Source: Aequorivita sp. CIP111184
GTDB taxonomy: Bacteria; Bacteroidota; Bacteroidia; Flavobacteriales; Flavobacteriaceae
Reading direction: 5' to 3'
Assembly (NCBI RefSeq): GCF_900489465.1
Contig: NZ_UEFQ01000015.1
Coordinates: forward strand, 186,001 to 250,000
DNA: 64,000 nt
Below, piece after piece: positions 1 through 64,000 of this stretch (position 1 is the first letter of the stretch; the number at the start of each line of letters is the position of its first letter). The position numbers and the translations under genes were made by a program. A model generated the notes under the pieces. It was not told where the DNA came from and did not search any database. It was given only the letters and a program-made list of their open reading frames with translations.

Positions 1-677
1 TTTTGTGCCAAATATTTTTCGAAAACATCGTGTCTCGCAGATGTCAATCCATTACTGCCCATTCCACCATTATACTCCTTTTCATAAGTTGCTTGACCAA
101 ATGAAGCTAGCCCAACAATAACATCGCCGGGTTTAATATTTGCATTATCTACAACTTCACTGCGTTTCATTCGTGCAGTTACAGTAGAGTCCACAATAAT
201 AGTTCTAACGAGATCTCCAACGTCTGCAGTCTCACCACCAGTTGAATGAATAGTTACACCATATTGTTTCATTTCGTTTATCAATTCCTCCGTCCCATTT
301 ATGATTGCAGAAATAACTTCCCCAGAAATAAGATTTTTATTTCGCCCAATGGTCGATGAAAGCATTATATTATCAACTGCACCTACACAAAGCAGGTCAT
401 CAATGTTCATTATCAATGCATCTTGGGCAATACCTTTCCACACAGATAAATCATTAGTTTCTTTCCAATAAGTATAGGCAAGAGAAGATTTAGTACCTGC
501 GCCATCAGCGTGCATTATTAAGCAATAATCATCATCACCTGTAAGGTAGTCGGGAACAATTTTGCAGAATGCTTTTGGAAAAAGGCCTTTATCTACATTT
601 TTTATGGCATTATGCACATCTTCTTTTCCTGCAGAAACGCCTCTTTGCGCATAACGTTTTGAAATCTCTTTACTCAT
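1..677 (-). CDS. purM: Phosphoribosylformylglycinamidine cyclo-ligase (AIR synthase), 3' end cut by window edge
   Basis: Reading the minus strand from the ATG at 677 gives [20 protein letters not shown] and continues open to the window edge, about 225 residues. The ADGAGTKSS segment is the glycine-rich nucleotide-binding stretch of Pur[21 protein letters not shown] and the [11 protein letters not shown] segment also match the longer Bacteroidetes form of the family. The enzyme closes FGAM to aminoimidazole ribonucleotide in cytosolic purine synthesis. The C-terminal part (ATP-grasp-like AIRS_C domain) lies outside the window. The gene sits downstream of the curli operon but is separated from it by a strong hairpin terminator, so it is probably transcribed separately. 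Confidence 0.95.
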
Positions 678-707
678 TGGATATTGTTAAGTTGCAAAAG
701 TACGGAT

Positions 708-737
708 TAAAAAAAAGCCCACAAAGGTGGGCTTTTT
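708..737 (-). terminator. Intrinsic terminator after the curli operon
   Basis: GCCCAC (717-722), loop AAAG, GTGGGC (727-732), with an A-run at 708-716 that reads as a U-tract on the minus strand. It lies just past the stop of the last curli-operon gene (758) and before purM. A T-run on the plus side makes it symmetrical. Confidence 0.85.
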
Positions 738-757
738 AGTTTTGTTGAATTTATGTT

Positions 758-2290
758 TTATTCCCAATCGGGCATAAAAGAATTTGTGAATAATAACTGG
801 TCATCCTGAGCTTGTTGATCAAAAAATTGAGAGTAAATAGCAGGTATGGCTCCAAAGTTATTTTTCACTCGGGTAAATATAACACCGCCTTCGGAAGGTG
901 AAAACTTTGCATCCAAATTGTTTTCTCCGATTAAAACATCTGTTTCGAATTCTACTGGTTGATCAGGCTGTCCAATCGTATAAAGAAAAATACGACTATT
1001 AAAAATTTTATAAGAAGAGTTTTGTGCTCCATCAATGTCCCGAGTATATAATACTTTATCCGCATTTGCGGAAATATCTATTCCTCCTGCGGCACCTAGA
1101 ACATTCTCAAGAATTATTGTTTCCTCTGAATCGGGTTCAAGTGTTGCTGTATAAATACGCACATTATATCCATTGGAGCTATTCGTTTTTAATAAAACCA
1201 AATTATCATCAAATTCTGGAACGGCAACTTCTGAAATAAATGCTCCGTCGCTTGTAGTGTATTCTAATTTAAATCCACTTCCATCTGAGTTTATGGAATA
1301 TAATTTATCAAAATGCGGATAATAAATTTTACTATCATTTTGTGCCCAAGTAAATTCCAATTCTTCAGTTCTGAAACCTGCTACGGGTTTTTGACCTGTA
1401 ATTTTCCTTACATCAGTTCCATCAAAATTCATAGTGAAAATATGCGTATTGCCGCCTGAATTTCTTAAAAAAGCAATTTTATTAAGTATATTACTTTTTT
1501 TAGGTCTAAAACTATTCAAATTTTCACTTGTAAGCTGCAGCACATTAAAATCAGGAATTGTATTTCCACCAGTTACGGTGTCACTTTTGGCTCCAGAATA
1601 TATTACGAGATTTCCGCTTTTTTCTTTTACAAATAAGTAAGGATTGTTCGGTAAGGTTAATGTTTTGAACTCACTAATTAAAGAACTGACGGGATCGTTA
1701 GTATCATCGGTTACGGTTATTTGCCAAAAATATTTGGTTGCCAATTGCAGATTGCTTACTGTATATGTTGTGTCTTGCCCCACTACAATTTCCTGCATCT
1801 CGTCTGTACTTCCGTTTCTTAAATTCAAGGTATAAGTAAGTTCATCATTTTCGGGATCGGAGGCTTGCCAAATAAATTGTACTTCAAGCGGTAGCTCTTC
1901 CGCTCCATCTTCCGGAGATACTAAAATGGGAACAGAGGGTGGATTGTTATCTGAATTGGCAAGCGAAAGTTCAAAGGCAACTACAGCAGTCACTGCCTCA
2001 GTAACCGTAGTAGATTCAAAACCTGCTGCATATCCATTCAATTCTGCCTGTACAGAGTAATCATCAACAATTACATCATTCAGCCTAAATCTACCCACTG
2101 AATCTGTAAAAACTGTGGTTGAAGCTGGATTGGTGGTTATTTTTACATTTTCTAGCGCTGCACCAGTTATTTTATCTGTAACCTTTCCAGAAATGCTTCC
2201 CTTTAGCACAACATCTAACGTGTCTTCACTACAACTAAGTATCAGAAGGAAGAAACTCACTAAAAACAAGGTTATATATTTTTTCATCAT
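758..2290 (-). CDS. Lipoprotein with carboxypeptidase-regulatory, fibronectin-III-like and beta-propeller regions; last gene of the curli operon
   Basis: The 510-residue product begins with a lipoprotein signal (LLILSC, lipidated Cys about residue 20). Residues ~30-108 resemble a carboxypeptidase regulatory-like domain (GKVTDKITGAALENVKI). Residues ~115-212 resemble a fibronectin type III fold (PPSVPILVSPEDGAEE). From ~215 to the end there are repeated strands of the TolB/PD40 propeller kind (IFTMNFDGTDVRKIT, LYSINSDGSGFKLEY). It starts 18 nt after the csgG stop, so it is almost certainly co-transcribed with the secretion genes. The role is unknown. A surface lipoprotein that handles or anchors curli is an inference from position only. 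No catalytic residues were recognised. Confidence 0.8.
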   Translation of the reverse strand: MMKKYITLFLVSFFLLILSCSEDTLDVVLKGSISGKVTDKITGAALENVKITTNPASTTVFTDSVGRFRLNDVIVDDYSVQAELNGYAAGFESTTVTEAVTAVVAFELSLANSDNNPPSVPILVSPEDGAEELPLEVQFIWQASDPENDELTYTLNLRNGSTDEMQEIVVGQDTTYTVSNLQLATKYFWQITVTDDTNDPVSSLISEFKTLTLPNNPYLFVKEKSGNLVIYSGAKSDTVTGGNTIPDFNVLQLTSENLNSFRPKKSNILNKIAFLRNSGGNTHIFTMNFDGTDVRKITGQKPVAGFRTEELEFTWAQNDSKIYYPHFDKLYSINSDGSGFKLEYTTSDGAFISEVAVPEFDDNLVLLKTNSSNGYNVRIYTATLEPDSEETIILENVLGAAGGIDISANADKVLYTRDIDGAQNSSYKIFNSRIFLYTIGQPDQPVEFETDVLIGENNLDAKFSPSEGGVIFTRVKNNFGAIPAIYSQFFDQQAQDDQLLFTNSFMPDWE

Positions 2291-2308
2291 TAGGTTTTTA
2301 TTTAATAA

Positions 2309-3691
2309 TTATAACTTAAAATAATAATTTAAGCCAACACCAAAATTATAGTAAAAATCGTTTCTTTTTCCTTGAACAGCTTTCTCAAGCTTATCTGTAA
2401 AAACAAGATTATGTTCTCCAAATACTTTAATCCCAACTTTATTTGAAATAAAATATTCCAGACCTACTCCATATTGAACTTTGAAAAAGGGTTCTCCCGT
2501 TTTAAATTCAAAATCATTAAACGGATCTAAGAGACTTATTATTACTCCAGAACCAGCATAAATAAATGGCGTTAATTTATCATTGGGCAATAATGCAAAT
2601 TGACCGTTTAAATCTGCACTTGCAAAAATATTTCTATATTGTCTTCCATTATCAATACGAAAAACAGAGGCTTTAAGACCTACATTGAAATACCTCCCAA
2701 AATATCTTTGATATTCTAAACGCCCTAAAAACCCTATGTCTTGCGTTGAATAATCATTGTCAGGTAAATTACCTCCTACTGAAATTCCCAAAGCGTTTTG
2801 GGCTTGCCTACTTACTTGCAATCTATCAAAAAGTAGCGTGGATTCATCCTTTTCTTTTTCTGCAACATAATCTGCAACCAATTGATCATTTACTTCCTTA
2901 CCACCTTGAGTGCTCCAAAATTGTTTTTGAATACCTTCAATAATTAGATCGTGAACCGCCTTTTCAATAGCGTCTTTCATTGCAAGTTGCACAGGTTCAT
3001 TTTGTGTTATACCAGTTTCAGCTTCTAACAATCTTTGGAATTTTACAAAACGAAAAAAACTAGCATCAATAGCCTGTGAAAGGATTGTTTTGGAAACATA
3101 TACAGTTTTCAAAATTTCTCCATTACTTGTAGATACTGCCCGAAGATAAACAGTTATTCTATCCTGTCTATATTTTGATGAACCTCCCAAGCCAAAGTAG
3201 CGTGCTCCTAACCCTCCGGTGATAATATTTGTGTCATAAGAAATAACTCCTCCTTCCAGGATTAAACCCGCGTACAACAATGGCGGGAGTGGTGGTTCAT
3301 TGGGATTTAAGTTTTTAATATATTCTTGTTTGGTGTTTCTTATAATGTTGCGTTCTGTAGAAAGATTATTCAAATTCTCTCTTTCTATTGGTATAAACCA
3401 TCCAGAATCTTCCAATGCTTTTATTAGCATAGTAGTACCGCCTTGTGAAACTGCCGTACTAAAAGTGCTACCATTTTCAACTGCTTTATATTGACCAGTC
3501 TGATCGCTAAAATTATAAACGGCCACTTCAACTGGCTGTGAAGCAGGCGGCAAATCTAAAAGTGTTTTTGTAGATTTAGAAAACTCTCCAGTTCTTGAAG
3601 GCTCCTGAAATACGGGCTGGTTAAAAAAAGCCGCACAGGATGAAAATAGAAAAATTCCCAATAACGAAATTGCTTTATAAAATATCTTCAT
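2309..3691 (-). CDS. csgG: Curli secretion channel CsgG with an extra C-terminal beta-barrel-like domain
   Basis: The 460-residue lipoprotein (lipobox FSSC, Cys 19) forms the outer-membrane pore that exports curlin subunits. Residues ~50-260 follow E. coli CsgG closely: VYNFSDQTGQYK, FSTAVSQGGTTML, DSGWFIPIERENL, GGLGARYFGLG, SKTILSQAIDASFFRF, QRLLEAETG. E. coli CsgG has 277 residues. This one continues for ~160 residues more (about 300-460) with alternating hydrophobic/aromatic strands (YQRYFGRYFNVGLKASVF, FKVQYGVGLEYFISNKVG) and ends GVGLNYYFKL, typical of an outer-membrane barrel with a terminal aromatic strand. It lies 9 nt after csgF. CsgG identity is certain; the nature of the tail is inferred from strand pattern. 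Confidence 0.95.
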   Translation of the reverse strand: MKIFYKAISLLGIFLFSSCAAFFNQPVFQEPSRTGEFSKSTKTLLDLPPASQPVEVAVYNFSDQTGQYKAVENGSTFSTAVSQGGTTMLIKALEDSGWFIPIERENLNNLSTERNIIRNTKQEYIKNLNPNEPPLPPLLYAGLILEGGVISYDTNIITGGLGARYFGLGGSSKYRQDRITVYLRAVSTSNGEILKTVYVSKTILSQAIDASFFRFVKFQRLLEAETGITQNEPVQLAMKDAIEKAVHDLIIEGIQKQFWSTQGGKEVNDQLVADYVAEKEKDESTLLFDRLQVSRQAQNALGISVGGNLPDNDYSTQDIGFLGRLEYQRYFGRYFNVGLKASVFRIDNGRQYRNIFASADLNGQFALLPNDKLTPFIYAGSGVIISLLDPFNDFEFKTGEPFFKVQYGVGLEYFISNKVGIKVFGEHNLVFTDKLEKAVQGKRNDFYYNFGVGLNYYFKL

Positions 3692-3700
3692 GAAATGTTT

Positions 3701-4117
3701 TTAATTTGGGACAATAACTTGTGTTTCTTCACCATTAGACGTGTCTAGAATATTTATAACCAACCCTTCATCAGATTGGAATATCTCAACATTCAATGTG
3801 CCATAGGTAAATGTGCCTTCTTGATCAAGATTCCCTAAGCCTCCCAATTGTTGTTGTAAAAGAATTCGAGAAATCTGACTTAAAACTTGTCTATTTAGAT
3901 TTGCGCCAAACTGCTCTAATTCAGATTGTTGATTGCTTGCGTTAGCGGGGGCTGTAAGTTTATTCTGCGAAGTTGCGGAACTTAACAACCAGTTATAATT
4001 AAATGTATCTCCTCCAAAAGCTGGATTTAATGGACTATATGAAAATTGTTGGGCAAAGCCCATTGAACAAAAGAAAAAAAGTATAACTGCGGTAAAAAGT
4101 AGTTTTGGTGCTTTCAT
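3701..4117 (-). CDS. csgF: Curli assembly factor CsgF
   Basis: The 138-residue secreted protein has a signal peptide ending near FAQ (residue 23). The mature N-terminus QFSYSPLNPAFGGD carries the NPxFGG motif that in E. coli CsgF inserts into the CsgG pore. LLSSATSQNKL matches the E. coli LLNSAQAQNS helix. The C-terminal ~40 residues (TFTYGTLNVEIF, TSNGEETQVIV) form the expected beta-rich domain. CsgF couples secretion to nucleation at the cell surface. The ATG at 4117 follows the csgE stop by one base, and csgG starts 9 nt downstream. Confidence 0.93.
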   Translation of the reverse strand: MKAPKLLFTAVILFFFCSMGFAQQFSYSPLNPAFGGDTFNYNWLLSSATSQNKLTAPANASNQQSELEQFGANLNRQVLSQISRILLQQQLGGLGNLDQEGTFTYGTLNVEIFQSDEGLVINILDTSNGEETQVIVPN

Positions 4118-4118
4118 C

Positions 4119-4922
4119 TTAATATCGGGTTAAGGTATTGTCGCCTTGTTTTTGTAATTGTTGAAGATACGAAATTGAGCGGTCTAAAGCTGTAGTAGCC
4201 ATACTTTGTAAAAAAGATTTTTTAGGTTGCGAAAAAAACTGCCAAACCAACTGATCATCAATTTTTACGGAAATTCTTGTATTACGAAATCTCCCAGGCA
4301 CTTCCTCTATGAAAATATTTTTTTCAGTTTTTATTTGTCGATTATAGTATTCTGCATAGAAGTATTTATAAAAATCACGACCTGCTTTTGTAATTGTTTT
4401 TTCTAAAACAAGGCCGTCGAGAATAATACCGTCTTGTGGAGCAGCTTGATCTGAGCCTCCTTTGTTTTCTTCTTTTAGAGCTGATTTATCCACTACAACC
4501 TCTTGATTCCCTCCTTCTGAGTTCAATTCTATTCGATCTTGACCTACAGGCTTTCCATCACTATCATATAAAATAAGTGCTAATATTATTTTTCCTTCTT
4601 CATTGTAATTGATTGCGACAGAAGAAAGTACTATTTTATCATTTCCTTTTAAAAAAAAAAGATTGGACTGATTACTTTTTGAAACATTATTGTTTACATC
4701 TGTTTTATAAACTATAAAGTCATATTTCAAATTAACATCGGTTGGCGTTAAATTTTCAGCGGTTGCTGTAAAAGTGAAGAACTCACTATCTTGTTTAACG
4801 TAGATTTTACCAACAAACTCTTTATTGTAGAATTGTGCTGTTGCACTAAAACCTATTGTAAGGATTAGTATAGCAGCAAAATGTTTTAGAAAATTTTGTT
4901 TATTTATTTTGATTAGGTTCAT
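4119..4922 (-). CDS. csgE: CsgE-domain curli specificity factor with an N-terminal CsgC/CsgH-like domain
   Basis: The product has 267 residues against about 129 for E. coli CsgE. After a signal peptide (to about SATAQ, residue 30), residues ~36-133 form a beta-rich domain whose pattern (FTFTATAENLTP, FLKGNDKIVLSSVAINY, KIILALILYDSDGKPVGQDR) resembles the CsgC/CsgH amyloid-inhibiting chaperones. A low-complexity linker (134-166) leads into a clear CsgE domain (168-258): LEKTITKAGRDFYKYF, IFIEEVPGRFRNTRISVKID, FQS-like QFFSQPKKSFLQSM. CsgE caps the periplasmic mouth of CsgG and selects substrates. The ATG directly abuts the TAA of the curlin gene upstream (TAAATG). CsgE is secure; CsgC/H kinship is inferred from pattern. 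Confidence 0.88.
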   Translation of the reverse strand: MNLIKINKQNFLKHFAAILILTIGFSATAQFYNKEFVGKIYVKQDSEFFTFTATAENLTPTDVNLKYDFIVYKTDVNNNVSKSNQSNLFFLKGNDKIVLSSVAINYNEEGKIILALILYDSDGKPVGQDRIELNSEGGNQEVVVDKSALKEENKGGSDQAAPQDGIILDGLVLEKTITKAGRDFYKYFYAEYYNRQIKTEKNIFIEEVPGRFRNTRISVKIDDQLVWQFFSQPKKSFLQSMATTALDRSISYLQQLQKQGDNTLTRY

Positions 4923-5459
4923 TTAAAAATAACTTCTAACTATAATGGTAGGGGATGCCTCAGATTGTTTAAATTTCAAAGATTTAGTGAGTTCATTCAC
5001 TCCGTTTCTTTCAAAATTTAAATTGTCACCATTTTGAATAAGATCTAAAGATATATCTTCATTTGGAGCATTTACATAATCTTTTATTTTATTGTTATTT
5101 CCATTCTGTACAAGATCAGCAATTGCTGTGTTTGCCACATAATCTAATTGGGTATCATTAGAGTTTCCATTTTGCAGCAAATTTATTTCGCTAGCATTTG
5201 TGGTACTTCTGATACTGGCGGTATTAAAATCTCCAATCTGCCTTACAAATACGGAATTACCTTCAACAGTTGCGTTTTTGGGATTTGGCGCACCAATAAT
5301 TCCTAAGTTAGCCAAAAGTTCAGGTGTTACATTTTGGCCTTGCAACACAACCTGTTTTCCATCAGTATTATTATTTTCCTTATAAGTTTGAGCTGGCGCT
5401 ACTTGTATAATTGATAAGAAAAGAAACCCGAAAGCTAAATTTTTAAATAATGTCTTCAT
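4923..5459 (-). CDS. Small curlin-repeat protein, possible CsgB-type nucleator
   Basis: The 178-residue secreted protein (signal peptide to about VAPAQ, residue 24) has a non-repetitive N-terminal third. Four curlin-like units follow: VFVRQIGDFNTASI, INLLQNGNSNDTQL, ADLVQNGNNNKIKD and LDLIQNGDNLNFER. It ends in a basic/aromatic tail (SLKFKQ..IIVRSYF) that breaks the repeat pattern, as the last repeat of E. coli CsgB does. It is first in the csgE-csgF-csgG operon, with its stop abutting the csgE start. Small size, few repeats and operon position suggest the surface nucleator or minor subunit; this is inference. Confidence 0.8.
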   Translation of the reverse strand: MKTLFKNLAFGFLFLSIIQVAPAQTYKENNNTDGKQVVLQGQNVTPELLANLGIIGAPNPKNATVEGNSVFVRQIGDFNTASIRSTTNASEINLLQNGNSNDTQLDYVANTAIADLVQNGNNNKIKDYVNAPNEDISLDLIQNGDNLNFERNGVNELTKSLKFKQSEASPTIIVRSYF

Positions 5460-5515
5460 AACGCGAAATTTAATTATTCATATTGTATTTATCTATTTTT
5501 TAAAACCATATAACT

Positions 5516-5523
5516 CAAAGACA
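5516..5523 (-). promoter_or_regulatory. Possible promoter -7 element for the csg(B)EFG operon
   Basis: CAAAGACA reads TGTCTTTG on the minus strand, one mismatch from the Bacteroidetes -7 element TAnnTTTG. It lies 57 nt upstream of the first operon gene and downstream of a terminator, so some promoter is needed here. No convincing -33 element is seen. Confidence 0.3.
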
Positions 5524-5580
5524 ATAAGTTATACCGGCATTGATTTAAACTGCACTAAAGATATTAAATTTATTATAAAA

Positions 5581-5608
5581 GGAGGGCATAAAACTGCCCT
5601 CCTTTTTT
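5581..5608 (-). terminator. Intrinsic terminator of the 491-aa curlin gene
   Basis: GGAGGGCA (5581-5588), loop TAAAAC, TGCCCTCC (5595-5602). The flanking AAAA/TTTTTT allows termination on either strand. It lies 30 nt beyond the stop at 5638 and isolates this subunit gene from the secretion operon. Confidence 0.88.
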
Positions 5609-5637
5609 ATTATAAAATTGTATTAACCGAGAGCGGC

Positions 5638-7113
5638 TTAGCAGCCTGGGCATACGTCATCAATGTTCAAACCTGGAACATTGTAATTCTGATTTATATC
5701 CAATGCAGGGTCAAATGCACAGTCAATTCCAGGATTAGTTCCGCTTGGTCCCATTTGAAGTACATTAACTGAATTGTGACCATTTGGCATTCCAACAGGA
5801 GATCCGTTTGGAAGATTTTGAGTTACAGAATAACTGTGACCTCCATCTTGAACTACTAAAATACCATTGTCAATTCCTCTTTGCGCTGTGTTAACAACAT
5901 TCTGATCTCCAATCTGGTGTGTATTAACTTGGTTGCATTCACCTCTCTGAGTTGACATTGCAATGTTGTAATTACCAGTTTGAGTTTGAAAAAGCTTATG
6001 TCCTACACCAAGTTGAGCCACACCGGCCTGATTGTTATTACCATCCTGATCTTGGCGTGCGTAATTAGCTCCACCTGCAGCGCTACCATACGCATTTTGT
6101 TGTATGAAAGCATCGTTTCTATCACCATCTTGATGTTGTTCAGCATAGTTACCTGGAGGATTTTGACTTCCACCACCAAATTGGTGAACTTCAGCTTGGT
6201 TATCGGTACCATCTTGAAATTGGTAAGCAGTTGCACCATAAGAATCTCCATTGAAGCTACCAGTAAGAATATCATCAAGGCTAGTCAATTGACCTAACCA
6301 AATAGAGCCATTAAGAGCCCATCCGTCTCGAACACCATCTCCTTGAGTAACAGAAGCCCAGTTCTGAGACCCCCCTGATGAAGCAGAATTTATTTGAACT
6401 TGTTGCGATTCGTTATCATCACCAAGTTGGTACACTAATGCATTATTTTGAGCACCATTACCGCTTTGGTTTGAGTATGCTTCGTTATCATCACCAGTTT
6501 GATCAATTTGAGCAGCGTGACCTACTGTTCCATTAGGACCACCATTTTGGATACTGAATGCTTTGTTATCATCACCTAATTGGTTGATTAAAGCTTCATT
6601 ATTATCGTAAGTTTGCTTGGTTTTAGCAACGTTGTCATCCCCATCTTGATTGATTTCCGCAGCGTTGTTTTGCGCTTGCTCGTTCGTTCCCTGACGTATC
6701 CACGCCTTATTTCTGGCGCTGCCATCATCATTTAAACCTTGCTTAGTCAGAGCGCTGTTGTAGTCACCCTGTTGGTCAGTAGTAGACTCATTTTCGGTTC
6801 CCTTTTGACGAACTTCAGCATTATTTGCAACTCCACTTGCACTACTTACTGCTCCAATTTGACGAATCCAGGTTAAATTTCCGCCAGCTCCTGACCCATC
6901 AGATTGGTAAGTAGATGCAGATTGATTAGTACCTGCCTGCATTACCTGTACTCGGTTGTCATTACCATTTTGTTGGGATTGACCAGAATTGGCTGTTGGT
7001 GCAGCACCTGGAAGAATACCAATGTGTTCAGCCTGCACTGGAGCCGTAATAACCTGTGCAAAAGCAAAGGACCCAATCATTAGCGCCGCAGCGCTTAAAA
7101 TTAATTTTTTCAT
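5638..7113 (-). CDS. Large curlin-repeat protein (major-subunit type), DDVCPGC C-terminus
   Basis: The 491-residue secreted protein has a signal peptide ending about FAFAQ. The mature part is built from curlin-type units with the core QxGxxNxA (QAGTNQSASTYQ, QDGDDNVAKTKQ, QLGDDNKAFSIQ, QTGDDNEAYSNQ), making it Asn/Gln/Gly rich. E. coli CsgA has five repeats in about 150 residues; this protein is over three times longer. The last ~60 residues leave the repeat pattern and end in NIDDVCPGC, a CxxC tail. The N-terminal QAEHIGILPGAAPTANSGQS block and the tail are shared with the 484-aa paralogue at 8016-9470. It is probably a CsgG-exported amyloid subunit. It has its own promoter region and terminator. 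Confidence 0.88.
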   Translation of the reverse strand: MKKLILSAAALMIGSFAFAQVITAPVQAEHIGILPGAAPTANSGQSQQNGNDNRVQVMQAGTNQSASTYQSDGSGAGGNLTWIRQIGAVSSASGVANNAEVRQKGTENESTTDQQGDYNSALTKQGLNDDGSARNKAWIRQGTNEQAQNNAAEINQDGDDNVAKTKQTYDNNEALINQLGDDNKAFSIQNGGPNGTVGHAAQIDQTGDDNEAYSNQSGNGAQNNALVYQLGDDNESQQVQINSASSGGSQNWASVTQGDGVRDGWALNGSIWLGQLTSLDDILTGSFNGDSYGATAYQFQDGTDNQAEVHQFGGGSQNPPGNYAEQHQDGDRNDAFIQQNAYGSAAGGANYARQDQDGNNNQAGVAQLGVGHKLFQTQTGNYNIAMSTQRGECNQVNTHQIGDQNVVNTAQRGIDNGILVVQDGGHSYSVTQNLPNGSPVGMPNGHNSVNVLQMGPSGTNPGIDCAFDPALDINQNYNVPGLNIDDVCPGC

Positions 7114-7392
7114 AATTAAAAGATTTAAAGATTAATATTTGGTTAAAATAATATTCAGTTTTCAGCAAGGAATTGCTTCCTTGGATCTCAATAAATCATA
7201 ATTAAATGATCTATTGTTATTAAGGGGATGAGTTTTAAAATGTATTTAAAACACATTTTAGAAATAAGGGATACTTTAATTTGATGAATCAATACAGTTA
7301 AATACCAAATGATTCTTTTACTAGGGGGATAGGTTTGTATTTTAACATTTTTGAGGAGAATCGTTTTTGATATTACTACCTCAACGACAATT

Positions 7393-7423
7393 CAAATATG
7401 CAACAAAATATATTAATACACAA
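7393..7423 (-). promoter_or_regulatory. Predicted promoter of the 491-aa curlin gene
   Basis: On the minus strand a TTG (7421-7423) is followed by a 20-nt spacer and CATATTTG (7393-7400), one mismatch from TAnnTTTG. The paralogue has exactly the same arrangement (9734-9764). This would start transcription near 7388, giving a leader of about 275 nt. Confidence 0.5.
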
Positions 7424-7950
7424 GCTGTTACAATCGCAAAACCCTAAATAGGGGGAAAACCCCTTTTTAAAATAGGTTTTTACTTACAAAAAATATTCAT
7501 TTGTTGGATGAAAAACTGAAAATTATCGATGAAGCGCGCAAATATTAAAATTAACAGAAAAGGTTAAAATTTTGTTAAAAATATTTTCGACTGACTTTTA
7601 TGATGTTAAATATATGGATATCTTATTATTAGCAAAATCCATATTATTAAAAACTCCTTGAAAAACACTTTTTTTACTTAGATATTATCTAATATATATG
7701 TAGGAAAAACAAGTTAACCTCTTAAGTATAATTACTCAACCTTAAAGTCAGTCGTATACAAATAGTTGTATATAGAATATAACTACAAATTTTTTAGGTA
7801 TATGATGAGTTAGATGAAAAAAAAAGAGCTATTAACCAATCTAAAACGCCTTCACAATGCATAAAAGCATTTGAATCTTTAGCAAGTAAAGTATAATCTT
7901 TCGTTTTAAAGGACCCGTTTAAAAAACTTAATGTTTTTTAGTAAGTATAT
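7424..7950. other. Intergenic region upstream of the 491-aa curlin gene; conserved distal motifs and possible gene debris
   Basis: No complete gene is seen. TTATCGATGAA (7523-7533) and GTTAAAATTTTGTTAAAAA (7563-7581) recur at matching distances upstream of the 484-aa paralogue, about 100 and 140 bp beyond the promoter. A short hairpin GGGG-AAAA-CCCC with a T-run lies near 7451-7468. An inverted repeat TATACAA-ATAG-TTGTATA lies at 7755-7772. At 7814-7950, short open stretches broken by stops and frame changes could be a decayed gene. Confidence 0.5.
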
Positions 7951-7987
7951 AAAAAAAAGAGAAATGGAAAAACCTCTTCTCTTTTTT
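7951..7987 (-). terminator. Intrinsic terminator of the 484-aa curlin gene
   Basis: AAAAAAGAGAA (7953-7963) pairs with TTCTCTTTTTT (7977-7987). It lies 28 nt beyond the stop at 8016 and is followed on the minus strand by further T residues. The stem is A/T-rich, so it is weaker than its neighbours. Confidence 0.65.
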
Positions 7988-8015
7988 AAAGTATTTGATA
8001 TTCTTATATATAATT

Positions 8016-9470
8016 TTAACACCCTGGGCAAACATCTTCAATAGTGAGTACTGGGGTACTATAATCTCCCACTTCTGTTCTCATATCTGGGAATGTACAT
8101 GATACATCAGAATTAGTTCCTGCAGGATCTGTTTGAAAAATATTTGCTTGGTTTCCACCACCAGTTGGATCATTAAAGTTTTGACTAATGGTATAACTCT
8201 GTCCTTCATGTTGAACTAAAAAAGCTTTATTACACGTACCATTTTGAATCGTTTTACCAACATTTTGATCTCCAAATTGACGGATATTGGTTTTATTATT
8301 GGCTCCTTTTTGTGTAGATAGAGCTATGTTATTACTACCATCTTGTGTTTGATATGCCTTATGACCTTGACCATTTTGAGCTACTCCCGCTTGGTTTTCA
8401 TTACCATGTTGGTCTTGATTTAAATAGTTATCGCCTCCCGCATTATTATATACATTTTGAATGCCGTATGCTTCGTTGTTATTTCCAATTTGATTTTGTT
8501 CAGAATAATTGCTAGCGAATCCTGTTTTTCCAAATTGTTGGGTTTCAGCATCATTACCATTACCTATTTGATTTTGGTAGGCGATTCCAGCTTCAGAGCC
8601 TGTTTGAAATGAGGTACCTGCATAAACATCATCCATGGCCCGAAGATCATTACCAATTGTTAAATCTAAGTTTGTATTGTAGAAAACACCTCCTTGTGCT
8701 ACAAAGACTTCATTTTGGGCTCCTCCCATAGTAGCTGTATTTTCTTGTGTTTGATAAGATTTATTACTGTTACCTTCTTGAAGGGTTACTGCATTATTAC
8801 GTGCTCCACTTCCTTCTTGAAATGTGTATGCTTGGTTAGCATCTCCAAGTTGACTAATTTCAGAAGCGTGTCCATCTGTTCCATTTGGCCCAGCATCTTG
8901 CTCACTAAAAGCCATGTTTTCGTTTCCAGCTTGAGTTATTAAAGACTCACTATTATCATACGTCTGAAGTGACTTCGCAATATTGTTATCGCCATCTTGG
9001 TTTACTTCAGATGCATTGTGTTCAGCTTGTTGGTTATCACCCTGACGAATCCAAGATTTATTTTTCTCACTTCCATCATCATTAATTCCTTGGTTGCTCA
9101 AAGCGCTATTGTAGTCTCCCTGTTGATCCACAATAAGTTCATTTGCTGTACCTATTTGGTGAGCCTCAGCATTATTTTGTATTCCGCTAGTGGAAGAAAC
9201 AGCACCCACTTGAGTAATATACGTTAAGTTACCTCCTATACCAGAACCATTTCCTTGATAAGTAGAAGCGGATTGATTTGTACCAGCTTGAAAGACTTGT
9301 ACTCGGTTATTGTTTCCATTTTGTTGTGATTGTCCAGAGTTAGCTGTAGAAGCTGCTCCTGGAATAATAGCAATATGTTCGGCCTGTTGTGGCGGGGTTG
9401 GTGCGGGGCTTTGTGAATAGACAAAACCACCTACTAATAATCCTACTGCGCTAATAATTATCCTTTTCAT
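8016..9470 (-). CDS. Large curlin-repeat protein, paralogue of the 491-aa subunit, EDVCPGC C-terminus
   Basis: The 484-residue product has a signal peptide ending about GFVYSQ. It matches the 491-aa neighbour along its length: QAEHIAIIPGAASTANSGQS, QAGTNQSASTYQ, DQQGDYNSALSNQ, QDGDNNIAKSLQTYDN, QDQHGNENQAGVAQ, and a C-terminus TIEDVCPGC. The bulk is curlin-type units with the QxGxxNxA core, predicted to stack as an amyloid beta-solenoid outside the cell. The two genes look like a tandem duplication, since upstream DNA is conserved too. The aperiodic segment ~260-300 (DLTIGNDLRAMDDVYAG) interrupts the repeats at the same place in both paralogues (WLGQLTSLDDILTG). Confidence 0.88.
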   Translation of the reverse strand: MKRIIISAVGLLVGGFVYSQSPAPTPPQQAEHIAIIPGAASTANSGQSQQNGNNNRVQVFQAGTNQSASTYQGNGSGIGGNLTYITQVGAVSSTSGIQNNAEAHQIGTANELIVDQQGDYNSALSNQGINDDGSEKNKSWIRQGDNQQAEHNASEVNQDGDNNIAKSLQTYDNSESLITQAGNENMAFSEQDAGPNGTDGHASEISQLGDANQAYTFQEGSGARNNAVTLQEGNSNKSYQTQENTATMGGAQNEVFVAQGGVFYNTNLDLTIGNDLRAMDDVYAGTSFQTGSEAGIAYQNQIGNGNDAETQQFGKTGFASNYSEQNQIGNNNEAYGIQNVYNNAGGDNYLNQDQHGNENQAGVAQNGQGHKAYQTQDGSNNIALSTQKGANNKTNIRQFGDQNVGKTIQNGTCNKAFLVQHEGQSYTISQNFNDPTGGGNQANIFQTDPAGTNSDVSCTFPDMRTEVGDYSTPVLTIEDVCPGC

Positions 9471-9733
9471 AATTTAAATATTTAAAGATTATCTAACTAA
9501 GCATCTTCAGTTCTCCTGCAAGGATTAATTCAAATGGAATATATCTAAAGCTCGATAATACTGTTTTCAAAATAATAATAGGGATAGAATTAAAAATATA
9601 TTTCAGAACTAGGGAGGACATCTAGCGTTTTCTGAATAATTAAATCAACGCTAAAAGGATACTTAAGGGATAGATTTGTTTTTTAACACTTTTTTAGAAT
9701 AAGTGTTTATGATTAGGTATAGTAACCACATCT

Positions 9734-9764
9734 CAAATATGCAAAAAAAAATATCAATAAACAA
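9734..9764 (-). promoter_or_regulatory. Predicted promoter of the 484-aa curlin gene
   Basis: Minus strand TTG (9762-9764), 20-nt spacer, CATATTTG (9734-9741); identical in geometry to the promoter of the 491-aa paralogue. Predicted start is near 9729, giving a leader of about 260 nt. Confidence 0.5.
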
Positions 9765-10030
9765 CTTAGTGGTAAAGACTATAGTCTAAATATAGTATTT
9801 AATTAATTATAATTATTTTCCCTCCTCAATAAACCTTAAAATCTTGGATAAAAACAAAATGTTATCGATGAATTACAAAAAATTGGCTTTTATAGCAAAA
9901 AGTTAATTTTTTGTTAAAAAAATAATTATTTTTAAATATTCATTAAAAAACATTAATGATTTAGGAAAATGAATGTTTTAATATTTTGGATTTAATCGAA
10001 TTTTTATTTCTTTTATTATACTCATATCTT
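9765..10030. other. Intergenic region upstream of the 484-aa curlin gene
   Basis: Very A/T-rich with no gene. TTATCGATGAA (9862-9872) and GTTAATTTTTTGTTAAAAA (9902-9920) match the elements upstream of the 491-aa paralogue at almost the same distance from the promoter, suggesting shared regulator sites. The part past about 9925 shows nothing recognisable. Confidence 0.5.
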
Positions 10031-10071
10031 TTAAAAAAAAGTGTGGGTCATTTTTTCAAATGCCCACACTT
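10031..10071 (-). terminator. Intrinsic terminator of the 664-aa curlin gene
   Basis: AAGTGTGGG plus CATTT (10039-10053) pairs with AAATG plus CCCACACTT (10058-10071), with one bulged T. The A-run at 10033-10040 gives the U-tract on the minus strand. Confidence 0.88.
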
Positions 10072-10110
10072 CTCTAATGTAAAGAAAACTATTTATAGTT
10101 TATCCAGTAC

Positions 10111-12105
10111 TTAGTTTTGGTTTACAGTTGAAGTATTCATGTTACCTATTTGGTCAACATTACTCATATTGTTTAAACCATTTTGCATTACATCGCTCAT
10201 ATTACTAGTACCATTTTGCATTACATCACTCATGTTTAGATTACCTGTTTGTGAAACATCTGAAGTGTTTTGACCCCCTGTTTGGTAAACATCACTTTCG
10301 TTCTCATTCCCATTTTGAGCAACTGTAGAGTTATGTCCCCATCCGTTTTGAACTACGCCGCTTTTGTTAAGATTTCCATCTTGGCTAACAGTTGATGTTT
10401 GACTTGACCCTTTTTGAAGATCACGAGCTTCGTTATTGTTTCCATCTTGGGTAGTTGTTGAAACATGATTATTTCCTTGTTGCTCACTTCTCACAAAATT
10501 CTCATCACCAATCTGAGTTTGAGAAACTACTGAGTTATTAGTTCCAGTCCCGTAAATTGAAGCTTGAACAACAAATGCTTTGTTTAAGTTACCTGTTTGC
10601 GTTTGTGTAGCATCGTTATCAGTCGCAAGCTTTGTAGCTTCTCCTTGTACAATTGAAGCCTCATTCTCGTTGCCAGTTTGTGTTTGAATAGCCTTGTTCA
10701 AGGTTCCAAGTTGGGCAATATCTGATTTATTTTCATCTCCAGTCTGTATAACATCGTTATCGTTATTATCTCCAGTTTGAGAAACAATACTGTTGTTAAT
10801 ATTACCTTCTTGCTTAATCTTAGAATCGTTGTTAGTACCATTTTGCGCATCCGTGATAGTGTTGTTGTCACCTAACTGATTGTCGCCAATATAGTTAGTA
10901 GTGCCTATTTGACTAGAAGTTGCAGTATTTTCATCACCCGTTTGAAAATTAACAATCTTATTCTTGTAACCATCTTGTATTACATCAAGATTATTTCTAT
11001 CGCCTTTTGCAGTACTTTCTAGCCTGTTACGATTATCAGCTTGATTTATCTTAGCAATATTATTATTACCTTTTTGCTGAGTTACTGAAGTTTGATAAAA
11101 ACCAGTTTGATTTAAATCTATGTCGTTTTCATCACCCGTTTGACGCAAGAAAGCTGTGTTACTAGAACCATTTTGATCTGCATCGATTTTGTTGCGATCT
11201 CCTTTTTGGCCTATTGATGATGTAATGTTATTTCCGTTATATTGTTTTAAAACAGCTTCGTTACTCAATCCATCCTGGGTCAGGTTAGAATTATCGTTGT
11301 TACCATCTTGAGAGACGGTTGCCATATTTCCAAATTGTTTTTGAGTTATCTCTGAATTATTATTATTCCCGTTTTGAATTAAGTCTGAATTATTTAATGT
11401 ACCCTCTTGAAGAAGAGTAGATTTATTCAAATCTCCAGTTTGGCTCACAGTAGTGCTATTATCACTCCCAACTTGACTTAACTTGCTATCATTTTGATCC
11501 CCATCTTGAAGAACGTCGCTAATGTTTGCATTTCCATCTTGTAAAACGTCTGAAATATTATTGTCTCCAGTCTGTCTTACTTTACTGTCGTTTGCATCAC
11601 CTTCTTGTGCAACTGTAGATTCGTTAAACTCGCCTAAAAGCAAATTTGAGTCCCACTGCTCAACTACAGATTTGTTGCTATTTCCATCTTGTGAAACATC
11701 ACTCGTGTTATCTCTACCAGTTCTGCTTACTGTTCCATTACTACTAATTTGACCTTGGCTTACTCTTGAAGAGTTATTATTACCTCCCTGTTGAAGAACC
11801 ACACTTGTATTGCGTTCATCTACTTGACCTACTTTTGAATTGTTATTTCTACCAATAGAAGTCACTGTACTAGAATTGTCATCTCCACGTTGCTCTACTG
11901 TAGAGTTGTGGATTGTACCAGTTTGTGTAACATTTGAAGTATTGCTATTTCCTGTTGAAATAACTTCACTGTCGTTTCCACCACCAGATTGCATAACTAC
12001 GGAACCATTACTGTTACCATTTTGGTCAACATCGCTCACATTTGATTGTGCGAACATAATTGTTCCACACATTAGTACTGCTGCACTTAATACTACTTTT
12101 TTCAT
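10111..12105 (-). CDS. Very large curlin-repeat protein with serine-type 11-residue repeats
   Basis: The 664-residue secreted protein (signal to about GTIMFAQ) is repeats from end to end, with no other domain. The unit is 11 residues, QxGxxNxSxVx (QTGTIHNSTVEQ, QDGNSNKSVVEQ, QTGNLNMSDVMQ), roughly 55-58 copies. Serine usually fills the position occupied by alanine in CsgA and in the two ~490-aa neighbours. Aromatic residues and cysteines are nearly absent. Near the 3' end two 33-bp units are almost identical in DNA, a sign of recent repeat expansion. It lacks the CPGC tail of the neighbours and ends TSTVNQN. It is probably a structural amyloid subunit exported by CsgG, farthest from the export operon. 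Confidence 0.87.
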   Translation of the reverse strand: MKKVVLSAAVLMCGTIMFAQSNVSDVDQNGNSNGSVVMQSGGGNDSEVISTGNSNTSNVTQTGTIHNSTVEQRGDDNSSTVTSIGRNNNSKVGQVDERNTSVVLQQGGNNNSSRVSQGQISSNGTVSRTGRDNTSDVSQDGNSNKSVVEQWDSNLLLGEFNESTVAQEGDANDSKVRQTGDNNISDVLQDGNANISDVLQDGDQNDSKLSQVGSDNSTTVSQTGDLNKSTLLQEGTLNNSDLIQNGNNNNSEITQKQFGNMATVSQDGNNDNSNLTQDGLSNEAVLKQYNGNNITSSIGQKGDRNKIDADQNGSSNTAFLRQTGDENDIDLNQTGFYQTSVTQQKGNNNIAKINQADNRNRLESTAKGDRNNLDVIQDGYKNKIVNFQTGDENTATSSQIGTTNYIGDNQLGDNNTITDAQNGTNNDSKIKQEGNINNSIVSQTGDNNDNDVIQTGDENKSDIAQLGTLNKAIQTQTGNENEASIVQGEATKLATDNDATQTQTGNLNKAFVVQASIYGTGTNNSVVSQTQIGDENFVRSEQQGNNHVSTTTQDGNNNEARDLQKGSSQTSTVSQDGNLNKSGVVQNGWGHNSTVAQNGNENESDVYQTGGQNTSDVSQTGNLNMSDVMQNGTSNMSDVMQNGLNNMSNVDQIGNMNTSTVNQN
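10178..10233. repeat. Near-identical 33-bp tandem repeat inside the 664-aa curlin gene
   Basis: The 23 bases at 10178-10200 recur at 10211-10233 with one change, encoding consecutive MSDVMQNG units. The rest of the gene keeps the protein pattern but not the DNA sequence, so this pair looks recently duplicated. Confidence 0.8.
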
Positions 12106-12446
12106 AAAGAATTATAATTTAATTTTGAGTTAATATTCAGATTCAATAAATTCATAAAATGCCGTAAAAAACTGTTCCTTATAGGACACATGTATCCCTA
12201 GAAATTACACTTATTTTAAAAAAATTCAGAAATAGACTTTTGGACAAAAGTCTTTACCGGCGTTGGGGAGATACCGATTACATTAATTAATGGTAGACGA
12301 TTTTAAGGCCATCTTTTCATTTACTTTTTCAAAAGTAGAAACTCTTTTCGTTTAAAAAAAATAGGGATGTGATTTTGAAAAAAATGGTAGAATTTTATGT
12401 AAGAAAAATACTTCAACACTGGCATGCATTTGGGGTATTAAAAGCA
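12106..12446 (-). promoter_or_regulatory. Leader and promoter region of the 664-aa curlin gene
   Basis: CAAAAGTA (12330-12337) reads TACTTTTG on the minus strand, a perfect -7 element, though no clear -33 partner is seen. Transcription would start near 12323 with a leader of about 215 nt. Inside the leader lies a perfect 20-bp palindrome (12234-12253), AGACTTTTG-GA-CAAAAGTCT, which could bind a dimeric regulator or fold as RNA. There is no gene in this gap. Confidence 0.45.
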
Positions 12447-12480
12447 AAAAAAAACCGCTCAAAAACATTTGAACGGCTTG
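12447..12480 (-). terminator. Intrinsic terminator of the glutamine synthetase gene
   Basis: AACCGcTCAAA pairs imperfectly with TTTGAaCGGCTT around 12453-12480, with a long A-run (12444-12453) that gives the U-tract on the minus strand. It lies 32 nt beyond the stop. Confidence 0.75.
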
Positions 12481-12511
12481 ATTTTGTAAAAAGTTAAATA
12501 AATGTTAATTT

Positions 12512-14698
12512 TTATTTTGTGAAAAGAAGTTCCCGATACTTGGTAAGAGGCCAAAGCTCGTCATCTACAAGCAATTCAAGCTTATCACAGTGATAACGAA
12601 TGACTTGGAAAAATGGTTTCACGTCATTACAATAAGCGAATGCTTTATCTTCGGCATCTTCAATTTTATTTGCTTTTTTTCTTGCATCAATCATATCGGT
12701 GATTCCTTTGTTGATTTTTGCTATATGTTCGCTAATTTGCTCGATAAGGTGCATTTGTTCAACAGAGAATTTTTTAAAGTCAGTTCCATAAATATTTTTT
12801 AGCCCCTGAACATTTTCAATTAAAATATTTTGATATCTAATTGCTGTTGGAATAATATGGTTACGAGCAATATCACCTAGAATACGTCCTTCTATCTGAA
12901 TTCTTAAAGCATAATCCTCAACTTCTATTTCGTGACGAGCCTCAATTTCTATCTTGCTCATAATACCCAGTCCCTCAAAAAGCTCAATTGTTTTCTTTGA
13001 AACTTTCGCCTTTAAAGCCTCTGGAGTAGTCTTATGGTTACTCAAACCTCTTTTTTCAGCCTCTTTCTCCCAGGCTTCACCATAACCATCACCTTCAAAA
13101 CGAATTCTTTTTGAATCTTTAATATATTCTTTAAGAACGTTGAAGATAGCATCGTCTTTTTTCATCTTCTTATCCTTGATAAGAGCATCAACTTGTTTTT
13201 TGAAGTCTATCAATTGTCTTGCTACAATTGCGTTTAATACAGTCATTGGGTTAGCACAATTGGCTGTTGAACCCACAGCGCGAAATTCAAACTTGTTACC
13301 TGTAAATGCAAATGGTGAAGTACGGTTTCGATCTGTATTGTCCAATAAAATCTCAGGGATTTTACCAACTACATTCAATTTAAGATCTGTTTTCTCCTGT
13401 GGAGATAATTTACCACTGGTCATTTTTTCAAGCTCGTCTAATACACTTGTAAGCTGAGAACCAATAAATGCCGAAATGATTGCCGGAGGAGCTTCATTAG
13501 CTCCAAGACGATGATCGTTACTTGCACTGGCAATGGAAGCTCTCAATAATTCTTCATACTCATTTACTGCTTTCAATGTGTTTATGAAAAAGGTTAAAAA
13601 CTGAAGATTTTTCATCGGTGTACTTCCTGGGCCAAGAAGATTTACCCCTGTATTGGTTGCCAAAGACCAGTTATTATGTTTTCCACTTCCGTTTACATTT
13701 GCAAAAGGTTTTTCATGAAATAAAACTTTGAAATTATGTTTTTCGGCAATTTTGTGCATCAAGTCCATTAATAAGGAGTTGTGATCTACAGCCAAGTTTG
13801 TTTCCTCGAAAATGGGAGCCAATTCAAATTGATTTGGAGCCACTTCATTATGACGTGTTTTCACAGGAATACCCAAAAGCATACACTCTGTTTCCAAATG
13901 GCGCATAAAATTAAGAACTCGTGCCGGGATAGAACCGAAATAATGGTCGTCCAACTGTTGTCCTTTTGCAGACGAATGCCCCAATAAGGTTCTTCCTGCT
14001 AAAGAAATATCTGGACGGGAAGCGGCCAATGCACTATCAATAAGAAAATATTCCTGCTCCCAACCCAAAGTAGCAATAACTTTGGTTACGTTTTTATCAA
14101 AATATTTTGCCACAGCAGTTGCTGCACCATCGATGCTCTGAAGTGCGCGCAGTAAGGGCGTTTTATAATCCAGTGCTTCACCTGTATAGGCAACGAAAAC
14201 AGTTGGAATACATAAAGTGGTGCCATAAATAAATGCTGGAGAAGTTGGATCCCAAGCGGTATAACCACGTGCCTCAAATGTATTTCTAATTCCCCCGTTT
14301 GGAAAACTGGACGCATCGGGTTCCTGCTGCACTAATTGTCCGCCACCAAATTTTTCAATCGCTTGCCCATTTTCCATAGTTTCAAAAAAAGCATCGTGTT
14401 TTTCGGCAGTAGCTCCCGTTAGTGGCTGAAACCAGTGTGTGTAATGTGTTGCTCCTTTGGCAATCGCCCACTCTTTCATTCCTGTTGAAATATGATCCGC
14501 AATATGGCGTTCAATCTTTGAACCGTTTTCAACGGCATCCATTACACTTTTAAAGGAATCTTTGGTAAGATACTGCCGCATTGCAGCCTCGTTAAAAACG
14601 TTCTTTCCGAAGATATCAGAACGTCTTTCAGGTTCGGTAACTGGAATAGGAACTCTATTAAAAGTTTCCTTTAAAGCATGAAATCTTAAAGTGGGCAT
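12512..14698 (-). CDS. glnN: Glutamine synthetase, type III
   Basis: 728 residues, the usual size of the GSIII family (dodecamer of ~75-80 kDa subunits), far larger than GSI or GSII. Recognisable stretches are GWEQEYFLID, RHNEVAPNQFELAPIFEE, NVNGSGKHNNWSLATNTG (ATP/glutamate site), SNDHRLGANEAPPAI and EFRAVGSTANCANPM. The enzyme makes glutamine from glutamate, ammonia and ATP in the cytosol. It stands alone between a terminator and the exchanger gene. The gap 14699-14831 contains no recognised element beyond A/T-rich sequence. Confidence 0.96.
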   Translation of the reverse strand: MPTLRFHALKETFNRVPIPVTEPERRSDIFGKNVFNEAAMRQYLTKDSFKSVMDAVENGSKIERHIADHISTGMKEWAIAKGATHYTHWFQPLTGATAEKHDAFFETMENGQAIEKFGGGQLVQQEPDASSFPNGGIRNTFEARGYTAWDPTSPAFIYGTTLCIPTVFVAYTGEALDYKTPLLRALQSIDGAATAVAKYFDKNVTKVIATLGWEQEYFLIDSALAASRPDISLAGRTLLGHSSAKGQQLDDHYFGSIPARVLNFMRHLETECMLLGIPVKTRHNEVAPNQFELAPIFEETNLAVDHNSLLMDLMHKIAEKHNFKVLFHEKPFANVNGSGKHNNWSLATNTGVNLLGPGSTPMKNLQFLTFFINTLKAVNEYEELLRASIASASNDHRLGANEAPPAIISAFIGSQLTSVLDELEKMTSGKLSPQEKTDLKLNVVGKIPEILLDNTDRNRTSPFAFTGNKFEFRAVGSTANCANPMTVLNAIVARQLIDFKKQVDALIKDKKMKKDDAIFNVLKEYIKDSKRIRFEGDGYGEAWEKEAEKRGLSNHKTTPEALKAKVSKKTIELFEGLGIMSKIEIEARHEIEVEDYALRIQIEGRILGDIARNHIIPTAIRYQNILIENVQGLKNIYGTDFKKFSVEQMHLIEQISEHIAKINKGITDMIDARKKANKIEDAEDKAFAYCNDVKPFFQVIRYHCDKLELLVDDELWPLTKYRELLFTK

Positions 14699-14831
14699 AA
14701 GTATATATTTAGAGTTTGACGCTACAAAAATATATAATTCCAGAAGACACCCCCCTATTTTTTATTAAAAAGTTATTAAAATAATTAAGTTTTTAATAAC
14801 ACCCCATCATTTTTAGGGGTGATAAATAAAA

Positions 14832-15785
14832 TTAACTCAAAACAGTAATTCCTATAAAAATAGCATAGGCTCCTACCAATACAATCCCTCTTTTGCGTCC
14901 TAATTCAAATTGCTTTGGAAGAAAAGCCAATGGAATTAGTACCGCAGAAAAACCAATCATCCAAAAAATATCATTTGTAAGCACTTCGGTACTTTTAACA
15001 GCAATTGGCTGAATGATAGCTGTAATGCCCAATACAGAAGATATATTGAAAATATTTGAACCTATAAGATTTCCTAATGAAATGGCTTTTTCTTTTTTAA
15101 GGGCGGCAATAACGGAAGCCGCAAGTTCTGGAATGCTTGTACCCACTGCAATCATAGTTACGGCAATTACTCTTTCACTTACACCAAAACCTTCTGCCAA
15201 TGAAACCGCCCCTGTAACCAAAAACTCGCTTCCGGCATAAAGGGCAACACCGCCTATTAATAACCAAACTATAATTTTAAAATTTGAAGCTTTAGACAAA
15301 CCTTCATCAATATCATCATTTACAGGTACTGTCACTCTTTCTTTCTTAGCTCTTTTTATTAAAACCCAGAGATAAACAAAAAGCATAAGCAACAACGCTA
15401 CTCCTTCGGAACGGGAAATCTGCATACCGCTTTTCAGAATAAAATAAAGCCCGACAGAAAGAATCATCATTACGGGCCAATTCATTTTATAAAAATCCTT
15501 GTCAATCGCCAACGGTGAAATTATTGCAGTTATACCCAAAACCAAACCTATATTTGCAATATTAGACCCTATTACATTTCCCAAAGCAATGTCTGAAAAA
15601 CCTGTAAGCGCAGCTTGAAGGCTCACCAAAAGTTCAGGAGCAGAAGTTGCAAAGGAAACCACTGTAAGCCCAATGACCATTTTGGAGAGGTGAAGTTTAA
15701 AAGAAAGCGCAACGGATGAACGCACTAAGAATTCTCCACCCACAACAAGCAAAACAAGACCTAAAAAAAGTTGTAAATAATCCAT
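14832..15785 (-). CDS. Calcium/sodium antiporter (YrbG-type, CaCA superfamily)
   Basis: 317 residues with about ten hydrophobic segments and the two inverted alpha-repeats of the CaCA family: FATSAPELLVS...GNVIGSNIANIGLVLG and GTSIPELAASV...GNLIGSNIFNISSVLG. It is expected to exchange Na+ for Ca2+ (or K+-linked) across the inner membrane. The ATG at 15785 is chosen because the protein then begins MDYLQLFLG; an in-frame TTG nine bases upstream adds nothing typical. It is divergent from the secreted protein at 15919. Confidence 0.92.
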   Translation of the reverse strand: MDYLQLFLGLVLLVVGGEFLVRSSVALSFKLHLSKMVIGLTVVSFATSAPELLVSLQAALTGFSDIALGNVIGSNIANIGLVLGITAIISPLAIDKDFYKMNWPVMMILSVGLYFILKSGMQISRSEGVALLLMLFVYLWVLIKRAKKERVTVPVNDDIDEGLSKASNFKIIVWLLIGGVALYAGSEFLVTGAVSLAEGFGVSERVIAVTMIAVGTSIPELAASVIAALKKEKAISLGNLIGSNIFNISSVLGITAIIQPIAVKSTEVLTNDIFWMIGFSAVLIPLAFLPKQFELGRKRGIVLVGAYAIFIGITVLS

Positions 15786-15918
15786 AAATAACAATTGTTC
15801 GCGAAGATACTAAATGCAAAAAAGATTTAATTGTATATTTGGGACTATCCCCAAAAGTTTAACGCGCATAATTTTCCAAAATTTATTTTTGGCATAAACC
15901 TTGTAATTCACGACTATC

Positions 15919-16806
15919 ATGGAAACAGATTTCAAAAAAACACTTCACAAAAAACTTTCTTTCCCAATTTTGATTCTTATGTGCTTGGCACTTTTATCTT
16001 TTCAGATAAAAGACACAGAAAGTGATGCGGAAGAAAATAACACACTAATGGAACAACAAATAACCATTGTAATTACTAAAAAAACTACCAAGGAAGAACT
16101 TGAAAAAATCAAAAAACAAATGACGGACGAAGGTCTTGGTTTTAAGTATTCAAACGTATCCTATAATGATAAAAATGAAATTGTTGGCATTTCAATATAT
16201 TATAAAGACTTGAATAATAATTCAGGAAACTACAGTGTGAGCAGTCAAAATCCTATTAATAATATTGTAATTGTTTCAGAAGGAACCAGAATTTCGGTTA
16301 AAAGCCAAGGCAGTTCTAACCAAGCTTTTATTAATCAAGGAAGCGGAGAACAAAATTCTGAAAATACTGAAACATCTGTCTTAGATAGAAGAAAGGCTAT
16401 GAAAGAAAGAAGCGATCAAATGGAAAAAGAAATGCAAGACCGTATGCAGGCTATGAAAGACAGACACGCCCAAAGACAAGCGCAAATGCAAAAAAGAAGC
16501 GACAGTATTTTTAACCAGTCTTCATCTTCAACTGAAGCATTTAATGGAAACTCACACATTATAACTAAAAATACCTCAGATTCGGATTTACTGGAACTTC
16601 AAAAAATCTTTGAATCTGAAAACATTTCATTTTATTACAAAAATTTGCAACGCAATAGTAAAGATGAAATAACTCAAATTTCCATTACTATTAACAATCA
16701 GAATGGTTCCATTTCCACTTCAGGATTTGGAAACGGAAATAATGCAATAAAAGATATTACGCTGGCGGTGGACAAACAACACACCATTATGAAAAGCGCT
16801 GAATAG
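15919..16806 (+). CDS. Secreted or anchored protein with a duplicated BlaR1-associated-type domain and a charged central helix
   Basis: 295 residues. One N-terminal hydrophobic segment (residues 13-30, PILILMCLALLSFQI) is followed by domain A (~47-121), a charged Met/Gln/Lys-rich helix (~155-195, likely coiled coil) and domain B (~212-285). A and B are copies: ITKKTTKEELEKIKKQ...GFKYSNVSYNDKNEIVGISI against ITKNTSDSDLLELQKI...SFYYKNLQRNSKDEITQISI. Similar repeats are, as far as I recall, found in the C-terminal parts of flavobacterial M56 (BlaR1-like) proteins; here the peptidase is missing. Between A and the helix lies QGSSNQAFINQ, close to a curlin motif. Function unknown. Confidence 0.75.
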   Translation: METDFKKTLHKKLSFPILILMCLALLSFQIKDTESDAEENNTLMEQQITIVITKKTTKEELEKIKKQMTDEGLGFKYSNVSYNDKNEIVGISIYYKDLNNNSGNYSVSSQNPINNIVIVSEGTRISVKSQGSSNQAFINQGSGEQNSENTETSVLDRRKAMKERSDQMEKEMQDRMQAMKDRHAQRQAQMQKRSDSIFNQSSSSTEAFNGNSHIITKNTSDSDLLELQKIFESENISFYYKNLQRNSKDEITQISITINNQNGSISTSGFGNGNNAIKDITLAVDKQHTIMKSAE

Positions 16807-16870
16807 ATTTTAACTCTATTTTTTAAAAAATTCAATTCCATTTATTTATCTTCAATTAAAATAAATAAAA

Positions 16871-17023
16871 GTGAAAAAGTCGTTTTTTAAATTACTATCA
16901 AAATTGAATAGTAAAGTGTTACCAAGTTTAACTAAGGAAGGCGTAGACCTAGAAAAGGCATCAAAACTTCAAATGGCAATTTTCGCTTATAAGTTATGGG
17001 TTACCAAAAATGCATTGGATTAA
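16871..17023 (+). CDS. Conserved-looking 50-aa small protein, GTG start
   Basis: GTG at 16871 opens a 50-residue frame: MKKSFFKLLSKLNSKVLPSL, then TKEGVDLEKASKLQMAIFAY and KLWVTKNALD. It is basic and amphipathic at the N-terminus with a probable helix at the C-terminus and no transmembrane segment. I recall similar ~50-aa proteins ending in WYVTKNALD or similar in other flavobacteria, but no function. It fits between its neighbours and its TAA shares the TTAA at 17020-17023 with the stop of apt on the other strand. Lack of an ATG makes it easy to miss. Confidence 0.65.
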   Translation: MKKSFFKLLSKLNSKVLPSLTKEGVDLEKASKLQMAIFAYKLWVTKNALD

Positions 17024-17532
17024 TATTTCAGTAGTGATTTAACTGTCTGATTTTTTAATTTTTGATTTCCTTTTAAAAACTCCAGTTCAATTAAAAAATT
17101 ACACTGCACTATTTCACCGCCCAAGCTTTCTATTAAATTACAGGCAGCTCTTGCTGTTCCTCCCGTAGCTAAAACATCGTCGTGAAGCAGAACTCGCTCT
17201 CCTTTTTTAATTGCATCTTCATGAATTTCAAGTGTATCCAATCCATATTCTAATTGATATGGTTCCTTTAATGTTTTATAAGGAAGCTTTCCAGGTTTTC
17301 GAATTGGCACAAAACCAGCATTTAGTTTATGCGCTAAAAGTGTTCCAAAGAAAAATCCACGCGACTCTATTCCAACAACTTTATCAATTTTTTCACCGGC
17401 TATCATCGCAGCCAATTGCTGCAAACAAAACTCCACCGCATCTTTATTTGCAAGCAAAGGAGTGATGTCTTTAAAGTGCACGCCAGCCTTTGGAAAATCT
17501 TCTACATTTCGAATAAATTCAGATAAATTCAT
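17020..17532 (-). CDS. apt: Adenine phosphoribosyltransferase
   Basis: 170 residues, normal for APRT. It carries FKDITPLL, VVGIESRGFFFGTLLA, FVPIRKPGKLP and the PRPP-binding loop VLLHDDVLATGGTARA. It salvages adenine with PRPP to AMP in the cytosol. The ATG at 17532 lies 17 bases from the -33 element of the tRNA promoter running the other way. Its stop overlaps that of the small protein at 16871. Confidence 0.96.
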   Translation of the reverse strand: MNLSEFIRNVEDFPKAGVHFKDITPLLANKDAVEFCLQQLAAMIAGEKIDKVVGIESRGFFFGTLLAHKLNAGFVPIRKPGKLPYKTLKEPYQLEYGLDTLEIHEDAIKKGERVLLHDDVLATGGTARAACNLIESLGGEIVQCNFLIELEFLKGNQKLKNQTVKSLLKY

Positions 17533-17548
17533 TTTTTTTAGATATTAA

Positions 17549-17580
17549 TTTGTCTTGCAATTTAAAAAGAAATATATTTG
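17549..17580 (+). promoter_or_regulatory. Promoter of tRNA-Arg
   Basis: TTTG (17549-17552), 20-nt spacer, TATATTTG (17573-17580): a textbook Bacteroidetes -33/-7 pair. The mature tRNA begins 26 nt downstream. Confidence 0.75.
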
Positions 17581-17605
17581 CACCCGCTTAAAGCGAAATT
17601 AAATT

Positions 17606-17679
17606 GGCCTTGTGGCGCAACTGAATAGCGCACCTGATTACGGCTCAGGAGGTTCCAAGTTTGAATCTTGGCAAGGTCA
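17606..17679 (+). tRNA. tRNA-Arg (anticodon ACG)
   Basis: 74 nt. Acceptor GGCCTTG (17606-17612) pairs with CAAGGTC (17672-17678), with one G-U pair, then discriminator A. The anticodon stem CCTGA/TCAGG encloses the loop TTACGGC, giving anticodon ACG. The T arm CCAAG-TTTGAAT-CTTGG is complete. CCA is not encoded. A terminator follows directly. Confidence 0.95.
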
Positions 17680-17690
17680 CTAAAATAAAA

Positions 17691-17719
17691 AACCACGTTT
17701 TAAAAGACGTGGTTTTTTT
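17691..17719 (+). terminator. Intrinsic terminator after tRNA-Arg
   Basis: AACCACGT (17691-17698) pairs with ACGTGGTT (17707-17714), followed by T residues to 17719. Confidence 0.9.
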
Positions 17720-17780
17720 ATTTATAAAATTTATAACAAATCCATTTTTTTGGTTAATTTGGATTCTTAAACCAACGTGA

Positions 17781-17939
17781 ATGACTAAAATAATAAAAGA
17801 TTCAGATAACGAACAAGAAAGAGACTATATCCTTCAAGACAATAAAAAAACCCGCTTTGGTGCAGGTTTTATAATTGTTGTGTTGATAATTTTAATAATC
17901 GCCGTAATTGTTTCAGCGGTATATTTTGGATGGTTTTAA
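17781..17939 (+). CDS. 52-aa single-pass membrane protein
   Basis: ATG at 17781 opens MTKIIKDSDNEQERDYILQD, a charged ~28-residue N-terminus, then a hydrophobic helix (FIIVVLIILIIAVIVSAVYF) ending GWF. One transmembrane segment with the N-terminus probably cytoplasmic. Its TAA shares TTAA (17936-17939) with the stop of clpS on the opposite strand. No function can be assigned. Confidence 0.6.
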   Translation: MTKIIKDSDNEQERDYILQDNKKTRFGAGFIIVVLIILIIAVIVSAVYFGWF

Positions 17940-18211
17940 ACTATTTCTGCACTCAAGCCAGCTTCTAGAAGCATTGTGCATTTAGGTTTTAGCTCACTAA
18001 ATTCACCCGTTTTTACAGTGCATTTTCCTTTGTAATGCACAATTATTGAACACTGCTCAGCCTGTTCTGGCGTGTGTTCACAAGCAAAAATTAAGCTATT
18101 TATTACGTGGTCAAAAGTATTTACGTCGTCATTGTAAAGTACAATCTCATTTTGCCCACTTTCCTTTTCTAAAACTGATATATCTTCCTGAATTTTTTCT
18201 TTGGTACTCAT
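17936..18211 (-). CDS. clpS: ATP-dependent Clp protease adaptor ClpS
   Basis: 91 residues from the ATG at 18211 (MSTKEKIQED). An in-frame TTG upstream is not needed. The core VLYNDDVNTFDHVINSL, ACEHTPEQAEQCSIIVHYKG and AGLSAEIV is the ClpS signature, including the hydrophobic pocket that recognises N-degrons. It delivers substrates to ClpA-type unfoldases. It is last in the tpiA-prmA-clpS run. Confidence 0.94.
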   Translation of the reverse strand: MSTKEKIQEDISVLEKESGQNEIVLYNDDVNTFDHVINSLIFACEHTPEQAEQCSIIVHYKGKCTVKTGEFSELKPKCTMLLEAGLSAEIV

Positions 18212-18242
18212 AATTTTATAATATTTCTGCAACTAATTAAAT

Positions 18243-19079
18243 TTACGAAATTTTAAACTTAGCGGCAACCCAATTGTTTTTCTCTTTGTTTTCAACGAAA
18301 TTGAAACCCAAATTATTGCAACTTTCTGTAATAATTGGCAAATCTTCTTTATAAAACCCACTCAAATAAAGCTGTCCATTATCATTCAAACTTTCTCGAT
18401 AAACTTGCATATCATTGAGCAGAATGTTTCTGTTGATGTTAGCAATTATTATATCATATCTCCTTAAAGAAAGCAACGAAGCGTCTCCAAGAAATACTGA
18501 AATATTTTCACAATTATTTCTCTCTATATTTTCTATTGAATTCTCAAAACACCACTCATCTATATCAATGGCGTCTAATTTTGAAGCACCACGCATTTCT
18601 GCCAAAATAGCTAGAACGGCTGTGCCACAACCCATGTCAAGCACTGTTTTATTTTCAAAATTATTTTCTAAAATAAACTGCAACATCATAAAAGTAGTTT
18701 CGTGATGTCCAGTTCCAAAAGACATTTTAGGCTCGATTACAATTTCATATTCAAAATTTTTAGCTGGATGAAATGGCGCCCGAACGGTACATTTTCCATC
18801 CACTTCAATAGGATCAAAGTTTTTTTCCCACTCAGAATTCCAATTGACTTGCTCTATTTCAGAAAATGTATATTCAATTTTAAATTCTTCCGAATCCAAA
18901 ACATTAATATCTTCCAAAATATCGGCATTCCATTCGTCTTTTTGAATATATGCCGAAACCCCTTCTTCCGTTTCCACAAAACTTTCAAAACCCGCGTAAC
19001 CCAATTCAGCAATAAGAATCTCTGTTCCCGGTTGAAGCGGGTTTACCTTAAAATCGTATCCAATATAAATCTGCGACAT
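18243..19079 (-). CDS. prmA: Ribosomal protein L11 methyltransferase
   Basis: 278 residues. An N-terminal substrate-recognition part is followed by a Rossmann methyltransferase with SAM motif VLDMGCGTAVLAILAEMRGA, then DAIDIDEWCFENS and the DIIIANINRNILL (NxxxN) motif typical of PrmA. MSFGTGHHETTFMM is also diagnostic. It trimethylates L11 using SAM. The start ATG overlaps the tpiA stop by one base (TAATG). Confidence 0.95.
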   Translation of the reverse strand: MSQIYIGYDFKVNPLQPGTEILIAELGYAGFESFVETEEGVSAYIQKDEWNADILEDINVLDSEEFKIEYTFSEIEQVNWNSEWEKNFDPIEVDGKCTVRAPFHPAKNFEYEIVIEPKMSFGTGHHETTFMMLQFILENNFENKTVLDMGCGTAVLAILAEMRGASKLDAIDIDEWCFENSIENIERNNCENISVFLGDASLLSLRRYDIIIANINRNILLNDMQVYRESLNDNGQLYLSGFYKEDLPIITESCNNLGFNFVENKEKNNWVAAKFKIS

Positions 19080-19828
19080 TAAAAAGAATTTATAATTTTC
19101 ATAAAACTATCTACTTTCAGCGAAGCTCCGCCAATAAGCCCACCGTCAACATCATCCTGTCCAAAAATTTCAGTTGCGTTATCCGGTTTCACACTACCAC
19201 CGTAAAGTATTGAAACATTATCGGCTATTGCTTTTGAATAATTTTCAGCAATAATTTCTCTAATAAATTTATGCATTTCCTGAGCTTGTTCCGGACTGGC
19301 GGTTTCACCTGTGCCAATTGCCCAAACGGGTTCATAAGCAATAACTATATTATCCCAAGCATCGTCAGAAATGTGGAAAAGTCCCTCGGAAAGTTGCTTT
19401 TTTATCAATTCAAAATGACTTCCTTTTTTTCTGTCTTCCAGTTCTTCACCGATGCAGAAAATAACGGTCATTTCATTTTCGAGAGCGGTATTAACCTTTT
19501 CTGCAAGAATAGCGCTGTCTTCATGGAAAATGGCACGACGTTCACTGTGGCCTAGAATAACCGTTTTAACGCCCACACTTTTCAACATTTTTGCAGAAAT
19601 TTCACCTGTAAAAGCACCTTCATTGTTTTGGTGCATATTCTGCGCGGCAAGCTCTACATTATGTTCGCGTAAAGATTTAAAGGCGTGATTTAGATTTGTA
19701 AATGATGGCGCAATCATAATTACTACATTCTCTGGAAAAACCTGCTTCTTCAGTTCGACCAAAAATACTTCTGTTTCAGCCAAATCATTGTTCATTTTCC
19801 AGTTTCCAGCTACAATTTTTTTTCTCAT
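19079..19828 (-). CDS. tpiA: Triose-phosphate isomerase
   Basis: 249 residues. GNWKMNND (catalytic Lys), ILGHSERRAIF (catalytic His), VIAYEPVWAIGTGETASPEQ (catalytic Glu) and ILYGGSVKPDNA (phosphate loop) are all present. It interconverts DHAP and glyceraldehyde-3-phosphate. It overlaps the thioredoxin-family gene upstream by 4 nt (ATGA) and prmA downstream by 1 nt. Confidence 0.97.
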   Translation of the reverse strand: MRKKIVAGNWKMNNDLAETEVFLVELKKQVFPENVVIMIAPSFTNLNHAFKSLREHNVELAAQNMHQNNEGAFTGEISAKMLKSVGVKTVILGHSERRAIFHEDSAILAEKVNTALENEMTVIFCIGEELEDRKKGSHFELIKKQLSEGLFHISDDAWDNIVIAYEPVWAIGTGETASPEQAQEMHKFIREIIAENYSKAIADNVSILYGGSVKPDNATEIFGQDDVDGGLIGGASLKVDSFMKIINSF

Positions 19829-20301
19829 TTCAATGCTTTTAAAAGTTTTTTGTCATTTGTCTCAATGGCTTTGTAAAGACTTATTTCTCCTTCGGAATTT
19901 ATTACCATATATCTCGGAATCCAATCTAAATCTATGGAAGAACAGAACGGACCTTTCCAACCGGAAGGGATAAAGTAATTTTCACCCCCTACCCCGTATT
20001 TTTCGATACCGTGTTTCCAGCTATCAATTTCTTTATCCAATGAAAGGAAAAGAAAAATAATCTCTGGATTTTTTTCACGAAGCTTTTGCACTTTTGGCAT
20101 TCCCACAATACAATCCTTGCACCAACTGGCCCAAATATCTATAAATACCGTTTTACCTTTGTATTGCTGAAGGACTTCGGAAAGCGTGATTTCCTTGTTG
20201 TTTTCTGAAAGAAATACATCGTTCAATGCAGCCTCAGAAAAAGATTTTTGTTGCGCTTGTGCAAAGGTTATAAATAAAAGAAAGACGATTAGTATTTTCA
20301 T
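19825..20301 (-). CDS. Thioredoxin-fold protein, TlpA-like, exported
   Basis: 158 residues with a cleavable signal (to about TFAQAQ, residue 17). One thioredoxin fold follows: TVFIDIWASWCKDCIVGMPKVQKL, with active site CKDC, and the cis-Pro region DWIPRYMVINSEG. It probably reduces or reshuffles thiols in the periplasm. It is translationally coupled to tpiA by a 4-nt overlap. Confidence 0.88.
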   Translation of the reverse strand: MKILIVFLLFITFAQAQQKSFSEAALNDVFLSENNKEITLSEVLQQYKGKTVFIDIWASWCKDCIVGMPKVQKLREKNPEIIFLFLSLDKEIDSWKHGIEKYGVGGENYFIPSGWKGPFCSSIDLDWIPRYMVINSEGEISLYKAIETNDKKLLKALK

Positions 20302-20352
20302 ATTATAAAATCTATTAAAATGATGTACTAAATTACTGACTACTAAAAATTT

Positions 20353-21429
20353 TTATTGCCTACTTATTTTAGGATCGAGCCAACCGTAAATTATATCCAC
20401 AAAAATATTGATTATAATGAACAAGGTGGCTATAACTATCACGGCTCCCATAATTACTGGTAAATCCAAAGTATTCAATGCATTTACAATTTCCTTTCCC
20501 AAACCGTTCCATCCGAAAATATATTCTACAAAAACCGCTCCTGCAAGCATGGAGGCAAACCATCCAGAAATAGCTGTTACTACAGGATTTAGAGAATTTT
20601 TTAAAGCATGCCTTTTTATAATTTGATAAAAAGAAAGACCTTTTGCTTTTGCCGTGCGAATGTAATCTTGGTTTAGAACCTCAAGCAGTGAGTTTCGCAT
20701 TAATTGGCTCACTACAGCAAGTGGGCGGATTCCCAAAACAATTGCGGGAAGTATTAAGTTTTTCCACTGAATGTATTTTCCGTTACCGAAATCATCAACT
20801 TCATAAAGACTTCCGGTCATATTCAAGTTTGTGTATTCGTGAAGCAAAAAACCAAAAAACCACGCAAAAATAATTGCACTAAAAAAAGAGGGAACGCTCA
20901 TCCCCAAAGTGCTCACCAATTGTATCATTTTATCGATAAAGCCATCTTTAAATAGCACCGAAATAATTCCCAAGAAAACACCGATAATCATTGCAATAAT
21001 AATTGCAGAGACTGCCAATATAAATGTGTTGGGGAGGGTTTCTGCAATCACTTCGCTTACCTCCTTTCCATTCTTTTGAAAAGATTCCCGCAAATAAGGA
21101 GTCTTTAAAACTACAGTTGTATTTCCCACAGAAAGCAATTTTAGTGCATTGTATTTTCCGTCGGAAAGAAACGTGTAATCTTCAGGATTTTTACTGTGGA
21201 ATGATATAGGCGATAGATCATTCAAATATCTTACATATTGAATAGAAACAGGTTGATCAAAACCGTATTTCTTTTTTACTACGGCAAGTTGTTCCGCAGT
21301 TTCATTTTGACCCAGCATCATTCGCGCAGGATCACCGGGAAGTATTGTAAATAATAGAAAAATTACAGTTACAACCCCAAACAATGTGAGCAAAGCATAA
21401 CCTAATTTTTGAAGTATGTAGCTTATCAA
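20353..21429 (-). CDS. Peptide/nickel-type ABC transporter permease (DppB/OppB family), TTG start
   Basis: 358 residues. ILQKLGYALLTLFGVVTVIF and LLFTILPGDPARMMLGQ form the classical DppB N-terminus. The C-terminal half has the BPD_transp_1 core with LRPLAVVSQLMRNSLLEVL, YIRTAKAKGLS (EAA loop) and GAVFVEYIFGWNGLGKEIVNA. About 75 residues (~55-130) form an enlarged extracytoplasmic loop after the first helix. No ATG is usable before residue 37, so the TTG at 21429 is the start. No DppC, ATPase or binding protein is nearby, so its partners must be elsewhere. Confidence 0.88.
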   Translation of the reverse strand: MISYILQKLGYALLTLFGVVTVIFLLFTILPGDPARMMLGQNETAEQLAVVKKKYGFDQPVSIQYVRYLNDLSPISFHSKNPEDYTFLSDGKYNALKLLSVGNTTVVLKTPYLRESFQKNGKEVSEVIAETLPNTFILAVSAIIIAMIIGVFLGIISVLFKDGFIDKMIQLVSTLGMSVPSFFSAIIFAWFFGFLLHEYTNLNMTGSLYEVDDFGNGKYIQWKNLILPAIVLGIRPLAVVSQLMRNSLLEVLNQDYIRTAKAKGLSFYQIIKRHALKNSLNPVVTAISGWFASMLAGAVFVEYIFGWNGLGKEIVNALNTLDLPVIMGAVIVIATLFIIINIFVDIIYGWLDPKISRQ

Positions 21430-21434
21430 ATCGT

Positions 21435-23144
21435 CTATTTTATTTGTTCCATAGTACGCGGCTGATAAATAAAGTCATCTCCAAAAAGAATTTTTGCATA
21501 ATCTTCAATGGTTTCTTCAAAACCAGCTTTCTTTCTTCTTTGGTTAACAGTTTCGGGATTTTCTATAGGCCAAATGAAAGAACCGCGTTCATCATCATAG
21601 CTCATTCCTTGAGTGCCGTATATTTGCAGTTTTCCTTCCATCATCAAATAGCGATCTTCCATCATTGCCGCGGAAGTTTTAGGAATTTCGCCAGCTTCAG
21701 CAGCTTTTTTAACTAATGGTAAATAAAGCGGAATTTTATCAGGATTATGCTGTAAAACATTCCAAGCTATTAAGCTTGATTCTTCACCAACAACCGATTT
21801 GCCGGGATATCCATTATTAAGAAAATACCTTTCAACGAAAACCATATTAACACTATCCAAAACTCGCTGCATTTGAGAAAGATCGCCGCTGTACTCAGCT
21901 TCGGATAGTCCCATGCCTTCACCCAATTTTTTTCTTTCTTCCAAAGATTGTGCTTGCATAAGCAAACGGTATTTTTGGTCGAGTACTGCAATACTGTCCA
22001 AACGCTGTTTCAATGAAAGGTCCAATTTTGGTTTTGCATTTTCAACCGTAGGAAGTTCCAATTGATCCGCATCATTCCAATGAAGTTTTTGTTTGATGGT
22101 TCCGTTATCCAGCTCTAAAATTCCAGGATTACTGCGGACGATGGTTTTCAGTGTAGTTTCATCACAGAAATAAAACTTAAAATTCAATTTATATTCTTCC
22201 GTCAAAGCTTCCGTCATTTGTTGTGAAGATGCGGAAAGACCAATCACATTATACCCATTTTTCAATGCTTTATCGGTAATCTCTTTTATTGGAATGTAAC
22301 CGTCTTTTTCTGTATTTCCTAAGCTATAAGCAATGATAACAACAAGATTTTCCTCGTCCAAAAACTGGGCTGTATAATCCTCTCCATCCCTTTCCATAGT
22401 GAAATCGTGGATTGGCGGTGAGTAACCTTCTTGGATCATTTCGGTTTCAGTGCTTATTAATTCACCTTCAACTTGAGGATATTCGCCGTTTGTTGTTATT
22501 ACTTTTTCTTCACCATTAACGTTGAATTTCCACTTATACTCATAAACTGGAGCAGGAGCATCTTCAGGAACAGCCATGCCGTCTTTAATATTTGCGCCAA
22601 TTTTATAAGGACGAAAATCTATAATTGGAAGGTGCAACAACACGTAATAAGTTATTCCAAGGCACACCACGAAGGAAGCAAAAATGAGGATGCTCCGTGT
22701 TCCCTTGGTAAAAATCGGCTGAATATATTTTCTTCCAAAGAATAGAATTAAAATCAAAACCAATAGCACAATATCTTTACTAAAAGATTCCCAAGGCGTA
22801 AGTTTTATCGCATCACCAAAACAGCCGCAATCTGTTACTTTATTAAAATATGCTGAATAAAACGTGAGAAATGTAAAAAAGACAATCATCAATAAAAGAC
22901 ACCAAGAAGTGAACTTTTTTAGATAGCCCAAAAGCAGCGCCACTCCTAATAAAACTTCAAAAATCACAACAAATATTGCAATTAGCAATGCATAAGGAAC
23001 CAAAAAACCAAGATCCAAAACTTCGGGCGCGAAATAGTCTTTTAGTTTAAATGAAAAACCAACTGGATCGTTCAACTTAATCAATCCACTGATTATAAAT
23101 AAAACGCCAACAACTATTCGTGATATTCCTACTAATATTTTCAT
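21435..23144 (-). CDS. DoxX/MauE-type membrane protein fused to a thioredoxin-like region and a DUF6624-like tail
   Basis: 569 residues. Residues 1-170 hold about five transmembrane helices of the DoxX/BT_3928 kind (ISRIVVGVLFIISGLIKLNDP, VTDCGCFGDAIKLTPWESF). After a linker, ~240-350 looks like a thioredoxin-fold domain without CxxC (LDEENLVVIIAYSLG, YNVIGLSASSQQ). The end (~445-530), RYFLNNGYPGKSVVGEESS...MMEDRYLMMEGKLQIYGTQ, resembles DUF6624. A membrane redox or quinone-linked role is inferred from the DoxX/MauE family. It lies between DUF1599 and the ABC permease, 5 nt from the latter. Confidence 0.82.
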   Translation of the reverse strand: MKILVGISRIVVGVLFIISGLIKLNDPVGFSFKLKDYFAPEVLDLGFLVPYALLIAIFVVIFEVLLGVALLLGYLKKFTSWCLLLMIVFFTFLTFYSAYFNKVTDCGCFGDAIKLTPWESFSKDIVLLVLILILFFGRKYIQPIFTKGTRSILIFASFVVCLGITYYVLLHLPIIDFRPYKIGANIKDGMAVPEDAPAPVYEYKWKFNVNGEEKVITTNGEYPQVEGELISTETEMIQEGYSPPIHDFTMERDGEDYTAQFLDEENLVVIIAYSLGNTEKDGYIPIKEITDKALKNGYNVIGLSASSQQMTEALTEEYKLNFKFYFCDETTLKTIVRSNPGILELDNGTIKQKLHWNDADQLELPTVENAKPKLDLSLKQRLDSIAVLDQKYRLLMQAQSLEERKKLGEGMGLSEAEYSGDLSQMQRVLDSVNMVFVERYFLNNGYPGKSVVGEESSLIAWNVLQHNPDKIPLYLPLVKKAAEAGEIPKTSAAMMEDRYLMMEGKLQIYGTQGMSYDDERGSFIWPIENPETVNQRRKKAGFEETIEDYAKILFGDDFIYQPRTMEQIK

Positions 23145-23162
23145 TCCTCTCTTTGTTTAATA

Positions 23163-23708
23163 TTATTCTTTGATTTTTTCTAAATGAATTAGCGCAAACA
23201 CCGCATAATTAATCATATCCTGATAATTTGCATCAATCCCTTCGGAAACTAAGGTTTTACCACTGTTGTTTTCAATTTGTTTTACACGTAATAATTTCTG
23301 AAGAATTAAATCTGTTAAAGAACTTACTCGCATATCGCGCCAAGCTTCGCCGTAATCATGATTTTTATTTAGCATCAACTGTTTGGTTTTGGCTACTTGC
23401 TCATCATAAAGTTGGGTGGCTTCTTCTAAGGAAAGATCGGGCTGTTCCACTACGCCTTTATCCAATTGAACCAAAGCCATAATTGAATAATTTACAACTC
23501 CAATAAACTCGCTAGTTTCGTCTTCAGCAATTTTTTGTTCTTTATTTTTTTGCAAACCGCGGATGCGTTGTGCTTTTATAAAAATCTGATCGGTTAACGA
23601 AGGAAGACGAAGAATACGCCACGCACTTCCATAGTCGTGCATTTTATTGATAAACAGCTCTCTGCATTTTTCAATCTGATCATTGTATTGATTTGAAGTA
23701 TCCGCCAT
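23163..23708 (-). CDS. DUF1599 domain protein (tandem copies)
   Basis: 181 residues from the ATG at 23708 (MADTSNQYND); an upstream in-frame TTG is less likely. Two copies of the DUF1599 unit can be seen: INKMHDYGSAWRILRLPSLTDQIFIKAQRI and LNKNHDYGEAWRDMRVSSLTDLILQKLLRV. The family is widespread in Bacteroidetes and of unknown function. Its His/Asp/Glu-rich helices suggest a nucleotide-pyrophosphohydrolase-like fold, which is my inference. It heads the minus-strand cluster and diverges from folP. Confidence 0.88.
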   Translation of the reverse strand: MADTSNQYNDQIEKCRELFINKMHDYGSAWRILRLPSLTDQIFIKAQRIRGLQKNKEQKIAEDETSEFIGVVNYSIMALVQLDKGVVEQPDLSLEEATQLYDEQVAKTKQLMLNKNHDYGEAWRDMRVSSLTDLILQKLLRVKQIENNSGKTLVSEGIDANYQDMINYAVFALIHLEKIKE

Positions 23709-23748
23709 TAGTGATGTGTAAGATTTTGCGTAAATTTCGCTTAAATAG

Positions 23749-23766
23749 TTCAAAGTTCAAAGTTGA
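23749..23766. repeat. Short AGTTCAA tandem repeat with internal inverted repeat
   Basis: AGTTCAA-AGTTCAA-AGTTGAA lies between the divergent DUF1599 and folP genes. The second and third copies form the inverted repeat TTCAA-AG-TTGAA. It could be a simple-sequence spacer or an operator. Confidence 0.5.
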
Positions 23767-23816
23767 ACGCTTAAAGTTATTCGCCAAAGGGCACATTGAC
23801 TAAAAGTTTTTGAATT

Positions 23817-24668
23817 TTGAAAGCTAAAAAGTTTAAAAAATTGCAGACCCTTAATTGCCGCGGCAAACTCATAGACCTATCTGTGCCCAAAGTGATGGGC
23901 ATTATTAACGTAACGCCCGATTCATTTTATGACGGCGGAAAAACTTTTGCTAAAAAGGATATTTTAAAGCAAGCTGAAAAAATGCTTTCGGAAGGTGCTA
24001 CATTTTTAGATATTGGTGGCTACAGTTCACGACCAGGTGCAGATGAAATTTCTGAAAAGGAAGAAATAAGAAGAGTTGTTGAAGCCATTAAAAGCATTTT
24101 AAAAAAATTTCCCGAAACCATCATATCTATAGATACTTTTCGAAGTGAAGTCGCAAAGAAAGCTGTTGAAGCAGGCGCAGCAATTATAAATGATGTTTCT
24201 GGTGGAACACTAGATGCTGAAATGTTCAAGACAGTTGGAAAACTGAACGTACCTTACATACTGATGCATATGCGCGGTACTCCAAAAACAATGACAAAAC
24301 TGAACGATTACAAAAATGTTACTGTTGATGTTTTAAAAGATTTATCTGAAAAAATTGCACGCGCCCGGGCGGAAGGAATTAATGACATTATTGCAGATCC
24401 AGGATTTGGTTTTGCAAAAAAACGCGAACAAAGCTTTCAGTTATTAAACAACCTTGAACTCTTTCAAAATTTAGACGTGCCGATTTTGGTTGGCGTTTCC
24501 CGAAAATCTATGATTTATAAAACATTGGAAACTTCTGCAGAAAATGCATTGAACGGAACCACTTCACTCAATACCATTGCACTTTTAAAAGGGGCATCAA
24601 TCTTAAGAGTACACGACGTAAAAGAAGCCGTGGAATGTGTAAAATTGTTTGAAAACCTAAAATCTTGA
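23817..24668 (+). CDS. folP: Dihydropteroate synthase, TTG start
   Basis: About 275-283 residues. KVMGIINVTPDSFYDGG, FLDIGGYSSRPGA, SIDTFRSEVAKKAVEAGAAIINDVSGG, ILMHMRGTPKTM, DPGFGFAKKREQSF and LVGVSRKSMI are the folate-binding DHPS motifs. It joins p-aminobenzoate to dihydropterin pyrophosphate. No ATG precedes the conserved KVMG, so translation begins at TTG, either 23817 or 23841; the latter (MQTLNCRGKLIDLS) resembles relatives better. It is followed 49 nt later by cdaA. Confidence 0.95.
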   Translation: MKAKKFKKLQTLNCRGKLIDLSVPKVMGIINVTPDSFYDGGKTFAKKDILKQAEKMLSEGATFLDIGGYSSRPGADEISEKEEIRRVVEAIKSILKKFPETIISIDTFRSEVAKKAVEAGAAIINDVSGGTLDAEMFKTVGKLNVPYILMHMRGTPKTMTKLNDYKNVTVDVLKDLSEKIARARAEGINDIIADPGFGFAKKREQSFQLLNNLELFQNLDVPILVGVSRKSMIYKTLETSAENALNGTTSLNTIALLKGASILRVHDVKEAVECVKLFENLKS

Positions 24669-24717
24669 TCGCAAATCATTAAATTTTTTAAAGTACTTTT
24701 ACAAAAAACGCACACCT

Positions 24718-25491
24718 TTGGATTTTCTCGACATACGGATCTTAGATATTGTGGACATCGTGCTGGTGGCTTTCTTACTGTACTATCTCTATAATTTAGT
24801 AAAAGGGACAGTGGCAATAAATATTTTGGTGGGAATTATCATAGTTTATGCGATTTTCATCGTTACACAACTTTTAGAAATGGAACTGCTGAGTAAGATT
24901 CTCGGTGGTTTTTTAGGGGTGGGAATGTTTGCTTTGATTGTTGTTTTTCAGCAGGAAATTAGAAAATTTCTATTGATGTTGGGTTCTACAAATTTCAATG
25001 CTCGCCGACGTTTTTTCAAACAATTTAAAATGATGGGCAGGGATTCAGGACCAAAAACGAATCTTGAAGGAATAATGAGTGCCTGCAAAAAAATGTCTGC
25101 TTCAAATACCGGAGCTTTGATTGTACTTCAACGAAACAATAGTCTGGATTTTGTGAAAAACACAGGAGACGAAATGAACCTTGAAGTAAACCAACCCATA
25201 ATTGAAAGTGTCTTCTTTAAAAACAGTCCGCTGCACGATGGCGCTATGATTATTGAGGAAAACAGAATCACCGCAACCCGCGTAATTTTACCCGTTTCAA
25301 ACGATCGGAAAATCCCGTTGCGTTTTGGTCTTCGCCACAGGGCAGCCGTTGGAATTACTGAAAAAACAGATGCCGTTTGTTTAGTGGTTTCCGAAGAAAA
25401 TGGTACAATTTCCTATTTAAAGGATGGTGACTTTGTGCTTTTTGAAAATACGGACGAATTGCTGAAAATCTTAAAAAAGGATTTAAGTTAA
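24718..25491 (+). CDS. cdaA: Diadenylate cyclase CdaA (c-di-AMP synthase), TTG start
   Basis: 257 residues. Three N-terminal membrane helices are followed by the DAC domain with ESVFFKNSPLHDGAMII (DGA motif) and LPLRFGLRHRAA-type segment IPLRFGLRHRAAVGI (RHR motif). It makes c-di-AMP from two ATP at the inner membrane. The TTG at 24718 gives MDFLDIRILDIVDIVLVAFL, the usual family beginning; no ATG is possible nearby. A TACTTTTA -7-like element lies 16 nt upstream of the start codon. The stop shares TTAA with the ABC exporter stop. Confidence 0.95.
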   Translation: MDFLDIRILDIVDIVLVAFLLYYLYNLVKGTVAINILVGIIIVYAIFIVTQLLEMELLSKILGGFLGVGMFALIVVFQQEIRKFLLMLGSTNFNARRRFFKQFKMMGRDSGPKTNLEGIMSACKKMSASNTGALIVLQRNNSLDFVKNTGDEMNLEVNQPIIESVFFKNSPLHDGAMIIEENRITATRVILPVSNDRKIPLRFGLRHRAAVGITEKTDAVCLVVSEENGTISYLKDGDFVLFENTDELLKILKKDLS

Positions 25492-27254
25492 ATCGCTTCT
25501 TCTGCCATAAATTGGACCTCATAAAGATTTCTATAAAAACCATTTTGAAGTTTTAGCAATTCTTTGTGAGTACCTTCTTCCACGATTTTTCCAGCATCCA
25601 TTACAATAATTTTATCAGCTTTTTTGATAGTTGCCAAACGGTGGGCTATTACTATTGAAGTGCGGCCTTTGGTAATTTTATCTGTAGCCGTTTGAATCAT
25701 TTCTTCAGAATAGGTGTCTACGGAAGAAGTAGCCTCATCCAGCACTAAAATACTCGGCTTGCTTACATAAGCACGAAGAAAGGCTATTAATTGTCGTTGT
25801 CCGGAAGAAAGCATGCTTCCGCGTTCCTTCACATTATAATGATAGCCGCCGGGAAGCGATTCTATAAATTTGTGTACGCCAATTTCCTTAGCCGCAGCAA
25901 TTACTTCTTCTTCGGAAATATTTGGATTGTTCAAGGTTATGTTGTTCAAAATTGAATCTGCGAAAAGGAATACGTCCTGCAAGACTACAGCAATTTGGTT
26001 TCGAAGTGAAGAAAGTTTATACTCCTTTACAGAAATTCCATCAATCATAATTTCACCGCTATTTATTTCATAAAATCGGTTTAAAAGATTGATAATCGTA
26101 CTTTTACCTGCTCCCGTAGCACCAACTATAGCAATGGTTTCTCCAGGGTTTGCCTCAAATGAAATTCCTTTAATTACCTCTTCGTTTTCATTATAACCAA
26201 AATGTACATTTTTGAATTCAATTTCGCCTTTGGTGCTTATGTAATCAACAGTTCCCGTATCTGCAATGTGCGATTTGGTGTCGAGAATTCCAAAAACACG
26301 ATTAGCTGCCACCATCCCCATTTGAAGCGTATTGAACTTATCTGCTATCTGCCGAAGTGGCCTAAAAAGCATTTCGGCATATTGGATAAATGCTGTAATA
26401 ATACCGAGTGTAACAACTCCCCCACCAATCACGTTTAAACCTCCATACCAAACCACTAAACCTGTAGCTATGGCCCCCGTCATTTCAGCAATTGGGAAGA
26501 AGATGGAGTTATACCAAACAGTTTTGATCCACGCTTTTCGGTGATTTTTATTTATTTCTTGGAAACGTTCATATTCAGTTTTTTCACGGGTAAAAATCTG
26601 TACTATTTTCATCCCTGTTATCCGTTCCTGCACGAAGGTATTTAAATTTGCAACTTGGTTCCGAACATCTTCAAAAGCAACTTTCATCGCTTTTTGGAAC
26701 ACGCGTGTAGCGTAGAGAATAAAAGGGAGAACTATAAAAACTATTAACGAGAGCCTCCAGCTTTGCGTAAGCATAAACACTGCAATTACAAGCATTTTAA
26801 GTAAATCGCTTATAATCATAAAAAGTCCTTCACTGAAAATACTGGAAATAGTTTCAACGTCATTCACAGCTCGGGTTGTTAACCTTCCAACAGCACTTTT
26901 GTCAAAATACTGCATTTTAAAACTCATCATTAACCGAAAGAGTTTTTGGCGCATATCGCGTATTACACTTTGGCCGAGCCAATTTGTATAAAATATAAAG
27001 GCAAACTGAAAAATTACTTCAAGTAGCAGTACAACAATCATTAAGATGATGTACTTCATAAACCCTTCGCCATTTTTGGGCACCATAGAATTGTCAATTG
27101 CCAATTCTAAAAGATAAGGTCTCAAAACGGCAAGTCCAGACATTATAATTGCCGCAAAAGCAACAAAATAAAACACACCCTGGTAGGGCTTTGTAAAAGC
27201 CAACAACCGCTTAAAAAGCTTAAAATCGAATGCGTTTCCTGTAGTTTCTGCCAT
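25488..27254 (-). CDS. ABC-type multidrug/lipid exporter, fused permease-ATPase
   Basis: 588 residues. An N-terminal six-helix exporter domain (~20-320) is followed by an ATPase with Walker A VGATGAGKSTIINLL, a signature LSSGQRQLIAFLRAY (Ser for the second Gly of LSGGQ), Walker B ILVLDEATSSVD and the H-loop IVIAHRLATI. It is a half-transporter of the MsbA/LmrA type that works as a dimer in the inner membrane. The substrate is unknown. Start overlaps the truA stop by one base (TAATG), so the two are coupled. Confidence 0.93.
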   Translation of the reverse strand: MAETTGNAFDFKLFKRLLAFTKPYQGVFYFVAFAAIIMSGLAVLRPYLLELAIDNSMVPKNGEGFMKYIILMIVVLLLEVIFQFAFIFYTNWLGQSVIRDMRQKLFRLMMSFKMQYFDKSAVGRLTTRAVNDVETISSIFSEGLFMIISDLLKMLVIAVFMLTQSWRLSLIVFIVLPFILYATRVFQKAMKVAFEDVRNQVANLNTFVQERITGMKIVQIFTREKTEYERFQEINKNHRKAWIKTVWYNSIFFPIAEMTGAIATGLVVWYGGLNVIGGGVVTLGIITAFIQYAEMLFRPLRQIADKFNTLQMGMVAANRVFGILDTKSHIADTGTVDYISTKGEIEFKNVHFGYNENEEVIKGISFEANPGETIAIVGATGAGKSTIINLLNRFYEINSGEIMIDGISVKEYKLSSLRNQIAVVLQDVFLFADSILNNITLNNPNISEEEVIAAAKEIGVHKFIESLPGGYHYNVKERGSMLSSGQRQLIAFLRAYVSKPSILVLDEATSSVDTYSEEMIQTATDKITKGRTSIVIAHRLATIKKADKIIVMDAGKIVEEGTHKELLKLQNGFYRNLYEVQFMAEEAI

Positions 27255-27997
27255 TATAAATGTATGTTATCGGGATAAACAACTTTTGTTAAATACAATC
27301 CATGTGCGGGAGCAGAAGCACCTGCCTCTTCCCTTCTCTTGCTGTCCAATATTTGTTGAAATTCTTCCAACGTTTTTTTTTCGTAACCTATATCCAATAG
27401 TGTTCCTACTATTGCGCGTACCATATTTCTTAAAAATCGGTCTGCTGCGATTGTAAAAATAAGGGTATTATTTTGCGTTTCCCAATAAGCTTTTACAATT
27501 GTACAATTGTACGTTTTTACGTCCGTTTTTGAGCGCGAGAAGCATTGAAAATCTTTATGATGCAATAGCATTTTAGCCGCTTCGTTCATCAAATCTACAT
27601 TTGGTTTATTGTTTATTTGAAACGCGAAATTCTGTAAAAAAGGATCTTTTTTAAGTGATATAATGTATTCGTATTCCCTTTGAACGGCATTAAATCTTGC
27701 GTGTGCATCGTCTTTTACTTCAAAAATGTTTTTTACTGATATATCCTTTGGAAGAAAAGAATTCAATCTAAAAATCAATTCATCTTTGTCTTGAATTTCA
27801 TCAAAATCAAAGTGCGCATAAAGTTGTTTTGAATGAACGCCGGCGTCAGTTCTACCAGCACCGGTAATTTTCAGTTTTTTCCGAAGCAAAGTGGAAAGTG
27901 TTTCTTCCAACACTTGCTGCACGCTAATCTGTTCGGGTTGGCGCTGCCATCCAAAATAGTTTCCCCCGTTGTAGGCTATTTCTATGAAATATCGCAA
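27254..27997 (-). CDS. truA: tRNA pseudouridine(38-40) synthase TruA, TTG start
   Basis: 247 residues. MRYFIEIAYNGGNYFGWQRQP is the standard start, reached only with the TTG at 27997. The catalytic Asp lies in GAGRTDAGVHSKQ. RFNAVQREYEYII, FLRNMVRAIVGTLLDIG and the closing GLYLTKVVYP are also typical. It modifies the tRNA anticodon arm. Confidence 0.95.
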   Translation of the reverse strand: MRYFIEIAYNGGNYFGWQRQPEQISVQQVLEETLSTLLRKKLKITGAGRTDAGVHSKQLYAHFDFDEIQDKDELIFRLNSFLPKDISVKNIFEVKDDAHARFNAVQREYEYIISLKKDPFLQNFAFQINNKPNVDLMNEAAKMLLHHKDFQCFSRSKTDVKTYNCTIVKAYWETQNNTLIFTIAADRFLRNMVRAIVGTLLDIGYEKKTLEEFQQILDSKRREEAGASAPAHGLYLTKVVYPDNIHL

Positions 27998-28103
27998 TAG
28001 ATTATTTTTTTCAGAATTGACAAAATTACGATTTACTAGCCAGCATTTCCTTTATAAATTTGAAAAACTTAAATACCTTCGCAATCTATCAATTCTGCAT
28101 ATT

Positions 28104-28595
28104 TTGAAAAAAATTCTCCTACTCAGCGACACTCATAGTTATATTGATGAAAAAATTCTCAAATATGTAAAACTGGCTGATGAAGTTTGGCATGCTGGTG
28201 ATATTGGCGATCTTTCAGTTACAGACACCATAAAAAAACTGAAACCATTACGTGCTGTTTATGGAAATATAGACAGCACCGAAGCACGCATGGAGTTTCC
28301 CCTTCACAATCGTTTTATGTGTGAAGATGTTGACGTCTGGATAACGCATATAGGCGGATATCCCGGAAAGTACAACCCTTCAATCAGGCAGGAAATCTAT
28401 TCCAATCCTCCAAAGATATTTATTTGTGGACATTCGCATATTCTTAAAGTGATGCCAGACAAAACCACTGGATTGCTTCATATGAATCCAGGGGCTGCTG
28501 GTAAGCATGGTTTTCAACAGGTGAGAACAATGCTTCGTTTTGAGATTGATGGCGAAAAAATCCAGAATTTGGAGGTTATTGAATTTCCAAAGTAA
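28104..28595 (+). CDS. Metallophosphoesterase, YfcE/MJ0936-type phosphodiesterase, TTG start
   Basis: 163 residues from the TTG at 28104 (MKKILLLSDTHSYIDEKILK). Metal-binding motifs are SDTHS, HAGDIGD, YGNID and CGHSH, the full set for this family. The open frame runs further upstream into truA, but that part is unlike the family. A -7-like TACCTTCG at 28072-28079 just upstream supports the internal TTG start. It probably hydrolyses a phosphodiester; the substrate is unknown. Confidence 0.88.
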   Translation: MKKILLLSDTHSYIDEKILKYVKLADEVWHAGDIGDLSVTDTIKKLKPLRAVYGNIDSTEARMEFPLHNRFMCEDVDVWITHIGGYPGKYNPSIRQEIYSNPPKIFICGHSHILKVMPDKTTGLLHMNPGAAGKHGFQQVRTMLRFEIDGEKIQNLEVIEFPK

Positions 28596-28636
28596 ATTTT
28601 AGTGAAAGGCGAAATGCTTTGAAATTATCAAAAAAT

Positions 28637-28670
28637 CAAAAAACCCCCAAAGGTGGCATCCTTTAGGGGT
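28637..28670 (-). terminator. Terminator of the DUF4293 gene
   Basis: ACCCC-C-AAAGG (28643-28653), loop TGGCAT, CCTTT-A-GGGGT (28660-28670), with one mismatch. The A-rich side at 28630-28642 gives the U-tract on the minus strand. Confidence 0.8.
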
Positions 28671-28695
28671 CTTGCACTAATATACCAAGATTGGT

Positions 28696-29106
28696 TTATC
28701 GTAAACGATCAACAGATTTTACAAGGTCCTCATCCCTTTTTACGGCCTTATTGGCCAGCACTAAAAATACGATAGAAATGATGGGAAAAAGCACCCCAAT
28801 ACCCTTCTCTGAAACAATAGTTTCTCCGGATAATGTTAGCAACCTGTAAACGAAAACTCCCAGTAATATAAAGTTTGATATGATATTTAAACGGTTAAGC
28901 ACAAATTGTAGCTGTCGTTTTTTGAAACTTAAAATTGAAATAATAGCCAGTGCGATAGAAACGAAAATTAATCCAAAAACCAACGGCTCGTTTCGTTCAA
29001 TAATTACCAAACCATCATCAGACAGCACAATTGGGAACCACATAAACAGAGCTCCCATAATTATGGCTGAAAATATTAAATAGATAGTTTGAATGCGTTG
29101 GATCAT
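28696..29106 (-). CDS. DUF4293 membrane protein
   Basis: 136 residues, MIQRIQTIYLIFSAIIMGAL, with four hydrophobic helices (7-27, 43-60, 73-92, 104-120) and a basic C-terminus (KAVKRDEDLVKSVDRLR). This matches the DUF4293 family of Bacteroidetes, which is commonly found next to rho, as here. Function unknown. Confidence 0.88.
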   Translation of the reverse strand: MIQRIQTIYLIFSAIIMGALFMWFPIVLSDDGLVIIERNEPLVFGLIFVSIALAIISILSFKKRQLQFVLNRLNIISNFILLGVFVYRLLTLSGETIVSEKGIGVLFPIISIVFLVLANKAVKRDEDLVKSVDRLR

Positions 29107-29306
29107 TTTCTAAAAATCATTTAGGCAGCAAAAATACGCTATCTTTTTAAAAAAAATAACAGTACTTTTTAATTTATTATTGTATTATTGCATTATCTAT
29201 TCGTAACCAACTCAACAAAGGTTACTTAGTCTTCGAAAATTTTTTCAACGTACTTACCTTCTCAACAGGAACAAATAGTATCAACTTAAACTACAGTATT
29301 TTTTAC

Positions 29307-31064
29307 ATGTTTGAAATTTCAGATTTAAAAAACAAAAAGCTACCTGAACTCCAGGAGATAGCAAAAGAACTTGATGTGCCAAAATACCGCACTCAAAAAA
29401 AATTGGACTTGGTGTATCAAATTCTTGACTACCAAGCGGCAAATCCTAAGGCCGTAAAAGCAGTCCTTAAATCGGAAGAGCCTTCTTCAGAAGCAAAAAA
29501 GTCCGAACCAGCCACTTCCTCTACAAAGGATACGCAGGATAAAGAACAAAAACCTCGTCCAGAAAGGAACGATAATAGAAACAAAAAGCCACAGCCCAAA
29601 AAGCCGCATCCGAATAAAAAAAATGATGACGACAAAAAAGGGAGTGACAGCAACAAGTCTGATGACGACAAGCGTTCTAGCAATGACAAAGACGATAAGC
29701 GCTCTTCTAGTAATGATAAAGACGACAAACGCTCTAGCAACGATAAAAGAGACGATAAAAGACCGCAACACCAAAAATCAAATTCCAACGATAACGACAA
29801 CAGACAAAAAAATCAACGGAACGACAATAGCAACTCTGATAATCGCCCTAAGCACCAAAACCATAAACAAAAGGATGGCAATGTGCAGGACAACAGAAGC
29901 AACGGAAACAAAGATTCCCGAAATCGTTATCGTGAGCCAGATTATGAATTTGATGGAATAATTGAAAGCGAAGGCGTACTCGATATTATGCAGGATGGCT
30001 ATGGTTTTTTGCGTTCAAGCGATTACAACTATCTATCTTCTCCAGATGATATTTACGTTTCACAATCTCAAATTCGTCTTTTCGGATTAAAAACCGGTGA
30101 TACTGTTTTGGGTGAAGTGCGCCCACCAAAAGAAGGTGAAAAATATTTCCCTTTAATTAAGGTGAATAAAATAAATGGTTTAAACCCAAATGTGGTTCGC
30201 GACCGTATTTCATTTGAACACTTAACGCCGCTTTTCCCACAAGAAAAATTCAACCTTGCTGATAAGCAGAGTACTATTTCTACGAGAATCATGGATCTTT
30301 TTACTCCTATCGGAAAAGGACAACGTGGTATGATTGTTTCGCAACCTAAAACGGGTAAAACCATGTTGCTGAAAGATATTGCAAACGCAATAGCTGCAAA
30401 CCATCCAGAAGTTTATCAAATTATTCTTTTAATTGACGAACGTCCTGAAGAAGTTACAGATATGCAACGTAACGTTCGTGGCGAAGTGGTTGCTTCAACC
30501 TTTGACAAAGAGGCCACCGAACACGTGCGTGTAGCTAACCTTGTTATTGATAAAGCAAAAAGATTAGTAGAATGCGGTCACGATGTGGTAATTCTTTTGG
30601 ATTCCATTACACGTTTGGCTCGTGCTTATAACACTGTACAGCCTGCAAGTGGTAAAATATTAAGTGGTGGTGTGGATGCAAATGCGCTTCACAAACCAAA
30701 ACGTTTCTTTGGTGCTGCTCGTAATATAGAAAACGGTGGTTCTTTAACTATCATTGCAACTGCACTTACAGAAACCGGATCTAAAATGGACGAGGTTATT
30801 TTTGAAGAATTTAAAGGAACTGGTAATATGGAACTTCAATTGGATAGAAAAATTTCCAACCGAAGAATTTTCCCGGCCATTGACCTTACTTCTTCAAGTA
30901 CTCGTAGAGATGATTTATTACTTGACGAAAACACTATTCAAAGAATGTGGGTATTGCGTAAATACCTTGCGGACATGAACCCTGTGGAAGCAATGGAATT
31001 CATCAACGACCGAATTAAACAGACTCGAAATAACGAAGAGTTCTTGATTTCGATGAACGGATAA
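29307..31064 (+). CDS. rho: Transcription termination factor Rho with a long disordered insert
   Basis: 585 residues; E. coli Rho has 419. Rho_N (1-55, [20 protein letters not shown]) is followed by ~150 residues of Lys/Asp/Ser/Asn/Gln low complexity (about 65-215). The RNA-binding cold-shock fold comes next ([20 protein letters not shown]). The RecA-type ATPase follows, with Walker [15 protein letters not shown] (~346-355), [14 protein letters not shown], and Walker [17 protein letters not shown]. It is a hexameric RNA helicase that ends transcription. The insert position and composition are typical of Bacteroidetes Rho. The 200-nt upstream gap may hold autoregulatory sequence, but nothing specific was recognised. 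Confidence 0.97.
29661..29762. repeat. Degenerate tandem repeat within rho
   Basis: Repeats encoding the unit DKRSS(S)NDKDD occur about four times in succession. They form the core of the disordered Rho insert and give long spurious open frames in the other reading frames. Confidence 0.75.
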
Positions 31065-31089
31065 GAGAAGTTATTTAAATGTATTATAG

Positions 31090-31126
31090 ACCAGTTGTGG
31101 ATTCACTTTCGCAACTGGTTTTTTTA
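31090..31126 (+). terminator. Intrinsic terminator of rho
   Basis: ACCAGTTG (31090-31097) pairs with CAACTGGT (31112-31119), followed by T residues to 31126. Confidence 0.88.
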
Positions 31127-31240
31127 TGACGTGTAGGCAGTTTTATTATATTAAAACAAGTATACACAGTTCTTCATGCTTAACCCAACTTCTAATTACC
31201 CACTAAACTTTCCAGCCCTTTTATGTGAAATTTCCGCATA

Positions 31241-31270
31241 AAAAAACCCTAGCTAAAAAGCTAGGGTTTT
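31241..31270 (-). terminator. Intrinsic terminator of the T9SS cargo gene
   Basis: AAAACCCTAGCT (31243-31254), loop AAAA, AGCTAGGGTTTT (31259-31270). Symmetrical A/T flanks; it lies 21 nt past the stop at 31292. Confidence 0.9.
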
Positions 31271-31291
31271 AAATATTTAATATGTTATTAC

Positions 31292-32206
31292 TTATTGCTT
31301 AACAACTTTTTGTGTGTAAGTACCAGCAGAAGTTTGAACTTTCAATAGATAAACACCTTGAGAAAGGTTTGATGTATTGATAACTCCATCATTATAAGAA
31401 ACACCTGTGTCTCTTCCTAATAAATCAAATACAGAAACTTTGTTTACTTCAACAGTTGAAGGAACTTTTAAGTTTAAAGTAGTAGATGTAGGATTTGGAT
31501 AAACAGCTACTTGAGAAAGAAGATTGCTTCCAGTAGAAAGAATTTCATCATCTCCAAGAACATTCCAAACCAAACCTTGAGTCAATCCTAATGTAGTAAA
31601 GTCTGTAGGTGTAGCAGCTCCACAATCTACAGCTTGAATATAAGAAGGGCCTGTTTGACCATCATTATTACATCCAAAACGCATAAAGTTTGTATCAGTA
31701 CCATCATCAAAAAGAACCAATTCCATAACCATTTCTTCTCCAGCAGGAATAACTGCTGCTAAAGGAAGGTTTATCATAGTAAAAGCATCAGCGTTTGTAG
31801 CAAAGTAAACTGCAGTTCCTTGCAACGTTAATGTTCCACCAGGAAAAGAACCAGGAGTTGTAGAGTAAATGTTTGCGAAAATTTCGAAACCAGCAGGGGT
31901 TGTAATTGTACCCATTGCAAATTCTACTGCATTCACTTGAAGTCCATTAACAATTCCAAAATCTCCAGCAAGATCAAATGATCTAAAAAGATTATTATCA
32001 CGGAAACTTGTAGGTGAAGCACAAGCAATCTCTTGACCAACTTCGATAGTTTGAGTATTACTTTGTGTAATAATTACTGGAGCTCTATTTGCATCTTGAT
32101 TGATAAAGACAGTAGTTCCTGTGCTGCTAGAAGACGATAGCGTCGATTGAGCTTGAATTGACACTGCACTTATAAAAAGTGCGAATAAAAATGTAATTTT
32201 TTTCAT
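31292..32206 (-). CDS. Secreted protein with a T9SS type A C-terminal sorting domain
   Basis: 304 residues. Signal peptide (to about SIQAQ, residue 19). Residues ~60-210 are a beta-sandwich-like region (FRDNNLFRSFDLAGDFGI, VNAVEFAMGTITTPAG) that I cannot place in a named family. The C-terminal ~80 residues, VAVYPNPTSTTLNLKVP...VSVFDLLGRDTG...GVYLLKVQTSAGTYTQKVVKQ, are a T9SS type A sorting domain. The protein should cross the outer membrane by type IX secretion and be released or attached to the surface. It stands alone, with its own terminator. Confidence 0.85.
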   Translation of the reverse strand: MKKITFLFALFISAVSIQAQSTLSSSSSTGTTVFINQDANRAPVIITQSNTQTIEVGQEIACASPTSFRDNNLFRSFDLAGDFGIVNGLQVNAVEFAMGTITTPAGFEIFANIYSTTPGSFPGGTLTLQGTAVYFATNADAFTMINLPLAAVIPAGEEMVMELVLFDDGTDTNFMRFGCNNDGQTGPSYIQAVDCGAATPTDFTTLGLTQGLVWNVLGDDEILSTGSNLLSQVAVYPNPTSTTLNLKVPSTVEVNKVSVFDLLGRDTGVSYNDGVINTSNLSQGVYLLKVQTSAGTYTQKVVKQ

Positions 32207-32313
32207 AATATTTATAATTTTAAAGGTTTATAAGAACAATATTACAAAAAAAAATATAAAGTCTATATATTACAACAACAAATTCTAATCCTTTTTATTT
32301 ATTTTTTAAATTC

Positions 32314-34050
32314 ATGAAAACTACCTTAATTATCCTGCTTTTGTTTATTTCTCAGACCAAAGCACAACAATTAAATAGCAGTACTATTAAAGATTCGGAA
32401 TTCAATCAAACATTAACTTACCAAGAAACCATCAACTTCTACTTAAATTTAGAAAAGAAATCTTCCACAATTACCGTTTTTGAAATGGGCCAGACCGATA
32501 GCGGCTTCCCACTGCATTTGGTAATTTTTGATCCGCAAAATAAAACTCAAGCGAAAAAGCAACAAGAATTTTCAAAAAACGGCAGAAATTTATTGCTGAT
32601 AAACAATGGTATTCATCCTGGTGAACCCGATGGAATTGATGCGACAATGCTACTGTTTCGAGATTTTGCTGAAAATAAAATTCCAGCCCCCAAGAATACT
32701 ATCATTGCAACTATTCCTATTTACAATATTGGTGGTGCTTTAAATAGAAACAGCACCAGCCGAACCAATCAAAATGGCCCTGAGGAATACGGTTTTCGGG
32801 GCAATTCAAGAAATTATGATTTGAATCGGGATTTTATAAAATCTGACACAAAAAATGCTCGCGCTTTCGCGGAAATTTTTCATTGGCTCAACCCAGATTT
32901 ATTTATAGATAATCACGTAAGCAATGGCGCAGATTACCAATATGTACTCACCCATCTTTTTACGCAACACGACAAATTGGGTGGCGAATTAGGGAATTAT
33001 TTACATACTTCTTTAATGCCACAATTAGAGGATTCGCTTCATCAAAAAAACTGGGATATAACTCCGTATGTAAATGTCTTCAACCAAGTGCCCGAAATAG
33101 GTTTTGAACAATTTATGGATTCACCGCGCTATTCCACAGGCTATACCACACTATTCAATACTTTGGGAATGATGGTAGAAACACATATGCTAAAACCTTA
33201 CAAACAAAGAGTTGAGGGCACTTATCAATTGATGAAAAGTTTTATAAATATCGTAGATTCGGATGCTTCAAAAATAAAAATACTTCGTAAAAATGCTTTA
33301 GAAAAATATAAAACAGGAAATTATTACCCTATTTCTTGGGAAGTAGATTCTTCAAAAAACGCAACACTTAAATTTAAAGGTTTTGAAGGAAAAATGATTA
33401 CGAGCAACATAACTGGCGCAGAACGTTTAAAATATTTCAGAGATAAACCTTTTACAAAAGAGGTGACTTATTACAATTATTTCAAGGCTACTGACTCCGT
33501 GTCAATTCCTTCGGCATATATTGTTCCGAAAGGCTATTGGAACGTTATTGAACTTTTAAAATTGAATAATATTGAATTTTCAGAAATTAAAAATGACACC
33601 GCTATTTCAGCCGAAGTGTACAGAATAGCAAGTTTTGAAACTGTGAAAAGTCCGTTTGAAGGGCATTATCTTCATTACAAAACGGAAGTGACGAAAAGCA
33701 AAGAAAACGTTACGGTGAAAAAAGGTGATATTTTAATTAAAACCCAACAGCCTGGTATTCGTTATCTATTAGAAACGCTGGAACCATCTGCTCGCGATTC
33801 ATTTTTTAACTGGAATTTTTTCGATGCAATACTTCAGCAAAAAGAAGGCTTTTCACCGTACGTTTGGGAAGATATGGCTGAAAAATTCATAAATGAAAAC
33901 CCGAAAATCAAAAAAGAGTTTGAAACAAAAAGGCGCAATGAGCCCGAATTTGCAAATAACTGGTATTTACAACTTGATTGGATTCATAAACAATCTCCGT
34001 ATTACGAAAAATCACACCTCCGTTATCCTATCGTTCGGGTGGGTGGTTAG
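32314..34050 (+). CDS. M14-family zinc metallocarboxypeptidase, exported
   Basis: 578 residues with a signal peptide (to about QTKAQ). The zinc-binding HxxE lies in LLINNGIHPGEPDGID; the third zinc ligand is probably the His of FIDNHVSNGADYQ; a catalytic-type Glu lies in GMMVETHMLKPY. NRDFIKSD and RNYDLNRDF segments are also typical. It is likely to trim C-terminal residues from peptides in the periplasm or outside. The C-terminal half (~340-578) is specific to this subgroup. Its 3' end overlaps the NUDIX gene on the other strand by 39 nt. Confidence 0.88.
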   Translation: MKTTLIILLLFISQTKAQQLNSSTIKDSEFNQTLTYQETINFYLNLEKKSSTITVFEMGQTDSGFPLHLVIFDPQNKTQAKKQQEFSKNGRNLLLINNGIHPGEPDGIDATMLLFRDFAENKIPAPKNTIIATIPIYNIGGALNRNSTSRTNQNGPEEYGFRGNSRNYDLNRDFIKSDTKNARAFAEIFHWLNPDLFIDNHVSNGADYQYVLTHLFTQHDKLGGELGNYLHTSLMPQLEDSLHQKNWDITPYVNVFNQVPEIGFEQFMDSPRYSTGYTTLFNTLGMMVETHMLKPYKQRVEGTYQLMKSFINIVDSDASKIKILRKNALEKYKTGNYYPISWEVDSSKNATLKFKGFEGKMITSNITGAERLKYFRDKPFTKEVTYYNYFKATDSVSIPSAYIVPKGYWNVIELLKLNNIEFSEIKNDTAISAEVYRIASFETVKSPFEGHYLHYKTEVTKSKENVTVKKGDILIKTQQPGIRYLLETLEPSARDSFFNWNFFDAILQQKEGFSPYVWEDMAEKFINENPKIKKEFETKRRNEPEFANNWYLQLDWIHKQSPYYEKSHLRYPIVRVGG

Positions 34051-34641
34051 GTATTCCTTGGGAAAAAGTAATTTTATGTTTTCGTAAGAATCCCGAAGTG
34101 CCTTTTGCGATTTTTCAAAATTTTTCCACTTTACTTTTTTAATTCCCTCGGAAGGCTCGGGTATTAGGGGGCCATCATAATCACTGAACATTTCATACCA
34201 ATACGTGATTTTTAGACGAAACTTATTGTTGCGCGTAAAAACATGATAGGTGGTCATTAAAAATTGACGAATTTCAAGATCCTTTACCCCAGTTTCCTCC
34301 ACAACTTCACGAATAGCAGCTTGTTCGTGGGTTTCCCCTTTTTCAATTTTCCCTTTTGGAAGATCCCATTTTTTATTTCGGCGGATAAAAAGAATTTCCT
34401 TTTTACTGTTATAAACCAAACCTCCCGCAGCTTCCACTACCTTCATCTTTTTGCGTAGAAAGCGTTCCAGCTTTTCAGCATTTTTGTGGTAAAGGTTCAC
34501 GTAGAGTAGCTCTCCGTTATTTATTTTTTTTACCAACTTTTTAAAACGAGCGTGTTTTAAAGGAATGGTGGTGTAATGCTCCCCAATATTTTTTTCCGTA
34601 GAAAGAATAATGGGAATATCTTTTACAAAAACTTTATACAT
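34012..34641 (-). CDS. NUDIX hydrolase
   Basis: 209 residues from the ATG at 34641 (MYKVFVKDIPIIL). The NUDIX box reads GKIEKGETHEQAAIREVVEETGV (GX5EX7REUXEEXGU satisfied). An N-terminal ~65-residue extension precedes the fold. It hydrolyses a nucleoside diphosphate linked to some moiety X; the substrate is unknown. The start codon is only 7 nt from that of the divergent pyrE. Confidence 0.9.
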   Translation of the reverse strand: MYKVFVKDIPIILSTEKNIGEHYTTIPLKHARFKKLVKKINNGELLYVNLYHKNAEKLERFLRKKMKVVEAAGGLVYNSKKEILFIRRNKKWDLPKGKIEKGETHEQAAIREVVEETGVKDLEIRQFLMTTYHVFTRNNKFRLKITYWYEMFSDYDGPLIPEPSEGIKKVKWKNFEKSQKALRDSYENIKLLFPKEYLTTHPNDRITEV

Positions 34642-34644
34642 TTG
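34637..34644 (+). promoter_or_regulatory. Predicted -7 element of pyrE
   Basis: TACATTTG fits TAnnTTTG. It ends 4 nt before the pyrE ATG and overlaps the divergent NUDIX start, so the pyrE transcript would have almost no leader. Confidence 0.45.
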
Positions 34645-34648
34645 CACA

Positions 34649-35290
34649 ATGATATTAAACAAAGAGACGGCACAAAAAACCGCTGCGTTATTATTGCAAA
34701 TTAATGCAATAAAATTGCAACCACAAAACCCTTTTACATGGGCATCGGGATGGAAATCTCCAATTTACTGTGATAACCGCATCACACTTTCCTATCCAAC
34801 AATACGAAATTACATCCGCGAAAACCTTGCAAAACAAATTGAGGAACTTTACGGAAAGCCCGAAATGATTGCTGGAGTGGCCACAGGAGCTATCGGGATG
34901 GGTGCTTTAGTTGCAGACTATCTGAACGTTCCCTTTTGCTATGTTCGTCCAGAAGCAAAAGGTCATGGACGTCAAAATAAAATTGAAGGGCATTTAGAGC
35001 CAAATACTAGTGTAATTGTTGTTGAAGACCTAATAAGTACCGGTAAAAGCAGTCTATTGGCCGTTGAAGCTTTAAAAGAAGCAAATGCGAATGTGAAAGG
35101 AATGTTAGCAATTTTCAGCTACGGTTTTAAAACCGCGGAAGAAAATTTCAAGAATGCCGAAGTTACTTTAAATACCTTGAGCAATTATGAAATGTTGCTG
35201 GAAGAAGCGGAGAAATCAAGATATATAAATTCCGAGGAAGCTATTTTACTTAATCAATGGCGTAAAAATCCTGAAACCTGGGGACAATAA
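34649..35290 (+). CDS. pyrE: Orotate phosphoribosyltransferase
   Basis: 213 residues from the ATG at 34649 (MILNKETAQKTAALLLQ). FTWASGWKSPIYCDNR, IAGVATGAIGMGALVA, FCYVRPEAKGHGRQNKIEG and the PRPP motif VIVVEDLISTGKSSLLA are diagnostic. It converts orotate and PRPP to OMP in pyrimidine synthesis. The start is chosen over an upstream in-frame ATG (34610) because of family fit and the -7 element between them. Confidence 0.95.
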   Translation: MILNKETAQKTAALLLQINAIKLQPQNPFTWASGWKSPIYCDNRITLSYPTIRNYIRENLAKQIEELYGKPEMIAGVATGAIGMGALVADYLNVPFCYVRPEAKGHGRQNKIEGHLEPNTSVIVVEDLISTGKSSLLAVEALKEANANVKGMLAIFSYGFKTAEENFKNAEVTLNTLSNYEMLLEEAEKSRYINSEEAILLNQWRKNPETWGQ

Positions 35291-35314
35291 AAAAATTAAT
35301 TTAAAAATTGCAAA

Positions 35315-35707
35315 ATGAAATTAAACAGTAAAAAAGTAACCACTCAAAAATCTGCAGCAGCACTTTGTGATTTTTTGACAGATGTAAAGAATTTTGAAAC
35401 CTTAATGCCTGAAAACATCAGCAAATTTGAGGTTATCAGAGAAAATGCATTTGTTTTTGCACTAAAGGGAATGCCCGAAATTGCATTGGAAGTAAAAGAA
35501 GTTGAAAAGCCAAATAAAGTTGTTTTGGGAGCAATAAGTGATAAAATCCCCTTCTCTTTAACTGGAAATATTCAAGAAATTTCTGAAAATAGTTCAACAG
35601 TAGAACTGCTTTTTGAAGGGGAATTCAATACAATGATGGCAATGATGGTGAAGGGGCCAATTTCAAAATTTATTGATACCCTTGCCTCAAATTTGGAACA
35701 AGTTTAA
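35315..35707 (+). CDS. Small SRPBCC/START-like protein
   Basis: 130 residues. Helix-grip pattern: a first strand/helix (VTTQKSAAALCDFLTDVKNFETLMPENI), central beta strands (FALKGMPEIALEVKEVEKPNKVVLGAI) and a long C-terminal helix (MMAMMVKGPISKFIDTLASNLEQV). The family binds hydrophobic ligands; no ligand can be named. It lies 24 nt after pyrE and is probably co-transcribed. Confidence 0.8.
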   Translation: MKLNSKKVTTQKSAAALCDFLTDVKNFETLMPENISKFEVIRENAFVFALKGMPEIALEVKEVEKPNKVVLGAISDKIPFSLTGNIQEISENSSTVELLFEGEFNTMMAMMVKGPISKFIDTLASNLEQV

Positions 35708-35709
35708 GT

Positions 35710-36441
35710 TCAATAAATTAGTTTCATCTCTTTCAATTGGAATTTTTGTAACGGATCATTTTCAGTTTCCACTAAAAGTTCGCCAATATTAGAAACTCCT
35801 TTTATAATTCCGTTAAAACGTGAACCATCCGGAGTTTCAAAAACCGAAACTATATCTTTTCTGAATAAACTGTTTTCATAAAGCTGCTTCATATCTAAAA
35901 AATCTTCTGCTGAAATATTTTTTAGATTTTTGGAAATGCTTTTCAAAACTTTATGAAAAACTTCTTCCAACTGAAATGTTTTACCAGTTTCAAGTTTTAA
36001 GGAACTAGCTTGTGGCAAATTTGGAAATTCTGATTCGTTTACATTAATTCCAATACCAATTATTGAGTATTTCACAAAACTACCTTCCAATACGTTTTCA
36101 ATTAAAATACCGCCAATTTTTCGATTTGCTGACAATATGTCGTTTGGCCACTTAATTGCCATTTTAGGTATATTTATATTTTTAAGCGCATTAGCAATAG
36201 CCACAGAAACGGCCATAGAAATCATAAATTGTTGCTCTATCTGAAGCTCCTCAAAAGTCTTAAACATACTGAATGTAAGGCTTTGCCCTTCCCTTGACAG
36301 CCACCCGCTACCCATTTGCCCGCGACCAGAAAGTTGACTCTTTGCTAGGACAACTGTTTCGTCCTGCAGCAGAGTTTCTTTTGCCAATTGCTTTAAGTAA
36401 GTATTGGTAGAATCGATGGCATTAAGTTTGATTATCTTCAA
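35710..36441 (-). CDS. birA: Biotin--[acetyl-CoA-carboxylase] ligase, TTG start, no DNA-binding domain
   Basis: 243 residues starting at TTG 36441 (MKIIKLNAIDSTNTYLKQLA), the usual family beginning; the open frame extends 42 nt upstream to another TTG. Catalytic motifs are KSQLSGRGQMGSGWLSREGQ (biotinyl-5'-AMP loop), AIKWPNDILSANRKIGGILIE and IGIGINVNE. It attaches biotin to carboxyl carrier protein. With no N-terminal helix-turn-helix it is an enzyme only, not a repressor. Confidence 0.92.
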   Translation of the reverse strand: MKIIKLNAIDSTNTYLKQLAKETLLQDETVVLAKSQLSGRGQMGSGWLSREGQSLTFSMFKTFEELQIEQQFMISMAVSVAIANALKNINIPKMAIKWPNDILSANRKIGGILIENVLEGSFVKYSIIGIGINVNESEFPNLPQASSLKLETGKTFQLEEVFHKVLKSISKNLKNISAEDFLDMKQLYENSLFRKDIVSVFETPDGSRFNGIIKGVSNIGELLVETENDPLQKFQLKEMKLIY

Positions 36442-36498
36442 AACGATAATTATGTTTAGTATTACGCTTTTATGGCGCTTCAAGAAACAAAAAAGTAA

Positions 36499-36506
36499 TA
36501 ACTTTG
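36499..36506 (+). promoter_or_regulatory. Predicted -7 element of rsfS-ftsH
   Basis: TAACTTTG, a perfect TAnnTTTG, 24 nt before the rsfS ATG. No clear -33 element. It probably drives rsfS and ftsH. Confidence 0.5.
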
Positions 36507-36530
36507 CGAAAAAGAAAAGAAAAATAATTA

Positions 36531-36902
36531 ATGCAGAAAAAACAAGCAGGAACAGATCAGCTTATTACCCAAATAATACGAGGGATTGAAGAAGTAAAAG
36601 GGAAAGATATAGAAATTCTTGACCTCCGAGATATAGAAAATACCGTTTGTGACTATTTTATAATCTGCAATGGTACCTCAAACACACAGGTTAATGCCAT
36701 TGTGAACTCCATCCAAAAATCAGTAAGCAAAGCTTTAAAAGAAAAGCCCTGGCATGTCGAAGGAAGCGACAACTCGGAGTGGATACTTATGGATTACGTT
36801 GATATAGTAGTACACGTTTTTCAAAAGCATATTCGCGAGTTTTATGATATTGAGGGGCTTTGGGGTGATGCAAAATCGGTTAAAATAGAAACAACAAACT
36901 AA
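36531..36902 (+). CDS. rsfS: Ribosomal silencing factor RsfS
   Basis: 123 residues. GKDIEILDLRDIENTVCDYFIICNGTSNTQV and WILMDYVDIVVHVF...REFYDIEGLWGDAK are the DUF143/RsfS signature. It binds L14 on the 50S subunit and blocks joining when nutrients are short. It is followed 14 nt later by ftsH, the usual flavobacterial arrangement. Confidence 0.95.
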   Translation: MQKKQAGTDQLITQIIRGIEEVKGKDIEILDLRDIENTVCDYFIICNGTSNTQVNAIVNSIQKSVSKALKEKPWHVEGSDNSEWILMDYVDIVVHVFQKHIREFYDIEGLWGDAKSVKIETTN

Positions 36903-36916
36903 AAAGAATTTGCCAT

Positions 36917-38872
36917 ATGGCTGAAGAAAATAAGAATAAAAAGAACGATTCAAAAAAGCCTAAGTCCAGTTATTATTGGATTTATATAGCCATAGCACTT
37001 TTATTTGTGGGTATAAACATTTTTGGCGGCGGTAGCTGGTCCCAACCAGCAAAAATCAATCAAGCAAAATTTGAGGAGTTTTTGAGAAATGGTGACGTTG
37101 AAAAAGTTGACGTTATTAATAAAAAAATTGCGAAAGTTTATCTTACAGAAGATGCCAAGGCAAAGGAAATCCATTCCAAAAAAGATAATGCCCCTTCTTT
37201 TTTATCACCTGGGCCAAATGACCCAAACTATCAATTTGAATTTGGCGATCTACAATTGTTTCAAAAAGATTTCCAAGATATTAAAACTCAAAACAATTTA
37301 CCAGCAAACTTAAACTTTGATACAGAGAATAATGTTTGGGGCGATATTTTAATGGGCATCTTGCCATTTGTTATCATCATTGGTATTTGGATCTTTATAA
37401 TGCGAAGAATGTCTTCAGGTGCCGGAGGTGGCGCTGGTGGGCAACTTTTTAATATTGGAAAATCTAAAGCGAAGCTTTTTGATGAAAAAACAGATGTTAA
37501 AACTTCTTTTAAAGATGTTGCAGGTTTAGAAGGCGCTAAAGAAGAAGTGCAAGAAATTGTAGATTTCTTAAAACAACCTGAAAAATATACTTCCTTAGGA
37601 GGTAAAATTCCTAAAGGAGCATTATTAGTAGGACCTCCGGGAACTGGTAAAACGCTTTTGGCAAAAGCTGTTGCAGGTGAAGCAAAAGTTCCATTTTTCT
37701 CGCTTTCAGGTTCAGATTTTGTTGAAATGTTTGTTGGTGTTGGAGCTTCACGTGTTCGTGATCTTTTCAAACAAGCAAAAGACAAATCGCCAGCAATTAT
37801 TTTTATTGATGAAATAGATGCTATTGGACGTGCTCGTGGAAAAAACAACTTTTCCGGAAGTAACGACGAGCGTGAAAACACATTAAATCAGCTTTTAACT
37901 GAAATGGATGGCTTCGGCACCAATACAAACGTTATTGTTATTGCCGCCACAAACCGTGCAGACGTATTAGACAAAGCATTAATGCGTGCCGGTCGTTTTG
38001 ACAGGCAGATATATGTTGACCTTCCAGACGTTCGTGAACGTAAAGAAATTTTTGAAGTTCACTTACGCCCTATTAAAAAAGATGATAATTTAGATACTGA
38101 TTTTCTTTCAAAACAAACCCCAGGCTTCTCTGGTGCAGATATAGCCAATGTTTGTAACGAAGCTGCATTAATTGCTGCAAGAAATGGAAAGAAATCTGTT
38201 GGTAAGCAAGATTTCTTGGATGCCGTTGATAGAATAGTTGGCGGACTTGAAAAGAAAAATAAGATAATGACAATGGACGAAAAACGTGCTATTGCATATC
38301 ATGAAGCTGGCCACGCTACAGTGAGCTGGATGCTTGAACACGCTGCGCCATTGGTGAAAGTTACTATTGTTCCCCGAGGACAATCTTTAGGTGCCGCTTG
38401 GTATTTACCTGAAGAAAGATTGATTATTCACCCAGAACAAATGTTGGACGAGATGTGCGCTGCACTTGGTGGCCGTGCTGCTGAAAAAGTAATTTTCAAT
38501 CGTATTTCTACGGGAGCTTTGAGTGATTTGGAAAAAGTGACAAAACAGGCCCGCGCAATGGTTACTATTTATGGTCTAAATGATAAAATTGGAAACATTA
38601 CTTATTACGATAGCAGCGGACAGTCTGAATATAACTTCTCTAAGCCATACAGTGAAAAAACAGCGGAATTGATAGATAAAGAAATTTCCGCATTAATAGA
38701 AAGTCAGTACGAACGTGCTATTAAACTTTTAGAAGACAATAAAGATAAATTGACCGAACTCGCGAATGTGCTTCTTGAAAAAGAAGTTATCTTTAAGGAT
38801 AATCTCCAGAAAATATTTGGTGACCGTCCTTTTGAAATTCCCGAAGAAGCTACAAGAACGGCAACAACATAA
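36917..38872 (+). CDS. ftsH: ATP-dependent zinc metalloprotease FtsH
   Basis: 651 residues. Two transmembrane helices (~20-38 and ~148-165) flank a periplasmic domain. The AAA module has Walker [14 protein letters not shown], Walker B IIFIDEID and the second region of homology [14 protein letters not shown]. The zinc site is HEAGH (about residue 462). It is a membrane-anchored hexamer that degrades membrane and regulatory proteins. It precedes phospholipid genes, which fits FtsH's known link to lipid balance, though co-transcription is not shown. Confidence 0.97.
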
Positions 38873-38985
38873 AGTTGCCGTTTATTTAGATTTGTTCTGA
38901 AACTTTGATATTAGGTAACAACACTTCAATATAGATTTTATATATTTGAAGTTCAACGTAATTATAAACTCCTCAATGAATTATA

Positions 38986-39597
38986 ATGAGTCTATTTAAA
39001 AGGCTTCTAAACCCTAAATATAAATCGGAAGAGAAGGCCAAGCGCGCCGACAAAGCCGACCATAGCAGTTATTACCCAGAACAGAAACTTCCTATTGACG
39101 AAAAGTTCACCTATAATTTCAAAAATAACGGAGGTAAATTCATTTACTGTGAAAATTGGGAAGAGATATTGGAAAGTTTTGACAATATAATGCTAGAAAA
39201 TGATTGGTATGAACAGGATGTCTTCTGCGTTAATGAAATGCTTTCCAAAAAATTTGATGGTTTTAACCTTAGTTTCGTGAAAAATGCGGATTCAAAATTT
39301 TTCCTCTCTACCTGCGAATCATTGGTTTCTAATAATGGCTCCGTCTTGCTTTCCTCAAACCAAATAAAGGAAAAGAAACTAAAAGAACTGCCATCAAACT
39401 TTATCATTTTTGCAACTACTAGTCAAATTGTTGATACCATTAGTGAAGGTTTACGGACAATTAAAAACCAAAGTTCAGGTTATATCCCAAGTAACATTAC
39501 TACTATTCAAGACTTTGAAACTGAAAAAGAAAAGGATTTTATGAGTTATGGAAGTAGCACAAAAAACCTATATTTGTTGCTACTGGAAGACTTATAA
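38986..39597 (+). CDS. LUD-domain protein (LutC/YkgG-like)
   Basis: 203 residues. The C-terminal ~120 residues, NADSKFFLSTCESLVSNNGSVLLSSNQ...LPSNFIIFATTSQIVDTISEGLRTI, follow the LUD (DUF162) fold. The N-terminus is charged (MSLFKRLLNPKYKSEEKAKR). In other bacteria LUD proteins work with lactate-utilisation iron-sulphur proteins; none is nearby, so the role is open. A TATATTTG -7 element lies at 38941-38948. The stop is one base before the cdsA ATG. Confidence 0.83.
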   Translation: MSLFKRLLNPKYKSEEKAKRADKADHSSYYPEQKLPIDEKFTYNFKNNGGKFIYCENWEEILESFDNIMLENDWYEQDVFCVNEMLSKKFDGFNLSFVKNADSKFFLSTCESLVSNNGSVLLSSNQIKEKKLKELPSNFIIFATTSQIVDTISEGLRTIKNQSSGYIPSNITTIQDFETEKEKDFMSYGSSTKNLYLLLLEDL

Positions 39598-39598
39598 T

Positions 39599-40432
39599 AT
39601 GAAGGAAATTCTCGTACGGACCCTTTCGGGCGTATTATACATTTCGATCATCATTTTTGCAATGTTCACGTCGCGTGAATGGTTTATGGGGCTCTTTTTT
39701 GTACTTGCTGTTATCACTTTAAGCGAATACTTAAAACTAGTACACCTTACCAGTTATCTAGCCTACTTTCTACTTGCTGCTGCTTTTTACTTTTTGAGCT
39801 ACAACGTTTTTGACGATAATGCAGTTTATCTTTTTTTAATTTTAAGTGGTTTTGTAAACCTTTATCTTTTAAAAGATGTACTCTGGACCAGTAAAATTCC
39901 GATGTTTGAAAAGAAAAAATATGTTACTGTAATATTGTATATTATAAGTGGTTTCGTGTTTCTTACCCTAATACCCATAATGAATATTGACGGTAGGTTT
40001 ATGCCAGAAATAATCGTGGCGGTTTTTATATTGGTTTGGAGCAACGATACGTTTGCTTACCTCATCGGTAAAAACTTTGGAAAACATAAGCTCCTAGAGC
40101 GCATTTCACCCAAAAAGACTATTGAAGGTTTTGTAGGTGGCATGCTGGGTGCTCTTTTGGCAGGATTCGTTATCTTTAAAGTGTTGGAAAACTATCGGCC
40201 AATGGATGCTGTAAAGTATCCATTGTGGGTTTGGATTGTAATGGCTATTATCGTTGCTATTTTTGGAACGATTGGAGATTTAATACAGTCCAAATTTAAA
40301 AGACAGGCAGGTGTTAAAGATAGCGGGATTATTATGCCGGGTCACGGTGGATTGTATGATAGGTTAGATAGCATTATTTACGCCAGCCCTTTTGTTTATG
40401 CGTTTTTATTAATTGTTGACAATGTTTCATAG
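39599..40432 (+). CDS. cdsA: Phosphatidate cytidylyltransferase
   Basis: 277 residues from the ATG at 39599 (MKEILVRTLSGVLYISIIIF), with eight or so membrane helices. The signature is in RISPKKTIEGFVGG and GDLIQSKFKRQAGVKDSGIIMPGHGGLYDRLDSI. It makes CDP-diacylglycerol at the inner membrane, the branch point of phospholipid synthesis. An upstream in-frame ATG at 39548 overlaps the LUD gene and is not needed. The 3' end overlaps psd by 11 nt. Confidence 0.95.
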   Translation: MKEILVRTLSGVLYISIIIFAMFTSREWFMGLFFVLAVITLSEYLKLVHLTSYLAYFLLAAAFYFLSYNVFDDNAVYLFLILSGFVNLYLLKDVLWTSKIPMFEKKKYVTVILYIISGFVFLTLIPIMNIDGRFMPEIIVAVFILVWSNDTFAYLIGKNFGKHKLLERISPKKTIEGFVGGMLGALLAGFVIFKVLENYRPMDAVKYPLWVWIVMAIIVAIFGTIGDLIQSKFKRQAGVKDSGIIMPGHGGLYDRLDSIIYASPFVYAFLLIVDNVS

Positions 40433-41072
40433 AGAAGGTTTTAAAATTATTTTTGTAGCACTGGTAATTGTTATCGGGCTTAGCCTTTTGGCAAATGTTT
40501 TTGTGGGAGATCCAACCATTCGCGGTGGAGTAATTATTTCTTTGATAATAATTTTGCTGCTGGTTTTACAGTTCTTCAGAAATCCTAAGCGCAACTTTTT
40601 GGTTCATCCAGATTATATTCTTTCTTCCGTTGACGGCAAAGTAGTGGTTATTGAAGAAGTTTTTGAAAAGGAATATTTCAATGATAAAAGATTACAGGTT
40701 TCTGTCTTTATGAGCCCTATTAATGTGCACGTAACGCGCTACCCAGTGGGCGGAGAGGTGGTTTATAGCAAATATCATCCAGGAAAATATTTGGTTGCCT
40801 GGCATCCAAAATCTTCCGAAGAAAACGAACGCACAACAGTTGTTGTAAAAAATGAAATATTCGGAGATGTTTTATTTAGACAGATTGCCGGGGCCATGGC
40901 AAAGCGAATTGTAAATTATGCCGAAATTAATCAAGAAGTTGAGCAGGCAGCAGACAGTGGTTTTATAAAATTTGGATCTCGTGTAGATATCTATCTTCCG
41001 CTAGATGCTAAAATAAAAGTAACCCTTAACCAAAAAGTTAAGGGAGGTATCTCAATAATCGCTGAAAAATAA
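40422..41072 (+). CDS. psd: Phosphatidylserine decarboxylase, short (archaeal-type) form
   Basis: 216 residues from the ATG at 40422 (MFHREGFKIIFVALV). Two N-terminal helices, then SVDGKVVVIEEV, VFMSPINVHVTRYPVGGEV and AGAMAKRIVNYAE. The self-cleavage Gly-Ser is in DSGFIKFGSRVDIYLP; the serine becomes the pyruvoyl group. It makes phosphatidylethanolamine. It overlaps cdsA and, by one base (TAATG), the ACBP gene, so the three are translationally coupled. Confidence 0.94.
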   Translation: MFHREGFKIIFVALVIVIGLSLLANVFVGDPTIRGGVIISLIIILLLVLQFFRNPKRNFLVHPDYILSSVDGKVVVIEEVFEKEYFNDKRLQVSVFMSPINVHVTRYPVGGEVVYSKYHPGKYLVAWHPKSSEENERTTVVVKNEIFGDVLFRQIAGAMAKRIVNYAEINQEVEQAADSGFIKFGSRVDIYLPLDAKIKVTLNQKVKGGISIIAEK

Positions 41073-41338
41073 TGACTTCCAAAGAGCTCGATATAGCCTT
41101 TAAAAATGCAGTAAAAAGCATTAACGACCATAAAGAACCTTTTCCTGCAGATGTTTTATTGCGTTTATATGCTTATTACAAACGAGCCAGTAATGATGAT
41201 GATACACCCACGGGCGGGAAGCCGCATATTTCTGCTTTTAAAACCAATGCGCTTTTCCAAACGCGTGGTTTAACATGTGATGAGGCTAAAAAGCTTTACA
41301 TAGAAGCGGTAACCCAATATTTTTTATACAGAAAATGA
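41072..41338 (+). CDS. Acyl-CoA-binding protein
   Basis: 88 residues, the normal ACBP size. LDIAFKNAVKSINDHKEPFPADVLLRLYAYYKRASND matches helices 1-2 of ACBP (the YAYYKRA segment binds the CoA). It buffers long-chain acyl-CoA in the cytosol. Coupling to psd and cdsA makes a lipid-synthesis role sensible. Confidence 0.88.
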   Translation: MTSKELDIAFKNAVKSINDHKEPFPADVLLRLYAYYKRASNDDDTPTGGKPHISAFKTNALFQTRGLTCDEAKKLYIEAVTQYFLYRK

Positions 41339-41339
41339 A

Positions 41340-41582
41340 CTAATTCTGTTGCTGCTTATTAAATTTTATTTCGTACTCCTCGATAGCTTCTCGAATTTTA
41401 TCAACGTTTTCTGATGCGCGCTCGTGAGCGTCTTCCATTGCTTTCTCTAAGTCTTTATCTGGGTGCTGGAAAAGATCTGTGATTACATGATTAATTTTGT
41501 CAATAATACTTTTTTGACTGTTTTTGATATCTTCCAGTTTGTGAAGCATTGCTTCCATTTCATTATACTTTGATTGATCCAT
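41340..41582 (-). CDS. Small helical protein of unknown function
   Basis: 80 residues from the ATG at 41582 (MDQSKYNEMEAMLHKLEDIK). It is charged and probably all helix (KSIIDKINHVITDLFQ, DLEKAMEDAHERASENVDKIREAIEEYEIKF), with heptad-like spacing that suggests a coiled coil. No signal or membrane segment. It converges on the ACBP gene with one base between stops. Not recognised. Confidence 0.65.
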   Translation of the reverse strand: MDQSKYNEMEAMLHKLEDIKNSQKSIIDKINHVITDLFQHPDKDLEKAMEDAHERASENVDKIREAIEEYEIKFNKQQQN

Positions 41583-41687
41583 AACAAGTTTAATTTTTGA
41601 ACAAGTTACGGGCAAAACATTTCAAAAATTATAAATTAACCTTGTTTTAGAATAAATTAAGAATTTTTAACTGCTTTTAATTTAAAA

Positions 41688-41717
41688 GACCTGTCAGATT
41701 TTAAAATCTAACAGGTC
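41688..41717 (-). terminator. Palindromic terminator after valS
   Basis: GACCTGT-c-AGATTTT (41688-41702) faces AAAATCT-a-ACAGGTC (41703-41717). A/T-rich flanks on both sides. It resembles the hairpin after msrA (59286-59312) and may belong to a dispersed palindrome family. Confidence 0.65.
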
Positions 41718-41736
41718 CGTAATACAGTAAAAAATA

Positions 41737-44367
41737 TTATTTCAATCCTTGAAGACTAGCTTTCAAAGTTTCAATCTTCGCCAAAGCATCAGCTTCTTTT
41801 TGTTTTTCTAAAGCTACAACTTGTTCGGGGGCACCACTTACGAAACGTTCATTTTTTAATTTCCCTTGAACACTTCTTAAGAAACCTTCGGTGTATTTTA
41901 ATTCTTCGGAAAGCTTTGCAATTTCTTCTTCTACGTTTATAGCACCAGCAATTGGAATAAAATATTCGTTACTCTTTACGCGGAATGTGAGGGCGCCATC
42001 CAATTTTTCTGAAATGTAATTCAACGCTGAAACATTGCCGAGTTTTGAAATTACCGCATCAAATTCTTTTGAAGCATTGTCGTTATTCAATACAGAAAGA
42101 GAAATGGTATCTTTAAAAGAAATGTTCTTTTCTTTGCGAATTGTTCTGATTCCAGAGATTACCTCAGAAGCGAATTCAAAGTCTTTAATAATTTTTTCGT
42201 CAAAAGATTCCATTTTTGGCCATTCAGCAATTATCAAGGCTTCGGAAATATCACGTTGTGTGATGTGTTGCCAAATTTCCTCAGAAATAAAGGGAACGAA
42301 AGGGTGTAATACTTTTAAATTATCTTCTAATACAGAGATTACTTCCAAATAGGTTTTTTCTGAAATCTTTTCGCCGAAAGGTGGTTTTACCATTTCTAAA
42401 AGCCAAGAACAGAAATCATCCCACACCAACTTATAGGTTGACATTAAAGCGTCGCTTATACGGTATTTGCTGTAATGATCTTCAATTTCAGCTAGGTTTT
42501 TTTGGAACTTACTTCGGTACCATTGCAGAGCGATTATATCACTTTGTGACTGCTCTTTTTCTAGGTCAACTTCCCAACCATCAATTAAACGATAGGCGTT
42601 CCAGATTTTGTTTACGAAGCCACTCCCCTGTTTGCAGAGGTCTTCATCGAACATTAAATCGTTTCCTGCAGGTGAGCTTAAAAGCATTCCTACACGTACA
42701 CCATCGGCGCCGTAAACGTTCATTAAATCTATAGGATCAGGAGAGTTTCCTAAAGATTTACTCATCTTTCTACGTTGTTTATCACGTACGATTCCCGTTA
42801 AGTAAACATTTGTGAACGGTTTTTCGTTTCGGTATTCGTATCCAGCAATAATCATTCTTGCTACCCAGAAAAATAATATTTCGGGGGCCGTAACGAGATC
42901 GTTAGTTGGGTAATAATAATTAATTTCTTTGTTGTCTGGCTCTAAGATTCCATTGAAAACGCTAATGGGCCATAACCATGAAGAGAACCAAGTGTCCAAG
43001 GCATCTGGGTCTTGTTTTAGGCTTGCGGTGGTTAGTTGTTGGTTGCTGGTTTTTTCTTTTGCAAGTTGAAGTGCTTCCTCAATATTTTCAGCAACTACGA
43101 AATCCTCTTTTCCATCACCATAGAAATACGCTGGGATTTGTTGTCCCCACCAAAGTTGGCGGGAAATGTTCCAATCGCGCACGTTTTCCATCCAGTGGCG
43201 GTATGTATTTATGAATTTTTCTGGGAAAAGATGCACCTCTTTTTCAAGCACGGCATCTAAAGCAGGCTGTGCAAGGTCTTTCATTTTAAGGAACCATTGA
43301 TCGCTGAGTTTTGGCTCTATTACTGCACCAGTACGCTCGCTTGTACCAACTTTGTGCATATGGGTTTCAATTTTTGAAACCACGCCCATTTCTTCAAGCT
43401 CTTTTACTATTCCCTTACGAACCACGAAACGGTCTTTGCCTTCGTAATGAAGGCCAAAACTGTTCAAGGTTCCGTTGTCATTCAGGATATCTATGATTTT
43501 AAGATTGTGCTTGTCGCCCAGCATCTTGTCGTTTTCATCGTGTGCGGGAGTTACTTTTAGACATCCCGTCCCGAATTCAATATCAACATATTCATCCTCA
43601 ATGATAGGTATTACACGATTGCAAACTGGAACAATGGCTTTTTTTCCGCGAAGATGTGCAAAACGTTCATCATTTGGGTTTATACATATTGCTGTATCTC
43701 CCAAAATGGTTTCGGGACGTGTGGTAGCGATTGTTAATGTTTCATCACTACCTTCAATTTTATAATTTAGGTAATAGAGATTACCTTGTTTTTCTTCATA
43801 GATCACCTCTTCATCAGAAAGCGTGGTCTTTGCCTGGGGATCCCAATTGACCATGCGATAACCGCGATAAATGTTTCCTTTTCGGTACAAATCCACAAAA
43901 ACCTTTATAACGGAGGCTGACATATCTTCATCCATGGTGAATTTGGTTCGTTCCCAATCGCAGGAAGCTCCAAGTTTCTTCAACTGTTCTAGAATAATTC
44001 CACCGTGTTTATGTGTCCATTCCCAAGCGTGTTCTAAAAACTCTTCGCGGGAAAGGTTCGCTTTATTAATTCCTTCGACTTTTAATTTTGAAACAACTTT
44101 TGCTTCAGTTGCAATAGAAGCATGATCGGTACCCGGCACCCAGCAAGCGTTAAAGCCCTGTAAACGTGCGCGACGAATTAAAACATCTTGTAAAGTATTG
44201 TTGAGCATGTGGCCCATATGCAAAACTCCCGTAACGTTTGGCGGTGGAATGACGATGGTGTATGGCGTTCTTTCATCAACTTCTGAGTGGAAATATTTAT
44301 TTTCCATCCAGTAGCTATACCACTTATTCTCAATCTCTTTTGCATTATATTTTGCTTCTAAAGCCAT
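41737..44367 (-). CDS. valS: Valyl-tRNA synthetase
   Basis: 876 residues from the ATG at 44367 ([20 protein letters not shown]). HIGH-type motif in [21 protein letters not shown] in [14 protein letters not shown], the editing-domain stretch [15 protein letters not shown], and the C-terminal tRNA-binding coiled coil ([24 protein letters not shown]). Class I synthetase for valine. Confidence 0.97.
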
Positions 44368-44494
44368 ACTTTGGTCTGGTATTTGTGTAATGAGTTGCAA
44401 AAGTAATTATAACTAAAGGATAATAAAAGTGAATAAGTTATTTTGCTCGTTGTTCAAAAGTTATATACTTTAGCAATATTAAAAACACAAAATC

Positions 44495-44890
44495 ATGAAA
44501 AAATTAGCTCTTATGGCTCTTGTTGCCTTTATCGGTTTTGCCGCTCAGGCGCAACAAGCAAAAATCAGTTTCAAGGACGACACCGTTGATTACGGTACTA
44601 TTGCAAAAGGTAGTGATGGCGTTCGTGTATTTGAATTCACTAACACAGGAGATGCTCCCCTTATTATTAGTGATGTAAAATCTAGTTGTGGCTGTACTGT
44701 CCCGAAAAAACCGGACGGTCCCATTGCACCTGGCGCTAGCAGCACTATTCAAGTTAAGTATGATACAAACCGTGTCGGTCCAATCAGAAAAACAGTTACC
44801 GTTTATTCTAATGCCAGCGAACCTATGTTGGCCTTAAAAATAAAAGGTGAAGTAATGAACGACACTTCTAGCGTGCTGGAAAAAAGCTAA
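44495..44890 (+). CDS. DUF1573 exported protein
   Basis: 131 residues with a signal peptide (to about GFAAQAQ). One Ig-like DUF1573 domain: FKDDTVDYGTIAKGSDGVRVFEFTNTGDAPLIISDVKSSCGCTVP (the SCGC motif is typical), then PGASSTIQVKYDTNRVGPI. The family is frequent in Bacteroidetes; function unknown. It has its own terminator. Confidence 0.88.
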   Translation: MKKLALMALVAFIGFAAQAQQAKISFKDDTVDYGTIAKGSDGVRVFEFTNTGDAPLIISDVKSSCGCTVPKKPDGPIAPGASSTIQVKYDTNRVGPIRKTVTVYSNASEPMLALKIKGEVMNDTSSVLEKS

Positions 44891-44910
44891 AAACTTTACA
44901 TTAAATAAAA

Positions 44911-44947
44911 AACGGCTGAAAGCAAATTGCTTTCAGCCGTTTTTTTT
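44911..44947 (+). terminator. Bidirectional terminator between DUF1573 and the retropepsin gene
   Basis: AACGGCTGAAAGCA (44911-44924), loop AAT, TGCTTTCAGCCGTT (44928-44941), with T and A runs on both sides. It serves the convergent genes ending at 44890 and 44947. Confidence 0.92.
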
Positions 44948-46284
44948 TAAAATACACTTTTGAGAAAAAATTTTACTTTATTGAAATAAGCCCCTCTTTT
45001 TAATTCCATCGAAATTCTTTTTCCTTCATCAGTTGAAAACATTTTTATCAGCTCATAGAGTTTATATTCGTAACACGGTTTTCCGTTGATCGTTATAACC
45101 TCATCACCTTTTTGAACTCCTGCCAAAGCAGCTGGAGATCCTTCACGAACATCTGCAACAATATATTTTGGCACTAATGAAAAATGAAGCTCAGTAGTTA
45201 CTGAAATACTGTTCATTGTTAAGCTTTCACTTGGATTTCCCCTATTTGAATTTACACTAGCCTGTTTCTCTTCTTTTACAAGTTCCATCCCTTCATGTTC
45301 TAAAGTAATTCCGCTCATATTATAATTGAAGGGGTCTTTAAAAGTATGATTTTTCTTTAAGCGAATTTTTTTGTTCCTATAATCAAAAGTTATGGTGAAT
45401 CTACTCAAAAAACCACCGCCCAAACTACCGTCGCGATCTTCATAATAGCGAGCTTTCATTATTGCATCCTCTTCGGGGAAGGATGTGTTCACTTCTTTTA
45501 AATGGTAATCTCCAATGATAATCTCGGGAACTCTTGCACGCTTTCCAAAAATATTCCCACTAAGGCCAAGACCCAAAAAATCTTCATAATAATTACTGGG
45601 CGATTCTATAATAAAATCATGGTCTTCAAAAAGCCACATTACATCACTGGAGCCAGAATCAACCAGAAGCGTAACCTCATACTGATTGTTTTCAGAAGCA
45701 ATCTTTAAGGAAATATAGGGTTTGCTTCCAACAAAATTTAATGGTAATTCTTCACATTTTTTACACGCTTTTAATGGATATTTTATAGGATCATAAATCG
45801 TTATTATTTCTGCAGAGTAATTAATTTTAACAATAAAATTCTGAAAAAATTCATTACCCAATATACCATGGATTGGAATGCCCATTCTTGGCGAAAAATT
45901 AAGCGTGCTGTCAAAAATTATGAAGAGAGCGTGATCGCTATCAACTGCATTACCCAAACGGATTTTATTGTTCAAGCTCTTCAATGCTTCTACGGAGCCT
46001 CCAGAACCAAGACCTTGAAGAAGTACAGGCGAGGTATTGCGTAGCTGAAGACTATCCGCCTCTTCCAAACTGAAAAGTATCGTAGACTTTACACCCGTAT
46101 CTAAAATAAAAGAAAGCGGAGTTCCATTAATTTCCACTTCAACTATTGGTAAATTGTTCACTAACCGAAAAGGAATTCGATCCTTATTTTTATTGTTCTG
46201 GAGCAAAAAACCAGATTGTGCAATAAGAGAAATCGAAAAGCAAAAAAAGAAGCAATAAAAGAGCTGTTTTCGCAAAGTTTTCAA
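44947..46284 (-). CDS. Exported retropepsin-like aspartic protease with a C-terminal PDZ domain, TTG start
   Basis: 445 residues. Signal peptide to about LIAQ (residue 23), beginning at TTG 46284 because no ATG precedes the signal. Two D(T/S)G motifs, LSFILDTGVKSTILF (~60) and VTLLVDSGSSDVMWLF (~207), mark a tandem aspartyl protease fold. GNEFFQNFIVKINY and GGGFLSRFTITFDY are the matching flap-end repeats. Residues ~370-440 form a PDZ domain (IVADVREGSPAALAGVQKGDEVITINGK). It is probably a periplasmic or surface protease. Confidence 0.87.
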   Translation of the reverse strand: MKTLRKQLFYCFFFCFSISLIAQSGFLLQNNKNKDRIPFRLVNNLPIVEVEINGTPLSFILDTGVKSTILFSLEEADSLQLRNTSPVLLQGLGSGGSVEALKSLNNKIRLGNAVDSDHALFIIFDSTLNFSPRMGIPIHGILGNEFFQNFIVKINYSAEIITIYDPIKYPLKACKKCEELPLNFVGSKPYISLKIASENNQYEVTLLVDSGSSDVMWLFEDHDFIIESPSNYYEDFLGLGLSGNIFGKRARVPEIIIGDYHLKEVNTSFPEEDAIMKARYYEDRDGSLGGGFLSRFTITFDYRNKKIRLKKNHTFKDPFNYNMSGITLEHEGMELVKEEKQASVNSNRGNPSESLTMNSISVTTELHFSLVPKYIVADVREGSPAALAGVQKGDEVITINGKPCYEYKLYELIKMFSTDEGKRISMELKRGAYFNKVKFFLKSVF

Positions 46285-46389
46285 AATTATTATGAATTCA
46301 ATTGAAGATATAAAAAAAAGCTTAATGTTGTTATCACCAAGAAGGATTTATAAAATATATTTTGCAACTTTGCCACAAACAAATTCACT

Positions 46390-47580
46390 ATGCCTTCAGT
46401 TTCAAACAAAGGGAAAAACATGCCGGAATCACCTATCCGCAAACTGGTTCCCTACGCCGAAAAAGCCTATAAAGCAAATAAGACCGTTTATCACTTAAAC
46501 ATTGGTCAACCTGATATTAAATCGCCAGAAATTGCGATGGATGCAGTGGCAAACCATAATTTAGAGATTTTGGCGTATACACGCTCTGAGGGCTCTCAAG
46601 AGTATCGCGAAAAAATAGCAGGCTATTATCATAAAAATAATATTCCTGTTGAAGCAAATGACATTATCGTTACCACTGGCGGTAGCGAAGCTCTTTTGTT
46701 TGCAATGGGAAGTATTGCAGATGAAGATGACGAAATAATTATTCCCGAACCATTTTATGCAAATTACAACGGCTTTGCTACTGCTTCAGGGATAAAGATT
46801 GTTCCTGTTATTTCAAAGATTGAAGATAATTTTGCCTTGCCTCCTATTTCAGAATTTGAAAAACTGATTACCCCAAAAACCAAGGCTATCCTTATTTGTA
46901 ACCCCGGAAATCCTACTGGATACCTGTATTCAAAAGAAGAAATTCAAACCTTGGCTGCAATCGTAAAAAAACACGATTTGTTTTTAGTAGCAGATGAAGT
47001 ATATCGCGAATTTACGTATGATGGTTATGAGCATTATTCAATTCTTGAAGAAGAAAGCTTAGCTGATTACGGAATTATAATCGATTCAGTTTCCAAAAGA
47101 TATAGTATGTGTGGCGCACGCATTGGCTGTTTGGTTTCAAAAAACAAACAGGTAATTGCTACCGCCTTAAAATTTGCTCAGGCTCGATTAAGCCCTCCAA
47201 CATTTGCTCAGATTGCGAGTGAAGCGGCCTTACAAACTCCACAAAGTTATTTTGACGAAGTAATTGTTGAATACCAAGACAGGAGAAATACGCTAGTAGC
47301 TGCTTTAAAAGCCATTCCTGGCGTTCAAGTAGGTGAGCCAAAAGGTGCGTTTTATTGCATAGTTCAACTTCCCATAAAAAACAGTGATGCATTTGCACAG
47401 TGGCTTTTGGAAGATTTTGATGATAACGGCGAAACCATTATGGTTGCTCCTGCAGCTGGATTTTATTCCAGTCCCGGAATGGGTTTAAATCAAGTTCGCA
47501 TTGCTTATGTTTTGAAAAAAGAAAGCCTTGTTCGGGCAGTTGAAATTCTAAAAATTGCGCTTCAAAAATATAAGGATTGA
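46390..47580 (+). CDS. PLP-dependent class I/II aminotransferase (AspB-type)
   Basis: 396 residues. NIGQPDIKSPE, YTRSEGSQEYREKIAGYY, TTGGSEALLFAMG, CNPGNPTGYLY, VADEVYREFTYDG and the PLP lysine in DSVSKRYSMCGARIG place it in the aspartate-aminotransferase subgroup. The exact amino acid substrate cannot be told. The stop overlaps the murB ATG (TGATG), so the two are coupled. Confidence 0.92.
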   Translation: MPSVSNKGKNMPESPIRKLVPYAEKAYKANKTVYHLNIGQPDIKSPEIAMDAVANHNLEILAYTRSEGSQEYREKIAGYYHKNNIPVEANDIIVTTGGSEALLFAMGSIADEDDEIIIPEPFYANYNGFATASGIKIVPVISKIEDNFALPPISEFEKLITPKTKAILICNPGNPTGYLYSKEEIQTLAAIVKKHDLFLVADEVYREFTYDGYEHYSILEEESLADYGIIIDSVSKRYSMCGARIGCLVSKNKQVIATALKFAQARLSPPTFAQIASEAALQTPQSYFDEVIVEYQDRRNTLVAALKAIPGVQVGEPKGAFYCIVQLPIKNSDAFAQWLLEDFDDNGETIMVAPAAGFYSSPGMGLNQVRIAYVLKKESLVRAVEILKIALQKYKD

Positions 47581-48593
47581 TGCGAATTGAAGAAAACAAA
47601 TCGCTTAAAAATTACAATACTTTTGGAATAGCCAGCAATGCCCGTTATTTTGTTTCTGTCAATACAATTGAAGAACTAAAACAAGCTCTTTCCGAAAAAC
47701 TTTCCGAAGATCTTTTTATTCTTGGCGGCGGCAGCAATATGTTGCTGACAGGTGATTTGAGTACTTTTGTACTTCACATAAATTTAAAGGGAATTGAAAT
47801 CCTGCAAGAAACCGAAACCGAAGTTTTAGTAAAAGCAATGGCTGGTGAAAACTGGCACGAGTTTGTTCAATATTGTATCGCGAAGGATTTTGGCGGTTTG
47901 GAAAACCTTTCACTTATACCAGGAAACGTTGGTACGGGACCCATTCAAAATATTGGCGCATATGGCGTGGAACTGAAAGACACCTTTTACAGTTGCAATA
48001 CAGTGGAAATTGAAACTTTAAAAGAGCGGGAGTTCACAAAAACCGATTGTGCTTTTGACTACAGAAACTCCATCTTCAAAAATGAAGCAAAAGGGAAATA
48101 CATCATTACAAGCGTCAACTTCAGACTGACTAAAAAAGATCACAAGACCAGAATTTCCTATGGGGATATTCAGAAGAATTTAGCTGAAAAGAATATTGAA
48201 ACTCCAACAATTAAAGATATTTCCGAAGCAGTGATTGCCATTCGCCAGTCAAAACTTCCCGATCCGAAAGTGTTGGGAAACAGCGGTAGCTTCTTTAAAA
48301 ATCCAGTGGTTGATTCAGAAACATTTCAGAATTTCCGAAGAAATTTTCCCGAAGCTCCATTTTTTGAAGTTTCTCCTACAGAATTTAAAATTCCAGCTGG
48401 TTGGTTAATTGAAAAAGCTGGTTTTAAAGGACAGCGTTTTGGAGATGCGGGCGTTCACAAAAATCAAGCGTTGGTTTTAGTTAATTACGGTAACGCAACA
48501 GGCAAAGAAATTTGGCAACTTGCAATGGACATCCAAAAAAAGGTAAAGGAAATAACTGGAATTTATATTGAACCCGAGGTGAACGTTTTTTAG
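47580..48593 (+). CDS. murB: UDP-N-acetylenolpyruvoylglucosamine reductase
   Basis: 337 residues from the ATG at 47580 (MRIEENKSLKNYNTFGIASN). FAD-binding ILGGGSNMLLTGD, LSLIPGNVGTGPIQNIGAYGVELKD and the active-site GNSGSFFKNPVV are typical. It makes UDP-MurNAc for peptidoglycan. Its TAG overlaps the TAA of the convergent fasciclin gene. Confidence 0.95.
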   Translation: MRIEENKSLKNYNTFGIASNARYFVSVNTIEELKQALSEKLSEDLFILGGGSNMLLTGDLSTFVLHINLKGIEILQETETEVLVKAMAGENWHEFVQYCIAKDFGGLENLSLIPGNVGTGPIQNIGAYGVELKDTFYSCNTVEIETLKEREFTKTDCAFDYRNSIFKNEAKGKYIITSVNFRLTKKDHKTRISYGDIQKNLAEKNIETPTIKDISEAVIAIRQSKLPDPKVLGNSGSFFKNPVVDSETFQNFRRNFPEAPFFEVSPTEFKIPAGWLIEKAGFKGQRFGDAGVHKNQALVLVNYGNATGKEIWQLAMDIQKKVKEITGIYIEPEVNVF

Positions 48594-49207
48594 TTCGCGT
48601 TCATCACTCCATCTACAACAAAAACCACTCCGTTTGATCCCAAAATATCTTCTTTCACGATACTAACTTTTCCGCCTTTTGCGTCAGAAATTGAAATATT
48701 ATCACCAGCTCTGGAAGCTGTTAAAGTAATACCTCCAAGTGTTTTCAACTTCACTTTCCCGTTTTTATCAATAGCTTTCAGCAAATTCTCTTTATCCATT
48801 GTTCCCTCAACAATGTGAGATTTCACCATTTCTTCAAGTTTTGCTATATTTTCAGGAGTTGCATAAAACTTTTTCTGTTTAACAGTTAAAGATTCAATTG
48901 CAGCATTGGATGGAGCAAATACAGTATAAGACCCTTTTCCCGTAGAAAGCATATCTGCCAACTTTGCTGTTACAATGTAGCTCGCGTACTTTTTAAGTTC
49001 TGGAGTAGTCATAACTCGAGACATTACACTATTTATTTCTTCTATATCTGCTGCGGTCAAATCCCTCTTCTCAGCTCTTTTCACTACTGCCTTTTCAGCG
49101 ACTTCCACATTGGCGTTTTCCATTTTCTCTGTTTTTGCTTCATTTTTACAAGAAACAATTAAAAATGTGAATGTTGAAATCAGTAAAAAAGTAGATAGTT
49201 TTTGCAT
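48590..49207 (-). CDS. Fasciclin (FAS1) domain lipoprotein
   Basis: 205 residues. Lipobox FLIVSC (Cys ~20), then a charged linker and one FAS1 domain (~65-205): YTVFAPSNAAIESL (H1 motif), LEEMVKSHIVEGTM and TLGGITLTASRAGDNISI, closing with NGVVFVVDGVMNAN. FAS1 domains mediate adhesion. Likely lipid-anchored in a membrane, possibly at the surface. Confidence 0.9.
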   Translation of the reverse strand: MQKLSTFLLISTFTFLIVSCKNEAKTEKMENANVEVAEKAVVKRAEKRDLTAADIEEINSVMSRVMTTPELKKYASYIVTAKLADMLSTGKGSYTVFAPSNAAIESLTVKQKKFYATPENIAKLEEMVKSHIVEGTMDKENLLKAIDKNGKVKLKTLGGITLTASRAGDNISISDAKGGKVSIVKEDILGSNGVVFVVDGVMNAN

Positions 49208-49272
49208 CGTTAAAATATTTAAAATCGGGGCTAAAAATACTTAAAATACATGCACAACAATAAGAAAGATCG

Positions 49273-49280
49273 TATTTTTG
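49273..49280 (+). promoter_or_regulatory. Predicted -7 element for the small Cys-rich protein gene
   Basis: TATTTTTG fits TAnnTTTG and lies 17 nt before the ATG at 49298. No clear -33 element. Confidence 0.45.
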
Positions 49281-49297
49281 CACTTTAAAACATAAAG

Positions 49298-49522
49298 ATG
49301 AAACTTTTACTTATAACATTAGTATTATTGCTGCTTAGTGTCGCTGGAATTGCCATTAAACTCTGGGCAAAGAAAGACGGAAAATTTGCTGGAACCTGCG
49401 CTAGTCAAAGTCCTTTTTTGAATAAAGAAGGTCAAGCTTGTGGTTTTTGCGGAAAAACACCGGACCAGTTTGATACATGTAGCGGCGAAAATTCTAACTC
49501 GGAAGCCTCAAATTCCAAATAG
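49298..49522 (+). CDS. Small membrane-anchored Cys-rich protein
   Basis: 74 residues. An N-terminal helix (LLLITLVLLLLSVAGIAIKLW) is followed by GTCASQSPFLNKEGQACGFCGKTPDQFDTC, which holds four cysteines including a CGFC pair, and a short acidic tail. The four cysteines could bind a metal or form disulphides outside the membrane. Similar short proteins exist in flavobacteria, as far as I recall; function unknown. It precedes the glycosyltransferase by 30 nt. Confidence 0.72.
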   Translation: MKLLLITLVLLLLSVAGIAIKLWAKKDGKFAGTCASQSPFLNKEGQACGFCGKTPDQFDTCSGENSNSEASNSK

Positions 49523-49552
49523 CAAATCTAAAATCTACAATAGTAATTGCTT

Positions 49553-50647
49553 ATGGTGCTACTTTACATTTTCGGCGCAGTCGCGTTGATTAATTGTGTT
49601 TATTATATTCTCTTTTCGAAATTTTCATTTTTAAAACCTTCAGAAAAAATAATTTCGGAAAAATATCCCGTTTCACTTATTATCTGTGCTAAAAATGAAG
49701 CGGAAAATCTCCAAAAACACATTCCGCTTTGGCAAAAACAGAACTATCCAAACTATGAACTTATCCTCATTAACGATGCTTCTGCTGATGAGACACTGGA
49801 AGTAATTGAATCTTTCGCCGAAAATGATCCAAGAATACAAGTTGTAAACGTAAAGAACAACGAAGCTTTTTGGGGAAATAAAAAATACGCTTTAACTTTA
49901 GGTATTAAACGCTCAAAAAATACACGACTTCTTTTTACAGATGCAGACTGCTACCCAGCATCAAATGAATGGCTGGCAACCATGGCATCTAATTTTTCAG
50001 ATGAAAAACAACTTATTTTGGGCTATGGCGCTTATGAAAAACAACCCGGTTTCTTAAATAAAATTATCCGGTTTGAAACATTGATGACTGCTGTGCAGTA
50101 TTTTTCGTATGCTAAAGCAGGTAATCCTTATATGGGCGTGGGTCGTAATTTAGCCTACACAAGCAATCTTTATTATGAAAATAAAGGTTTTATGAGCCAC
50201 ATAAAAATCCCTTCGGGGGATGACGATCTTTTTGTGAACGAAGCCGCAACCTCAGGAAACACCGAAATCTGTATTGACCCGGAAGGATTTACGTATTCGC
50301 TTCCAAAAACGAAAAAGAAGAAATGGCTCCTTCAGAAAAAAAGACATTATTCCACTGCTAAACTTTACAAACCCAAACACCGCTTTATGTTGGGTGTTTA
50401 TTATATTTTTAATTTTCTTTTTTGGCTGCTCGCTGCTATAATTTTATTCACCAATGTTTGGATTTTTGGACTCGGCATTATTTTTATAAGAATTCTATTT
50501 CAATATATAATTATTGGTAATGCGGCGAAAAAACTAAAAGAAGCAGACTTGGTCCCGCTGATTCCTTTTTATGAATTGTTTTTAATCTTCACACAATTAA
50601 GTATCTTTATTTCCAACAGCGGCGAAAAAAACTCGCAATGGAAATAA
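49553..50647 (+). CDS. Membrane-associated family 2 glycosyltransferase
   Basis: 364 residues from the ATG at 49553 (an in-frame TTG lies 6 nt upstream). An N-terminal helix is followed by a GT-A domain: VSLIICAKNEAENLQKHIP, LILINDASADETLEVIE, RLLFTDADCYPASNEWL (DxD). Three C-terminal helices follow (~265-345). It probably elongates or transfers sugars to lipid or polysaccharide at the inner membrane; acceptor unknown. The end overlaps the sigma factor gene by 10 nt. Confidence 0.9.
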   Translation: MVLLYIFGAVALINCVYYILFSKFSFLKPSEKIISEKYPVSLIICAKNEAENLQKHIPLWQKQNYPNYELILINDASADETLEVIESFAENDPRIQVVNVKNNEAFWGNKKYALTLGIKRSKNTRLLFTDADCYPASNEWLATMASNFSDEKQLILGYGAYEKQPGFLNKIIRFETLMTAVQYFSYAKAGNPYMGVGRNLAYTSNLYYENKGFMSHIKIPSGDDDLFVNEAATSGNTEICIDPEGFTYSLPKTKKKKWLLQKKRHYSTAKLYKPKHRFMLGVYYIFNFLFWLLAAIILFTNVWIFGLGIIFIRILFQYIIIGNAAKKLKEADLVPLIPFYELFLIFTQLSIFISNSGEKNSQWK

Positions 50648-51204
50648 CTTCAGAAGAAATAGTGTTTCATATACAAAAGGCAAAAAAAGGAAAGCAGGAC
50701 GCTTTCAAATTTTTGCTCGATTATTATTGGAATGAGGTTTACGGGTTTCAGGTGAAAAGGGTTCGAAACGAACTTGAAGCTGAAGATATAACCATTGAAG
50801 CTTTCGCGAAAGCATTTGACAAGATAGAGACTTTTGATGAAAACTATACTTTTTCTACATGGCTCATCGCTATTTCAAAAAATATCCAAATAGACAAAAC
50901 CCGAAAAAAAAATGCTTCTATTTATATTAATACTACCGACACTTCCAACGAACAGGTTCAAAAAATTGTAGACCACTCTCCCACACCGGAAGATAAACTG
51001 ATAACCGAACAAAATTTGGCAGAATTGCTACAATACATAAAACAGTTAAAACCACATTATCAAGAAGTAATAAACCTTCGGTATTTTCAAGAAATGAGCT
51101 ATAACGACATTTCTGAAACGCTGGAAGAACCTTTAAACAACGTAAAAGTAAGGTTGCTTAGGGCGCGAAAACTGCTTGCCGAAATTATTACGCAGAAAGG
51201 TTAG
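50638..51204 (+). CDS. RNA polymerase sigma factor, ECF/sigma-70 type
   Basis: 188 residues. Region 2: FKFLLDYYWNEVYGFQVKRVRNELEAEDITIEAFAKAFDKIETF. Region 4: LKPHYQEVINLRYFQEMSYNDISETLEEPLNNVKVRLLRARKLLAEII. There is no anti-sigma factor beside it. Its regulon cannot be inferred. It overlaps the upstream glycosyltransferase, so the two are probably co-expressed. Confidence 0.92.
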   Translation: MEITSEEIVFHIQKAKKGKQDAFKFLLDYYWNEVYGFQVKRVRNELEAEDITIEAFAKAFDKIETFDENYTFSTWLIAISKNIQIDKTRKKNASIYINTTDTSNEQVQKIVDHSPTPEDKLITEQNLAELLQYIKQLKPHYQEVINLRYFQEMSYNDISETLEEPLNNVKVRLLRARKLLAEIITQKG

Positions 51205-51228
51205 GCTTACGGAAACTACTCCTAAATT

Positions 51229-51320
51229 TTGTATTACCTATTTCTGCTTTTCATTTCGTATTTTTTATTTTCCACCTCGTATTTCCTATTTTGTATTCCA
51301 TATTTCGTATTTGGTTTTCG
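51229..51320. repeat. Degenerate GTATTTC-type repeat array upstream of lipA
   Basis: At least five units with a GTATT(T/A/C)C core and T-rich spacers, 13-27 nt apart, fill the gap between the sigma factor and lipA. The array is open in the lipA frame but the translation is a Phe/Tyr-rich nonsense stretch. Confidence 0.6.
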
Positions 51321-51328
51321 TACTTTTG
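51321..51328 (+). promoter_or_regulatory. Predicted -7 element of lipA
   Basis: TACTTTTG, a perfect TAnnTTTG, 8 nt before the lipA ATG, so the leader would be only a few bases. Confidence 0.5.
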
Positions 51329-51336
51329 TTTCCCTT

Positions 51337-52209
51337 ATGAGCACAGAAACATTGGAACTTCAAAAACCCCAACCAAAACCAAAATGGTTACGCGTTAAGC
51401 TTCCCACGGGAAAAAAATACACTGAACTGCGCAGCTTGGTGGACAAATACAAATTGAACACTATCTGTACCTCTGGCAGTTGCCCAAATATGGGCGAATG
51501 CTGGGGCGAAGGAACGGCAACTTTTATGATTTTAGGAAACATATGCACCCGTTCCTGCGGCTTTTGCGGCGTTAAAACTGGACGGCCCGAAACTGTGGAT
51601 TGGGACGAACCCGAAAAAGTTGCGCGCTCCATTAAAATAATGAAAATTAAACACGCGGTTGTAACTTCTGTTGACCGTGACGACTTAAAAGATATGGGTT
51701 CCATCATTTGGGCAGAAACCGTAAAGGCTATCCGCAGGATGAACCCAGAAACTACTTTGGAAACTTTGATTCCAGATTTTCAGGGAAACACCAGAAATAT
51801 AGATCGAATAATTGCGGTAAAACCTGAAGTAGTAAGCCACAATATGGAAACCGTGAAACGCCTAACGCGGGAAGTGCGAATACAAGCAAAATACGAACGC
51901 AGTCTTGAAGTTCTAAATTATTTAAAACAAGCTGGAATGCCCCGTACCAAAAGTGGCATTATGCTCGGACTGGGAGAACTAGAAGAAGAGGTTTTACAAA
52001 CCATGGAAGATTTAAGAAACGTTGGTTTGGATATCTTGACCATTGGTCAATATCTACAGCCTTCCAAAAAACATCTTCCTGTAAAAGAATTTATTACTCC
52101 TGAACAGTTTAAAAAATATGAAACTTTAGGCTTAGAAATGGGCTTCCGCCACGTGGAAAGTGGTGCTTTGGTGCGTTCATCGTATAAAGCGCAAAAACAT
52201 CTTACCTAA
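51337..52209 (+). CDS. lipA: Lipoyl synthase
   Basis: 290 residues from the ATG at 51337 ([20 protein letters not shown]). The auxiliary cluster [12 protein letters not shown] and the radical-SAM CTRSCGFC are both present, as is the terminal VRSSYKA. It inserts sulphur into octanoyl groups on lipoyl domains. The frame is open further upstream through a repeat array, but this is not part of the protein. Confidence 0.96.
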
Positions 52210-52223
52210 ATACTATTTCAGAA

Positions 52224-53222
52224 ATGGACAAAAAGATAACTGTCGGCATTAATGGTTTTGGCCGTATTGGACGAAATCTTTTCAGGCTATTGCTTAACCA
52301 TCCTTCCATTGAAGTGGTAGCAGTAAACGATTTGGCCGATACAAAAACATTACGCCATCTTTTAAAATACGATAGTATTCACGGGGTATTGAATGAAGAA
52401 ATTTTATATTCCGAAAACGAAATTACCGTTGCTGGAAAAAAGGTAAGATTTTCCTCAGAAAAGAATATTGAAGATATCCGGTGGGGAAAAGTGGATGTGG
52501 TTGTGGAAAGTACTGGTAAATTTAAAAGCCGAGCACAGCTAGAAAATCATTTAAAGAATGGAGCTGGAAAAGTTATACTTTCTGTTCCGCCTTTAGATGA
52601 CGATATAAAAACAGTAGTTCTTGGCGTGAATGATTCAATTATAAAGCCCGAAGACACTATTATCTCCAATGCGTCCTGCACCACCAACAATGCAGCGCCC
52701 ATGCTGAAAATAATCAACGAACTCTGTGGTATTGAACAAGCATATATAACAACAGTACACTCATATACAACAGACCAAAGTTTGCACGACCAACCTCACC
52801 GTGATCTTCGGCGGGCGCGTGCTGCGGGTCAGTCTATTGTGCCGACCACAACTGGAGCGGCAAAAGCATTGACTAAAATATTTCCACAACTAGCACATTC
52901 AATTGGCGGTTGCGGCATCCGAGTTCCTGTACCAGATGGATCATTGACAGACGTTACACTTAATGTAAAAAAGAAAGTGACCATTGAAGAAATAAACAAC
53001 GCTTTCAAAAAAGCTTCAGAAAATTCACTGTTAGGAATACTAGAATACACCGAAGACCCAATTGTATCTATAGATATTGTAGGCAATACACATTCTTGCA
53101 TTTTTGATTCGGGAATGACTTCTGTGATTGGAAAAATGGTGAAAATTATTGGCTGGTATGACAATGAAATTGGTTATTCCTCCAGAATTATTGATTTAAT
53201 CGATAGAATTTCCGTGAAATAA
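52224..53222 (+). CDS. gap: Glyceraldehyde-3-phosphate dehydrogenase, type I
   Basis: 332 residues. NAD-binding VGINGFGRIGRNLFRLLL, catalytic Cys152 in SNASCTTNNAAPML, HSYTTDQSLHDQPHRDLRRARAA and the closing WYDNEIGYSSRIIDLI. It is the glycolytic/gluconeogenic enzyme of the cytosol. It lies 14 nt after lipA. Confidence 0.96.
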   Translation: MDKKITVGINGFGRIGRNLFRLLLNHPSIEVVAVNDLADTKTLRHLLKYDSIHGVLNEEILYSENEITVAGKKVRFSSEKNIEDIRWGKVDVVVESTGKFKSRAQLENHLKNGAGKVILSVPPLDDDIKTVVLGVNDSIIKPEDTIISNASCTTNNAAPMLKIINELCGIEQAYITTVHSYTTDQSLHDQPHRDLRRARAAGQSIVPTTTGAAKALTKIFPQLAHSIGGCGIRVPVPDGSLTDVTLNVKKKVTIEEINNAFKKASENSLLGILEYTEDPIVSIDIVGNTHSCIFDSGMTSVIGKMVKIIGWYDNEIGYSSRIIDLIDRISVK

Positions 53223-53251
53223 CTATATTTATTGCCCTTTTAAACTAACCG

Positions 53252-55498
53252 ATGTACCTACCAATACTAAAATACAAGATTCTCTTGCCCCTAATTTTGT
53301 GTTTGCTGGTTTCAGTTAAATCTTTCCCAAGCCAAATAAAGGATACCATTGTAACCATAAAACAATTGCAGTATAACGCTTCAAAGGCGTTGGAGACTGA
53401 GAATTTTATGGAAGCAGTTCAAAGTTTAAACGATGCCAACAAACTGGCAATGCTCCCAAAATATAAAAGCTATAAAGCAGATGTAGAAATCAGTATAGCA
53501 GAGCTTTTTTATAACTTGGAATATTTTGACAAAGCAATTGAAGAAGCTGAAAAAGCAATTGAAAACGGTGAAACTTACAAAAACTATTATAAACTTGGTA
53601 AGGCCTATAATCTTTATGGGCTAATTCTTATTTCAAAAGGACAAACTGCAAAAGCTGAAAAATTCCTGAACAAAGCCGATTCAATCTATATAGATTTGAA
53701 AGATGAAAATAGTAGAGCAAACGTTCTTTACAGCAAGGGATTATTAGAAATTAGACTTGGCAATTACGACAAAGCCATTTCAAATTTAAAACCTGCCGCA
53801 CAAAGTTTTAAGGAACAAGGAATGCTTTTTCAAGAAGTGAGTGCCTACAGTAGCATTGCAGATGCACTTTCACTTATAGACCCAATAAGCTATAAAAGCC
53901 CCTTGCAAGAAGCAAAAGGGCTACTACAAACTGTTACTGGAATTTCAGAGTCGCAAGGCTTTTCAAAATTATTGGTTGAGAACCATCGAATCAATTCACA
54001 GATTTTGATAGCACAGAAAATGGGCTCTAAGGCAGAAGCAGAGCTTAAATATTATCTTACCCAAAAAGATTCGCTGCGCCAAATTAACCTAAAAGCAATT
54101 GAACGAGGCATACAGGTAAAATCTTCAATTGGAGATCTTAACCAAATTATAGCCTCTCAGAAGGACGATTTACGGAAGCAGGACAAATCACTTTTTTTCG
54201 GAAAACTTACAGGTTGGCTAAGTATTGCCCTAATTTTGATTCTATCACTTTTAACCCTTTCGCTTTATAAAAACAATAATTTAAGAGCAAAAGCAAACGA
54301 GCTTTTGCAGGACAAAAATACTGAACTGCAAGAAGCCAAGGAAAATGCCGAAAAAGCTTCACAAGCCAAAGCGCAGTTTCTTTCAACAATAACACACGAG
54401 TTGCGAACCCCAATGTATACTGTTACTGGCTTAACGCACCTTCTTTTGGAAGAAGATCCAAAACCCGAACAAAAAGAGCATCTCAATTCACTTAAATTTT
54501 CTGGAGAATATCTTTTATCGCTAATTAATAACATTTTAGACCTCAACAAACTGGAGGCAAATAAAGTGGAAATTGAAAAAGCACCATTTAATTTGAAAAA
54601 ACGGATTGACGGAGTTTTGATAGCGTTAAAAAAATCTGCAGAAGTAAAAAACAACAATATCCATTACGAATATGACCCTACATTACCCCATGAAGTTTTG
54701 GGTGATTCACTTAAAATTTCGCAGATTCTCATTAACCTTATTAGCAACTCCATAAAGTTTACTGAAAACGGAGATATCTGGATTAGAATCCAAAATGCTG
54801 AAAAGAACGCGAAAAAGGTTGTTGTGCATTTTGAGGTAGAAGATACCGGTGATGGAATTTCAAAGAAAAAGCAAAATACTATTTTTGAATCTTTCTCTCA
54901 AGGTTCTCTTCAAATTAATCGTAAATATGGCGGAACCGGGCTTGGTCTTTCCATTGTGAAAAACCTTTTGGAGTTGATGGGAAGCAAAATATTTTTGGAA
55001 AGTAAACTAGGCGAAGGCTCCAAGTTTTGGTTCAATATAAATTATGATATTTCTGAAACAGATGGCGTTGTTAAACCTATAAATGAACTTGAAGTTGTTG
55101 TTGAAAATGATATTTTTGAAAACAAATCGGTGATGATTGTAGAAGACAACAAGATTAACCAAATGATTACCAAAAAAATTCTTGAGAAGAAGAAAATGGT
55201 ATGTACCGTGGTGGACAATGGAATGGACGCTATTAAGCTTGCGAAAGAAGGAGATTTCAATGTAATCTTAATGGACATCCACATGCCAGGAATAAGTGGA
55301 ATTGAAGCAACCAAAAAAATTCGGGAGTTTAATAAAACCGTTCCCATTATTGCCCTTACAGCTATTACGATTGAAGAAAATTTGGAGGATTTTTACAAAG
55401 CAGGTTTCAATGAATTTATTCCAAAACCATTTAACGCTGAGGATTTTTTCGAAAAAATAAATAGGGTACTTCGCAACAGTGATTTCATGGTAAAATAA
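53252..55498 (+). CDS. Hybrid sensor histidine kinase with a TPR sensor region
   Basis: 748 residues. Signal-like N-terminus, then TPR repeats (~35-260; AIEEAEKAIENGETYKNYYKLGKAYNLYG), one transmembrane helix (~317-337), a coiled linker, HisKA with His382 in ITHELRTPM, and HATPase_c with N box LISNSIKFTENGDIW and G boxes DTGDGISKKK and GGTGLGLSI. A receiver follows (~625-745, Asp675 in VILMDIHMPG, Lys in PFNAEDF context IPKPF). The periplasmic TPRs would sense the signal; no DNA-binding output is present. Confidence 0.93.
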   Translation: MYLPILKYKILLPLILCLLVSVKSFPSQIKDTIVTIKQLQYNASKALETENFMEAVQSLNDANKLAMLPKYKSYKADVEISIAELFYNLEYFDKAIEEAEKAIENGETYKNYYKLGKAYNLYGLILISKGQTAKAEKFLNKADSIYIDLKDENSRANVLYSKGLLEIRLGNYDKAISNLKPAAQSFKEQGMLFQEVSAYSSIADALSLIDPISYKSPLQEAKGLLQTVTGISESQGFSKLLVENHRINSQILIAQKMGSKAEAELKYYLTQKDSLRQINLKAIERGIQVKSSIGDLNQIIASQKDDLRKQDKSLFFGKLTGWLSIALILILSLLTLSLYKNNNLRAKANELLQDKNTELQEAKENAEKASQAKAQFLSTITHELRTPMYTVTGLTHLLLEEDPKPEQKEHLNSLKFSGEYLLSLINNILDLNKLEANKVEIEKAPFNLKKRIDGVLIALKKSAEVKNNNIHYEYDPTLPHEVLGDSLKISQILINLISNSIKFTENGDIWIRIQNAEKNAKKVVVHFEVEDTGDGISKKKQNTIFESFSQGSLQINRKYGGTGLGLSIVKNLLELMGSKIFLESKLGEGSKFWFNINYDISETDGVVKPINELEVVVENDIFENKSVMIVEDNKINQMITKKILEKKKMVCTVVDNGMDAIKLAKEGDFNVILMDIHMPGISGIEATKKIREFNKTVPIIALTAITIEENLEDFYKAGFNEFIPKPFNAEDFFEKINRVLRNSDFMVK

Positions 55499-56500
55499 TT
55501 ATTTCACCATTTCTTCTTCAATTCTTTTTTTAAATTCAGCTTCTGCGTTGTTTAAAATAATAGTTTTTATTGGCAAAAAGTAGATTTCAGTAGCGCTTGT
55601 CAGCCCTTGCAATCGCATAAAATCTTTTTCGGTAGTAAGTATTAGCGGATGTTTTTTTAATTCCTCAATTTCTGAAGCAGTAAAATTATGATGGTCTGGA
55701 TAAGATTTTGAGTCAAAATTCAATCCTTCCTTATTTAAAAAAACAACCAACGGTTTTGGATTTGCAATCCCCGTCACTAAAAGAAATTCTTTATCAATTA
55801 AATAATTAAGTGGCTTCACTTGCTTTGTGTTCATAATTTGAGCGCCGTAACCAATTTTTGAAAAATAAATTTGTTGGTGCCCTTTTGGTCTTAACTTTCG
55901 TTTTATAGTTTTAATTTCAGAATCACTGATGTTTTCTGGACATTTTGTAACAACAATAATGTCTGCTCTTTTTGCACCGCTCTTTGGTTCGCGGAGATTT
56001 CCCGTTGGTAGCATACAATCGTTGCTGTACAATTTACCAAAGGAAGTGAGTAAAATATTAAGTGAAGCTTCCACTTTTCTATGCTGAAAAGCATCGTCGA
56101 GCAAAATTACATCCGCCGCATTTTGAAGCTTTTCAATTCCAGTTTGGCGATCTTCGCAAACTGCTACACTAATTTCAGGAAATTTTTGCTTAAACTGAAG
56201 CGGTTCATCTCCCACTTCTTCAACAACACTTGATTTTAAAACTTCTCGATACCCTGTTGTTTTTCGCTTGTAACCACGGCTTAATATGGCTAGTTGATGA
56301 TTGCTTTTTAAAAAGGAAACCAAAAACTCAATCATAGGCGATTTTCCAGTCCCACCAGTAGATAGGTTTCCCACGCAGATAACCGGAAAATTATAAGACC
56401 TACTTTTTAAAATACCGGTATTGTAAAAAAAATTGCGAAGTGCAGTAATGCCGCCGTACAACAAAGAAAATGGAAAAAGTAATTTTCGAAGCAAGTTCAT
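55499..56500 (-). CDS. lpxK: Tetraacyldisaccharide 4'-kinase
   Basis: 333 residues. Walker A in VGNLSTGGTGKSPMIEFL, LSRGYKRKTTGY, VILLDDAFQHRKVEASLNILL (DDxxQH) and LREPKSGAKRADIIVVTK. It phosphorylates lipid A precursor at the 4' position. It converges with the hybrid kinase; the two stops abut without an intervening terminator. Confidence 0.94.
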   Translation of the reverse strand: MNLLRKLLFPFSLLYGGITALRNFFYNTGILKSRSYNFPVICVGNLSTGGTGKSPMIEFLVSFLKSNHQLAILSRGYKRKTTGYREVLKSSVVEEVGDEPLQFKQKFPEISVAVCEDRQTGIEKLQNAADVILLDDAFQHRKVEASLNILLTSFGKLYSNDCMLPTGNLREPKSGAKRADIIVVTKCPENISDSEIKTIKRKLRPKGHQQIYFSKIGYGAQIMNTKQVKPLNYLIDKEFLLVTGIANPKPLVVFLNKEGLNFDSKSYPDHHNFTASEIEELKKHPLILTTEKDFMRLQGLTSATEIYFLPIKTIILNNAEAEFKKRIEEEMVK

Positions 56501-56604
56501 TTAACGAAAGTACTAATTCCACAGAAAACTGTGATTACTTTAAAATAAAATTAGAAGTCCGTAAAAATTCCACAAACTGTTATCTTTACTGAAAATGTAA
56601 AAAA

Positions 56605-57699
56605 ATGAAGGTAAAAGAAGTCATTGCGCTGCTTGAAGAACTCGCGCCACTCTCCTATTCTGAAGATTTTGACAATACAGGCCTCCTTGTTGGAGATGCG
56701 AACGCTACAGTTTCGGGAATATTGGTAACGCTGGATACTTTGGAAAAAGTGGTAGATGAAGCTATTGAAAAAAAATGCAACCTCATCGTGAGCTTTCATC
56801 CTATTATTTTTTCAGGTTTGAAAAAAATCACTGGAAAAACCTATGTGGAGCGTGTCGTTCAAAAAGCAATAAAGCACGACATCGCCATATTTTCAAATCA
56901 CACCGCGTTGGACAATTCGTGGAACGGAGTGAATGCAATGATTTGCGAAAAACTTGAATTAAAAAATCGTGCGGTATTAATTCCCCAAAATGAAACAATA
57001 AAAAAACTGATCACTTTTGTTCCTTCCAAAGATGCGCAAAATGTTAGAAACGCACTTTTTGCTGCAGGTGCTGGAAATATTGGTAATTATGAAAATTGCA
57101 GTTTTAATATTGAGGGAAAAGGTAGCTTTAAAGGAAATGAAGATTCCAACCCTGTAATTGGTAAAAAAGGGGAAATTCATTTTGAAGAAGAAACACAGCT
57201 TGGAGTAACATTTGCAAAACATCTTCAAAGTAATATTTTGAAAGCACTTTTTGAAACGCACCCCTATGAAGAAGTTGCATATGAAATAACCACGCTTGAA
57301 AACCAAAATCAGCATTTGGGCATGGGAATGATTGGCGAATTTGAAAAAGCGATGGACGAAAAGGAGTTTTTACAATTTCTGAAAAAAACCATGAAAACAG
57401 ATTGTGTTCGGCATTCAGAATTTCTAAAAAAACCAATTAAAAAAGTTGCTTTGCTCGGCGGAAGCGGAAGTTTTGCCATTGAAGCAGCAAAAAAAGCCGG
57501 AGCAGACGCATTTATTTCGGCAGATTTAAAATATCATGATTTCTTTAAGGCCGAAAACACTATACTTTTGGCGGATATTGGACATTATGAAAGTGAACAG
57601 TACACAAAAGACCTTTTACATTCTTTCCTTAAGAAAAAAATTACTAATTTTGCAGTCCTTTTATCACAAACAAATACCAATCCTATTAGCTATTTATAA
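56605..57699 (+). CDS. Nif3-like dinuclear metal centre protein
   Basis: 364 residues. DFDNTGLLVGD, LIVSFHPIIFSGLKK (metal His), IFSNHTALDN (metal His), and near the end DAFISADLKYHDFF and LADIGHYESEQY (further His/Glu ligands). The middle ~130-230 is the inserted PII-like domain of the longer bacterial form. It forms a hexameric toroid. Catalytic role uncertain in the family (GTP cyclohydrolase-like activities have been proposed). It is followed by the CT398-like gene, a common pairing. Confidence 0.92.
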   Translation: MKVKEVIALLEELAPLSYSEDFDNTGLLVGDANATVSGILVTLDTLEKVVDEAIEKKCNLIVSFHPIIFSGLKKITGKTYVERVVQKAIKHDIAIFSNHTALDNSWNGVNAMICEKLELKNRAVLIPQNETIKKLITFVPSKDAQNVRNALFAAGAGNIGNYENCSFNIEGKGSFKGNEDSNPVIGKKGEIHFEEETQLGVTFAKHLQSNILKALFETHPYEEVAYEITTLENQNQHLGMGMIGEFEKAMDEKEFLQFLKKTMKTDCVRHSEFLKKPIKKVALLGGSGSFAIEAAKKAGADAFISADLKYHDFFKAENTILLADIGHYESEQYTKDLLHSFLKKKITNFAVLLSQTNTNPISYL

Positions 57700-57702
57700 T
57701 TT

Positions 57703-58485
57703 ATGGCAACAAAAACCGAAGTTACTGTTGAAGAGAAGTTAAGAGCCTTGTATGACCTGCAGCTTATTGATTCAAGAATTGATGAAATAAGAAGCGTTCG
57801 CGGCGAACTTCCGTTGGAAGTTGAAGATCTTGAGGACGAAGTGGCAGGTATGAATACCCGTCTTGAAAAACTGAAAGCGGATCTTGAAGTAATTGAAGAC
57901 CAAATCAAGGAAAAAAAGAACAATATTGAAGAGTCTAAAGGACTTATCAAGAAATATTCTACACAGCAAGATAATGTTCGCAACAATCGTGAATACAACT
58001 CTTTGAGTAAAGAAGTTGAATTTCAGGAACTTGAAATTCAGCTTGCTGAAAAGAACATAAAAGAATATCGCGCCCAGATAGAGCAAAAAAATCAAGTTAT
58101 CGAAGAAACAAAATCTCGTTTTGACGAACGCTCAGAACACTTGAAACATAAACAAAGTGAGCTGGACGAGATATTAAAAGAAACCGAAAAAGAAGAGCAA
58201 ACGCTTATAAAGCAATCTGATAGTTTCGAATCTCAAATTGAGCCACGTCTAATAAAAGCGTATAAAAGAATCCGTACTAATGTAAAGAACGGTCTTGCTA
58301 TTGTAGCCGTGGAGCGTGGAGCATCTGGTGGCTCTTTCTTTACCATTCCACCTCAGGTACAAATGGAAATTGCGGGTCGTAAAAAAATAATTACTGATGA
58401 GCATAGTGGCCGAATCTTAGTAGATCCAGATCTTGCTAACGAAGAACGCGAAAAGATGGAAGCCATGTTCACTAAACTTAAATAA
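57703..58485 (+). CDS. CT398-type coiled-coil protein with a degenerate zinc ribbon
   Basis: 260 residues. Residues ~25-180 form a long antiparallel coiled coil (LEVIEDQIKEKKNNIEESK, LSKEVEFQELEIQLAEKNI). The C-terminal domain reads VERGASGGSFFTIPPQ and IITDEHSGRILVDPDL, where typical family members have GGC and CxxC cysteines. Here all cysteines are replaced, so zinc binding is lost. Usually found beside Nif3, as here. Function unknown; RNA/DNA handling has been suggested for relatives. Confidence 0.88.
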   Translation: MATKTEVTVEEKLRALYDLQLIDSRIDEIRSVRGELPLEVEDLEDEVAGMNTRLEKLKADLEVIEDQIKEKKNNIEESKGLIKKYSTQQDNVRNNREYNSLSKEVEFQELEIQLAEKNIKEYRAQIEQKNQVIEETKSRFDERSEHLKHKQSELDEILKETEKEEQTLIKQSDSFESQIEPRLIKAYKRIRTNVKNGLAIVAVERGASGGSFFTIPPQVQMEIAGRKKIITDEHSGRILVDPDLANEEREKMEAMFTKLK

Positions 58486-58501
58486 GCAAAAAATATCAAT
58501 T

Positions 58502-58537
58502 AAAAAAAGCCTTCACATATAGTGAAGGCTTTTTTTA
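58502..58537 (+). terminator. Intrinsic terminator after the CT398-like gene
   Basis: AAAAAGCCTTCAC (58504-58516), loop ATATA, GTGAAGGC plus T-run (58522-58537). Confidence 0.92.
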
Positions 58538-58594
58538 TATCTTAATTGAAAGGTTCTTTAAAATATATAGACTTATTCGCTAAAACATATTAAT

Positions 58595-59266
58595 ATGAAA
58601 AAATACACAATTTTAGTTGCCAGCATCTTTCTGTTTACATTGCAAGGAGCCTGCAAACCATCTAACGACAAAAACAAAGAAGCCGAAAATATTGCACAAA
58701 AAGAACAAACTCCCATACAGACCGAAACTCAAAATGGGCTAGAACGTGCCTATTTTGCAAGTGGCTGTTTCTGGTGTGTTGAGGCGGTTTATGAAAGTGT
58801 AATTGGCGTTAAGGAAGCCATTTCAGGATACAGTGGTGGAACAATGCAAAACCCAACATACGAAAACCACGGAGACCATGCTGAAGCAGTAGAAGTTATT
58901 TACGATCCTAAAGTAGTTAGTTTCAGTCAACTTATTGATGTGTATTTAGGCTCACAAAACGTAACACAAGTTAATGGTCAAGGGCCAGACCACGGTAAAT
59001 CATATCGTTCCATTGCTTTTTATCAAAACGATTCTGAAAAGAAAATAATTGATGAAAAGATTGCCGCACTAAACAAAGAACTGAACGGAGATAAAGTTGC
59101 AGCGCAGGTTTTGCCTTTCCAAAAATTTTGGGATGCGGAAAACTATCATCAAAATTATGAGAAGAACAATCCAGAGAATCCATATATTCAAAATGTTTCT
59201 ATTCCCCGAATCAATAAGTTTAAACAAAAATTTCCTGAGCTTTTAAAGAAAACGGAAAGTCATTAA
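58595..59266 (+). CDS. msrA: Peptide methionine sulfoxide reductase A, lipoprotein form
   Basis: 223 residues. A lipoprotein signal with lipobox LQGAC (Cys ~20) and a charged linker precede the catalytic domain. ASGCFWCVEAVYESVIGV holds the GCFWC active site; GYSGGTMQNPTYENH, HAEAVEVIYDP and the QNVTQVNGQGPDHGKSYRS segment are typical. It reduces methionine-S-sulfoxide in envelope proteins. No msrB is adjacent. Confidence 0.94.
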   Translation: MKKYTILVASIFLFTLQGACKPSNDKNKEAENIAQKEQTPIQTETQNGLERAYFASGCFWCVEAVYESVIGVKEAISGYSGGTMQNPTYENHGDHAEAVEVIYDPKVVSFSQLIDVYLGSQNVTQVNGQGPDHGKSYRSIAFYQNDSEKKIIDEKIAALNKELNGDKVAAQVLPFQKFWDAENYHQNYEKNNPENPYIQNVSIPRINKFKQKFPELLKKTESH

Positions 59267-59285
59267 TAAAAAAATCTAATACTAG

Positions 59286-59320
59286 CCTGACAAATCTTAA
59301 AAGTTTGTCAGGTTTTTTTT
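59286..59320 (+). terminator. Intrinsic terminator after msrA
   Basis: CCTGACAAA (59286-59294) pairs with TTTGTCAGG (59304-59312), followed by eight T. The right arm overlaps the 3' end of the convergent methyltransferase gene. Confidence 0.9.
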
Positions 59321-60105
59321 GTCTTGACTTCAAAAATCAAAGGATACATTTTATTCGGCATCTCAAACATACCTTCTGCGTTTTTCACCAATTCCGGAAA
59401 AATATCATACGGCGAGGCATCGTGTTCCTTTAAATATTCAATATGAAGTCCTGCTTCCGAAAGTGAAGAAATAACTTCGCCCAAACTGTGGTTCCAGCCA
59501 TATTCCTTGCTTATCATTTTTGAATCTTTATCGGCATAAGTTCCTTCGTATTCTTCATAAATAGCTTCCTTTTGTTGATAGCCATATTTCATTATTGGTG
59601 GTGAAACGGTATAATCAAACATCCAAGCAATGGGATGAAATTCTACTATATAAAAGAAACCTCCAGGCTTCAATCTTTCTAAAATCATTTTTGCCCAAGG
59701 TTTTAAATCTGGCAACCAGCCTATAGTGCCATAACTTGTAAATACAATATCAAATTTTTCTGATATATATTTTGAAGTATCCAAAACGTTACAGCATACA
59801 AAACTTGCGTCGAGCATTAATTCAGAGTTTAATTGTTTTGCCAGCTTTATTCCTTCTTCAGAAATATCAACCCCAGTACATTTGGCTCCCATTCTCGCTA
59901 AGCTCAATGTGTCTTGCCCAAAATGACATTGAAGATGTAAAAGGCTCTTGCTTGATGTATCTCCCAATGAATCTAATTCATATTTATTTAGAGAAGATTT
60001 TCCTTTTTTAAAATTTTCCAAATCATAAAAATCACTTTTTGCATGAATATTTACCTTGGTATTCCAAGTATTTCTATTGATCTCAAATTTTTCTAGATGA
60101 TTCAT
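59308..60105 (-). CDS. SAM-dependent methyltransferase
   Basis: 265 residues from the ATG at 60105 (MNHLEKFEINRNTWNTKVNI). Class I fold: LLHLQCHFGQDTLSLARMGAKCTGVDISEEGIKLA (motif I variant HLQCHFGQD), FDIVFTSYGTIGWLPDL and LERLKPGGFFYIVEFHP. The substrate is not evident; small molecules are typical of this subgroup. Its last codons lie inside the msrA terminator. Confidence 0.9.
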   Translation of the reverse strand: MNHLEKFEINRNTWNTKVNIHAKSDFYDLENFKKGKSSLNKYELDSLGDTSSKSLLHLQCHFGQDTLSLARMGAKCTGVDISEEGIKLAKQLNSELMLDASFVCCNVLDTSKYISEKFDIVFTSYGTIGWLPDLKPWAKMILERLKPGGFFYIVEFHPIAWMFDYTVSPPIMKYGYQQKEAIYEEYEGTYADKDSKMISKEYGWNHSLGEVISSLSEAGLHIEYLKEHDASPYDIFPELVKNAEGMFEMPNKMYPLIFEVKTKKT

Positions 60106-60267
60106 AATTTCATTTTTAATATTTAAAAAGAAAATTAACGCAAAAAATACTATTACTAACAATATTCATATTTTTTTACCAATTTCGTTAAACATCGGTT
60201 AAAAAAATGGAGAGATGTGAGCTTTTGTTGTAGTTTTAAACACACTAACTTTAAAAAACTTATTATT

Positions 60268-60426
60268 ATGGGTGACATCATTTGGTTAATTGTAGTACTC
60301 CTTATTATAGGATGGCTAGTAGGCTACTTCGGTTTCGGAGAGGCTGTTGGAAGTTTAATTCACATTTTATTAGTCTTGGCTATTATTGGTATTTTATACA
60401 GATTGGCAACTGGACGTAGACCATAA
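60268..60426 (+). CDS. Lmo0937-type small membrane protein
   Basis: 52 residues from the ATG at 60268 (MGDIIWLIVVLLIIGWLVGY). Two hydrophobic helices separated by FGFGEAVGSL, ending YRLATGRRP. This is the pattern of the Lmo0937/DUF5670 family, often stress-induced. An upstream in-frame start would add a non-hydrophobic 17-residue lead and is less likely. It precedes the 43-aa lipoprotein by 42 nt. Confidence 0.8.
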   Translation: MGDIIWLIVVLLIIGWLVGYFGFGEAVGSLIHILLVLAIIGILYRLATGRRP

Positions 60427-60468
60427 TTTCTTTAAAAATTAATTATCAACCATTTAAAACTTTAAAAC

Positions 60469-60600
60469 ATGAAAAAAGTATTTTTAATTTTATTCGCTGC
60501 GGGGCTTATGAGCACAAGCTTTACAAGCTGCCGTGAGAAAAAAACAGTCGGTGATAAGATAGAAGACGTAGCAGACGATATTGAAGACGCTGTAGATTAA
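60469..60600 (+). CDS. 43-aa lipoprotein, entericidin-like in size
   Basis: ATG at 60469 gives MKKVFLILFAAGLMSTSFTS then CREKKTVGDKIEDVADDIED and AVD. Signal with lipobox SFTSC (Cys 21), then a charged, helical 22-residue mature part. This looks like the very small lipoproteins that accompany DUF5670-type proteins. A strong terminator follows. Confidence 0.72.
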   Translation: MKKVFLILFAAGLMSTSFTSCREKKTVGDKIEDVADDIEDAVD

Positions 60601-60616
60601 TTTTTTCTATTATATG

Positions 60617-60656
60617 AAAAAAAAATCGCTCCTAAAATTTAGGAGCGATTTTTTTT
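60617..60656. terminator. Bidirectional terminator between the small lipoprotein and GNAT genes
   Basis: AATCGCTCCTA (60624-60634), loop AAATT, TAGGAGCGATT (60640-60650), with A and T runs either side. It serves both convergent genes. Confidence 0.92.
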
Positions 60657-60936
60657 ATTTTGATTTCAGTAACGATTGCCATTCAGAATGCTTTTCTATA
60701 TAGCTTTTTACAAATGGGCATACTGGATCCACTTTATATCCAGAGTCTGAGATTGTAGTCAAAACTTTCTTTAACATCTGGGAAGCTATTCCTTTTCCTT
60801 CCAAAGATTCGGGTACTTCGGTATGAATTAGTTTTAACGTATTGCCATCTTTTTCGTAAGCAATAATGGCTACTTTCCCCTCAACGTGTGTTTCAAATTG
60901 GTTTTTTGATTTGTTGTCTTCTATTTTTAAATCCAT
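60655..60936 (-). CDS. Small GNAT-type N-acetyltransferase
   Basis: 93 residues. AIIAYEKDGNTLKLIHTEVPESLEGKGIASQMLKKVL holds the acetyl-CoA loop (EGKGIASQML), and KVDPVCPFVKSYIEKHSEW is the typical end of the YjdJ-like (Gtn_acetyltrans_2) subgroup. Substrate unknown. Confidence 0.88.
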   Translation of the reverse strand: MDLKIEDNKSKNQFETHVEGKVAIIAYEKDGNTLKLIHTEVPESLEGKGIASQMLKKVLTTISDSGYKVDPVCPFVKSYIEKHSEWQSLLKSK

Positions 60937-61030
60937 AATTTTTTCTTTAAAAATACGAATTATATTAAAACGTACGGGTTTAAGTATCTTTACAAGATAA
61001 AACCAACATTTCTTTTAAGAATATATCTTT

Positions 61031-61720
61031 ATGAAAACACTTTTATCAATATTCATTGTGGCGATATTTTTTTCTTGCAATTCAAAGAAAAACAGTAATA
61101 CAAATATGTACGACACTCCTACTGATAGTATTGTAGTGGCCGAAACAACTGCAGCGAAAATTGCTCGAGCCAATGGTTTTGATGAGTGGAAAAACGTTTC
61201 AGAAATAGCTTTCACATTTAATGTAGATCGTGGTGAAAACCATTTTGACCGCTCGTGGATTTGGAAACCGAATACTGGAGATGTTACAATGATTTCTGCC
61301 AAAGACACAGTCAGTTATAATCGTTCGAAAATGGATAGCTTAATTATGAAAACAGATGGAGCGTTCATAAATGATAAATATTGGCTGCTTGCGCCTTATC
61401 AATTAATGTGGGATGACGGAATCACTTTTTCTGATAAGGAAGGTGCTGTTTCACCAATCTCCAAAGATACTTTAGATCAATTGACAATTGTTTATGGAAA
61501 CGACGGTGGTTACACCCCCGGAGATGCTTATGATTTTTTCTATGACAAGAATTATAAAATTAAGGAGTGGAATTACAGACAGGGGAATGCGGAAAAACCT
61601 TCAATGTCTACGACTTGGGAAGACTACGAGAATTTTAGCGGACTTGAAATTGCAAAAACGCATAAGGATAGCACTGGGAATTTCAAGTTGTATTTCACAA
61701 ATATTTCAGTGAAAAAATAA
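61031..61720 (+). CDS. Uncharacterised lipoprotein
   Basis: 229 residues. Lipobox IFFSC (Cys ~16), then a domain rich in Trp/Tyr/Asp (ANGFDEWKNVSEIAFTFNVDRG, WLLAPYQLMWDDGITFSD, YGNDGGYTPGDAYDFFYDKNYKIKEWNYR). The strand pattern suggests an antiparallel half-barrel like those of envelope lipid-carrier proteins, but this is inference only. No family assigned. It stands alone. Confidence 0.75.
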   Translation: MKTLLSIFIVAIFFSCNSKKNSNTNMYDTPTDSIVVAETTAAKIARANGFDEWKNVSEIAFTFNVDRGENHFDRSWIWKPNTGDVTMISAKDTVSYNRSKMDSLIMKTDGAFINDKYWLLAPYQLMWDDGITFSDKEGAVSPISKDTLDQLTIVYGNDGGYTPGDAYDFFYDKNYKIKEWNYRQGNAEKPSMSTTWEDYENFSGLEIAKTHKDSTGNFKLYFTNISVKK

Positions 61721-61728
61721 ATAGATAA

Positions 61729-63885
61729 CTAATTTTTCAGAAGTTTTTGAGTCCACACTTTTTTCTTTCCGTCCCGTAAACTGAAAAAATACAAACCTGA
61801 TCGCAAACTTGAAACGTTCATTTCAAACTCATTATTTGTGTTGAAATTTGTAGTGGAAGAAAGCACTTCTCTTCCCAAAATATCGAAAATCACAGCTTCA
61901 AAATTTCTATCGGTTCTGAAAAGTACTGTAATTTTTGCATCCGCAGGATTTGGAAAAACCACGCCATTTTTGGCAATTTCACCTGTGAAATATTTTTCGG
62001 CAAATGAAAATGCTTCGAGCCCTATTTCTTTTCCAATAATACGTCCGGGAATATCGTCCACGGGAACATGGATTCCGCCCCAAATTCGGGAAAGACTGCA
62101 CTGATCAGAAGCATCTCTATAAGTAGCCCATTGCAGTTGAAAACTTTTGCTGGGACCTTCCTCAAATACCAAAAATTCATTTTTTTCAATATCAAAAGTT
62201 CCCATTCCTCCAGGGAAATATTCACTTCCTGTTAGCATCGTCATCACTTCAGCAGCCGCACGGGAAAATGTGGAATGCCCAGAAATATAGCCAGCAAAAG
62301 GCGGTGTCACAAAAGAAGGACGCTGATACGGCCACCATTCCGAAGAAAGTATCCACCCCACTCCCGCTTCATCAATATTTGGATTCACAATATGTTCTGG
62401 ACCTCGCCAAGTGTAAAGTTTCATTTTGCCCAAATTTTCGTTGAAATTTCCAGCCAATGAATCTCCTTCTTTTATGATTTCAATTCTACCAGAAATAATA
62501 GGTAATCCATGAGGACTATAACTTGGTTGATTAGGATCGCTGGATTGCCCTTGGTCGCCCATATAGCGAATGGCACTCACCGGTCGGATAAAATCATAAT
62601 AACCTTTTATTCCCCAAGCACTCACAGCCACATCGTGCATCGTGCCGCCCAAAATAAAATAACTTTTAACGTCCCATTCCAAATCAGATAAAATGCGTCC
62701 AGAACCTTTAAACTTTTTAACCGTTGACGGATGGTCACTAACATAATTTAGTAAAACAAACCAATGTCCGGGTGGAGTTTCACTATTAGGGCCATCTGCC
62801 CAAAATTCAGCCAATGCTCTGGTATAATCGCCTCTATAAACCATTTGTGGTTGATATGGTTCACCAGTAATGCCATTAATTTCCCTACCGTGACTTGGAT
62901 CCCCACCTTCTTCAAAATTGTAAAAATTTTTATATTCCTGAAGTGTTTGTGGGTATAAATCCATGCTCAAATTCCCATTGTTTCTTGGTGAAATATCTAG
63001 TTTTACACTATCTGCAGGACTAAGATGCGCACCCCAAGCGGCAGTTAAGGAAAAATTCCATTTATAAGCATCCTCTATTCCCATATCATCTTGAATAAAA
63101 CAAGGTAGTCCCGGATCGTGATATACCCAAAAGTCATAACCTGGAACATTGTAAATAGTCCTATCTTCCTCTTTTAAAGAAAAAGGAGCAACTTTCCCCC
63201 ATTCAGGACTTAAAAAAGGAGGTTGCCCACCAGGAATTGTATGTCCGCTTTGATCAACATAAGCTTCAATTTTTAAAGGTTGCCAATTATTTGGAAATTG
63301 TAAATCAGGATTCCCCGAGATATCCATATTCAGAGGCTCATTTAATGGTTCGTAAAATTCGTTGGTGTAGTTATTTGCCTCATTGGATCCATCCTGTAAT
63401 CCAAATTCAATAATCTTCTGAGCCATATAATTTCCTAAAGCCGCAGGGTTTCCATTGTGATAATTCGTGTCTGAATAATTTTTGTCAAAACCTAAATTAT
63501 CCATTAGAGAATCTATAGAATCCATAATTTCTGAAGCTTCCGGTGAATTTGCAAAACGATGTTGCATCAACCTATAGACACCATAACTAATAGCTTTCTT
63601 TTGTGCATCGGAAGAAGAATCATCGGTTTCAAACCCATCAAATTCACAATTAAAACCATCAACCGTTTTTCCGAGAAAATATGTATCAGCCTGTTCATTA
63701 AAAACCGCCCACATATCATATATAATTACAGAAGAGTGAAATAAGTTTCTCGCGTGAATGGTAGGGCGTGCATAATCATTTCTAATACCGTTTAAAACCT
63801 CTTCATTCCATTGGCGCGCAACAGATTGGGAAAATAGTGTACCCGACAGCGAGAAGAAAAAGATTAAAAGTAATTTTCGAAACAT
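61729..63885 (-). CDS. Vanadium-haloperoxidase/PAP2-family secreted enzyme with T9SS sorting domain
   Basis: 718 residues with a signal peptide (to about LFSQ, residue 20). The PAP2/vanadium-haloperoxidase signature is complete: KX6RP (KGYYDFIRP, ~427), SGH (GYISGHSTFS, ~532) and SRX5HX3D (SRIWGGIHVPVD, ~598). These residues bind vanadate in haloperoxidases or phosphate in acid phosphatases. The last ~75 residues (VVFPNPADAKITVLF...IFDILGREVLSS...GLYFFSLRDGKKKVWTQKLLKN) are a T9SS type A sorting domain. It is expected to act outside the cell. Haloperoxidase against phosphatase cannot be decided here. Confidence 0.9.
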   Translation of the reverse strand: MFRKLLLIFFFSLSGTLFSQSVARQWNEEVLNGIRNDYARPTIHARNLFHSSVIIYDMWAVFNEQADTYFLGKTVDGFNCEFDGFETDDSSSDAQKKAISYGVYRLMQHRFANSPEASEIMDSIDSLMDNLGFDKNYSDTNYHNGNPAALGNYMAQKIIEFGLQDGSNEANNYTNEFYEPLNEPLNMDISGNPDLQFPNNWQPLKIEAYVDQSGHTIPGGQPPFLSPEWGKVAPFSLKEEDRTIYNVPGYDFWVYHDPGLPCFIQDDMGIEDAYKWNFSLTAAWGAHLSPADSVKLDISPRNNGNLSMDLYPQTLQEYKNFYNFEEGGDPSHGREINGITGEPYQPQMVYRGDYTRALAEFWADGPNSETPPGHWFVLLNYVSDHPSTVKKFKGSGRILSDLEWDVKSYFILGGTMHDVAVSAWGIKGYYDFIRPVSAIRYMGDQGQSSDPNQPSYSPHGLPIISGRIEIIKEGDSLAGNFNENLGKMKLYTWRGPEHIVNPNIDEAGVGWILSSEWWPYQRPSFVTPPFAGYISGHSTFSRAAAEVMTMLTGSEYFPGGMGTFDIEKNEFLVFEEGPSKSFQLQWATYRDASDQCSLSRIWGGIHVPVDDIPGRIIGKEIGLEAFSFAEKYFTGEIAKNGVVFPNPADAKITVLFRTDRNFEAVIFDILGREVLSSTTNFNTNNEFEMNVSSLRSGLYFFSLRDGKKKVWTQKLLKN

Positions 63886-64000
63886 CGATTCAAATTTAAT
63901 ACTCAGTATCCAACAACTCAGAAGTTTGGATATGGTGCTACAAATTAAACGAATATTAATTCCTATTTTTGTGAAAAGGCGAAAATATTTAACTCACCCG

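Follow-up and report, generated by a model that had tools for sequence, protein, structure and literature searches.

CsgC and CsgH, as described so far, contact disordered CsgA transiently and block its nucleation, and CsgE binds CsgA and caps CsgG (PMC5135000, PMC4838910, PMC6050966). Both CsgC and CsgH have a pI that exceeds that of CsgA by more than 2 units, and it is charge that decides inhibitory potency (Taylor et al., PMC4838910). According to the same report, AgfC, a weaker inhibitor, has a pI 0.5 units above that of the curlin, and the C37S substitution in CsgC has little effect. The described position of csgH is next to csgA/B (PMC3521004). As reported by Dueholm et al. (2012), csgC is missing from all Bacteroidetes genera, and this absence left open how these bacteria keep very large curlins non-amyloid inside the cell. 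Bacteroidetes CsgH sub-families are mentioned by Taylor et al. (2016; PMC4838910), who may already have seen the domain described below. Among the matches listed in a search of open-access papers, neither a CsgH–CsgE fusion nor recoding of csgE was found in print.

The window analyzed here is a stretch of 64,000 nucleotides from Aequorivita sp. CIP111184 and contains a csg locus transcribed from a single strand, with curlin genes, a small curlin-like gene, csgF, csgG, and a gene for a lipoprotein-like product (Table 1). One gene in this tight run has csgF and csgG as same-strand neighbors, a feature of csgE genes, and codes for a protein whose two halves are homologous to two named families, the CsgC/CsgH-like half (hereafter, the N-domain) preceding the CsgE half; no other CsgC/CsgH copy was detectable in the genome. 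The C-terminal half resembles known CsgE (PF10627; PDB 2NA4), scoring 65.5 bits against a curated PF10627 cut-off of 25, and a PDB search with the single window sequence returned CsgE only, matched to this half. A partner domain at the N-terminus is not known from E. coli CsgE; the CsgE chain in the PDB is 114 aa long. The first-pass annotation had confined CsgE to about residues 168–258 of 267 and had proposed a distinct β-rich domain at about residues 36–133. The Pfam match bears out the former, and the latter was recovered as seven predicted strands over residues 31–134, modeled with a pLDDT of 91.7 from nine sequences. When the whole protein was modeled, confidence was poor (pLDDT 67.5) and the two domains could not be placed relative to each other. 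The halves differ sharply in charge: the N-domain has a pI of 4.8 and a net charge of −3.2, and the CsgE half has a pI of 9.5.

Table 1. Features of the csg locus, numbered from the first nucleotide of the window, and genes of a related genus that are split at a run of ten A's.
Feature	Position or locus	Strand	Basis
Fused CsgH-like + CsgE gene, 267 aa	4119..4922	−	ORF, Pfam and NCBIfam matches
Signal peptide, residues 1–30, cleavage after ATAQ	4833..4922	−	By eye from sequence
CsgC/CsgH-like β-sandwich domain, residues 31–134	4521..4832	−	Profiles, predicted structure, Foldseek
Acidic linker, residues 135–167	4422..4520	−	Low confidence in full-length structure model
CsgE domain, residues 168–259	4146..4421	−	PF10627 E 5.9e-18; CsgE 2na4 E 0.0055
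csgF, next gene downstream of fused gene	3701..4117	−	PF10614 E 6.1e-33
csgG secretion channel with C-terminal OMP-barrel-like extension	2309..3691	−	PF03783 E 5e-66
Lipoprotein-like gene, CarboxypepD_reg and fn3-like domains, after csgG	758..2290	−	Pfam
Small curlin-like (CsgA/CsgB-like) subunit	4923..5459	−	CsgA model 3.2e-05
Curlin, 491 aa	5638..7113	−	PF07012 1.7e-14
Curlin, 484 aa	8016..9470	−	PF07012 1.7e-09
Curlin, 664 aa, 15 matched repeats	10111..12105	−	PF07012 5.2e-62
Genes split at A10	L066, L083, L089–L092, L094–L096, L100, L102, L104–L109, L111, L113, L116, L118–L120, L122–L125		

Several other genes of the locus deserve comment. The small curlin-like gene directly upstream of the fusion scored 23.9 bits with the CsgA model, whose cut-off is 160, and matched Pfam Curlin_rpt at 0.025. 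The C-terminal extension of CsgG resembles an outer-membrane β-barrel (PF13505, 9.7e-06, 26.3 bits against a cut-off of 28.7); we know of no such extension in E. coli CsgG. Lookalikes of the lipoprotein-like gene follow csgH in four other loci (L135–L137 and L139), as judged by reading, Pfam having been run on the window and L135 alone; its product is a possible unrecognized curli accessory protein.

The relationship of the N-domain to CsgC and CsgH was evaluated with an alignment of 24 family members (of 25; L019, whose N-domain alignment was doubtful, was excluded here and retained in the profile used in the searches for split, separate, and multi-copy genes). At E ≤ 1, the NCBIfam CsgH model matched 23 of the 24 members (best E 2e-12) and the CsgC model 21 (best 2.4e-7), and every other NCBIfam model matched at most one. 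The corresponding Pfam scan gave Tafi-CsgC in 14/24 (best 9.4e-6), DUF1425 in 6/24, CsgH in 3/24, and an interferon-receptor fn3 domain in 3/24. Taken alone, the window N-domain scored 20.7 bits with the CsgH model (cut-off 35) and 16.8 bits with the CsgC model, below its cut-off, and the whole protein scored 17.9 bits with NCBIfam CsgH. The window domain alone is a weak match to the CsgH model; it is across the whole family that the match becomes significant.

When the family profile was compared to the PDB, two CsgC sequences came out on top (3.6e-5 and 4e-5), with CsgH at an E of 1.3. The segment that the first-pass annotation had likened to E. coli CsgC is the one that aligns with the solved protein, profile positions 39–93 corresponding to chain positions 35–88. 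A Foldseek search with the predicted structure of the N-domain placed CsgC at rank 2 (1.1e-4, TM 0.72/0.78) and CsgH at rank 3 (1.2e-4, TM 0.63/0.65) among 1,790 chains at E ≤ 10. The first rank went to an Ig-like domain of β-glucuronidase, so the fold is not specific for CsgC/CsgH; it is the sequence profile that is. Together, the profile and fold comparisons strongly support the view that the N-domain is a CsgC/CsgH homologue, and the separate relatives found beside curlin genes in other genomes (see below) lend it further support.

Features of the studied inhibitors are missing from the window domain. As in CsgH of Alphaproteobacteria (PDB 2N59; NF041112), a profile match, a seven-strand fold, and a curli locus are found; unlike CsgH, the window domain is fused to CsgE, acidic, devoid of cysteines, and under the curated cut-off. 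It likewise resembles E. coli CsgC (PDB 2XSK, 2Y2T) by its best PDB profile match and Foldseek rank, and differs from it by fusion, low pI, and the lack of a CxC motif. No cysteine was present in the N-domain of any of the 24 aligned members, so neither the CsgC nor the CsgH disulfide pattern exists there; a cysteine pair does occur in L135 and L136, which belong to the separate homologues, as read from their sequences. The curlins of the locus have pI values of 4.2–4.6, which puts the window N-domain merely 0.2–0.6 units above them, short of an excess of more than 2 units. Acidity is not a rule of the family, since N-domain pI ranges from 4.6 to 9.4 over the 24 members. We would guess that the basic CsgE half may supply the positive charge that the N-domain lacks. 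Anti-amyloid activity of the window N-domain may be inferred from its kinship with CsgC and CsgH.

We searched for further CsgC/CsgH relatives in the window genome (44 contigs, completeness 99.9). At E ≤ 10, the family profile returned the fused gene alone; the NCBIfam CsgH model found it with an E of 0.0016 and gave one more match, at chance level (0.43), in a 2,495-aa frame. In agreement with the earlier claim that the locus has no csgC gene of its own, no separate csgC/csgH relative was found in the genome. The fused architecture also occurs in other genomes. In a draw of 395 genomes from the phylum, csgE was found in 41 and the N-domain (E ≤ 0.01) in 22, all among those 41. In 15 of the 22, N-domain and CsgE were fused in one frame, in two they were split at a run of ten A's, and in five they were separate genes; the remaining 19 csgE genomes had no CsgH-like match to the family profile. 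All 12 genomes of the window host's family in which csgE was found have the N-domain, fused in frame in ten and split in two. The five separate csgH-like genes, which come from two families, lie a few kb from a csgE without N-domain, directly after curlin genes (identified by their repeat motif). All five exceed the CsgH cut-off (53–62 bits versus 35), and comparison of the fused and separate forms by hhalign gave a probability of 98.6% and an E of 5e-16. Searching the same 395 genomes with the NCBIfam CsgH model (E ≤ 0.001) returned 21, missing the window genome and two others, and adding a separate gene ~7 kb from csgE (G231) and a match of 2.3e-4 inside an 836-aa frame of a genome without listed csgE (G019). 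Thirteen genomes were above the curated CsgH cut-off, six with separate, five with fused, and two with split genes.

A second draw, of 349 genomes from the host's family, gave the N-domain in 79; CsgE itself was checked in three of them (G794, G962, and G931) and, as a fragment, in a fourth (G851). None of the open frames was shorter than 238 aa, which leaves room for both halves, except for a separate copy of 161 aa and a contig-end fragment of 152 aa. CsgH–CsgH–CsgE proteins of ~405 aa are encoded by two genomes of one genus (L140 and L141), and in one genome a fused gene (L142) coexists with a separate csgH-like gene that follows a curlin-like frame (L143:883–1365). No match in this draw came from the genus with split genes.

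Elsewhere in the phylum, the position ahead of CsgE is occupied by a LysM domain (L002, L005, L006, L008, L014, L015, L016, L018, and L040). When 12 CsgE proteins picked by eye from distant lineages were scanned for LysM, nine reached the Pfam cut-off, one was just under it, and two had no match. A domain placed ahead of CsgE is not necessarily an amyloid inhibitor. In L050 and L051, the CsgE domain itself looks interrupted by an insertion, as judged by reading, and in G371 it was matched in two pieces.

A different gene organization could be observed in one genus of the window host's family, most likely Flavobacterium. Searching 249 genomes of the larger genus group with the N-domain alone yielded 60 carriers, all of which were examined. 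In 27 of the 60, the CsgH-like and CsgE halves lie in different frames; each of these genes changes frame at ten consecutive A's, no more and no fewer, and the two frames stand in the same −1 relation throughout (these are counts of genomes, not of independent events, 56 of the 60 rows being different). The first frame reads GAA (24 genes) or CAA (3 genes) followed by AAA, AAA, and AAG, i.e., XAA AAA AAA AAG throughout, and ends at a stop 1–10 nt past the run in 25 genes, and 13 and 31 nt past it in the other two. Six of the split genes come from single-contig genomes. The junction falls in the linker corresponding to window residues 135–167. A run also occupies this place in seven of the 33 genes that are in frame (A10 in L081, L115, L117, and L127, A11 in L059, and A9 in L110 and L112); in the remaining 26, the zone examined contains no stretch of nine or more A's. 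By an uncontrolled count, all seven have a stop at most 17 nt past the first run in both other frames; given such early stops, slipping in these genes would yield a short form, the inverse of the split layout, which could lead to the same pair of products. A total of 31 A10 runs occur in the 202,328 nt of loci, all of them at the CsgH–CsgE junction.

The CsgE halves of the split genes are, judging from substitution patterns, under purifying selection: their median dN/dS was 0.087 and the maximum 0.40, based on 122 usable of 351 pairs (dS between 0.05 and 1.5; the pairs are not independent). The value of 0.33 for the fused set was set aside, domain starts having been called inconsistently there (96–238 codons). 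On a CsgE tree of 97 columns with many unresolved forks, the split state takes four changes, at least two of which are forced by well-supported branches; one split gene, L123, is placed beside an in-frame gene lacking the run (support 97/86). A possible ATG, GTG, or TTG start in the CsgE frame past the run is present in 13 of the 27 split genes, and none occurs before CsgE in the other 14. Predicted RNA folding after the run gave a mean z of −1.44 in the split genes; near the CsgE start, the values were −1.47 for the 27 split and −0.67 for 32 fused genes. No conserved stem could be found after the A10 run, the consensus having no fold (−0.16 kcal/mol).

Runs of nine to 11 A's are known to give two protein lengths from tssM1 of Citrobacter rodentium and from dnaX of Thermus and of Chlorobi, the latter with ten A's (PMC4256274, PMC3711429, PMC5009743, PMC1088944), and prfB of Flavobacterium johnsoniae is reported to keep a programmed frameshift motif of low efficiency (PMC12421855). 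The split genes share with tssM1 and dnaX the length of the run and, as a proposal from sequence, the formation of two products from one gene; they differ in that the run, which is found in the relatives and not in the window, stands between two chaperone domains, each of them complete, that belong to a secretion system. A slip-prone motif at the frame junction and a selected downstream frame are features of recoding genes, and both are found in the related genus. These observations suggest a candidate recoding event that would yield a free CsgH-like protein and a CsgH–CsgE protein. Slippage is favored by the fact that all split genes have exactly ten A's, and the G that follows the run in 27/27 (A_AAA_AAG) would suit a −1 ribosomal shift. 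The window gene, in contrast to these relatives, is a plain in-frame fusion. A T10 run inside the window csgE was weighed as another possible slip site and discarded, because it is interrupted or shorter in eight named relatives.

The interpretation of the N-domain has to be weighed against two others. One is that an unrelated Ig-like domain acquired a convergent likeness to CsgC/CsgH. The recurrence of no NCBIfam families other than CsgC and CsgH in more than one of the 24 members, the top position of CsgC in the PDB profile search, the presence of csgE in 22/22 genomes with the N-domain, and separate homologues exceeding the CsgH cut-off leave this reading close to refuted, though many Ig-like domains match the N-domain model, with β-glucuronidase ranking first, and the weak single-sequence CsgH match and the Pfam matches to DUF1425 and the fn3 domain are in its favor. 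The other accepts descent from CsgC/CsgH and supposes that potent anti-amyloid activity was lost, the domain now serving the CsgE cap as a spacer, localizer, or oligomerization aid, in a place that other lineages fill with LysM. The acidic pI and absent cysteines of the window N-domain speak for lost potency, and the N-terminal slot does host other domains, LysM reaching the cut-off in nine of the 12 distant proteins. A mere spacer is hard to reconcile with the occurrence of the same domain as a separate gene in five genomes of the phylum draw and one of the family draw, or with the apparently free CsgH-like product of 27 genomes, and the basic CsgE half could provide positive charge. We hold this second reading to be doubtful, with some real chance of being right.

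The A10 junction may likewise have an origin other than programmed recoding: an assembly error, a decaying gene, a phase-variable switch, or a CsgE that starts on its own. Homopolymers are error-prone and mutable, near-copies inflate the split count, and the fused L059 has an in-frame A11 at the junction, as a length switch would give. Neither error nor switching would readily produce exactly A10, one −1 relation, and one codon pattern in 27/27 genes, single-contig genomes included, and one in-frame A11 against 27 A10 is a poor fit to a length switch; the stops in both other frames of the seven in-frame run genes may also count against such origins. The low dN/dS of the split-set CsgE speaks against decay. 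An independent CsgE start is conceivable for the 13 genes with a possible start codon past the run; the other 14 have no usual start codon, and a CsgE with a start of its own would, by reading, lack a signal peptide. An origin of the junction other than recoding is thus unlikely.

The explanation that we prefer, and regard as probable, is that a CsgC/CsgH-family domain is flexibly tethered to CsgE, bringing inhibition and pore loading to one place, with the A run giving free and tethered forms in the related genus. The fused protein would be exported to the periplasm, where its CsgE half would build a cap beneath the CsgG pore and take substrate. The tethered CsgH-like domains would crowd the cap entrance and hold incoming curlin disordered, with amyloid nucleation blocked and the pore loaded at a single spot; a CsgE nonamer would place nine such domains around the entrance. 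In the related genus, the slip-prone A run would let one gene give rise to a free CsgH-like chaperone and a tethered form. We infer, as the first-pass annotation had proposed, that one protein may both keep the subunit soluble and hand it over, and a function of the fusion as a joint chaperone-cap is plausible.

For the biology of these bacteria, the results mean that a CsgC/CsgH-type domain does exist in them, concealed ahead of CsgE. We lean towards the view that across the family an anti-amyloid chaperone is part of the pore cap, and that one genus sets the ratio of free to tethered chaperone by a conserved slip site at the A run, whichever form the unslipped frame encodes. As the natural fusion pins the chaperone to the pore, a handover model, from chaperone to cap to channel, becomes testable with single-chain constructs. 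The relatives, if recoding indeed gives them both forms, would be a natural system in which to compare the free chaperone with the tethered one, and their apparent recoding, if true, would place a recoding switch within the machinery that secretes an amyloid.
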